Shown piece after piece: positions 1 to 37,558 of a stretch of 37,558 bases of DNA. The stretch comes from Myxococcales bacterium. Lineage in GTDB: Bacteria; Myxococcota_A; Polyangia; Polyangiales; Houyiibacteriaceae. Below the pieces are notes generated by a model. That model had not been told where the DNA came from. It was given only the letters and a program-made list of their open reading frames with translations, and did no database searches. Location of the stretch: assembly GCA_019637115.1 (NCBI GenBank), contig JAHBWH010000071.1, forward strand, positions 1 through 37,558, in the 5' to 3' direction. Made by a program: the position numbers and the translations under genes. How positions within the stretch are numbered: the first letter of the stretch is position 1; every line of letters begins with the position of its first letter.

Positions 1-1
1 C

Positions 2-865
2 GAGACGCTCGAGGCGCGGGCCGCCGAGGCGCGGCGCCTTCCGCGGGAGCAGCTCGTCGAAGACGCGCCGTCCATGGACCTGCAGCGCCTCTTCGGTGCG
101 TGCCGCTTCGGCTTCGAGGCGGCGCGCCGCGCGTGGCCCGACAACCCGGAGGCGCGCGCGGGGCTCGAGCGCACGACGCGCGCGATGCTCGAGATCGAGC
201 TCGCGCGTGGCAACACCCGCGGCGCCGAGGTGCTGCTCTCGGAGCTCGAGGAGCCGACCGACGAGCTCGCCCTCCGCGTCGCGCGGGCCCGCGCCGAGGA
301 GGAAGCCGAGCGCAAGCACGTCCGGGCCCTCGTCGCGTTCCGTCGAGACCTCGACCCGGCGGTGGGGCGCCGCGCGCGCTTCTACGCGGTGCTCGCCCTC
401 GCGGTGGTCTGGGTCGGGTCGCCGATCCTGCAGCAGCTGCTCTGGGGGCCTGGCCGCGAGACCCACCTCAAGGGCTTCGTCACGCCGCTCGTGTACCTCT
501 CGATCATCAGCGTGCTCGCGTTCGTCTTCCGCCGGAGCCTCTTCGCGACCCGCTACAACAAGCAGGTCCTGGCCGCCGTCGTCGCGATCTACGTCGGCGA
601 GATCGTGCTCGGCACTGGGCAGTGGGTGATGGGCGTCGACCCCGTCCAAGCGTCCATCGAGGATTTGGCGCTCCGCTCGGTCTGCCTCGGGATGATCGCG
701 GGCTTCGTCGATCGTGGCTTCCTCGTCCCGTCCGTCGCCTACGCCCTCGGCTACGTGCTCGCGGCGAAGGAGCCCTCGGCGCGATATTGGGTCGGCGCGG
801 CGAGCAACCTCGTGACGACGCTGACGCTGCTGTGGCTCTGGCGCCCACGCGCCGCCCGCGCCTGA
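2..865 (+). CDS. C-terminal part of a multi-pass membrane protein, probably the tail of a Ser/Thr protein kinase (5' end outside window)
   Basis: The reading frame is open to the left edge of the window, so the gene is partial. An in-frame ATG at 74 exists, but the coding pattern continues upstream of it. What is visible starts with a helical, charge-rich TPR-like segment (CRFGFEAARRAWPDNPEA, then a helical pair with Glu/Ala). About five hydrophobic segments follow: FYAVLALAVVWVGSPILQ, FVTPLVYLSIISVLAFVF, VLAAVVAIYVGEIVLG, a segment around CLGMIAGFVDRGFLVP, and NLVTTLTLLWLW. Myxobacterial Hanks-type kinases often end in this helical repeat plus multi-pass membrane arrangement. No kinase motif is inside the window, so the kinase call is an inference from the tail. 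It could also be a stand-alone membrane protein. Confidence 0.6.
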   Translation, partial: ETLEARAAEARRLPREQLVEDAPSMDLQRLFGACRFGFEAARRAWPDNPEARAGLERTTRAMLEIELARGNTRGAEVLLSELEEPTDELALRVARARAEEEAERKHVRALVAFRRDLDPAVGRRARFYAVLALAVVWVGSPILQQLLWGPGRETHLKGFVTPLVYLSIISVLAFVFRRSLFATRYNKQVLAAVVAIYVGEIVLGTGQWVMGVDPVQASIEDLALRSVCLGMIAGFVDRGFLVPSVAYALGYVLAAKEPSARYWVGAASNLVTTLTLLWLWRPRAARA

Positions 866-885
866 GGCGCGCTCGCGCTCGTCGA

Positions 886-951
886 GCGGTTCGCCAGCGG
901 TTCGCCAGCGGCTTGCCAGCGGTTCGCCGGCGGTTTGCGAGCGGCTTGCCA
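886..951. repeat. 11-bp tandem repeat, six units
   Basis: Six consecutive 11-base units of the form GCGGYTYGCCA/G fill most of the gap between the partial membrane protein and the monooxygenase-fold gene. Units start at 886, 897, 908, 919, 930 and 941 and differ at one to three positions. The unit length is not a multiple of three, and the repeat lies outside any credible gene. Confidence 0.85.
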
Positions 952-981
952 ACGCCGACGGGGGCGCGCGAAGCTCCGCCC

Positions 982-1335
982 ATGATCGTCGTCACCAATC
1001 GCATCCCGGTCGCCGCTGGCCACGAGATCGACTTCGAAGACCGCTTCCGCAAGCGCGCCCACCTCGTCGACCAGTCCCCCGGCTTCATCCGCAACGAGGT
1101 CCATCGACCGCGGCCGATGAAGCTCGACCACGCGACTGGGACGTGGGCCGAGGACCCAGAGGCGGAGGGCTATTACGAGGTGAAGACCTGGTGGCGTTCC
1201 TTCGAGGACTTCGTCGCGTGGACCCGGTCGGAGTCCTTTCGGGAGGCGCACTCGAACCGACCGCCGAAGGAGATGTTCCGCGGCCCGAACGCGCTCGAGA
1301 TCCACGAGGTCTTCCTCAGCACGGACGAGCGCTGA
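982..1335 (+). CDS. Antibiotic biosynthesis monooxygenase (ABM)-domain protein, HmoA/IsdG-like fold
   Basis: This 117-residue protein has the usual size of a single ABM ferredoxin-like domain. Diagnostic features are the N-terminal beta strand MIVVTNRIPVAAGHE, the helix FEDRFRKRAHLVDQSPGFI, the central YYEVKTWWRSFEDFVAWTRS segment and the closing strand LEIHEVF. Members of this fold include haem-degrading monooxygenases and small quinone or polyketide oxygenases. The haem-binding and catalytic residues cannot be assigned with confidence from the sequence, so the substrate is unknown. The ATG at 982 begins the conserved first strand, and upstream in-frame sequence is repeat DNA, which fixes the start. 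The gene is convergent with the histidine kinase gene ending at 1348, only 12 bases away. Confidence 0.85.
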   Translation: MIVVTNRIPVAAGHEIDFEDRFRKRAHLVDQSPGFIRNEVHRPRPMKLDHATGTWAEDPEAEGYYEVKTWWRSFEDFVAWTRSESFREAHSNRPPKEMFRGPNALEIHEVFLSTDER

Positions 1336-1347
1336 GTACAGCGGGCC

Positions 1348-2757
1348 TCAGGAGCGATCGAGCGGGACCGTGACGCGGAAGCGGGTGCCGCCGTCGACGT
1401 CGACCTCGAGGGTGGCGCCGAGCTGCTGCACCAGGGCGTGCACCATGCGCAGCCCGAGCGTCGAGCCCTGGACGCGCTCGGGGACGTTCGGCAGCCCGAT
1501 CCCGTCGTCGGAGATCTCGAGCTCCAGCGTCCGCCCGCGCGCCGAGCCGAAGACGCGCACGCTGCCGGACGAGCGGCCCTCGAAGGCATGCGCGAAGGCG
1601 TTGCTCACCAGCTCGTTCACCAGCAGCCCACACGGGACCGCGACGTCGACCGGCACGGCGACTCGCGCGACCTCGACGTGCAGGGCGACGCTCTGGCTCG
1701 CGTGGTCGTGCGCGAGGGCGATCTGTTCGGCGAGCTCCTGCAGGTAGGCGTGGAGATCGAGGTTCGCGAAGTCTCCGCTCCGATAGAGGCGCTGGTGGAT
1801 GAGCGCCATCGCGAGGATCCGCCGCCGCGCCTCTTCGAAGGCGCGGCGACCGGCAGCGTCGTCGAGCTGGGATTGCTGCAGATAGAGCAAGCTCGACACG
1901 AGCTGTAGGTTGTTCTTGACGCGGTGGTGCACCTCGCGGAGCAAGACCTCCTTCTCGGCGAGGGAGCGCTCGACCTGCTGCCGCGCGGAGCGCTCTTGCG
2001 TCAAGTCGCGGACGACGACCTGGATCCCGTCGCGGCTGTTCAGCCGGACCGGGCGCGCGATCACCTCGACCTCGCGGAGCTCCCCGCTCGCCAGGCGGAC
2101 CGTGGTCTCGTGGAGGTCGCGACCGTCTCGGAAGACGCGGGCAGCCACGTCCTCGAGCTCGGCGTGAGATCGCAAGGCGTCGAGCGTGCTCACGGGGCGG
2201 CTCATGAAGGTGTCGAGCGCGTGTCCGAAGAATCGGATCGCGCTCTCGTTCGCCTCGAAAGGGATGAGCGTCTCGGCGTCGATGACGAAGATGGCGTCGG
2301 GGGACTCCTCGAAGAGCGCGTGGAACTTCTGTTCGCTCTCGCGGAGGCCGCGGAGGCTGCGCTCGCGCGTGGTGACGTCGAGCAGCGAGAGCACGAGACC
2401 GCTCACCTCGCCCTCGTCGTCGGGCACCGGCACGAGGGACCAATCCCAATAGGTCACGCCGCGCTCTTCGGCGTGGACGTAGACGAACGCCTTGGCGCGC
2501 TCGTGATGAGGCTCGCCGGTCTCGAGCACGCGGCGGAAGATCGCCTCGTTCTCGGCGTTCGGATAGAGCTCGAAATGACCCTTGCCGACGAAATCCTCGG
2601 GCGCGAGCCCGTCGGCGGAGGCGTAGGCGCGGTTGACGCGGATGAAGCGGAGCTCGCGGTCGAGGTACGCGATGTGAAGATTGGTGTGGTCGAAGAACGC
2701 CTCGAGCAGGCGGGCCCGATCGTCAGCCGAGATCGGCGGCCGCGTGCTGGAGGTCAT
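1348..2757 (-). CDS. PAS-PAS sensor histidine kinase of the HWE/HisKA_2 type
   Basis: A 469-residue cytosolic kinase with no membrane segment. Two PAS domains lie at about residues 15-135 (FFDHTNLHIAYLDRELRFI) and 140-260 (LFEESPDAIFVIDAETLIP). The dimerisation/phosphoacceptor helix LLREVHHRVKNNLQ follows, with the His pair near 277-278. This EVHHRVKNN signature marks HisKA_2/HWE kinases rather than classical HisKA. The ATPase domain at about 365-467 carries the N-box LLVNELVSNAFAHAF, the G1 box DDGIGLP and a short final lid. The ATG overlaps the stop of the upstream LuxR-type regulator by four bases, which indicates translational coupling. It is the last gene of a three-gene two-component operon. 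The PAS ligand is unknown. Confidence 0.93.
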   Translation of the reverse strand: MTSSTRPPISADDRARLLEAFFDHTNLHIAYLDRELRFIRVNRAYASADGLAPEDFVGKGHFELYPNAENEAIFRRVLETGEPHHERAKAFVYVHAEERGVTYWDWSLVPVPDDEGEVSGLVLSLLDVTTRERSLRGLRESEQKFHALFEESPDAIFVIDAETLIPFEANESAIRFFGHALDTFMSRPVSTLDALRSHAELEDVAARVFRDGRDLHETTVRLASGELREVEVIARPVRLNSRDGIQVVVRDLTQERSARQQVERSLAEKEVLLREVHHRVKNNLQLVSSLLYLQQSQLDDAAGRRAFEEARRRILAMALIHQRLYRSGDFANLDLHAYLQELAEQIALAHDHASQSVALHVEVARVAVPVDVAVPCGLLVNELVSNAFAHAFEGRSSGSVRVFGSARGRTLELEISDDGIGLPNVPERVQGSTLGLRMVHALVQQLGATLEVDVDGGTRFRVTVPLDRS

Positions 2758-3557
2758 CGCGGCGGCGTCCCCATCACGCGGCGCACGAGCTCGACGCGGC
2801 TGTGCACGTCCAGCTTCGCGTAGATCGCCCGGAGGTGGTTGCGCACGGTGTGCTCGGAGATGAAGAGCTGCTTGGCGATCTCCCGCACCGATCGCGCCTC
2901 GACGACGAGCGTGACCACCTCGCGTTCGCGGCCCGAGAGCGCCGCGAGGGCATCATCGGCCAGGGTGGAGGCCGCCGTGCCGTTCGGTGACGCGCCGTCT
3001 GGCGACGCGCTTCTTGGCGACGCGCCGTTGGCCGTCGTCGTGGCCGTCGCGGCCGTCGGCATGGCGGGCGGTGGCGCGCTCGGTCGCCGCGGCGGCTCGA
3101 TCGCGGCGCTCGCGAGCAGGGGCTCGAGCGCCTCGAGTGTCTGCACGAGCTCCTTGGCGTGCTCCCGCGCATGGTGGAGCTGTCGGACGGCTCGGCCCTT
3201 CTCGAGCGCGATGTCGATGCGGTCCAGGAGGTCTCGCGGGGGGATCGGCTTGACGAGGTAGTCCACCGCGCTGAGGCGGAGCGCGTCGATGGCCGAGCCG
3301 ATGCTGGGTTGGCCGGTCATCACGATGACCCGAGGAGTCTCGGGGGAGCGGCTGAGCTCGTCCAAGAGCCGCAGACCCGAGCCGCCTGGCATGTGGATGT
3401 CGGTCAGCACGAGGTCGACGACGCGCGCGCCGAGGGCCCGCTGCGCCTGCGCGACGTCGTGGCAGACGGTGACCTCGTGGTCGCGCTGGGCGAGCAGCGC
3501 CGTGTAGGCGGCGCAGAGCCCAGCGTCGTCGTCCACGAGGAGGATGCGTCCTCTCAT
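2754..3557 (-). CDS. Response regulator, receiver plus LuxR-type helix-turn-helix
   Basis: A 267-residue protein. The N-terminal receiver has the acidic pocket VDDD (residues 8-11), phosphoacceptor Asp53 in LTDIHMPGGSG, the T/S position at VMTGQ and Lys103 in LVKPIPP. A coiled segment (about 115-160) and a low-complexity Ala/Ser/Pro linker with repeated ASP-G-A motifs (about 160-200) follow. The last 60 residues are a GerE/LuxR DNA-binding domain: LSGREREVVTLVVEARS, then EIAKQLFISEHTVRNHLR. The unusually long linker separates receiver and DNA-binding domain. The gene overlaps both neighbours by four bases (hybrid kinase upstream, HisKA_2 kinase downstream). Either kinase could be its phosphodonor. 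Confidence 0.94.
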   Translation of the reverse strand: MRGRILLVDDDAGLCAAYTALLAQRDHEVTVCHDVAQAQRALGARVVDLVLTDIHMPGGSGLRLLDELSRSPETPRVIVMTGQPSIGSAIDALRLSAVDYLVKPIPPRDLLDRIDIALEKGRAVRQLHHAREHAKELVQTLEALEPLLASAAIEPPRRPSAPPPAMPTAATATTTANGASPRSASPDGASPNGTAASTLADDALAALSGREREVVTLVVEARSVREIAKQLFISEHTVRNHLRAIYAKLDVHSRVELVRRVMGTPPR

Positions 3558-5428
3558 GCGTGTCCTCCGAGCAGGCGCTGCAGGGCGGCGTCGAGGTGCG
3601 CCAGGTCGACGGGGCGCGCGCAGAGCTCGACGCCGTCGGGGTCGCGTAGCGCCTCGAGCCGAGGCTCGACCTGCAGCGCGGGCAGGCTCGGGTGAGCCTC
3701 GCGGAGCCAGGCGCCCAACGTGTCGTCGTGCTCGGGATCATAGAGCACGCCGTCGACCGGGCCGGCGTCCACGAGTCGGCGGGCGTCCGCGACGTCGGCG
3801 GCGTCGCGCGCGGTGACGCGGAGGTAGCGCAGGAAGCGGACCAGCGCCGCATGCGTGGTGGGGCAGCCATGCAAGAGCACGAGCGTCTGCCGGCGCACGG
3901 CGGCCGCGTGGCTGATGGGCGCGCGCGCGTCGGCGTCGACCGCAGGGAAAAGCACGCGAGCTATTGCCCCGCGGGTCGTCGAGCGCAGGTCGAAGGCGCC
4001 GCCTCGCGCGTGCACGATGGCCCGCACCGTGGTCAGGCCTAGGCCCGTCCCTTGCCCGACGGGCTTCGTGGTGAAGAAAGGATCGAACGCGCGCGCCAGG
4101 GTCGTGGCGTCGAGCCCGGTGCCCGAGTCTTCGACCTTCACCTCCACGTAGCGCCCAGGCGGCAGCGTCCCGGTGCTGAGCACGCTGGCGTGCTCGAGGT
4201 GGATCTCGCGCGTGCTGACGCGGAGCGGGCCCCCGTCGGGCATCGCGTCACGGGCGTTGGCGACGAGGTTCAGCATGACCTGCTCGAGCTCGGCCTCTCC
4301 GAGCTCGGCCACGCCCGCCCCCGCCTGGAGCGAGAGCTCCAGCTCGATCGAGCCGTGGGCGACCGCCCGCAAGAGCGGCGTCATCGCGTGCAGCTCCAGG
4401 CTGACGTCGAGCGGCTGCGCGTCGGAGACGCGGTCCTGGCGGGCCACCGCCAGGAGCGAGCGCGCGAGCGCCGCGCCTCGCTCGACCGTCTCGGCGATCG
4501 CATCGAGCGACGCGCGCGGCGGCCCCTCGAGCTCCCGCGACGCGATGAACACGTGCGCGTGGATGGTCGAGAGCAGGGTCTGGAAGTCGTGCGCCACCCC
4601 CGCCGCGAAGCGCCCCACCGCCTCGAGTTTCTGCGCGTCGACGAAGCGCTGCTGGAGCTGCTCTCGCTCCGTGACGTCGCGGAGGATCATCGTGAGGATC
4701 GTGTCGGCGTCGACCTCGACGCGGGCGACCGAGACCTCGGCCGAGAACACCGCGCCGGTGCGCCGCAGACAGCGCATCTTGGTCGAGGCCTCGCCGTCGG
4801 CGGCCTCGCCGTGGAGGACACGCTCGAGGAGGGCACGTCGCGCGACGCGCTCGTCGACCGGGAGCAGCGCCTCGAAGGAGAGCCCGAGCGCCTGGTGCGC
4901 GGGCCAACCGAAGACCTCGGACGCCCCGCGGTTGAAGACGACGACGCGCAGGTCGTCGTCGAGCGAGACGATCGCGTCGCGCGATTGGTCGAGCATCACC
5001 GCGAGGCGATGCTCGAGGGCGCGGCGTCTTCGCTCCTCGCGCTCTTGGGCTTGCTCCGCCTCGAACTTGAACAGGACGGCGTCGAGGGTGATCTGGAGCA
5101 GGCGTGGGTCGAAGGGCTTGAGGAGATAGTGCGAGTGCGGGACGCGCCGGACCCGCTCGAGCGTCTCGTCGTCGTCGAACGCCGAGAGGAAGACCACGGG
5201 GGTCCGCCGCTCCGCTTGGATCCGTCGCGCGGCCTCCACGCCGTCGAGGGGGCCCGCGAGGCGGATGTCGAAGAGGAGGAGCTCGGGTTGCCCCTTGAGC
5301 GCGCGCTCGAGAGCCGCCTCACCCGTCGCGACGACGTCGGTGACCGCGAAGCCCATGCTGGTCAGGCGGCGCTCGAGCTCCAGCGCGATCAGGGCTTCGT
5401 CTTCGGCGATGAGGACTCGTCGAGGCAT
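3554..5428 (-). CDS. Hybrid sensor kinase: receiver-PAS-HisKA-HATPase-degenerate receiver
   Basis: A 624-residue protein from the ATG at 5428. A GTG six codons upstream (5446) is also possible; the ATG is preferred because the receiver strand RRVLIAEDEA starts directly after it. Order: receiver (about 1-120, Asp54 in LLFDIRLAGP, Lys104 in YLLKPF), coiled linker, PAS (about 140-255), HisKA with GRFAAGVAHDFQTLLS (His280), and an ATPase domain with N-box LNLVANARDAM, G1 DSGTGLD, F box FDPFFTTKP and G2 GQGTGLGLTTV. A C-terminal receiver-like segment (about 500-620) lacks the paired acidic residues and the conserved Lys (CARPVDL). The usual HDFNN after the phosphoacceptor His reads HDFQT here. First gene of the operon with 3554-3557 overlapping the response regulator. 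Confidence 0.92.
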   Translation of the reverse strand: MPRRVLIAEDEALIALELERRLTSMGFAVTDVVATGEAALERALKGQPELLLFDIRLAGPLDGVEAARRIQAERRTPVVFLSAFDDDETLERVRRVPHSHYLLKPFDPRLLQITLDAVLFKFEAEQAQEREERRRRALEHRLAVMLDQSRDAIVSLDDDLRVVVFNRGASEVFGWPAHQALGLSFEALLPVDERVARRALLERVLHGEAADGEASTKMRCLRRTGAVFSAEVSVARVEVDADTILTMILRDVTEREQLQQRFVDAQKLEAVGRFAAGVAHDFQTLLSTIHAHVFIASRELEGPPRASLDAIAETVERGAALARSLLAVARQDRVSDAQPLDVSLELHAMTPLLRAVAHGSIELELSLQAGAGVAELGEAELEQVMLNLVANARDAMPDGGPLRVSTREIHLEHASVLSTGTLPPGRYVEVKVEDSGTGLDATTLARAFDPFFTTKPVGQGTGLGLTTVRAIVHARGGAFDLRSTTRGAIARVLFPAVDADARAPISHAAAVRRQTLVLLHGCPTTHAALVRFLRYLRVTARDAADVADARRLVDAGPVDGVLYDPEHDDTLGAWLREAHPSLPALQVEPRLEALRDPDGVELCARPVDLAHLDAALQRLLGGHA

Positions 5429-5572
5429 CGGGACGCGACAAGGCACAGGCGGGGCTCTCGGAAACGCTGCGCGTCGGAAGCTCGACTTCCACCGCGCGGC
5501 GATTTCGACGAAAGCTCTACATGGTACCCTCCCGCGCCCGATGTTAGCTCGGCGCGGCCCGCGATGCTCCGT

Positions 5573-7630
5573 TCATTCGACGAAATCTGTGCGCGTCGGC
5601 GGATCACACGACGGAGGAGGGAGGCCGAGCCCTGCCTCCGCCCGCCAGAGTTCGGGCCAGGCGCCCTCGGCGACCATGCGCTCGGTGAGCTTGGTTCTCG
5701 TCGGCTCGGACAGGGCGACAGGGGGCGCCGGCTCCCCCGGCAGCGCGAGGTGGACCCAGCCTCGCGGGCCTTCCGCGGCGCTCGCGAGCCGCGGCAGGTC
5801 GACCTCCGGCGAGAGGGCGCGCCAGGCCGCGAGCATCCGGGTGGTGAGCTCGTCGAGGTCATCGACGGCCGCGGACGCCAGCGCGTCGGCGAGCGTCGGC
5901 GCAGCGGGGCTGATCATCCAGATCGTCCACCCGTCTCGGGTGGGGGCCAGGATGAGCGCCCGCTCCTCCGGGAGCACGCTCGTCCACGGCACGAGGGCGC
6001 GCACCACCTCGAGCAAGCTCCGTCGCGCGCTCTCGAGCTCGGGGACCTGCCAACGATCGCACGTGTGGAGGAGCAGGCCCCGGTCGGAGCAGAGCTCGAT
6101 CGCGTCTCGGGGGGCCCATGGCCGGCGCTCGCGACGCGTCAGCGCGCCGAGGGTCGCCGCGGTGTAGAGGGCGCGACCATGGACGGGGGGCCACGCGCAC
6201 CCAGGCGGCAGCTCCGAGGCGGGAGGCAGCTCGACTCCTGGCGGTAGGTCCCCGATCACCTCCGACGAGGGCGGCAGCTCGACTCCCGGAGGGAGGTCCC
6301 CGATCGCCGGTTGCGGCGTCTCGCAAGGGGGAGGTCGGGACGAAAGCTCGCCGGCGACCGGGGTCTCGTGTGGTGCGGACGGGGCGCACGAGTCGCCCTC
6401 GGCCGGCGCTCGGGCCGCCAGGTCGGGCGCGTGGCGGGCCTCGGGCCCGTGGTTGGAGGATGGCTCGAGCGGGTCGGCGTATGCGGCGCACCCGGCGTCA
6501 GGCTCGGTGACGGCGACCCCGACGTGGACGTCGTCGTGGTCGCCCACGTCGACGACGTCGACGTCGTCGACCGTTTCGCCCGCGAGCTCGTCGGCCGCGT
6601 CGACCTCGTCGTCGGCGCGCGCATCGAGCGCGATCTCGGCCGCGTCGACCGGGCGGAGCTCGAGCGCGAGGTAGTCATCGTCGGCCTCGAGCTCGAGATC
6701 GGGCGCGGTCGGGTCGTCCGCGCCAGGTCCTTCGGTCGTGTCGTCGGCCGCATGCGCTGCGGTGGCGTCGGTCTCCACGTCGGCCGCATGCGCTGCGGCG
6801 GCGTCGGCCCCCACGACATCGGCCGCGACCGTCGCTGCTGCGAACGCGAGCTCGAGCTCACTCGGCCTCCCGACGTGGTCGTCCAGCGTGGCCCGGAGGA
6901 CGACGGGGGCGGTGGACGCGCGCGCCATCGGGACCACGCGGGCGTCCGTGCGCTCTTCGAGCAGGGCGCCGAGCCCGTGCGCCAGCATCGCCTCGTGCAG
7001 GCTCTCGGCGGAGCCCAGGCCCGTCTCCGCGACCGACTCGCGCGCGAGCAGCGCGCGCACCCGCTCGGTGGCGAGGCGCGAGGCGAGCAGGAAGCTCTCG
7101 CGGACGCCCTCGGCCTCGTGGGCGCGCGCGCCGACGACGGGCACGGTCGCGCCCACCGCCAGCCGGTTGGCGAGCGCGGAGGGCGTCAGGGCGTTGGGGC
7201 GGTCTTGTTTGTTCGCCTGGAGGACGACGCCGATCGGGAGCTCGCCCTCCACGCGGACGAGCATCTCCCGGAGCTGTCGGAAGGATTGGCGGCTCTCTTC
7301 GACCAGGAAGGGGTGCGAGTCGGCGACGAAGACGACGGCGTCGGCGGACTCCAAGAGGTAGCGGCGTCGTCGGAGGAGGCTCGGCTGGCCGGGGACGCTG
7401 ACGAGCTGACAGCGAAGCCGGCGGCCGTCGACGTACCCTCCCGAGAAGTCGAGCCAATCGAAGAACTCGGTGCGACGACTGGTCGTGCCCGGTGCGACGA
7501 CCTGCCCACGGCGCTGCATCGACAGCAGCGTCGAGAGTGCTCGGACGTTCGTCGTCTTTCCGGCCTCTGGGCTGCCGTCGTAGACGATCCGAATGACGAG
7601 CTCTCCGTTCTGGCGGTCGATGTACGGCAT
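5573..7630 (-). CDS. MglA-like Ras-superfamily GTPase with long acidic linker and unassigned C-terminal domain
   Basis: A 685-residue protein, over three times the usual ~195 residues of MglA. The N-terminal ~200 residues form the GTPase: P-loop YDGSPEAGKTTN (18-28), switch II SVPGQ (78-82, the PGQ form seen in MglA-type enzymes), and G4 NKQD (140-143). Residues about 255-420 are an Asp/Ala-rich low-complexity linker with repeats such as TAAHAADVETDA. A proline-rich section repeats IGDLPPGVELPP (about 440-475). The remaining ~200 residues (from HGRALYTAATLGALTRRERR onward) are a compact Trp-rich domain I do not recognise. It lies 196 bases downstream of the Roadblock-like gene, the partner type expected for MglA-family GTPases. 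A switch role in polarity, motility or transport regulation is inferred. Confidence 0.87.
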   Translation of the reverse strand: MPYIDRQNGELVIRIVYDGSPEAGKTTNVRALSTLLSMQRRGQVVAPGTTSRRTEFFDWLDFSGGYVDGRRLRCQLVSVPGQPSLLRRRRYLLESADAVVFVADSHPFLVEESRQSFRQLREMLVRVEGELPIGVVLQANKQDRPNALTPSALANRLAVGATVPVVGARAHEAEGVRESFLLASRLATERVRALLARESVAETGLGSAESLHEAMLAHGLGALLEERTDARVVPMARASTAPVVLRATLDDHVGRPSELELAFAAATVAADVVGADAAAAHAADVETDATAAHAADDTTEGPGADDPTAPDLELEADDDYLALELRPVDAAEIALDARADDEVDAADELAGETVDDVDVVDVGDHDDVHVGVAVTEPDAGCAAYADPLEPSSNHGPEARHAPDLAARAPAEGDSCAPSAPHETPVAGELSSRPPPCETPQPAIGDLPPGVELPPSSEVIGDLPPGVELPPASELPPGCAWPPVHGRALYTAATLGALTRRERRPWAPRDAIELCSDRGLLLHTCDRWQVPELESARRSLLEVVRALVPWTSVLPEERALILAPTRDGWTIWMISPAAPTLADALASAAVDDLDELTTRMLAAWRALSPEVDLPRLASAAEGPRGWVHLALPGEPAPPVALSEPTRTKLTERMVAEGAWPELWRAEAGLGLPPPSCDPPTRTDFVE

Positions 7631-7690
7631 GGGTCACGTCGAGGAGGCACGTCGGGCGTGAGCGTCGCGAGGTTTCAGCGGCGCGGCTGG

Positions 7691-7801
7691 GTCGATGTCA
7701 TCGGCCTCGTGGGTGGGCGCGCGTGCGAGCACGCCCGGCCTCGGCCCGGCGGGGTCGATGTCATCGGCCTCGTGGGCGGGCGCGTGCGAGCACGCCCGGC
7801 C
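7691..7801. repeat. Two ~48-50-bp near-identical direct repeats
   Basis: Copies at 7691-7740 and 7754-7801 differ by a few bases and a two-base indel, separated by 13 bases. Each contains an internal imperfect GC-rich stem (GGGCGCGTGC/GCACGCCC). They fill the gap between the Roadblock-like gene and the GTPase gene, on the transcribed strand of both. They could be an intercistronic hairpin pair or a small repeat family; there is no T-tract. Confidence 0.75.
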
Positions 7802-7826
7802 CCCCCGCGGGAGAGCCGGGCGCGGA

Positions 7827-8231
7827 TCACGCGGCGGCGGAGACGTCCTGCGCGGCCTGGCGGCCCTTCGTGAGCGCCATGCCGACGTTCACGCTGCCGC
7901 GGCAGACGAAGACGATCGCCTGGTCGGTGTAGCGCTTCGAGCGGAAGAAGAGGTGGAGGAGGTTGTCCGAGAAGACGAGGATCTCCTGGAAGTAGTGCTT
8001 CCCGTCCTCGCCGTGGCCGCGGCTCTTGCGGAAGAGCTTCTCGATCGCGCTGACGCTCTGGCCCTGGAAGAGATCGGCCGTCGCGGCGGCGACGAGGTCG
8101 AGGACCTCTTGAGGGTGAGAGTCGACGGTCTTCACGCCGAGCAACATGCCCGTGCTCATGTCGACGTAGCCGGTGGCGACGCATTCGGGGACGGTGGTCT
8201 GGGCCTTGGAGAGGGCAGCATCGAGTGACAT
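7827..8231 (-). CDS. Roadblock/LC7-like small protein (putative GTPase regulator)
   Basis: A 134-residue soluble alpha/beta protein. It starts with helix SLDAALSKAQTTVPECVA, then strands GYVDMSTGMLLGVKTVD, a long helix (HPQEVLDLVAAATADLFQG), and strands FQEILVFSDNLLHLFF and QAIVFVCRG, ending in helix MALTKGRQAAQDV. This matches the strand-helix order of Roadblock/LC7 (MglB-type) proteins, which act as GTPase-activating or scaffold partners of MglA-family GTPases. The call rests on fold pattern and context, since the next gene downstream is such a GTPase. Its ATG is 8 bases from the stop of the ABC-phosphatase gene, and an AGGAG motif sits at the end of that gene, so translation is probably coupled. 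Confidence 0.72.
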   Translation of the reverse strand: MSLDAALSKAQTTVPECVATGYVDMSTGMLLGVKTVDSHPQEVLDLVAAATADLFQGQSVSAIEKLFRKSRGHGEDGKHYFQEILVFSDNLLHLFFRSKRYTDQAIVFVCRGSVNVGMALTKGRQAAQDVSAAA

Positions 8232-8239
8232 GGGTTCGC

Positions 8240-9604
8240 TTACTCCTGGGTGGGTGTTCGGGCCTCGGGCCGCGACATGCGGCGCGAGGCGTCGTCTTGG
8301 CAGCGCTCGGCGAAGCGCTCGAGGAAGCGCGCTTGGGCTTCCGATTGGATCGTTCGAGGACGCAGCCCGCGGACGGTGTCGATGGCGTCGACCGCGCCAG
8401 CGCCGCGCCAGATCGCGTAAGCGGCGAGCACGGTCCCGGTGCGGCCGAGCCCGGCGAGGCAGTGGACGGCGACGACGCGCCCCTCCGCGAGGAGCCCGTC
8501 GATGCGCGCGCAGAGGGCGGCCGCGCGGTCGAGGGACGGGGCCTCCATGTCGGGGATGGGGAAGAGCTCGTTGCGGATGCCCCGCGCGTCGAGCGCCTCG
8601 CGCGGGACGGTCGCGGTCTCTTCGAGGGTGATCAGGACGTCGACGCCGAGGCCGCGGACGCCGTCGAGGTCGTCGTCGAGCTCGGCGACGATGCCCGGGC
8701 GTGGCATCCCAGCGAGCTGACCTTCGACGAGCCAGAAGAAGCCGCGAGGCTCACGGGCGGCGTTGAGTCGGATCTGGGTGGAGATGGGGAGCGGGGTCGG
8801 TCGCGCGACGCCCTCGGCGAGCTCTTCGGCGAGGGCGGAGGGTGAGGGCACGGCGCAGTGGCCGGTGGCGAGCCACGCCCGGCCGGCCTCGGTCTGTGGA
8901 CCGTCGAGGAACTCGAGGGTGTCGCCGGACTCTTCGATGCGGCCGCCGGCGAGGAGGGCGACGCGACCCCCGAGTGCGCGGGCGTGCCCGCGGTGGTGGG
9001 TGCAGACGACGAGCGCGCGCTCTTCGGAGAGCAGCCGCATCAAGAGCAAGAGCGCGCCGGCGTCTTCGTCGTCGACGCCCGCCGTGGGCTCGTCGATGAG
9101 GATGCAGGACGCTTCGCCGAGGGCGGCCCGCGCGATGGCGAGGCGCCGCTGGTCCGCGAGCGAGAGCTCGAGCGCGGGCGCGTCGAGACGCTCGAGCAGA
9201 TCCTTCTGACCGAGCGCGTCGAGGACGCGGCTGACGTGGGCGTGCTGCTGGGGGCGGGAGAGCGCGGCGCGATCGGGCAAGGCGGAGTAGAGGTTCTCGC
9301 GGACGCTGCTGATGAGCTGCCGCGCGTCTTGCAGGACCATCGCCGGGCGGGGCGCGCCCGCGAGGGGGTGCCCAGCGTAGAGCGCGAGGCCCCAGGTGCG
9401 GAGCGCGGGCTGCCGGTCGTTCAGGCCGGCGAGCGTCCTCAGGAGCGTCGATTTGCCGGTGGACGCCGGGCCGACGAGGATCACGACACCTCGCGCCGGC
9501 ACGTCGAGCGTGACGTTCGAGAGCACGACGTGCTTGCCGAAGGCGACCCCGAAGCGCCGCAGCTGGAGCGCGTCGATCGCGCGGTCCCGGGCGGCCGCGC
9601 TCAT
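8240..9604 (-). CDS. ABC-type ATPase fused to a dual-specificity/tyrosine phosphatase domain
   Basis: A 454-residue protein from the ATG at 9604, which overlaps the upstream stop codon (ATGA). Residues 10-240 are a single ABC ATPase resembling PstB-type importer ATPases: Walker A GPASTGKST (45-53), Q-loop VLQD (90-93), a degenerate signature LSLADQ (148-153) in place of LSGGQ, Walker B CILIDEPTAGVD (167-178) and H-loop His near 203-204. Residues 285-440 are a dual-specificity-phosphatase-like domain: GFFWLVEGQLAGMPRP, a candidate general acid Asp352 in FPIPDMEAP, and the CX5R loop HCLAGLGRTGT with Cys382 and Arg388. No membrane segment or permease gene is nearby. A regulatory rather than transport role is inferred. 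Confidence 0.92.
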   Translation of the reverse strand: MSAAARDRAIDALQLRRFGVAFGKHVVLSNVTLDVPARGVVILVGPASTGKSTLLRTLAGLNDRQPALRTWGLALYAGHPLAGAPRPAMVLQDARQLISSVRENLYSALPDRAALSRPQQHAHVSRVLDALGQKDLLERLDAPALELSLADQRRLAIARAALGEASCILIDEPTAGVDDEDAGALLLLMRLLSEERALVVCTHHRGHARALGGRVALLAGGRIEESGDTLEFLDGPQTEAGRAWLATGHCAVPSPSALAEELAEGVARPTPLPISTQIRLNAAREPRGFFWLVEGQLAGMPRPGIVAELDDDLDGVRGLGVDVLITLEETATVPREALDARGIRNELFPIPDMEAPSLDRAAALCARIDGLLAEGRVVAVHCLAGLGRTGTVLAAYAIWRGAGAVDAIDTVRGLRPRTIQSEAQARFLERFAERCQDDASRRMSRPEARTPTQE

Positions 9605-10785
9605 GCATCCACCCGCGCGAGCTCGCGGACGCTCGCCGCGAGCAGGGCCCACGCCAGCCCCTGAGAGCAGCCGCGCTCGATGGAGAGCCAGAGGACACGC
9701 CCGCTTCCGTCCGGCACCTCGGCCGCGAAGTGCCAGAGCTCGGCGCATGCGAGCAGCATCGAACGCTGGTCGAGGCCCATCTCTCCATCGCCCGTCTGCA
9801 CGAACTTCTGGAGCGCGGGGGCGCGCCGGCGCTGGAGCTCCAGGTGCGCCGTCGGGTCGAGGTCCTCGCGGTGCAGCGCGAAGCCGACGTCTCCCGGCCC
9901 GTGGAGGTGCGCGATGGCGACGTCACTCGAGCGCCGGAGCGACTCGTGGAGGATCTCCTTCACGACGGCGGGCGCCTCGCCGTACTCCGACATCCGCGCG
10001 ATCGCCCCGCAGCGCGGCGGTGGGGAGAGCCAAGGCGCCAGCGCGACGAGGACACCGCCCAGTCGATATGCGGGCTCCACGTCGAGCCACGCCACGCGGT
10101 CTCGGATCGAGAGGCCGACGAGCGCTTGCTCTCCCGCGCGCAGCGCGACGAGCTCCACGTCGCCTTCGAAGAGCTGCGCGTCGAGCTCGGGGGCGATGTC
10201 GACGGGGAGCTCGGACGGCCAGCTCGCGCGCGCCGCGCCTCCGTGGCGAACCACCACCCACCGCGACTCCGGCACCGACGCGCGGAGCTGCCCGAGCAGA
10301 TCCGGGTCGTCGATCGGCTGCGGCTCCGTGCGCACCTCCTCGAGCGAGAACGTGAGCGCCGTGTCGTACTCGGCGAAGCGGTTGCCGCGCTCGAGGAAGA
10401 GCGCGTTGACGTTCGTGCGCCCGTGCAGGCTCGCGAGCGCCTGACGGATCTGCTCGGCGAGGCAAGCGCGGACGTCCTCCGCCGACGCGAGCTTCCACGC
10501 GACGAGCGTCTCGCCCAGCGGCCGTCGGTCGTGGCGGCACCCCTCGACGACCTCGCGGAAGGCCTCCGGCTCGATGCCGGCGCGGGCGCAGAGCTCGCGA
10601 GCGAAGACGAGCGGAGCGGCCGAGCTCGTCGCCCACGCGACGCGCCCACGCTGCAGGAAGACGTGGACCTCGAGGTCCTCCGCGGCGCACACGAGCTCGC
10701 CGGTGGCCTGCGCGGCGACGAGCGCCGAGAGCTTGGGGAGCGGGCCGCGGCGGGCGCCGACGTGACGGACGCGCGGCGCGTTCAT
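9601..10785 (-). CDS. DUF4388/PATAN-like N-terminal domain protein, function unknown
   Basis: A 394-residue soluble protein. The first ~130 residues resemble DUF4388/PATAN-type signalling domains: LSALVAAQATGELVC, then VHVFLQRGRVAWATSS, followed by a helical part with PLGETLVAWKLASAEDVRACL, typical of the paired helices in these proteins. The C-terminal 250 residues mix beta strands (GDVELVALRAGEQALVGLSI) with helices and carry no motif I recognise. In myxobacteria this N-terminal domain is common in proteins linked to MglA/Roadblock or two-component signalling. The start ATG overlaps the stop of the upstream gene (10782-10785) and its own stop overlaps the ABC-phosphatase ATG (9601-9604), so the three are translationally coupled. 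Confidence 0.75.
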   Translation of the reverse strand: MNAPRVRHVGARRGPLPKLSALVAAQATGELVCAAEDLEVHVFLQRGRVAWATSSAAPLVFARELCARAGIEPEAFREVVEGCRHDRRPLGETLVAWKLASAEDVRACLAEQIRQALASLHGRTNVNALFLERGNRFAEYDTALTFSLEEVRTEPQPIDDPDLLGQLRASVPESRWVVVRHGGAARASWPSELPVDIAPELDAQLFEGDVELVALRAGEQALVGLSIRDRVAWLDVEPAYRLGGVLVALAPWLSPPPRCGAIARMSEYGEAPAVVKEILHESLRRSSDVAIAHLHGPGDVGFALHREDLDPTAHLELQRRRAPALQKFVQTGDGEMGLDQRSMLLACAELWHFAAEVPDGSGRVLWLSIERGCSQGLAWALLAASVRELARVDA

Positions 10786-11843
10786 GGCGTCGTCTCACTC
10801 CAAGCGTCCGCGGGGGTCACCGTCGGCATGCTCAGCTGGAAGCGCTTGGCGAGGCGCAGCAGGATCGGGTGGATGACCTCCTCGGAGGCGCGCTCTTCGA
10901 TGCGGGCGTCGAGCTCGTCGTCGAGGCCGCGCAGGGAGCGGAGGTCGATGCCCGTGGTGGCGGTCCACTCCTGCTCGAGCAGCTTGCGGATCATGCGGGC
11001 GTCGTGCTCGACGAGCTCTTGGCGTCGGTTCACGTGGGAGAGCAGGTCCGCGAAGCCGACCATGTCCTGCCAGAGGCGCCCGCCTTCGGTCGCCGCGATG
11101 GGCGCGTCGACGGCGCGGAGCCAGTCGAGGATGCGTGCCTGCAGCGCGCGGAGCTGGCGCCGGTCGTGGATGCGGAGGTCCGGGTAGACGTCGCGGCCGA
11201 TCAGCATCGCGATCGCCGTCCCGACCCGCCGGAACGCGCGGCGCAGCGCCTCCGTGTCCGCCGGCGCGCCCTCGCGCGCGATGGTCCGTCGAAGCCGCGC
11301 GTACTCGCGCCGCACCTCGATGGACCGGCTGGCCTCCGACTCGTACCCGAGCTTGGCCTCGAAGCCCTCGGCGCGCGCGAGCACGACCTCGATGGCGGTC
11401 AGGGCCTTGATCGTGCGACGCAGGGCGCTGCCGCACTCGGCCACCACGTCCCAGCCGTCGCTCATCTCCGCGACTCGGCGCGGGCTCATCTTCTGGCGCA
11501 GCTCGGAGAGCCCGAGGAACGCGACGTCGGCGACGCGCTGGCCGGCGTCGTTCATCAGGTTGTCGACGTTCACGTAGAAGAGCCCCGACGCCGACGCCTC
11601 CGCCTCGCCGAAGGCGTCGTCGAGGCCGCCGACCTCCTCGGGGCAGCCGTCGTAGTGGCACAAGAGCGCCTCGCAGAGGGCGACGGCGTCGGCCACGACC
11701 TGGCTGACCTCGCGGGCGAGGCCCGCCCGCACGTCGTCCGCGCCGAGGCCCTCGTGGGGCCGGATGTCGATGCCGCGCGCCCGCCGCACGCAGGCGACGA
11801 GACGGGCATGAAGCTCTGAGGGATCTCTTGCTTCGGTCGACAT
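10782..11843 (-). CDS. Predicted all-helical protein of unknown function, first gene of the ABC-phosphatase/GTPase operon
   Basis: A 353-residue protein with no signal peptide or membrane segment. It is rich in Arg, Glu, Ala and Leu and reads as long helices, for example [58 protein letters not shown] and [20 protein letters not shown] do not recognise a family. It is the promoter-proximal member of a coupled gene set, and a 9-bp hairpin lies in its upstream region. The start at 11843 is the ATG giving [15 protein letters not shown]; no strong ribosome site precedes it. Confidence 0.85.
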
Positions 11844-11865
11844 GGGCCACTCGCCGCGGGGGCGA

Positions 11866-11889
11866 TCGCGGGGACTCCCTTCCCCGCGA
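11866..11889 (-). promoter_or_regulatory. Perfect 9-bp inverted repeat in the leader of the helical-protein operon
   Basis: TCGCGGGGA (11866-11874) and TCCCCGCGA (11881-11889) flank a six-base loop. It lies 23-46 bases upstream of the ATG at 11843, so it is either in the 5' leader of the minus-strand operon or an operator. Confidence 0.55.
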
Positions 11890-11905
11890 CCCCCTCACGC
11901 TGCCA

Positions 11906-11921
11906 GGTGATCGAAATCACC
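11906..11921. promoter_or_regulatory. CRP/FNR-type palindrome GGTGATCGAAATCACC
   Basis: A perfect 16-base dyad: GGTGAT, four-base spacer CGAA, ATCACC. It fits the general CRP/FNR half-site pattern (GTGAT-N4-ATCAC), between the known FNR (TTGAT-N4-ATCAA) and CRP (TGTGA-N6-TCACA) consensus forms. It sits between the divergent operon and fumarase, so it could serve either. Binding is inferred from symmetry only. Confidence 0.5.
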
Positions 11922-11960
11922 CGCTCGAGCAGAGTCGCCGGATCAGCGTCGAGTCCTCAA

Positions 11961-11976
11961 TGACCCGCTTGGGTCA
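11961..11976. promoter_or_regulatory. Second palindrome TGACCC-N4-GGGTCA
   Basis: A perfect 6-bp dyad with a four-base spacer (GCTT), 40 bases from the CRP/FNR-like palindrome in the same divergent region. Its regulator cannot be named. Confidence 0.45.
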
Positions 11977-12167
11977 AATCCTGTCGGGAATTTCGCCTAC
12001 GAGGCGGGCGCGAGAGGTCCTCGCAGGGCGATGTTTGGCGGGCAATGTGGGCGGAAAAGGGCGCCTGTGTCGGAATGGTCCGATTGCATCAGTCCGCGTC
12101 ACGAGCAGGCACCGGGGGCATGTCCAACCGCACGCGGGGCGCCGGAATGTCGGCTCGAACTTCGAGG

Positions 12168-12184
12168 GGAGGGTACTAACCTCC
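12168..12184 (+). promoter_or_regulatory. GGAGG/CCTCC hairpin with a -10-like TACTAA just before the fumarase start
   Basis: GGAGG (12168-12172) pairs with CCTCC (12180-12184) around a seven-base loop. The stem holds the only Shine-Dalgarno-like purine run before the ATG at 12191. The loop region also contains TACTAA (12174-12179), a plausible -10 box that would give a nearly leaderless transcript. Only one of the two readings can be right. Confidence 0.35.
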
Positions 12185-12190
12185 GTCGCG

Positions 12191-13831
<1,641 letters not shown>

Positions 13832-13840
13832 GGGATCGGG

Positions 13841-14403
13841 CATGACGCGCCGTTCGTGTGAACGGATCGTGTCGCGCCCAGGCGTCATGGCTCTCGCGCT
13901 CGCGCCTCGTACGCGGCAGGTCGTCTGCAAATGCTCGGGATCACGAGACCTTCGCGGTCTGTGGCCCGCAACCACGTGGCCACGGTGCAGACGATTTCGG
14001 GGGGCAGGGTTCCCATCTTGGGGGACCGCCCTTATGCTTCGGGAGCCGGCAGGGAATTCGCCCTGGCGGCACCGACGACGATGAGTTGGGCCCGCCCCGC
14101 ACTCCTGCGAACCCCAAGCGTCGACAGCTCTTCGGAGCCGTCCCGCCGGGGACTCGGAGTCGTCTCCACGGGCGCTTCGGCGCTGCAACCACCACAGAAT
14201 GCCCTGCGAGCGGTCTGGCGCGTCTGCGTCAGAGACCCCGGGGCACCGGCGCTGCCGGGGGAGGTACTCGGAATGGACAGTACTCGTATGTTCGGCCACT
14301 TCCTGCCGGAGGTCGCGGCGCGGTAATTCGCGCCAAGGTCGACTCCCTATAAGCGGTGGTCGAACCGAGAGGGCGGTGGTCCGGCAGGCCACCGCCCTTT
14401 CTT
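13841..14403 (+). ncRNA. Candidate large structured RNA ending in an intrinsic terminator
   Basis: No credible protein lies here, and the sequence is dense in perfect stems. CATGACGC (13841-13848) pairs with GCGTCATG (13882-13889), enclosing a 6-bp hairpin with GTGT loop (13850-13865). TCGTCTGC (13921-13928) pairs with GCAGACGA (13987-13994), enclosing hairpins 13946-13960 and 13961-13983. A bulged 11-bp stem spans 14002-14031. A 10-position stem with one mismatch spans 14045-14070. UUCG tetraloop hairpins close at 14127-14138 and 14172-14183. GTACT/AGTAC pair at 14264-14283. A 9-bp terminator follows at 14371-14403. The signatures of RNase P RNA, tmRNA and SRP RNA were looked for and not seen. 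Boundaries and plus-strand orientation are inferred from the first stem and the terminator. Confidence 0.6.
14371..14403 (+). terminator. Intrinsic terminator
   Basis: GGGCGGTGG (14371-14379), a nine-base loop, CCACCGCCC (14389-14397), then TTTCTT. The stem is perfect and the T-rich tract follows on the plus strand only. It ends transcription coming from the fumarase or candidate RNA side, about 86 bases before the next gene. Confidence 0.85.
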
Positions 14404-14473
14404 CATCCGTCTCCTTTCTCGACCCTCCATGGTGTTCGACCCCCATGGTGTTCTGCGACCGGCCGGGACGGAG

Positions 14474-14479
14474 TAGGCT
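14474..14479 (+). promoter_or_regulatory. -10-like TAGGCT upstream of the FHA-sigma54 activator
   Basis: The hexamer is ten bases before the ATG at 14490, just after the terminator, so the activator probably has its own promoter with a very short leader. No clear -35 is seen. Confidence 0.35.
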
Positions 14480-14489
14480 CTCTCCCTCC

Positions 14490-15809
14490 ATGCATCGCGG
14501 CACCACCCCGCTCCACAGCCCTCAGCAGATCCCGGTCCGTCAGGTGCGGGTGCGCGTGCTCGAAGGCCCCGACGCCGGAGAGCAGGTCACCGTCGACGGC
14601 GAGACCCTGAGCGTCGGCACCGCCGAGGGCAACGACCTCGCCCTCTCCGACCCGACGGTGAGCCGATACCACCTCGAGCTCGTTCGCTCCGAGCGCGGCG
14701 TGAAGGTCACGGACCTCGGGTCGACGAACGGCACGATCGTCGGTCAGGTCGCGGTGGAGCGCGGGCTCGTCCAGCTCGGCGCGTCGTTGCGCATCGGCCG
14801 CACGAAGATCATCGTCGAGGACGCCGGGCTGGGCAGCGTCGACGTCTTCGGAGGCGAGGAGCTCGAGGGATTGCGGGGGCGCTCACCCGCGATGCGGCGG
14901 CTCATGGCGCAGGCCGCGAAGGTCGCCCGCACGGATGCGTCCGTGCTGATCGTCGGAGAGTCGGGCGTCGGCAAGGAGGTGGTCGCGCGCGCGATCCAGC
15001 GACTCTCGTCCCGCGCGACGTCACCCTACGAGATCGTCGACTGCGGCTCGCTCGCGCCGAACCTGGTCGCCAGCGAGCTCTTCGGTCACGAGCGGGGCGC
15101 GTTCACGGGAGCCGATCGTCGGCACGTCGGCGCCTTCGAGCGCGCGCACGGCGGCACCCTCTTCTTGGACGAGGTGGGCGAGCTGCCCGCCGAGCTGCAA
15201 CCGACCCTGCTCGGGGCGCTCGAACGGCGCCGGTTTCGGCGCGTCGGCGGCCGCGAGGAGCTTGCCGTCGATGTCCGGGTGTTGAGCGCGACCAACCGCG
15301 ATCTGCGCGCCGAGGTGAACTCGAACGCCTTCCGGCTCGACCTCTACTACCGGCTCGCGGTGGTCGTGCTCGTGGTGCCGCCCCTGCGCGAGCGCCCCGA
15401 GGACGTGCCGATGCTGCTCGAGCACTTCGCCCGAGAGCTCGGCCACGACGGCCCGATCGAGCCGCTCTTCCCCGCCGAGACCATCCGCGAGCTCCAGCGC
15501 TGGCGGTGGCCTGGCAACGTCCGCGAGCTGCGGAACTACGTCGAGGCGACGTTGGCGATGGGCGAGGCCCCGAGCGTGGTCGGGCGAGGTGAGGATGGCG
15601 CCGCGCCCAGCGGGACCGAGGGGAGCTTCGAGCCCTTCCTCGGCCAGCCGTACAAGGACGCGAGGGGCGCCGTGCTCGACGCCTTCGAGCGGCGCTACCT
15701 GCCCGAGCTGCTCTCGCGCTGCGAGGGGAACGTCTCCGAGGCCGCCCGCGTCGCCCGGATGGACCGGAGCTACCTCTTCGCCCTCCTACGCAAGCACGGG
15801 CTGCGCTGA
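14490..15809 (+). CDS. FHA-domain sigma54-dependent transcriptional activator (NtrC-like)
   Basis: A 439-residue protein. An FHA domain fills about residues 20-105 (LSVGTAEGNDLALSDPTVSRYHLEL, with SRYHLEL and DLGSTNGTIV as the phosphothreonine-binding core). The AAA+ domain (about 125-360) has Walker A GESGVGKE, the sigma54 loop GAFTGAD, Walker B GTLFLDEVGELP, sensor I ATNRDLR and sensor [13 protein letters not shown]. The C-terminal Fis-type helix-turn-helix reads GNVSEAARVARMDRSYLFALLRKHG. There is no receiver, so activity is expected to depend on FHA binding to a phosphorylated kinase or substrate. Start ATG 14490 follows the terminator; upstream in-frame sequence is the candidate RNA. The target promoters are unknown. 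Confidence 0.95.
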   Translation: MHRGTTPLHSPQQIPVRQVRVRVLEGPDAGEQVTVDGETLSVGTAEGNDLALSDPTVSRYHLELVRSERGVKVTDLGSTNGTIVGQVAVERGLVQLGASLRIGRTKIIVEDAGLGSVDVFGGEELEGLRGRSPAMRRLMAQAAKVARTDASVLIVGESGVGKEVVARAIQRLSSRATSPYEIVDCGSLAPNLVASELFGHERGAFTGADRRHVGAFERAHGGTLFLDEVGELPAELQPTLLGALERRRFRRVGGREELAVDVRVLSATNRDLRAEVNSNAFRLDLYYRLAVVVLVVPPLRERPEDVPMLLEHFARELGHDGPIEPLFPAETIRELQRWRWPGNVRELRNYVEATLAMGEAPSVVGRGEDGAAPSGTEGSFEPFLGQPYKDARGAVLDAFERRYLPELLSRCEGNVSEAARVARMDRSYLFALLRKHGLR

Positions 15810-15869
15810 GACGTTGTCGCGAGCCGCCCTACCGGATGGCGCGGAGCGAGCGGAGGCTCGCGGGAGGGG

Positions 15870-15896
15870 CCCCGCGGGGCTCGATGTCCCGCGGGG
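15870..15896. terminator. 9-bp GC hairpin between convergent genes
   Basis: CCCCGCGGG (15870-15878) and CCCGCGGGG (15888-15896) flank a nine-base loop, midway between the convergent activator (stop 15809) and QPQYG-repeat gene (stop 15951). There is no T-tract on either side, so it is only a candidate bidirectional terminator. Confidence 0.4.
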
Positions 15897-15950
15897 GCGA
15901 CGTGGCGACAGCCCTCGAAGGAAGCTGACCATCCGCTTCCTCCGAGGCGG

Positions 15951-16619
15951 TCAGAAGCGGTAGCCGACGTCGAGGCCCCCGCCGGTGAGATCGGCGCGGG
16001 GCATCACGCGCCAGCCGGGCTCGGTGCTCGCGTAGTACTCGACGTAGGTGCGGGGGATGAAGCCCATGATCAACATCGCGAGGCCCAGCGTCTGCGTGAT
16101 GCCTGCCCAGGCCAAGCCGACGCGCCCCGCGGACGAGCCCGAGTCCCCGATCGCGATGAAGGGGCCGAGGACCGGCACCGCGAGCACCGCAGGGAGGGTC
16201 GTCGAGTTGCTGGAGTAGATGGAGAGCGTGAGGCCGTAGCTCACGCCGAAGATCGCCGCGCCGCCCACCAAGAGGCCGATCCGCATGCGCTTGTAGACGC
16301 GCGCGTCGGCCGGGTACTGCTGCCCGTGGACGTAGGGTTCGCGGATCCGCCGCGCGCGATGCGGCGGCGGCCCGTACTGGGGCTGCCCGTATTGGGGCTG
16401 CCCGTATTGGGGCTGCCCGTATTGGGGCTGTCCATATTGGGGCTGCCCGTGTTGGGGCGGCCCGTACTGGGGCTGTCCGTATTGGGGTTGTTCGTAGCCT
16501 TCGGGCGGCGGGACGTCCTCGTGCTCGACCACGAACACTTCACCCTCCTGCGCCTGAGCGGCCAGCGGTAGTGCCAGCGCGGCGCAGAGCGCCGCGAGTC
16601 TCGTCATCGTTCGCGTCAT
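15951..16619 (-). CDS. Exported/membrane protein with QPQYG pentapeptide repeats
   Basis: A 222-residue protein from the ATG at 16619, which is preceded by GGAGAGGGAAG, a good ribosome site. A Sec signal peptide ([18 protein letters not shown]) leads into an acidic start and eight QPQYG-type units (one reads PPQHG) over about residues 47-85. A basic stretch and three hydrophobic segments follow ([53 protein letters not shown]), ending in a hydrophilic tail that closes with GLDVGYRF, whose terminal Phe resembles an outer-membrane sorting end. Similar short Gln/Pro/Tyr-repeat membrane proteins are common and uncharacterised in myxobacteria. Function unknown; a cell-envelope role is inferred. 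Confidence 0.85.
16373..16494 (-). repeat. 15-bp coding tandem repeat (QPQYG units)
   Basis: About eight 15-base units of the type GGCTGCCCGTATTGG (plus-strand reading) encode the QPQYG repeats of the exported protein. Near-identity at DNA level, including silent positions, suggests recent expansion and possible length variation. Confidence 0.85.
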
Positions 16620-17019
16620 CTTCCCTCTCCTGCGGGCCATGCCCATCCACCCCGAGCCGGGACCTGGCATCGGTGCGTCGCCCGCGCAAGCTCGCCGGAG
16701 ACTGCAATCGTGATGCCGTCCACGATTCTCACGAAATTGCGCGGCAGGTGTCCAGTCGTGCGTGTCCCGACGTGAAGATCGTGAAGCTGAGTTCACGGGC
16801 TCACGGGTCACGGTGGGCCACCCCACTGGTGGGCGCTCGAACGTGCCGCTCGTTCGCCGCGCTGCAGGCTTGGCCTGGCCTCGCCGAGTGAAAGCCCTCT
16901 CGTGGAAGACCTCGAGGAAGCTGCGCGACCGCTCGGAACACAGTTCGCCGGACGACCGAGTGGCCGTCTCGTGGCCCCGAGGAAGGTCGGGGCGAGCTTG
17001 CGCTCACGCAACCGTCGCG
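16620..17019. other. 400-bp gap between two minus-strand genes
   Basis: No credible gene. It must hold the promoter of the QPQYG-repeat gene. A 7-bp hairpin is present at 16974-16993, close to the end of the kinase gene; otherwise I see only short degenerate repeats around 16795 (TCACGGG-type). Confidence 0.6.
16974..16993 (-). terminator. 7-bp hairpin downstream of the kinase operon
   Basis: GCCCCGA (16974-16980) and TCGGGGC (16987-16993) flank a six-base loop, 26 bases past the kinase stop. No T-tract follows on the minus strand, so termination is only suggested. Confidence 0.35.
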
Positions 17020-18987
17020 TCACGGGAGCGACTCGAGCCGTTGCCGAATCCGGTCGGCGTCCGCTGCGGTCGGGGCGATGCGTAGGTAGCGCTCATAGGC
17101 CTGCCGCGCCTCGGCGACGCGGTTCATCCGCTCGTTCGCGATGCCGAGACCCCGCCACGCGGGCGCGTGGCGAGGGGCGGCGAGCGTGGCGTCGCGGTAG
17201 CGATCGATCGCGGCGGGCAGCAGACCCCGCAGCGCGAGCTGGTTGCCTTCGTTCGTGAGCTCGGTGGCGCGGGCGAGATCCACGACGGAGCGAGCCGGGC
17301 GGTCGTCCTCGTCGGCGCGCGCCGTCATCGGCGTCGCGCGGGGCGCCTCCGCGGCGACCTCGGCTGCGCGGGGGTCGCTGGGGGAGCGGGTGTCCGCGCG
17401 GGTGTCCGTGGTGCGAGGGCGGCCGCGTCGCTCGTGCGGCGGCGCTTGGTCTGCCGTTGGGTCCAACGTTCCCTCTGCGTTCGCCGCCGTCGTCTGCTCG
17501 ACTCGTCGTTCGACCGCAGGCTCGTCGTCGAGCTCGGCCGTGAGGATCTCGGTCTCGGGCGCCGCGGGCTCGCGCGCGATCAGCGCCGAGGCGTTCGTCT
17601 CCGCGTCGCCGGCTCGCGCGGTGTCTGGCCGGGGCCCGCGCCCGACGCCGACGACCCACAGCCCGATCGCGGCCAAGGCGGCCGCGATGAGCGGGATCGC
17701 CCACGACAGGCGTCGCTGCGGGAGGCGCGTGACCTCGGTCGAGACGTGGGCGTCGCGGGGTGTCGAGGGGTCGAGCTCGCCGTCCTCGGTCGAGGCGTGG
17801 GCGTCGTGCGCCGTCGAAGGCGCGGCGGCGTCGCCGCGCGGCGCGAGCTCGGCGGGCGCCGAGCCGTGGGGGCGCGACGTCGAGAGGGCGACGTCGGCGT
17901 CGAGCGGCGCTGCGAGATCGGTCGGCGGGGGTGGGGGCTCCGAGAAAACGAGCGGGACCTCCTGCGTCCCAGAGCCAGCGACCCCCACGTCGACGGAGCC
18001 CTCCGCCTCGGTCACGCCCGGCGCGTCGTTCGGGCGCGGGTCGTCCGCGAGGCGTCCCACGGCGGGCGCGCCTGCCCCTTTGGAGGTGCGCGCGCTCGAC
18101 GCGGCGCTGCTCACGTCCTCGGCGGCGACCCGCAGCGCCTCGATGAGCTCACCGCACGAGCGGTGACGGTCCTCTGGGTGGCGAGCGAGCGCCCGGGCGA
18201 AGACCTCGTCGACCGCCGCCGGCAGCTTTCGGCGCGCGGCCTCCGAGACGCGCGGCGCGTCCTGCACCATCTTCAGCGCGAGGATGCGGACCGGCTCGGG
18301 GTGATCGAAGGGGACGACGCCCGCGATGAGCTCGTACGCCACGGTGGCGAGGGCGTAGATGTCCGCGGCGACGTCGGCCTTCGTCCCGCTCGCGACCTCG
18401 GGCGAGAGGTAATGCGGCGTGCCGATGACCATGCCGTGTTGGGTCAGGCGCGAGCCTTGGCCGCGCGCGGCCGCGAGGCCGAAGTCCATGATGCGGACGA
18501 CCGGGCCCGCGTCGCGCTCTTCGACGAAGAGGTTCTCGGGCTTGATGTCGCGGTGGACGAGCGATCGCGCGTGCATCGCGTCGAGGCCGGCGGCGGGAAG
18601 CGCGAGCATCGCCGCGACCCGCGACGGGGGTTGGGGCCCCTCTTGGTGGAGGAAGTCGAGCAGGTCGCGGCCCTTCAGGAAGGGCATGACCATGAAAGGG
18701 CGGCCGTCGGGGAGCCGGCCGAGATCGAAGACGTCGACGAGCGCGGGGTGGGAGAGCTGGCTCGCGGTGCGCGCCTCCCGCAGGAAGCGGTCGGCGCCGT
18801 GCTCCGTGAGCTGGAGCTCGGGGCGGATCACTTTGATGGCGACCCGCCGCCCGAGCTCCTCGTGCTCGCCGAGATAGACGACCGCCATGCCGCCCCGGCC
18901 GAGCTCCCGCACCACGCGGTAGCGGCTGCCAACGAGCGCGCCGACGAGCGGATCGGGGGCCGTCACGCTCGCGTCGTCGGGGCTCAT
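17020..18987 (-). CDS. Membrane Ser/Thr protein kinase (Hanks type) with C-terminal TPR
   Basis: A 655-residue protein from the ATG at 18987, which overlaps the stop of the MopE-like gene by one base (TGATG). The kinase domain (about 22-285) has glycine loop LGRGGMAVV, Lys in VAIKVIRPE, HRDIKPENLF, DFGLAAA and GTPHYLSPE, so all catalytic residues are present. A long Ala/Pro/acidic linker (about 290-465) is followed by one membrane segment, LSWAIPLIAAALAAIGLWVV. A second disordered stretch and a tandem TPR unit at the end follow (NEGNQLALRGLLPAAIDRY, AWRGLGIANERMNRVAEA). The TPR would be outside the membrane if the kinase is cytosolic. Last gene of a four-gene coupled operon with envelope proteins, suggesting it senses or regulates them. 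Confidence 0.94.
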   Translation of the reverse strand: MSPDDASVTAPDPLVGALVGSRYRVVRELGRGGMAVVYLGEHEELGRRVAIKVIRPELQLTEHGADRFLREARTASQLSHPALVDVFDLGRLPDGRPFMVMPFLKGRDLLDFLHQEGPQPPSRVAAMLALPAAGLDAMHARSLVHRDIKPENLFVEERDAGPVVRIMDFGLAAARGQGSRLTQHGMVIGTPHYLSPEVASGTKADVAADIYALATVAYELIAGVVPFDHPEPVRILALKMVQDAPRVSEAARRKLPAAVDEVFARALARHPEDRHRSCGELIEALRVAAEDVSSAASSARTSKGAGAPAVGRLADDPRPNDAPGVTEAEGSVDVGVAGSGTQEVPLVFSEPPPPPTDLAAPLDADVALSTSRPHGSAPAELAPRGDAAAPSTAHDAHASTEDGELDPSTPRDAHVSTEVTRLPQRRLSWAIPLIAAALAAIGLWVVGVGRGPRPDTARAGDAETNASALIAREPAAPETEILTAELDDEPAVERRVEQTTAANAEGTLDPTADQAPPHERRGRPRTTDTRADTRSPSDPRAAEVAAEAPRATPMTARADEDDRPARSVVDLARATELTNEGNQLALRGLLPAAIDRYRDATLAAPRHAPAWRGLGIANERMNRVAEARQAYERYLRIAPTAADADRIRQRLESLP

Positions 18988-20327
18988 CAGCAGCTCCCCA
19001 TGCGGCATTGCGTCGGGATGATCAGGAGCGCGCAGTTGTTGCCGCAGCGGCCGCAGTGGTTTCGGTTCGTCATCGGATCGATGCAGTTTCCTCCACAGAA
19101 GATGTGCCCCTCGGGGCAGCATTGGCCGTTGGTGCAGACGTTCCCGGTCGGGCACGCGCGGAAACACTCACCGCAGTGCGCCGGGTCGAGCGTGCGGTCG
19201 ACGCAGAGGTCGGCGCCGCAGCAGGTGCCAGCGCAGTCGCTCGTCGCGTTGTCCACGACACCGTCGCAGTCGTCGTCGAGCCCGTTGCAGAGCTCCGGCG
19301 TGGCGGCGCCTGGCAGGCAGCGGAGCGTCGCTTCGTCGCACGCGAAGGTCCCCCGCGCGCACTCGCCGAGCGCGTCCGCGACGCATGAGTCGCCGAGGCG
19401 AGGGATGTCGTCCACGGCGCCGTTGCAGTCGTCGTCGACGCCCTGGTTCGCGCAGGTCTCGGGCCGCGGGCGGACGTCTCCCTCGCACACGCCCCAGCGC
19501 CCTTCCGCGGTGCAGGTCTGCGCCCCCGCGCGGCAGGGGCCGACGTCGAGGGTCCCCGGTGGGCCGCCGTAGCAGGCGCGGGTCTCTCCCTCGATGCAGG
19601 GGCAGCCCTCGTCGATCTCGCCGTCGCAGCTCTCGTCGGCTGGATCGTCGCCCTCCGCGGTGCAGAGCTCCGGGGTCGGGGTGATCTGATCGACGCACGT
19701 CAGCGTGCCCTCCTCGCATTGCGTCCGGCCCGGGCGGCACACGCCGGTGCAAGTGAAGCCGTCCTCGTCCTCGACGCATCCGAGGGCGTCGCCCTCGCCA
19801 GGCTCGAAGTCGTAGCAGGGGCGTCCGTCGAGGCCCTCGTCGACGACACCGTCGCAGTCGTCGTCGAGCCCGTTGCAGACCTCCTCCGTGGGCTCTCGCG
19901 TCGCCTGGCAGACGGCGCCCGCCTCCGTGCACGCGAGCTCCCCCATGGCGCACACCCCGCGCAGGCGCGTGTCGCAGCTCGTGCCGGCGATCTCGTCGAC
20001 GAACCCGTCGCAGTCGTCGTCGCGCCCGTTGCACATCTCGGTGCGCGGGAGCACCTGATCGACGCAGGCGCCGAAGAGCCCGTCGTCTCCGCAGGTGAGC
20101 GTGCCTTCGCGGCAGCTCCCGATGCCGATGAGCTCCGCGGGGCCGTCGAAGCAAGCGCGCTCCTCGCCGGGTGCGCAGCGCTCGAGCACGCAGAAGCCGC
20201 GATAACACGTCGAGCCCGCGTCGCAGGGCGTCTCGTCGTCACATCGGCGGTCCTCGTGCTCGTCGACGCCGCACGCCAGCGAGAGGGTGAGCGCGAGCCA
20301 GGTCGCGTGAATCGTCGAGCGGGTCAT
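18987..20327 (-). CDS. MopE-type putative metal-binding lipoprotein, Cys-rich
   Basis: A 446-residue protein from the ATG at 20327. A lipoprotein signal (WLALTLSLAC, acylated Cys expected) starts it. The body carries repeated acidic motifs of the MopE type: CNGRDDDCDGFVDE, CNGLDDDCDGVVDEG, two degenerate copies (CANQGVDDDCNGAVDD and ESCDGEIDEG), and CNGLDDDCDGVVDN. Between them are C-x-G-x-T-x-C spacers such as SCREGTLTC. The last ~85 residues are a dense Cys module (DPAHCGECFRACPTGNVC, GNCIDPMTNRNHCGRCGNNC), typical of Sandaracinus-like surface proteins. MopE itself binds copper or calcium; metal binding here is inferred from the motif. It overlaps the upstream gene by four bases (20324-20327) and couples to the kinase downstream. 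Confidence 0.92.
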   Translation of the reverse strand: MTRSTIHATWLALTLSLACGVDEHEDRRCDDETPCDAGSTCYRGFCVLERCAPGEERACFDGPAELIGIGSCREGTLTCGDDGLFGACVDQVLPRTEMCNGRDDDCDGFVDEIAGTSCDTRLRGVCAMGELACTEAGAVCQATREPTEEVCNGLDDDCDGVVDEGLDGRPCYDFEPGEGDALGCVEDEDGFTCTGVCRPGRTQCEEGTLTCVDQITPTPELCTAEGDDPADESCDGEIDEGCPCIEGETRACYGGPPGTLDVGPCRAGAQTCTAEGRWGVCEGDVRPRPETCANQGVDDDCNGAVDDIPRLGDSCVADALGECARGTFACDEATLRCLPGAATPELCNGLDDDCDGVVDNATSDCAGTCCGADLCVDRTLDPAHCGECFRACPTGNVCTNGQCCPEGHIFCGGNCIDPMTNRNHCGRCGNNCALLIIPTQCRMGSC

Positions 20328-21265
20328 AGCGAGCCTCCAACCGTGAGGCCCGCAAAGCCAGGGCCGAACGCCGCGTCGACGCGGACGCGGTCGTCGCTCG
20401 GGTCGCGACCGAGCACGATGGCGAGTACGACGCCGGCCGCCGTGAGCACCCCGCCGGTGACGAAGAGCGCGTTGGCGGTCGTCGCTCGGCGGCTCGCGCG
20501 GGTGCGGAGCGCCAACGCCGCGTCCACCTCGGCTTCGCTGCGCGTCGGCGCGTCGCGGTACTCGTCGCCCGCGGCGTTCGCGGCCAGACCGACGCCGAGC
20601 CCCGCGCCGAGGGCGGCGACGCCGACGCCCGCGACGAGGAGCCCGGGCAGGAGCGTGCCTTCGCGAGGGGGCGCGGCGCGCGAGGGCGAGGCGACCAGGT
20701 CGAGGTCCGGCGCGACCTCGGGCGCGGGTGGGAGGTCGAAGAGCTCGCGGACGATCCCGTCGAGGCTCGCCACGAGGTGCTCGCGCTCCCGCGCGGTGAC
20801 CCGCCTGGTCGCAGCTCGCGACGAGGCGTCGCGCCGGTCGAAGCGGGTCACGGTGAGCACGCGCTCGTCGTCGACCAGGTCGACGCTCGCCATGATCATC
20901 ACCTCGACCGAGAGTTGCTCGGCGATGGCGTTGAGGCACTCGGTGGTCTCGCCGAGGCAGCCGACCATCAGCTGGAGGTCATCGAGGGCCAGCGCCGGGG
21001 TGCCGGACATGCGGACCGGGCCGAGCTCGTCGAGCTTGGAGCGGAGGACCCGCTCCACGGCGCCGCCGTACGAGGCGAGGCCGGGATCGGAGACCCGCAC
21101 CTGGAGCTGGGCGGCGGTCGGCGCCTCGACCTCGGCGTTCGCGGGGCTCGTGGTGGCCGCGCCGTTCGTGGTGGCCTGCGCGCTCGCGGTCGCCGGTCCG
21201 CTCACGGCCGTCCAGAGCAGTAGTGCGGATCCTACGGCTGCTGTGGGGTGCATCCTACGATTCAT
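20324..21265 (-). CDS. Secreted/membrane protein with periplasmic N-terminal domain and two C-terminal membrane segments
   Basis: A 313-residue protein. A signal peptide (AVGSALLLWTAVSGPATASAQA) is followed by a soluble domain (about 50-180) with LQVRVSDPGLASYGGAVERVL, LDDLQLMVGCLGETTECLNA and the strand SVEVMIMASVDLV. This looks like the periplasmic domains found beside myxobacterial kinase genes. Two hydrophobic segments follow: LLPGLLVAGVGVAALGAGLGVGL and FVTGGVLTAAGVVLAIVLG. I cannot name the family. It overlaps the small upstream gene (21262-21265) and the MopE-like gene (20324-20327), each by four bases, so all four genes of the operon are translationally linked. Confidence 0.85.
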   Translation of the reverse strand: MNRRMHPTAAVGSALLLWTAVSGPATASAQATTNGAATTSPANAEVEAPTAAQLQVRVSDPGLASYGGAVERVLRSKLDELGPVRMSGTPALALDDLQLMVGCLGETTECLNAIAEQLSVEVMIMASVDLVDDERVLTVTRFDRRDASSRAATRRVTAREREHLVASLDGIVRELFDLPPAPEVAPDLDLVASPSRAAPPREGTLLPGLLVAGVGVAALGAGLGVGLAANAAGDEYRDAPTRSEAEVDAALALRTRASRRATTANALFVTGGVLTAAGVVLAIVLGRDPSDDRVRVDAAFGPGFAGLTVGGSL

Positions 21266-21582
21266 ACGTTCCTCTCCAAGCCAAAGCGACGGAGCACCTC
21301 GTCCCAGCCAGCGCCTTCCCGCAGCACCTCGACGGCCAGGTCATACGGCCGCAGCGCCCGACGGGTAGACTTGGGATCGTCGGAGATGATCAGCACTTGA
21401 ACCGGGGGCTCCGTCTCGCGGGCGAGCCCGAGGAGCGCCGAGAGCTCCGGGAGCTGGCCACCGAGGACGAGGCCCGCGGCGCCGCGCAGCTTGGTGCGGA
21501 GCTCGTGGACGTCGCAGCGTTCGAGGCGTTCGTCGCTCGTGGCCTCGAGCCCGAGCACGAGCACCTTGGGTGTCGTGTGCAT
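21262..21582 (-). CDS. Small receiver-like protein lacking phosphoacceptor, first gene of the MopE-kinase operon
   Basis: A 106-residue protein from the ATG at 21582. The pattern KVLVLGLEATSDERLE, AAGLVLGGQLPELSALLGLAR and PVQVLIISDDPKSTRRAL reads as alternating strands and helices similar to a receiver or flavodoxin-like fold. The paired acidic residues and the phosphorylatable Asp are absent. Longer upstream starts in the same frame would include the 28-bp inverted repeat and Arg-rich sequence unlike a protein, so the short start is preferred. Function unknown. Confidence 0.65.
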   Translation of the reverse strand: MHTTPKVLVLGLEATSDERLERCDVHELRTKLRGAAGLVLGGQLPELSALLGLARETEPPVQVLIISDDPKSTRRALRPYDLAVEVLREGAGWDEVLRRFGLERNV

Positions 21583-21689
21583 ACCGAGGAGCCTCAGCAA
21601 ACACCATTCCGTCACGACGCCGCCCCGCCAGGTGTCGGGATCCTCCGGACGGAGCGAGGCCTTCCGCGTAGGGCCCCTCGCGAGCCACA

Positions 21690-21754
21690 TCGAGGAGGTC
21701 GGCGAGCGAGATCCGCGGCGCTCGAGCGCGGATCTCGCTCGCCGACCTCCTCGA
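21690..21754. repeat. Perfect 28-bp inverted repeat with 9-base loop
   Basis: The left arm (21690-21717) and right arm (21727-21754) are exact reverse complements across all 28 bases; the loop is GCGCTCGAG. It lies between the pseudouridine synthase stop (21845) and the start of the MopE-kinase operon (21582), both on the minus strand. It could terminate the synthase transcript, although no T-tract follows, or be a mobile palindromic repeat. Confidence 0.9.
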
Positions 21755-21844
21755 ATAGGGTTCGGCCTGTCCAACGCCTGCGCGGCAAACGACCTCCACG
21801 CCGATCATCCACGGCAACCCGGCACGAACGTCGGGTTGGGGGTA

Positions 21845-22894
21845 CTAGCGTCGCGGCTTCGGCGCTCGCGCGGCGTCCGGGCCCGGCGCGGCGCGCGGTC
21901 GGCGCGTCCGGGTCGTCAGCAGCGAGTGCCAGAGGTCTCGCTGAGCCCGACCTTTGCCTGGGAGCAGCGCGAGGAAGTCCTCGGGCGGCGGCAGCACGTG
22001 GTGCACCCGGGACTCGTCGGAGGGATGCACGAAGCCGAGCTCGGCGGCGTGCAGCATCGGGCGCGGCGCGTCGACCACCGGACGGCCGGGATCGCGCGCG
22101 GTGAAGTCGCGGATGTAGACGTTCTCGCCGACGAGCGGGTGCCCCGCCTCGGCGAGGTGGATGCGGATCTGGTGTTGGCGGCCGGTCTCGAGCCGGACCG
22201 CGACGAGGCTCGTGGGGATGGCGCCGCCGAGCGGGACGACGGCGTCGACGTGGGTGATCGCCCGCCGGGCCTCGGGGGGTCGACGGCCGCGCTCGGGTCG
22301 GAACACGCCGAGGCTGCCGCGCAGGCCATCGCCGCGGTTGGCGATCAGGGTCGTGTCGTGCCGGCCGACGCTGGGGACGCCGTGGCAGATCGCGAGGTAG
22401 GTGCGCTCGACGCTGTGCGCTCGGAACTGCTGCGAGAGGTGGCGCTTCGCCGCGAAGGTCCGCGTGAAGACGAGCAAGCCGCTCGTGCCTTTGTCGAGGC
22501 GGTGGACGACGCCGACCTCGGGATCGTAGCGTTTGCCGCTCTGGGCCTTCGCCCGGCGGCGCAGCGCGGCGCGGAGCTGATCCACGAGCGTGTCGCGGTC
22601 GTCGGGGGAGTAGGGCACGGTCAGCACGCCGGGGGGCTTGGCGACCACGACGACGTGCCGGTCCACGTGGACGAGCGCGTCGTCGGCGAGCACGCCCGCG
22701 CGCAGGCGCGGGCCCGCTTGGTCCACGGCGACGTCGTCGGGTTGGACACGCGCCGCGGGATCGAGCGCGCGCTCGCCGGACACGGTCACCCGTCCACTCC
22801 GGACGAGGTCGCGCGCGGTGCTCCACGAGCAAGATTCGCCGAGCCGCTCTCGGACGACGGCAGCCAGCGTAGGGAGTTCGGGGCGAGCGCTCAT
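21845..22894 (-). CDS. RluA-family pseudouridine synthase with N-terminal S4 domain
   Basis: A 349-residue enzyme that isomerises uridine to pseudouridine in rRNA or tRNA. The N-terminal ~60 residues are S4-like (WSTARDLVRSGRVTVSGERA). The catalytic domain has VVVVAKPPGVLTVP, the family motif VVHRLDKGTSGLLVF with the catalytic Asp, ERTYLAICHG, LETGRQHQIRIHLAEAGHPL and LHAAELGFVHP. Start ATG 22894 gives MSARPELPTLAAVVRERLG. Sequence in the same frame further upstream is the 6-bp repeat and the antisense of PrsW, so it is excluded. The exact target base is not assignable. Divergent from the PrsW gene. Confidence 0.95.
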   Translation of the reverse strand: MSARPELPTLAAVVRERLGESCSWSTARDLVRSGRVTVSGERALDPAARVQPDDVAVDQAGPRLRAGVLADDALVHVDRHVVVVAKPPGVLTVPYSPDDRDTLVDQLRAALRRRAKAQSGKRYDPEVGVVHRLDKGTSGLLVFTRTFAAKRHLSQQFRAHSVERTYLAICHGVPSVGRHDTTLIANRGDGLRGSLGVFRPERGRRPPEARRAITHVDAVVPLGGAIPTSLVAVRLETGRQHQIRIHLAEAGHPLVGENVYIRDFTARDPGRPVVDAPRPMLHAAELGFVHPSDESRVHHVLPPPEDFLALLPGKGRAQRDLWHSLLTTRTRRPRAAPGPDAARAPKPRR

Positions 22895-22955
22895 CGCCTG
22901 TTGGTGCGCGTGGCGAGCCTCGGCGTCAAGACGCCACCTCGAGGGTGCGCACCGC

Positions 22956-23025
<70 letters not shown>

Positions 23026-23076
23026 ACGAACCGCGCGAACGATCGGCGCCGGGTGACGCGTCGAGCGACGATGACA

Positions 23077-23082
23077 TACCCT
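23077..23082 (+). promoter_or_regulatory. -10-like TACCCT upstream of the PrsW gene
   Basis: The hexamer ends ten bases before the ATG at 23093, the same geometry as for the activator at 14490, and would give a very short leader. No -35 could be assigned because the 6-bp repeat occupies the upstream region. Confidence 0.3.
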
Positions 23083-23092
23083 GCGGCGGCCC

Positions 23093-24223
23093 ATGAGCGC
23101 CCTGCCCGATCCGCAACGCAACCGACGCAACGTCGGCCTCGCGCTCTACCTCGTCGCGCAGATCATCGGCGGCGCCCTCTTGCTCCTCCTCTTCCTCGTC
23201 CCCGCGCTGCTCGAGGGCGGCGCCGCCATCGAGGGGCTCTGCTTCGCCGTCGTCCTCGCGCTCCCGGCCGGCACCCTCTACCTCACCGTGCCTCGGCTGC
23301 TCGATCGCTACGATCCCGAGCCTTGGTACGCGCTCATCGGCTGCCTGCTCTGGGGCGGGATCGCCGCGTGCGGCTTCTCGGCCGTCATCAACAGCACCGT
23401 CGCGGGCCTCGGCCACGCCATGGGCGATCCACAGACCGGCGACATCCTCTCGGCCGTCGTCAGCGCTCCCATCGTCGAAGAGTTCTTCAAGGGCATGGGC
23501 GTCTTTGGTGTCTTCTACTTCTTGCGCCGCGAGTTCGACGGCGTGGTCGACGGGATCATCTACGCGGTCTTCGTCGCGCTCGGCTTCGCGACGATCGAGA
23601 ACGTCGTCTACTACGCCAACGCGGCCCATGAAGGCATGCTCGAGGTCACCTTCGTCATGCGCGGGATCCTCTTCCCGTGGGGCCACCCGGTCTACACCTC
23701 CATGATCGGCATCGGCTTCGGGCTCGCGAGGGAGACCGAGAAGCCCTGGGTCCGATGGGCAGCGCCGTTCGCCGGCTACGTCGGCGCCGTCCTGCTGCAC
23801 GCGATCTGGAACGGCACCGCGACCCTCGCGGACCTGCTCGGCGAGGAGGGCGTGATGCTCTTCCTCTGCATGTTGCCGATCTGGTTCCTCTTCGTCGTCA
23901 CCTTCATCGTGCTCATCGTGGTGCTCGTGCGACGCCGAGGGCGGATCATCCGCGAGTTCCTGCAGGACGAGGTCGCGCTCCAGAACCTCACGCAAGCCGA
24001 GGTGGAGCTCGTCGCGAGCGCCTTCGGCCTCTTCAAGGCACGGATGCGCTACGGGCGGCTCGGCGCCGACTTCGTCCGCGCCGCCGCGCGCCTCGCGCTC
24101 TCGAAGTGGCACACCATGCGTGCGCAGAAATCGCAGACGCACACCTTCTCGATGGAGTTCATCGTGCCGCTCCGCCGGCGGCTCGCTTCTCTGCGCGAGG
24201 AGCTCCACCGCTCCGGGCGCTGA
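23093..24223 (+). CDS. PrsW-family intramembrane metalloprotease
   Basis: A 376-residue multi-pass membrane protein with about eight hydrophobic segments. The family motifs are all present: PIVEEFFKG (the EE pair), ALGFATIENVVYY (the E-N pair), WGHPVYTSMIGIGFG and LLHAIWNGTA, the His/Glu residues of the proposed active site. PrsW cleaves the anti-sigma factor RsiW in Bacillus; the substrate here is unknown, and no anti-sigma factor gene is in the window. The C-terminal ~110 residues are cytosolic and helical (EFLQDEVALQNLTQAEVELV), an extension that may be regulatory. Start ATG 23093 is ten bases after a -10-like TACCCT. Confidence 0.95.
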   Translation: MSALPDPQRNRRNVGLALYLVAQIIGGALLLLLFLVPALLEGGAAIEGLCFAVVLALPAGTLYLTVPRLLDRYDPEPWYALIGCLLWGGIAACGFSAVINSTVAGLGHAMGDPQTGDILSAVVSAPIVEEFFKGMGVFGVFYFLRREFDGVVDGIIYAVFVALGFATIENVVYYANAAHEGMLEVTFVMRGILFPWGHPVYTSMIGIGFGLARETEKPWVRWAAPFAGYVGAVLLHAIWNGTATLADLLGEEGVMLFLCMLPIWFLFVVTFIVLIVVLVRRRGRIIREFLQDEVALQNLTQAEVELVASAFGLFKARMRYGRLGADFVRAAARLALSKWHTMRAQKSQTHTFSMEFIVPLRRRLASLREELHRSGR

Positions 24224-24255
24224 GCGATCCGTCGCTCCGCGCCACGCCCCCGTCC

Positions 24256-24368
24256 GAGCGTCGGTTTCGAGCGTCGGTCTCGAGCGTCGGTTTCGAGCGT
24301 CGGTTTCGAGCGTCGGTCTCGAGCGTCGGTCTCGAGCGTCGGTTTCGAGCGTCGGTCTCGAGCGACGG
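24256..24368. repeat. 13-bp tandem repeat, eight units
   Basis: Eight consecutive 13-base units GAGCGTCGGTYTC, with T or C at one position, run from 24256 to 24359, followed by a decayed copy. It fills the gap between PrsW and the globin-like gene. The unit length is not a multiple of three, so a long open frame through it is a by-product of the repeat and the high GC. Confidence 0.92.
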
Positions 24369-24410
24369 AGCGTGGTGGCTGACGCCCTGAGCGGACCGCA
24401 TACTCCCTGC

Positions 24411-24839
24411 ATGACCACGGACTTCGAGCGGATCGGTGGCGAGGCGGCCCTGCGGCCGATCATCGACGCCTTCGTCGACCGCTGCTTCGACGACTTGATG
24501 ATCGGGTTCCACTTCCGCCGAGCCAGCCGCGAGCGCGTGAAGCACTTCGAGTACGAGCACGCCGCCGAACACCTCGGCGCGCCCGTGCGCTACTCGGGGC
24601 GCCCGATCCAGCAGGCGCATGGGCCACACGCGATCTTCGGAGGCCACTTCGAGCGTCGGCTCGTGATCCTCGGCGAGGTGCTGGAGCGCGCGGGGGTGCC
24701 CGCCGACGTGAAGGAGCGCTGGCTCGAGACGCAGCGCGCGCTGCGCGCCGAGGTCACCGCCGACCGGGGCTCCGAGTGCGACGAGGGCCGAGCGCTGGAG
24801 CGCTCGGCGCGCTTTCGAGCCGCACGACGCGGCGAGTAG
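24411..24839 (+). CDS. Truncated-haemoglobin-like protein
   Basis: A 142-residue protein of the usual truncated-globin length. The N-terminal pattern DFERIGGEAALRPIIDAFVDRCFDD matches the start of the truncated globin fold. The region AAEHLGAPVRYSG-RPIQQAHGPHAIFGGHFERRL carries candidate haem-ligand histidines, with the proximal one probably in AHGPH. The last helix is VPADVKERWLETQRAL. Haem binding is inferred. The ~20 C-terminal residues are Arg/Glu-rich and may not be part of the fold. The start follows the 13-bp repeat. The gene is convergent with the compact kinase ending at 24859, 19 bases away. Confidence 0.85.
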   Translation: MTTDFERIGGEAALRPIIDAFVDRCFDDLMIGFHFRRASRERVKHFEYEHAAEHLGAPVRYSGRPIQQAHGPHAIFGGHFERRLVILGEVLERAGVPADVKERWLETQRALRAEVTADRGSECDEGRALERSARFRAARRGE

Positions 24840-24858
24840 TCGCCGCGCGTCGCCCCGT

Positions 24859-25779
24859 TCACCGGCGGCGGGTGCGCGTGACGGCGGCGGGCGAGGTCGC
24901 GCCCTCGGGCATGCGCTCGTCCACGGGGGCCGCGAGGAGGGCGTCGCGCATCTCGCGCGCGCTGGCGTGCCGACTCTCCGGTGACCGCGCGAGCGCGCGA
25001 TCGACGAGGAGCGAGAGCTCGCGCGATGCGTGGGGCGCGCGCTCGACGAGCGGCCGGGCCGTCTCCGAGACGACGCGCAACATGGTCAAGGTCGGCGTGC
25101 GCGCGACGAAGACCTCCTGCCCGCTGATGAGCCAGTAGAGGAGCGCGCCGACCGCCCAGAGATCCGCGCGCGCGTCCACCGCGTGCCCCTCGACGTGCTC
25201 CGGGGCGGCGTAGGGTGGGGTCCCGACGACGAAGCCCGTGCGGGTGAGCCGCGTCCAGCGCGCGCCATCGAGCGAGCGCTCGAGGCTCGCGACGAGGCCG
25301 AAGTCGATCACCTTCACGGTGCCTTCGGCCTGGACGAGGACGTTGTTCGGAGAGAGGTCCCGGTGGACGAGCCCCTCGCCGTGGGCCGCGTCCAACGCGT
25401 CCAGGAGCTGCAGGCCGATCGCGCGCGCGTCGGCCGTCGAGGCCGGGCCGTGGGCCGCCAACGTGCGGCCCTCGACCCACTCCGTGGCCACGTAGGGCCG
25501 ACCACCCTGTGTCAGGCCCGCGTCGACGAGCTCGACGAGGCCGGGGTGACGGACCCGCCGCATCGCCTCGATCTCGCGGGCGAAGCGCGCGGCCGAGGTC
25601 CCTTCGAGCGCGAGCTCGGGCCGCAACACCTTGAGGGCCACCTCGCGGCCGCCCATGCGGGCGCGGTAGACGCACCCCATGCCGCCCCGCGCGACCTCCG
25701 CGTCGACCTCGAACCACGCCGGCAACCCGGCAGGCGGGCGGCGGGGTGGGCTCGGCGTGCGTGTCGGGGGGCGGCTCAT
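24859..25779 (-). CDS. Compact Ser/Thr protein kinase (Hanks type)
   Basis: A 306-residue soluble kinase that is essentially only the catalytic domain. The glycine loop is VARGGMGCVY, the Lys is in VALKVLRPE, the catalytic loop is HRDLSPNNVLV, followed by DFGLVAS and GTPPYAAPEHVEG. The usual Lys after HRDL (HRDxKxxN) is Ser here, a variation found in other active bacterial and plant kinases, so activity is still likely. There is no membrane segment and no C-terminal sensor. It is isolated from a clear operon and convergent with the globin-like gene. Confidence 0.93.
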   Translation of the reverse strand: MSRPPTRTPSPPRRPPAGLPAWFEVDAEVARGGMGCVYRARMGGREVALKVLRPELALEGTSAARFAREIEAMRRVRHPGLVELVDAGLTQGGRPYVATEWVEGRTLAAHGPASTADARAIGLQLLDALDAAHGEGLVHRDLSPNNVLVQAEGTVKVIDFGLVASLERSLDGARWTRLTRTGFVVGTPPYAAPEHVEGHAVDARADLWAVGALLYWLISGQEVFVARTPTLTMLRVVSETARPLVERAPHASRELSLLVDRALARSPESRHASAREMRDALLAAPVDERMPEGATSPAAVTRTRRR

Positions 25780-25924
25780 CGTCGGGTCATCTCCGGAGCA
25801 CCCACCATCCTACCCGATGGCGCGGCGCGCGAAGCCTCTCGGGCGGTCCCACGAGTCGGCGACCATCCCCGAGGAGCGCCGATCAGGATAACGGCTCTTC
25901 GTGGCGTTCGTGTCTCGGTGCTGC

Positions 25925-27229
<1,305 letters not shown>

Positions 27230-27270
27230 CGTGTTGGACAGGGGACCGAGACGTGACGCGCCCACGGCGC

Positions 27271-27276
27271 TACGAT
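27271..27276 (+). promoter_or_regulatory. -10-like TACGAT upstream of the divergent kinase
   Basis: TACGAT lies 35 bases before the ATG at 27312 in the space shared with the FHA activator. A TTGGAC at 27234-27239 is too far away to act as its -35 (31-base spacing). Confidence 0.3.
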
Positions 27277-27311
27277 GCGCGTCGAGCCCCCTTCGCGCAA
27301 TCTCCCCGCCC

Positions 27312-28928
27312 ATGCCCATCCTGACCGAAGAGGAGCGAATCGGGACGACCCTCGCCGGGCGATATCGGCTCGAGCGGGTGCTCGGGCGCGGCGGCATGGG
27401 CGTCGTCTACGAGGCGCAGCATCTCTACACCGGCCGCCCCGTCGCCCTGAAGTTGTTGCGACCCGAGGTCTCCGAGGACCCGCGGCGCGGGGAGCGGCTC
27501 ATCCGGGAGGCCCAGGCGGCGGCGGCCCTCGATCACGATGGAATCGTGGACGTTCTCGACATGGGTGAGGCGGACGGCTGCCTCTACCTCGCGCTCGAGC
27601 GGCTCTGGGGTCGCGACCTGGCGGCCGAGCTCGAGCTCCGCGGGAGCCTCCCGCCCGGTGAGGCGGTCGCGGTCTCGCTCGCCGTTCTGTCCGCGCTCGG
27701 CGCGGCGCACTGCGCAGGGATCGTTCACCGTGACGTGAAGCCAGGGAACATTTTTCTCGCGCGGCGCGGTGAACGAGTCGTCCCCAAGCTGCTCGACTTC
27801 GGGATCGCGAAGGTGAGAGACGTCACGCTCACGACGACCGGCGCGATCCTCGGCACGCCTCACTACATGTCCCCCGAGGCCGCCGGAGGGGAGCTCGAGC
27901 CCAGCCCAGCGATGGACGTCTGGTCCGCGGCGGTGGTCCTCTACGAGTGCCTCGCGGGGGCTCCCCCCTTCGGCGGGCCGACGCCCACCGCCGTGTTGAT
28001 GAACGTGCTGCGGGGTGAGCTCGAGCCACTCCACGTGGGCGGCGCGGCCGCGGTCAGCGAGGTCGTGACGCGTGCGCTGCGGCGACCGCGCACCGCGGGC
28101 GAAGAGGACCAGCGCTTCGCCGACGCGAAGAGCTTCGCTGACGCGCTCGAGCGCGCCGCCCGCGAGGACGGCCTCGCGCTCTCGTTGACGGTGGACGACG
28201 CGGACGGGCTCATTGGGGGTGAAGCTCGCCCACCCTCGACGCCGCTCCCCCGCGTCGCGCCGCACGTGCCGACCCGGACGGCGACGAGCGGGGGCTTCGT
28301 GGTGGATCGCGGGGCGCTCGAGGTCGCGGCGACGGTCGACACGGGCTCCGGTGCGCTCTCTCCGCTGCGACCGGCGCCCGCTTCTCGTCGGTCGTGGTGG
28401 CTCGGGCTTGCGGTGGTCTCGGCGGTCGGCGCCGCGTGGCTGCTGTGGCCGCGGTCACCCATCGAGACGCCCGCGCCTCCCATGCGGGTGTCGTCGACTC
28501 CGAGCGCGCTCGAGCGCGCCGCCTCTCCCGAGGCGCCGTCGACCCCGTCACCGTCACCCGAGGTGCCCTCGCCCGGGAGCCCGTCACCCGCGCTCTCGTC
28601 GCCGGAGGCCTCGCCGCCCACGCTGGCACCGGAGCGCTCGGCGTCCGCGCCCCTCGCCATGTCGGCGTCCGGGGCGAGCGGCGCGCGCGAAGGCGGCGAC
28701 GCCCCCTCCGACGACGGCGCATCGCAGACACCGGTCGCCTCGGAGCGCGCGGCGACGCGGCGCCCGCCTCGCGCGGCGCGCGAGGGTGCGGCGACGCTCC
28801 CGCCGGAACCTCAGCGAGAGGACGCACGAGATCGGGGAGAGGCGTCGGCGCCTGCGCGTGCGGCGGCGACGGCGCCCGCGCGTGTCGGCGAGGCCGAAGG
28901 GGAGCCGTCGATCCGCACGCGGTGGTGA
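27312..28928 (+). CDS. Membrane-anchored Ser/Thr protein kinase with Pro/Ser-rich outer region
   Basis: A 538-residue protein. The kinase domain (about 17-285) has [12 protein letters not shown], Lys in [27 protein letters not shown] and [13 protein letters not shown], all catalytic residues intact. One membrane segment follows at about residue 360 ([18 protein letters not shown]). Beyond it lies a low-complexity Pro/Ser/Ala region (repeats such as [15 protein letters not shown]) then an Arg/Ala/Glu-rich end, probably disordered and outside the membrane. Start ATG 27312 gives [19 protein letters not shown], directly before the kinase. It is head to head with the FHA-sigma54 activator and convergent with the propeller gene, 21 bases away. 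Confidence 0.94.
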
Positions 28929-28949
28929 CCGACGCGGCGATCCAGAGAG

Positions 28950-30797
28950 TCAGCGCAGCCGCGCGAGGCCGCCGCGCGTGCCGACCCAGAGGTCGTCGCC
29001 ATCGACGAGCACGGCGGTGACGTCGTCGCTCGGGAGCCCATCACGGGTCGTGTAATGCGCCCAGGCGCCGCGCGCTCCGACGACGAGCCCGCGCTCCAGC
29101 GTGCCGATGTAGACGCGCTCGCGGTGGATCGTGATGGCGTGCGGGTTCACCCAGCCTGCGGGGAGCGCGCCGGGGGCTCGGCCCTCCCTCTCGTGGACGA
29201 AGGCGTCGCCGCGACGCCAGGCGAGGCCGCCGTGGTAGGTGCCCACCACGAGCGCGTCGCCGACCGACGCCAGCGCCGTGACCCAGTCGACGGGGAGGGC
29301 ACCCGACGAGACGGTGTGCCGCTCGAAGCTCCCGTCGCGGGGATCGAGCCGGAAGAGGCCGTGCAGGCTCCCCACCCAGACCTCGTCGCCCAAGGTCTGC
29401 ACCGCGTGCAGCTGCATCACGGGGAAGCGCGCGTCGCCTCCCCAGCGCTCCCACGCCTCGTCGTCTCCGCGCCATCGCGCGAGGACGCGCGAGGAGGTGA
29501 CCCAGAGGTCGCCGCGCGCGTCGACGTGAAGCGAGGTGACGTGCGCCCGCCCTGGACCGGCCGCGGCGTCGACGGGCACGAAGCGTCGCCCGTCGTGCCA
29601 GTGGAGCCCGCGGTCGGTGGCCAGCCAGAGGCGCTCTCCGCCGCGTCGGGTGACCGCCAGGTCGTTGATGCGCGCGTCGACGTTCCAGCGACGAAGCTGC
29701 GCGCCGAGGTCCTCGACCCGGCCATCGCGGTGGACCTTCGCGAGGCCTCGATCGAAGGTGCCGACGTAGAGCGCGCCGAACGCGCGCGCGAGCGCGGTCA
29801 CGTCGGCCGAGGGCAGGCCGCCGCCCGAGAGCGCGACGAGCCGCCCCCGCCCGTCCGCGCGATGGACGCCCGCGCGATGCCCGACAAGGATCCCCTCGGG
29901 GGTGCGCGCGAGCGCGAGCCCCTCGCGGATCGCCTCGCTCGTGTCGCTCGGCGCCCGCGAGGTCGGCGCGCGACCAGCCGCGTCGAGCGTGAAGACGCCC
30001 GCGCCGAAGGTCACGACGTGGACCGCCGCGTCGTCCACGAGGATCGCGCGGACGTCGCGGACCGGCAGCCGCTCGGCGCTGCGCGCGAGCGGGTGGTTGC
30101 GCACGACCTGCCCGTCGCGGACGACGGCGAGCCCACCGAGCGTGCCGACGAGGACGAGCTCGCCATGCCGCGCGAGGGCGTGGACCGTATCGTCGGGCAG
30201 GCCTCGCCCGCGCGTGAGCCGCCCGAGCACGCGGCCGCTCGCGTCGAGGCGCATCACGCCCGCGCCCGCGCTCGCGATCCAGAGCCCGTCGCCGTGCGCG
30301 AGCGCGTCCGTCAAGCGCTCGCGCGCGTGGCTCGCGCCGAGCGAGACGGCGGCGGGCTCGCCCGCGGGCAGCGGCTCGCGGTGGAGCCCGCCATAGCCCG
30401 CGAACCAGCGCGCGCCCTGCCACTCCACGACGCGCCGGACGCGACGGAGCGGGAGGGCGCGCTTCACGTCGAGCGTGCGCGGCTCGACGAGCGCCGCCCC
30501 CTCGAGACCTCCGACCCAGAGGCCCGCCGGCGTCACCGAGAGCGAGCGCGAGCGCGCGCCCGGGAGCCCGTCGCGCGCGGTCAGCGCGCGGAGCGAGCGA
30601 CCCGCCTCGCGGACGACGAGCCCGCCGCTGGTCGCCAGGAAGGTCCGCGCGTCGACCACGGCGATGTCGTGGGTCTCCGTGGTCGCGCCGATCACCTGCG
30701 TGACGTGGTGCCGCGCGTCCTGCGCGTGGGTGCGCGACACGACGGCGAAGAGGACGACGACGAGCGCCGCTCGGAAGCGCGTCGGGGCCGGCGTCAT
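28950..30797 (-). CDS. Exported beta-propeller protein of the two-component-regulator propeller type
   Basis: A 615-residue protein with a signal peptide (FRAALVVVLFAVVSRTHAQ) and a body made of repeated ~40-residue propeller units with the family's typical ends: DGLPGARSRSLSVTPAGLWVGG, GRGLPDDTVHALARHGELVLVG, GGGLPSADVTALARAFGALYVG and DGLPSDDVTAVLVDGDDLWVGT. Such G-L-P-x-D-x-V-x-A repeats usually form one or two seven-bladed propellers in periplasmic sensor regions. No kinase or DNA-binding domain follows, so it is a stand-alone propeller. It overlaps the VIT/VWA lipoprotein gene by four bases (30794-30797) and probably works with it. Confidence 0.9.
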   Translation of the reverse strand: MTPAPTRFRAALVVVLFAVVSRTHAQDARHHVTQVIGATTETHDIAVVDARTFLATSGGLVVREAGRSLRALTARDGLPGARSRSLSVTPAGLWVGGLEGAALVEPRTLDVKRALPLRRVRRVVEWQGARWFAGYGGLHREPLPAGEPAAVSLGASHARERLTDALAHGDGLWIASAGAGVMRLDASGRVLGRLTRGRGLPDDTVHALARHGELVLVGTLGGLAVVRDGQVVRNHPLARSAERLPVRDVRAILVDDAAVHVVTFGAGVFTLDAAGRAPTSRAPSDTSEAIREGLALARTPEGILVGHRAGVHRADGRGRLVALSGGGLPSADVTALARAFGALYVGTFDRGLAKVHRDGRVEDLGAQLRRWNVDARINDLAVTRRGGERLWLATDRGLHWHDGRRFVPVDAAAGPGRAHVTSLHVDARGDLWVTSSRVLARWRGDDEAWERWGGDARFPVMQLHAVQTLGDEVWVGSLHGLFRLDPRDGSFERHTVSSGALPVDWVTALASVGDALVVGTYHGGLAWRRGDAFVHEREGRAPGALPAGWVNPHAITIHRERVYIGTLERGLVVGARGAWAHYTTRDGLPSDDVTAVLVDGDDLWVGTRGGLARLR

Positions 30798-33700
30798 CGC
30801 GTCACCTCCAGCGAGACGGCCTGCGTCCGCACGTTCGCGGCGAGGTCGACGACCACCAACTCGAGCTCGAAGCGCTCGCGCACGTCCGTTGGGACCGTCA
30901 CGTCGGCCTCCCACGTCCCCGGGCCGGCGACCACGAGGTCGACGACCTCCGCGCCGACGCGCGCTTCGACCCGTCGCGCGTCGTGGAGGAGCTGCGCGCG
31001 CGCGTCCGTGAGCCAGCTGCGCGCGCGACCGAGCTGCGCGAGGTCGGCGTCGGTCACGAGCTGGCGCGCCCGGAGGCGCACGCGCTCGCCTGGCCGGATC
31101 GCGCCGAGCGCCTCGACCTCGAGCACGGGCGCGCTCGCGTCGACCGTGTACCAGAGGCGAAGTCGCTCGAGGCGGCCGTCCGCGTGGGTGATCGCGATCT
31201 CGATCGGATAGCTGCCCTCCTCGGCGTCGCCCGGGATCAAGAAGCGCGCGCTCCATCGACCGAGCTCGGGCTCCCAGCTCGCGGCGAGCGTCTCGCCGAA
31301 GGGGAGGACGACCGTGACGGCGCGGGCGTCGCGGGGCGCGGGGATGCGGATCTCGGGGTCACCAGGGAGCGAGCGCGCCGGCGTGACCGACGCGCGATCG
31401 TCCGCGGTCTCCTCGGCGGCCTCCGCGCGCGGCGTCACGTCGACCGCCACGAAGCTCGTGTACGGCGTCACCAGTCGATGTCGCAGGCCGAGGGTGGTGA
31501 TCTCGTCGACGAGCGCCGGGTCGTCTCGGAAGGTGAGCTGCCGCATGCGCTCGCCGATCGCGGCCCGCGCCCAGAGCGTCTCGTGGACGCCGTCCTCTGC
31601 GCGCGCCGACGCGGCGGGACCGGTCGGGAGGTGGACGGTGATCGCCCGCTCGACCCGACGACCACCTTGGGTGCCGCGGATGCGCACCGTCGCCTCGCCG
31701 CCGCGCTCGAAGCGCCCCTGCACCCGCACCGGTTGGCCCGCGAAGAGGTCCGGGAGGTGACGCGGGTAGACCTCGCGGACGTCGAGCCCGCCCCAGTCGA
31801 TCTCGAGATCCGTCATGACCGGGCGGTCGGTCAGATCGGCGAGGCGCGCCGCGAGCGCGTCGCCCTCCTCGGCGAGGGCGCCGACGATCGCGCGCCCGCG
31901 GCCGACCTCGGCGGCGCGCTCGAGCAGGAAGCGGTTCGGCGCCGCGCCGAGGCCGACTGGGTAGACACGCGCGTCCCCGAGCGCGTGAACCATCGCGGCC
32001 AGGACCTCACGTTCGTTGCCGATCCAGCCGTCCGTGAGCAAGACCACGACGCGGAGCCGGGCGGTGTCGTCCGGGGTGCGCTCCGGGGCTCGCAGCGCGT
32101 CTTCGATCGCCGGGACCATGCGGGTCGCGCCCACGGCGCGGAGCTGATCCACGAAGGCGGCGGCCTGGGCTTTGTTCTCGTCGGTCGCGAGGCGCGGCGC
32201 GGTGTCGAAGCGCTCGAGCTCGTCGCCGAAGGTGACGATGCGGATCGTGTCCTCGGCGCGCGCCGCCGCGACGACGCGGCGTACCAAGGCCTGCGCCTGC
32301 GCCAGCGGACGCCCCGTCATCGACGAGGAGCGATCGATCACGAAGGTGAGCTCGCGGGGCGCGACGGTGGCCTCGCTCGTGACGGTCGGGGGCTGGACCA
32401 GCAGCCCGAAGTAGCCGTTCGGCGCGCCGTCGTCGTCGGGGCCGACGGGCGCGCGATGCGTGAAGAGCGAGGCCTCGGGGTGCGCGCCGCCGACGCGGAA
32501 GCGGAGGATGAAGTCGCGCTCGGTCTCCTCCCCCGAGCTCGCGACCCGGGCGCCGTCGGGGAGCGTCGTGGTCTCGAGCGCGTGCGTCGGCGAGCTCACC
32601 TCGACCAGCGGTATTCCAGGCCGCAGGCGCACGGAGAGGTCGAAGGTGTCCGCGCGGCGTCGCTCGGCGGGGTCGGGGACCACGGCCGCGGCGTTGGTGG
32701 GTTCGAAGCGCCGTGGCGCGCTCATCGGGACGGCGAGCTCGTAGGCCCCTCCCTCGCGCGCGTCGCGCTCCGGCAGGAAGGGCAAGACCTGGACGTACGT
32801 CAGCCGCACGCGCACCGTCTCGCCGGGGCCGATGTTGGCGACGCGTTGCACGAAGAGATCGTCGCGCTCCTGCTCGAGCAACGCCGCCCGGCGCCCGGTG
32901 GCCCTCGCCTCGGCGTACTCGCGTCGCGCCTGCGCTCGGCGGCGGATCTGCGCGCGGACGATGCGCCCACCGACGTGCATCTCCATGTCGTCGACGGCGG
33001 CGTCGGCGGGGAGCGGGAAGAGGTAGACGGCCTCGATCGCGCGCTCGTGTGGGTTCTCGAAGGTCTGCGTGACGGCGACGCGCGCGATCGAGCCGCTCAC
33101 GTCGGCGTCCACGCGCACGCCGATTTGTGGGAGATCCGGTTGCTCGTGCGGCGCGAGCAGCGCCGCGGGTGCGCGGCCTTCGTTCGCGTCGGTCGCGGCG
33201 TCGGCGTCGTCCGCGAGCTCGTCGCGGAACGCCCCGAGGCGCAGCGTCCCGCGGCCGGGGCGCTCGCGCGACGCGAGCAGCCGCGGAGAGGGCTCGCCCG
33301 AGACCGGGGTGAGGCCGCCGTGCTGGGGGTTCCCGCCCCACATATGCCAGCCATCGAAGGCGTGGTCCCCGACCTCGAGGCCGATGAGGTGGCCACCGCC
33401 GGTCGCCACGTACACCCACCCTTGCGCGACGATCGGCTGAAAGACGATCGGCTCGCCGACGTCGTACGCCCGGAGCGTGAGCCCGGTGTCGATGTCGCTG
33501 AAGTAGAGGTGACCGTCGACCGTGCCGTACACCAGCTGTGCGCCGACGACGGCGGGCGGCGACACCGTCTGCGCGTCGCCCGCGCGGCCATCACGTCGCC
33601 GCCAGACGACCTCACCCGTCGCGACGTCGCGCGCGACGAGCTCCGGCCCGACCGCGGTGTACGCGCGGCCGTCGACGACGGCGGGCGACGACCCTTGATA

Positions 33701-34819
33701 GGCCCAGCCGGACGCGACGTTGCGCAGGCCGAGGCGCGCGCCGTGCGGGACGGAGCCCCAGGCGCCTGCTTGGCCCGAAGCCAGCGCTCGATCGCGCGAG
33801 GTTCCCTGGAGGTAGGGGGCGGGGATACGCTCGGCGGTGCGGAGGACGTCGCCGCTCGCGGCCGAGACGACGACGGCCTCCTCGTAGGCGACGCCCCTTG
33901 CGTCCACGCGCCGCGTGAAGAGCGCGTGATCGCGGTCGACCCACAGGGCGCTCGTCGCGCCGAGATTCTTGCGCCAGAGGACGCGACCGTCGCGCACCCG
34001 CAGCCGGTGGACCGTTCCGTCCATCGTCGCGAAGAAGACGTCGTCGCCTCGCACTTGCGGCGCCTGGATCACGTCGGCGGGGATGGCCACGTCCCAGCGC
34101 GGCTCGCCGGTCGCGAGGTCGTACGCGCCGAAACGATGACCCGCGCCGGTCGGGTACGCGCTGAGCACGAGGTCGGCGCCGAGCGCCGGCTGGCTCATCA
34201 GCGGGTCACCCAGCCAGCGCTTCCAGACCAGCTCGCCCGTGCGCGCGTCGGCGACGAAGAGCGTGCAGCTCTCGGTGTTGAAGATGACGCGGTCGCGGTC
34301 GTAGAGGGCCGCGGTCGGCCCGCCGTCGGGGGCCGCGAGCGACCACTCGAGGTCACCGCGGAACGCGTCGAAGGCGAAGAACCGGTGGCTCGCGAAGCCG
34401 CCTCCGAGGAAGACGCGGCCGTCGCCGTATGCCGGGCTCGTCAGCAGCTCGCGTGTCGGGAGGGCCGCGATCCAGCCTCGCTTGCCGTCTTCGAAGGAGA
34501 ACCGAGCGCTGGCGCCGCGGCCGGGCTTGGGGAGGGCGAGCGGCCGGATGGGGAGCCGCGAGCCGAGCTCTTCGTTCGGCGTCTCCTCGGGCACGCCCGC
34601 GAGCGCGTCGGCGAGGAGCGCGTCGGTGCTCGTCGGCGCGCGCGCAGGGATCTCGCCGCTCGCCGCGAACGCGCTCGCGGAGGAGGGCTCTTGGCGTGTG
34701 CCCTCGACCGCGCCGCCGGTGGGTCGAGGCGACGCGCCGCACGCGCCGAGCGCCGACAGGATCATGATCAGGGCCATCGCGCCGACGGGCGCGATCCCGA
34801 GGCAGAGTCGATCTCGCAT
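30794..34819 (-). CDS. Large lipoprotein with PQQ-like propeller, VIT and VWA domains
   Basis: A 1341-residue protein from the ATG at 34819, preceded by GGAGGA. The lipoprotein signal ends in LSALGAC. An outer-membrane or periplasmic PQQ-like propeller (about 85-490) has repeats such as YDLATGEPRWDVAIP and RDVATGEVVWRR. A VIT domain follows (about 560-685: VTQTFENPHERAIEAVYLFPL), then a VWA domain (about 820-1000) with the MIDAS motif FVIDRSSSM and VVLLTDGWIGN. The C-terminal ~200 residues form beta-rich Ig-like segments. VIT-VWA proteins resemble inter-alpha-trypsin-inhibitor heavy chains and some marine sortase-target proteins; an added PQQ-like propeller is unusual. A surface or matrix role is inferred. 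Confidence 0.93.
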   Translation of the reverse strand: MRDRLCLGIAPVGAMALIMILSALGACGASPRPTGGAVEGTRQEPSSASAFAASGEIPARAPTSTDALLADALAGVPEETPNEELGSRLPIRPLALPKPGRGASARFSFEDGKRGWIAALPTRELLTSPAYGDGRVFLGGGFASHRFFAFDAFRGDLEWSLAAPDGGPTAALYDRDRVIFNTESCTLFVADARTGELVWKRWLGDPLMSQPALGADLVLSAYPTGAGHRFGAYDLATGEPRWDVAIPADVIQAPQVRGDDVFFATMDGTVHRLRVRDGRVLWRKNLGATSALWVDRDHALFTRRVDARGVAYEEAVVVSAASGDVLRTAERIPAPYLQGTSRDRALASGQAGAWGSVPHGARLGLRNVASGWAYQGSSPAVVDGRAYTAVGPELVARDVATGEVVWRRRDGRAGDAQTVSPPAVVGAQLVYGTVDGHLYFSDIDTGLTLRAYDVGEPIVFQPIVAQGWVYVATGGGHLIGLEVGDHAFDGWHMWGGNPQHGGLTPVSGEPSPRLLASRERPGRGTLRLGAFRDELADDADAATDANEGRAPAALLAPHEQPDLPQIGVRVDADVSGSIARVAVTQTFENPHERAIEAVYLFPLPADAAVDDMEMHVGGRIVRAQIRRRAQARREYAEARATGRRAALLEQERDDLFVQRVANIGPGETVRVRLTYVQVLPFLPERDAREGGAYELAVPMSAPRRFEPTNAAAVVPDPAERRRADTFDLSVRLRPGIPLVEVSSPTHALETTTLPDGARVASSGEETERDFILRFRVGGAHPEASLFTHRAPVGPDDDGAPNGYFGLLVQPPTVTSEATVAPRELTFVIDRSSSMTGRPLAQAQALVRRVVAAARAEDTIRIVTFGDELERFDTAPRLATDENKAQAAAFVDQLRAVGATRMVPAIEDALRAPERTPDDTARLRVVVLLTDGWIGNEREVLAAMVHALGDARVYPVGLGAAPNRFLLERAAEVGRGRAIVGALAEEGDALAARLADLTDRPVMTDLEIDWGGLDVREVYPRHLPDLFAGQPVRVQGRFERGGEATVRIRGTQGGRRVERAITVHLPTGPAASARAEDGVHETLWARAAIGERMRQLTFRDDPALVDEITTLGLRHRLVTPYTSFVAVDVTPRAEAAEETADDRASVTPARSLPGDPEIRIPAPRDARAVTVVLPFGETLAASWEPELGRWSARFLIPGDAEEGSYPIEIAITHADGRLERLRLWYTVDASAPVLEVEALGAIRPGERVRLRARQLVTDADLAQLGRARSWLTDARAQLLHDARRVEARVGAEVVDLVVAGPGTWEADVTVPTDVRERFELELVVVDLAANVRTQAVSLEVTR

Positions 34820-35054
34820 GGGTCCTCCAGCGCCGGACGATTCACGGCGCGTGCCCACGCGCCGAGCGCGCGCTCTCAGGCGCTGCGGGCGGCTTCGCGC
34901 GTGCGCTTCGACACGCGAGCGTGTCCGACCGTCGCCGCCGCGGCGGCGCGCGCGCCGTCGAAGACGTCGGTGCTTCGGGTTGGGGGCACGAGCCTCGGGG
35001 AGGTTTCGTCGAGTGGGTCACGGAGCGGCGCCCGTGAACGCGAATCGACCCGCG
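34820..35054. other. 235-bp gap between two minus-strand genes
   Basis: No gene or clear structure seen apart from the GGAGGA ribosome site (34823-34828) of the VIT/VWA gene and its presumed promoter. Confidence 0.5.
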
Positions 35055-36638
35055 CTAAGGGGCGCGCTCGGTCTCCACTTCCTGGGGCTCGGGTGGGGCC
35101 TCGTCGGTGAGGTGCACGAGGCTCCGCCAGAAGTGATAGGCGGCGCGATCGAGCCAGCGGCTCGTGGTCAGGCGCAGCTCCGCCTCGTCGGGCATCGCCG
35201 CGCCCGCAGCGGCGGACGAGAGCAGCGCTCGTCGGAGCTCGCGCCGCACGTCCGCCATCTTCCGTGAGGCCTCCGCGGCGGCCGAGACGTCCTCGCCGCG
35301 GACGGCGGCTAGGCACTCGGCGAGCAGCTCGCGCTGCGCTCGGAGCCGCTCGCTGCTCGCGCCGACCTCCGCGTGGTCGCGCTCGAGTCCCAAGGCGTGC
35401 AGCCGAGAGAGGTGGTCGAGGGCGTGGAAGACGCGCTCGACGCGGGCGACGGCGTCGGCGCGCTCGGTGGCGGTGGGGATGCTCCCGAGGAAGCGCCGAA
35501 CCTCCGCGATGGCCTCGGCCCCAGGGCCAAGCGCCGCGACGAGCCGGTCGGCGTCGAGGTCGCCCGCGCGCCACTGCTCGAAGGCTCGAAGGGCGGCGTC
35601 GCGGACGTCGACGAGGGTCTGGCGAGCGGCCTCGAGGGCGATCTCGGGCGCGGCGTCGCGGACGTCGTGCAGGCGCCAGAGCAGCGGCGCGGGGCGCTCG
35701 GGGACGAGGCGCTCGATGAGCTTCGCGAAGCGATCGAGGAAGGGGAGGAAGAGCAGGACGCCGAGCAGGTTGAACGCCGTGTGGAAGGCGGCGAGGCTGA
35801 CGGCGTCGTCCACCTCGCCGAGCCGGCGCGTGATGCTGCCGACCAGACCGACGAAGAGAGGAAGGATCGCGAGCGCGAGCGCGCCCGTGACGAGGTTGAA
35901 GGCGATGTGGGCCACCGCCGTCCGGCGCGCGGGCAAGGAAGCGCCGATCGCGCCGAGCGCGGCCTTCGCGGTGGTGCCGACGTTCTGGCCGATGACGATG
36001 GCCGCCGCGTCGTCGAGCCCGATCGCGCCCGCGTGCAAGGCCGTGAGGGTGGTCGCGACCGCCGCGCTCGACGACTGCATGATGATCGTCATGACGACGC
36101 CGAGGCCGACCAAGAGGAGGCGACCGACGACGCCAGGTCGCGCCCAAGCGCTCACGTCGAGCTGGTCGCTCAGGCCGGTCATCGCGCCCTGAAGGACCTC
36201 GATGCCGATGAAGAGGAGGCCGAAGCCGGCGACGACCGTCCCGAGGTGCGCGAGGCGCCCGCGCGAGAAGAGGCGCGTGATCGCGCCCACGCCGACGAGC
36301 GGGAGGGCGAAGGCGTCGAGCTTCACGTTGAGCCCGACGAGGCTGACGAGCCAGCTCGTCGCGGTGGTGCCGAGGTTGGCGCCGAGGATCACCCCGATGG
36401 ATTGCGCGAAGGTCATGAGGCCCGCGCTGACGAAGCCGATCGTCGCGAGGGTGGTGATGCTCGAGGACTGCACGAGCGCGGTGAAGGTCATCCCCGTCGC
36501 GACCGAGGCGAGCCGTCCCCGCGTGAAGCGCGCGAGCAGGCGCCGCAGCGCATCACCCGCCGCGGCCTGGAGCCCTTCCGTCAGCAGGAGCATCCCGAGC
36601 AGAAAGAGCCCGATCCCTCCGAGCAGCGTCGTCCACAT
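35055..36638 (-). CDS. Na/Pi cotransporter family protein with PhoU-like C-terminal domain
   Basis: A 527-residue protein. The first ~310 residues hold eight or more membrane segments and the two family repeats with QSSS motifs (ALVQSSSITTLATIGFV and TIIMQSSSAAVATTLTA), and GANLGTTATSWLV and GQNVGTTAKAALGAIG. This is the NptA/SLC34-type sodium-phosphate carrier fold. The C-terminal ~200 residues are helical and PhoU-like (LVDVRDAALRAFEQWRAG, VERVFHALDHLSRLH). Phosphate uptake with sodium is the family's known role, though some members export or act in regulation. Start ATG 36638 gives MWTTLLGGIGLFLLGMLLL. Confidence 0.95.
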   Translation of the reverse strand: MWTTLLGGIGLFLLGMLLLTEGLQAAAGDALRRLLARFTRGRLASVATGMTFTALVQSSSITTLATIGFVSAGLMTFAQSIGVILGANLGTTATSWLVSLVGLNVKLDAFALPLVGVGAITRLFSRGRLAHLGTVVAGFGLLFIGIEVLQGAMTGLSDQLDVSAWARPGVVGRLLLVGLGVVMTIIMQSSSAAVATTLTALHAGAIGLDDAAAIVIGQNVGTTAKAALGAIGASLPARRTAVAHIAFNLVTGALALAILPLFVGLVGSITRRLGEVDDAVSLAAFHTAFNLLGVLLFLPFLDRFAKLIERLVPERPAPLLWRLHDVRDAAPEIALEAARQTLVDVRDAALRAFEQWRAGDLDADRLVAALGPGAEAIAEVRRFLGSIPTATERADAVARVERVFHALDHLSRLHALGLERDHAEVGASSERLRAQRELLAECLAAVRGEDVSAAAEASRKMADVRRELRRALLSSAAAGAAMPDEAELRLTTSRWLDRAAYHFWRSLVHLTDEAPPEPQEVETERAP

Positions 36639-36755
36639 GGGGGAACGACGCTAACACACGCGTGCGCGATGGGCGCGTCGCCGAGCGAGCGCGCGGGTGC
36701 GCGTGTTCGGGTCCATGTTTGGGTCCGAGTGCGATCCGTGTCCGGGTCCGAGTCG

Positions 36756-36875
36756 GTGTTCGAATCGGTGTTCGAGTCGGTGTGCGAATCGGTGTGCGAA
36801 TCGGTGTGCGAATCGGTGTGCGAGTCGGTGTTCGAGTCGGTGTTCGAGTCGGTGTGCGAGTCGGTGTTCGAGTCG
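36756..36875. repeat. 12-bp tandem repeat, ten units
   Basis: Ten consecutive units GTGTKCGARTCG, with T/G and A/G variation, follow a related decayed stretch from about 36716. They sit downstream of the start of the minus-strand transporter gene, in its upstream region. No protein is credible across it. Confidence 0.92.
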
Positions 36876-36952
36876 GCGAAGAAACAGCGCTTCGCTGTGG
36901 TGAGGCCTCTCGCGTTTCCACCCCCCGCGGAACCGACGGACGTTGCTGGTCG

Positions 36953-37182
36953 CGCACGCGCACGTGCACGCGCACGCGCACGCGGACGTGGACGTGGACG
37001 TGGACGTGGACGTGGACGTGGACGTTATAACGTGGACGTCGTGGACGTGGACGTGGACGACGTGGACGTGGACGTGGACGTGGACGTGGACGTGGACGTA
37101 CGTGGACGTGGACGTCGTGGACGTGGACGTGGACGTCGTGGACGTGGACGTGGACGTGGACGACGTGGACGTGGACGTGGAA
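36953..37182. repeat. Long 6-bp tandem repeat array (GGACGT-type) with interruptions
   Basis: After a short CACGCG section, GGACGT units run from 36984 to about 37182, seven of them uninterrupted (36984-37025). The array is then broken by GTTATAAC and by shorter out-of-phase insertions such as GTCGTGGAC. The unit includes ACGT, so the array is locally self-complementary. It lies in a 920-base non-coding stretch. Confidence 0.92.
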
Positions 37183-37205
37183 GGGCGCGTACCTGCAGCG
37201 CGGAC

Positions 37206-37228
37206 GGACGCGGACTCGGTCCGCGTCC
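37206..37228. repeat. Perfect 10-bp inverted repeat next to the 6-bp array
   Basis: GGACGCGGAC (37206-37215) and GTCCGCGTCC (37219-37228) flank a three-base loop (TCG). It resembles the GGACTCGGAC element closing the repeat at 22956-23025. No T-tract; a structural or regulatory element is possible. Confidence 0.6.
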
Positions 37229-37558
37229 CGGCTTCGGCGCCGTCTCCAACTCAGCAACGCTGCCGACCTGACGGCCTGTCGACCCTCCTGCGAAGCGCAG
37301 CGCCTCAGCGCGGAGCGGGCAAGCCCATCTCCCGATCCGGAAGACCGCCGCACCCTCGACACGGGACGTCGCCATCTCGCGTACGTTGGACCCTGCGAGC
37401 GCTGTCGTGCGCGCAGCTCACGACGGCGCTCGCCTCCGACCCTACTTTCTATTTCCAGGCGTGAGCTCCATCGAACGTCCGAAGGCACCGGGCGCGCGTC
37501 AGCCTCCGAGGTCGCTCGCACGAATCCGGGTGCGAAGCGCCGTCGTCCGACCCTCGTG
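37229..37558. other. Non-coding end of window
   Basis: No recognisable gene on either strand. A 6-bp hairpin (TCGCAC 37516-37521, GTGCGA 37530-37535) is the only structure seen. A gene may begin just beyond the edge. Confidence 0.4.

Follow-up and report, generated by a model that had tools for sequence, protein, structure and literature searches.

The window analysed here, a 37,558-nucleotide stretch of DNA from a Myxococcales bacterium, carries five closely arranged genes on the minus strand, numbered g1 to g5 in reading order, followed by a set of two-component genes. The features are as follows.

10782..11843, minus strand: g1, an ORF for a helix-rich protein of 353 aa, family F20
9601..10785, minus strand: g2, an ORF of 394 aa with an N-terminal DUF4388 (PATAN-like) domain and a C-terminal region
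8240..9604, minus strand: g3, an ORF of 454 aa, an ABC ATPase fused to a DSP/PTP phosphatase
8825..9604, minus strand: ABC ATPase domain of g3, by PF00005 ABC_tran (3.8e-16) and the nearest solved ABC structures
8270..8818, minus strand: phosphatase domain of g3, PF22785, DSP-type (4.1e-21)
7827..8231, minus strand: g4, an ORF of 134 aa with a predicted Roadblock/LC7 fold
7679..7801, no strand assigned: 63-bp tandem duplication in the g4-g5 gap, with the dyad GCGTGC-GA-GCACGC in each copy
5573..7630, minus strand: g5, an ORF of 685 aa, an MglA-type GTPase with a long linker and a putative C-terminal pseudokinase domain
7031..7630, minus strand: G domain of g5 (residues 1-200), by MglA-like PDB matches and GTPase motifs
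5588..6202, minus strand: predicted kinase-fold C-terminal domain of g5, by a profile match of 2.0e-53 (alignment A3) in which the window sequence is itself among the profile members, with the fold taken from the relative at locus L024
1351..5428, minus strand: two-component genes (receiver-PAS-histidine kinase, LuxR-type response regulator, PAS-histidine kinase), starting 144 bp past g5

All five genes were chosen by a codon-usage gene caller over many long spurious ORFs in this window of 72.5% GC, the caller placing the start of g1 18 codons further in than the ORF start. Overlaps of 4 bp join g1 to g2 and g2 to g3, 8 bp separate g3 from g4, and a gap of 196 bp precedes g5. The initial annotation had described this arrangement, repeat-containing gap included, and was correct in every detail checked; the identities it gave to g2 through g5 (DUF4388-like, ABC-phosphatase, Roadblock-like and MglA-like) are likewise borne out by Pfam, the PDB and structure modelling. 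The tandem duplication has no second occurrence in this genome, and the count of its dyad in the window is not above chance. Searches of the locus gave no promoters or terminators above chance, which is uninformative at this GC, and no Rfam match; no separate sigma-70-type promoter was found at g1-g5, weak evidence for a GC-rich myxobacterium. A separate promoter for g5 could lie within the 196-bp gap, and the adjoining two-component genes are a possible input to the module.

Both halves of g3 carry their expected motifs, with Walker A GPASTGKS and Walker B ILIDEP in the ATPase and CLAGLGRT in the phosphatase. The invariant phosphatase residues are D88, H117-C118, R124 and Q160 (alignment A4 numbering), and these include the HCX5R loop (H117-C118...R124) and general-acid D88 of DSP-type enzymes, invariant in n=17 sequences; by these residues the cysteine phosphatase domain is judged intact. 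The CX5R motif and Walker A are both intact in the fused ABC-phosphatases listed, and in Rhodobacterales that carry the phosphatase as a separate gene the ABC-linked copy is without CX5R. The nearest solved proteins are amino-acid transporter ATPases for the ATPase and DUSP23-type enzymes for the phosphatase. With DUSP23-type dual-specificity phosphatases (PF22785/PF22784) g3 has the phosphatase domain and active-site motif in common; it differs in being joined to an ABC ATPase, and no permease gene was recognised beside the module loci, whose neighbours were labelled with the module profiles. Fusions of PF22785-type phosphatases to ABC ATPases may have been described earlier in the literature. 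The Pfam label of PF22785 is polymorphic toxin system, and at some loci dynamin and ABC NTPases adjoin the Roadblock gene, as might be expected of a biological-conflict system (anti-phage or toxin). We regard such a role as highly improbable, given that PADLOC returned general ABC/AAA matches only and that the neighbours recognised at the loci examined included no genes of toxin-like or mobile-element type.

By sequence g4 matches nothing in Pfam, NCBIfam or PADLOC. Its AlphaFold2 model (pLDDT 90.8) follows the Roadblock secondary-structure order, alpha-beta-beta-alpha-beta-beta-beta-alpha, and the top PDB matches found by Foldseek were MglB, Roadblock/LC7 and Ragulator proteins (E ~2e-7, TM ~0.7; top entries 3kye, 3t1r, 3t12 and 1j3w). 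A Roadblock/LC7 fold is thus predicted from structure, independently of any curated family sequence match, and a profile link (probability 95.8%) connects the g4 family to another Roadblock-like family, F21. This small protein is the best-conserved member of the module, with 75-83% identity across lineages in which g1 and g2 show 33-44%. Actinobacterial members of the family are paired with another Roadblock gene, usually together with a DUF4388-like gene; the family, otherwise unannotated, also occurs in many Streptomyces.

The first two genes are far less conserved. No match above cut-off was found for g1 in Pfam, NCBIfam or PADLOC; homologues of 36-46% identity open the module at loci L034, L035, L036, L042, L132 and L033, and the family is also found standing alone in many other Myxococcota genomes, which weighs against the single-module reading. 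The DUF4388 domain of g2 (PF14332) scores 29.4 bits and so passes the Pfam gathering cut-off of 25. Its C-terminal region might possibly be a divergent Roadblock-like domain, for which comparison with the g4 family by hhalign (E 0.04, probability ~1%) offers only a hint.

The G domain of g5 is MglA-like against the PDB (best 3t12, E 2.9e-25), and its P-loop, switch-1 R53/T54, VPGQ82 in place of DxxG, and NKQD are intact. Arg53, Thr54 and Gln82 are residues that matter in MglA (PMC6876712), and with these catalytic positions kept the domain is of MglA type. A published survey defined MglA as a single-domain small GTPase (PMC4316618); the 685-aa g5 carries in addition a linker and a C-terminal kinase-fold domain, and is therefore classed here as a multidomain protein with a G domain of MglA type. 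Further MglA-like genes are present in the window genome.

The C-terminal part of g5, about 490 residues ending in the kinase-fold domain, was overlooked in the initial annotation. Searching the PDB and Pfam by sequence alone gave nothing convincing for this domain, so a fold search was needed. The homologous domain at L024, to which the window domain is tied by alignment, was modelled with a pLDDT of 92.7, and the top PDB matches listed for it were kinase-fold proteins only, the best being Bud32/PRPK (Z 10.2, 192 residues, 4.4 A), with maltokinase, glucosamine kinase, amicoumacin kinase and protein kinases as other structural neighbours. The model predicts a bilobal protein-kinase-like fold for the g5-type C-terminus. 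In the window domain the beta3 lysine is replaced by His and the catalytic Asp, Asn and metal-binding Asp (DD) are missing, which would make it a pseudokinase. At L024 and L025 the kinase motifs of the GTPase-borne domain are intact and the phosphoesterase stands alone, an arrangement complementary to that of L034, L035 and L132, whose GTPases bear a dead copy of the domain and whose intact motifs are found in a separate gene of kinase-like/metallophosphoesterase type; this separate gene, again with motifs intact, is also present at L036. The phosphoesterase of these relatives belongs to PF12850. A profile search of the window genome found neither a kinase-like/phosphoesterase gene nor an intact relative of that kinase domain.

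Such a set of enzymes also allows for a phospho-metabolite circuit, in which a small phosphorylated ligand, sensed by the Roadblock protein and GTPase, is built and degraded by the kinase-like domain together with the calcineurin-like phosphoesterase and DSP phosphatase. The presence of small-molecule kinases beside Bud32 and protein kinases in the fold search would fit, as would a phosphoesterase of this family and the lipid phosphatases PTEN and PTPMT1 among the DSP relatives. However, the solved phosphatases nearest to g3 are protein phosphatases of DUSP23 type, kinase-fold matches cannot tell protein kinases from small-molecule kinases, and an active kinase-like domain is missing from the window, and we consider the circuit rather unlikely.

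The order g1-g2-g3-g4-(second Roadblock)-(kinase-like/metallophosphoesterase)-g5 is found again, between unrelated flanks, in about four deep lineages of Myxococcota. The g1-g2-g3-g4-...-g5 order is common to the window, L034, L035 and L132/L036; the window itself is without the kinase-like/metallophosphoesterase member, and at L036 the GTPase reading frame is interrupted by a frame shift. Identity between independent lineages is 36-44% for g1, 33-40% for g2, 47-52% for g3 and 40-50% for g5. Restriction to close strains had been named in the initial annotation as grounds against its proposal, and the neighbourhood is conserved far beyond them. Its linking of all five genes is upheld by this order, but the GTPase is not a constant partner: at many ABC-phosphatase/Roadblock loci (L042, L038, L044, L046 and L052) the GTPase gene is absent, and GTPase control is therefore not a task that the core performs everywhere. 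The constant core is the ABC-phosphatase with the Roadblock protein, and the GTPase is a frequent rather than universal partner. This pair also occurs in Planctomycetes and in Alpha-, Beta- and Gammaproteobacteria. A same-strand phosphatase-family gene no more than 5 kb away was found for 24/30 of the g4-family loci in Myxococcota/delta, 4/8 in Alpha, 5/6 in Beta/Gamma and 1/1 in Planctomycetes. When 379 genomes were scanned, a g4 homologue lay no more than 5 kb from 23 of the 24 best phosphatase hits. Linked loci had supplied the profile seeds, which biases these linkage figures in part.

An alternative is that the locus holds two adjacent units, a g1-g4 operon acting as an ABC-phosphatase/Roadblock switch and an independently expressed g5 that is merely a frequent neighbour. 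The 196-bp gap with its duplication and dyad ahead of g5 would be accounted for, as would L042, where a globin gene comes after g1-g4 and a GTPase gene is absent, and L032, where GTPase-type genes lie on the opposite strand. Such a division is nonetheless unlikely, as g5-type GTPases with the same kinase-fold tail come after the core in the window and at L033, L034, L035, L036 and L132, only 0-9 bp from the preceding gene at L034, L035 and L132, and at L024/L025 the GTPase, Roadblock, DUF4388, phosphoesterase and phosphatase genes form one tight run.

Bacterial Ras-like switches have mostly been studied as polarity or conservon devices, and their contact with phosphorylation is known mainly through two-component proteins. 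The conservon operon comprises the histidine kinase CvnA, the Roadblock protein CvnB, CvnC and the GTPase CvnD. Like these actinobacterial operons, the module has a Roadblock protein, a GTPase, a poorly described protein and a candidate histidine-kinase input; conservons, in contrast, have no ABC-phosphatase or DUF4388, and their Roadblock subfamily differs from g4. No CvnC-type family match was found in g1-g5, and the histidine kinases lie downstream of g5; the module does not fit the conservon definition. With MglA/MglB of M. xanthus and T. thermophilus the module has in common a G domain with Arg53/Thr54/Gln82 and a Roadblock partner, and the response-regulator link of MglA/MglB with RomR/RomX, RomY and MglC is paralleled in the module's relatives; unlike these systems, the GTPase bears a predicted kinase-fold domain, the Roadblock gene shares an operon with an ABC-phosphatase, and g4 has no Pfam match as MglB. 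The earlier view of known MglA modules as nothing more than a GTPase with its Roadblock partner is not supported: RomR/RomX, RomY and MglC work with MglA/MglB, conservons have four proteins and Group 3 systems an additional regulator (PMC4316618, PMC11016934). MglA is the closest PDB match of g5, whose catalytic residues are all kept, and g4 has a predicted MglB fold; both could speak for a polarity or motility device set apart from the MglA/MglB of M. xanthus by its accessory parts alone. We find this decidedly unlikely, as the neighbours recognised at the module included no genes of motility, pilus or Frz type, the core extends to lineages such as Rhodobacteraceae and Planctomycetes, in company with dynamin-like GTPases, globin-reductases or TPR proteins, and the window genome has other MglA-like genes.

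At L061, L069 and L070 the ABC-phosphatase and g4 homologue are followed by genes for an HTH-type protein, a GTPase and a Roadblock protein, which by architecture look like the Group 3 MglA systems of beta/gamma-Proteobacteria. For Group 3, Wuichet and Sogaard-Andersen 2014 (PMC4316618) name only a regulator, MglA and one or two MglB, and their text makes no mention of an ABC-phosphatase or the g4 family. Earlier work had noted PATAN/DUF4388 proteins encoded in the vicinity of MglA or MglB (Makarova 2006, as cited in PMC4316618; also PMC11016934). The g2 protein is similar in having DUF4388 beside a Roadblock gene and a GTPase and differs in that its DUF4388 is fused to another region and its gene overlaps the ABC-phosphatase gene; at L024, L025 and L203 DUF4388 instead sits between a receiver and a Roadblock domain, with a histidine kinase adjoining the fusion. 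In the open-access literature we found no published description of the ABC-phosphatase/Roadblock pairing or of an MglA-pseudokinase fusion.

Building on genes, domains, motifs and conserved linkage observed directly, and on folds obtained by prediction, we propose with about even confidence that g1-g5 form one signalling module, a GTPase switch under Roadblock control that is tied to reversible phosphorylation, for which we infer the interaction, the GAP/GEF action and the direction of the signal. The core of the module would be g3 and g4, joined in this Myxococcota variant by g5 and the DUF4388 adaptor g2. An upstream signal would reach a DUF4388/Roadblock platform, as suggested by relatives with a histidine kinase and a receiver-DUF4388-Roadblock fusion; g4 would dock on g5 and set its GTP/GDP state via the GTPase's own Arg53/Gln82, as MglB does on MglA; and this state would move the attached kinase-fold domain, which has intact motifs in some relatives and as the window pseudokinase would be limited to binding or regulating. 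The phosphatase of g3, gated by its own ATPase, would then strip phosphate and reset the system. The phosphatase substrate, the ATP gating and the output of the module are all steps that we infer. Coupling of the GTPase state to both phosphorylation and nucleotide state had been suggested at the outset. The phosphorylation link has become stronger than claimed, because g5 itself has a kinase-fold domain and further kinase, phosphatase and two-component parts are encoded in relatives, though in the window the loss of catalytic residues from that domain limits the claim; coupling to nucleotide state stays conjectural.

On a broader scale, and more tentatively, at somewhat below even confidence, the ABC-phosphatase and g4-type Roadblock protein could be the core of an undescribed multi-phylum system for ATP-gated dephosphorylation under a Roadblock platform. 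Lineages would plug in different GTPases (MglA-type with a kinase or pseudokinase tail, Group 3-like or dynamin-like) and sensors (two-component or truncated globin-reductase), and in Myxococcota the GTPase and kinase would be fused, trading activity with a separate kinase-phosphoesterase gene. In the module a GTPase is covalently joined to a predicted kinase-fold domain and genetically tied to an ATPase-borne phosphatase, and between them stands a Roadblock protein whose conservation spans phyla. The otherwise unannotated g4 Roadblock family thereby gains a context, and the module supplies well-delimited parts with which the joining of GTP and phosphate signals in bacteria can be put to the test.

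The window's five minus-strand open reading frames, g1 to g5 (5573-11843), were confirmed by an ORF check at the positions first proposed; as also reported there, g1/g2 and g2/g3 overlap by 4 bp, and gaps of 8 and 196 bp precede g4 and g5. The same five were singled out from dozens of spurious long ORFs by a codon-usage based gene caller purpose-written for the window. The second, g2, scores above the Pfam DUF4388 cut-off, while g1, a helix-rich protein, and g4 have no family match above cut-off in Pfam or NCBIfam. The third is a fusion:

g3, minus strand: ABC ATPase (Walker A GPASTGKS, Walker B ILIDEP) joined to a phosphatase of DSP type (loop CLAGLGRT)

In the phosphatase family alignment the active-site His-Cys, the Arg, the general-acid Asp and one Gln are invariant, and the nearest solved structures are of DUSP23 type. 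Enlarged ABC-phosphatases of 1192-1963 residues, with an additional region, occur at L049 (6325-9900), L055 (6256-9900) and L071.

By its predicted structure, g4 is a Roadblock protein. An AlphaFold2 model from an input of 55 relatives (mean pLDDT 90.8) has the order helix-strand-strand-helix(-helix)-strand-strand-strand-helix, and among PDB entries Foldseek ranks Roadblock/LC7, MglB and Ragulator chains highest (E about 2e-7, TM about 0.7). Judged by sequence identity the family is strikingly conserved, at 75-83% between lineages whose g1 and g2 share 33-44%, and at ~50-60% even in Streptomyces. Within g4 (7827-8231), Cys17, His79, His93 and Asn115 are near-invariant across phyla and Asp24 and Glu83 invariant; a Roadblock domain does not usually have such residues, and they may mark a ligand or partner site.

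Searching genome contigs with g4 returned at least 156 relatives, and 80 loci were read. A same-strand phosphatase-family gene was present no more than 5 kb from the g4 homologue at 24 of the 30 Myxococcota/delta loci, at 4 of 8 in Alphaproteobacteria, at 5 of 6 in Beta/Gammaproteobacteria and at the single Planctomycete locus. Starting from the phosphatase instead, of the 24 best matches in 379 Myxococcota genomes 23 had a g4 homologue within 5 kb, a figure inflated because the profile was seeded from linked loci. The analysis shows the module's anatomy and gene linkage, and the most constant pairing is that of the ABC-phosphatase with the g4 family. This pair was absent from the 35 actinobacterial loci, where the g4 homologue adjoins another Roadblock gene (35/35) and a DUF4388-like gene (28/35). 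The same arrangement, usually with the DUF4388-like gene, is seen at L076-L111 in Streptomyces and relatives, and this type of Roadblock pair is apparently unstudied.

The initial annotation had proposed a five-gene module, and the neighbourhood is indeed conserved beyond close strains: the order g1-g2-g3-g4-...-g5 recurs at L034, L035, L036 and L132, with varying flanking genes. L036 and L132 are mutually related (g1, g2, g3 and g5 64-75% identical), so independent lineages were counted as about four. In L036, from a MAG, a frame shift interrupts the GTPase gene (11886-13927), which could be genuine decay or an assembly error. The nearest relative, L033, has no g2, and L042 and L032 have no adjacent same-strand GTPase. 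Of the 379 genomes, 31 had g4, 15 had g1 and 14 had the kinase-fold domain described below; the module is therefore uncommon but widely scattered.

At the position of the window's 196-bp gap, the four loci sharing the full order have two further genes, one for a second Roadblock protein and one for a kinase-like/metallophosphoesterase protein. The gap contains a 63-bp sequence in two tandem copies (7679-7801) that occurs nowhere else in the 8.9-Mb genome. The duplication might serve g5 as an operator; alternatively, it might be a scar at the site of the two extra genes in relatives. Each copy carries a perfect dyad, GCGTGC-GA-GCACGC.

Residues 4-191 of g5 match MglA (E 3e-25, PDB) and retain Arg53, Thr54, Gln82 and NKQD. 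In MglA, Arg53 and Thr54 are switch-1 residues placed in the active site by MglB, and the M. xanthus Q82L substitution abolishes hydrolysis (PMC6876712). By profile search, the C-terminal region of g5 shares homology with the tails of other GTPases as well as with the N-terminal half of the kinase-like/metallophosphoesterase protein. A model of the L024 GTPase tail (pLDDT 92.7, pTM 0.89) matched Bud32/PRPK (Z 10.2, 192 residues, 4.4 A), followed by maltokinase, glucosamine kinase and many protein kinases. Foldseek TM-scores were low, below 0.45, and the kinase-fold call therefore relies on the matches being uniformly of this kind, on VIA Z values above 8 and on the motifs Lys, Asp...Asn and Asp-Asp, which occur in kinase-like order. 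The GTPases of L024 and L025 keep these motifs intact, as does the separate gene of L034, L035, L036 and L132; the GTPase tails of L034, L035 and L132 have lost them, each beside an intact separate gene. Window g5 has lost them too (Lys to His), and a search of its own genome found no intact copy of the domain. As catalytic residues are missing, this tail would be expected to serve in binding or allosteric control.

Possible inputs come from relatives. At L024, L025 and L203 the first genes of the run encode a histidine kinase and a protein with receiver and DUF4388 domains (domains checked for L024 and L203); the rest of the latter protein matches the g4 profile:

L024, 9282-10454: receiver-DUF4388-Roadblock fusion by a histidine kinase
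L025, 10605-11921: receiver-DUF4388-Roadblock fusion by a histidine kinase
L203, 8316-9533: receiver-DUF4388-Roadblock fusion by a histidine kinase

Such a fusion is a direct covalent tie between two-component signalling and a Roadblock domain. Within the window itself, g5 is followed after 144 bp by a two-component operon, a possible input of the module. At eight loci (L032, L038, L050, L057, L062, L065, L066, L209) a 2Fe-2S/FAD/NAD reductase-truncated globin-like fusion lies downstream of the g4 homologue, an association beside the core spanning Myxococcota, Alpha- and Gammaproteobacteria and hinting at redox or gas sensing. In still other lineages a standalone globin or dynamin-like GTPases come after the core, or TPR proteins before it. 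In Rhodobacterales (L057, L059, L060, L066, L213) the g4 homologue sits amid dynamin-family GTPase genes, and L213 (4317-15209, a Ruegeria plasmid) also holds protein kinase, FHA and PP2C genes.

The early view that known MglA modules comprise two proteins only was wrong; RomR/RomX, RomY, MglC and conservons exist. The literature (PMC4316618) already covers MglA-Roadblock pairs, DUF4388/PATAN neighbours and Group 3 systems that have an additional regulator, and every single part is of a known kind. Our search of open-access literature brought up no account of an ABC-phosphatase/Roadblock pair and none of a fusion between MglA and a kinase fold, and there is a substantial chance that the ABC-phosphatase/Roadblock core is a new system. 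The best reading is of a GTPase switch on a Roadblock/DUF4388 platform, coupled to phosphorylation, for which we infer the interactions, substrates, direction and ATP gating: the platform would read and set the switch, and the kinase-fold tail of g5 and its ABC-phosphatase partner would make or unmake a phosphorylation.
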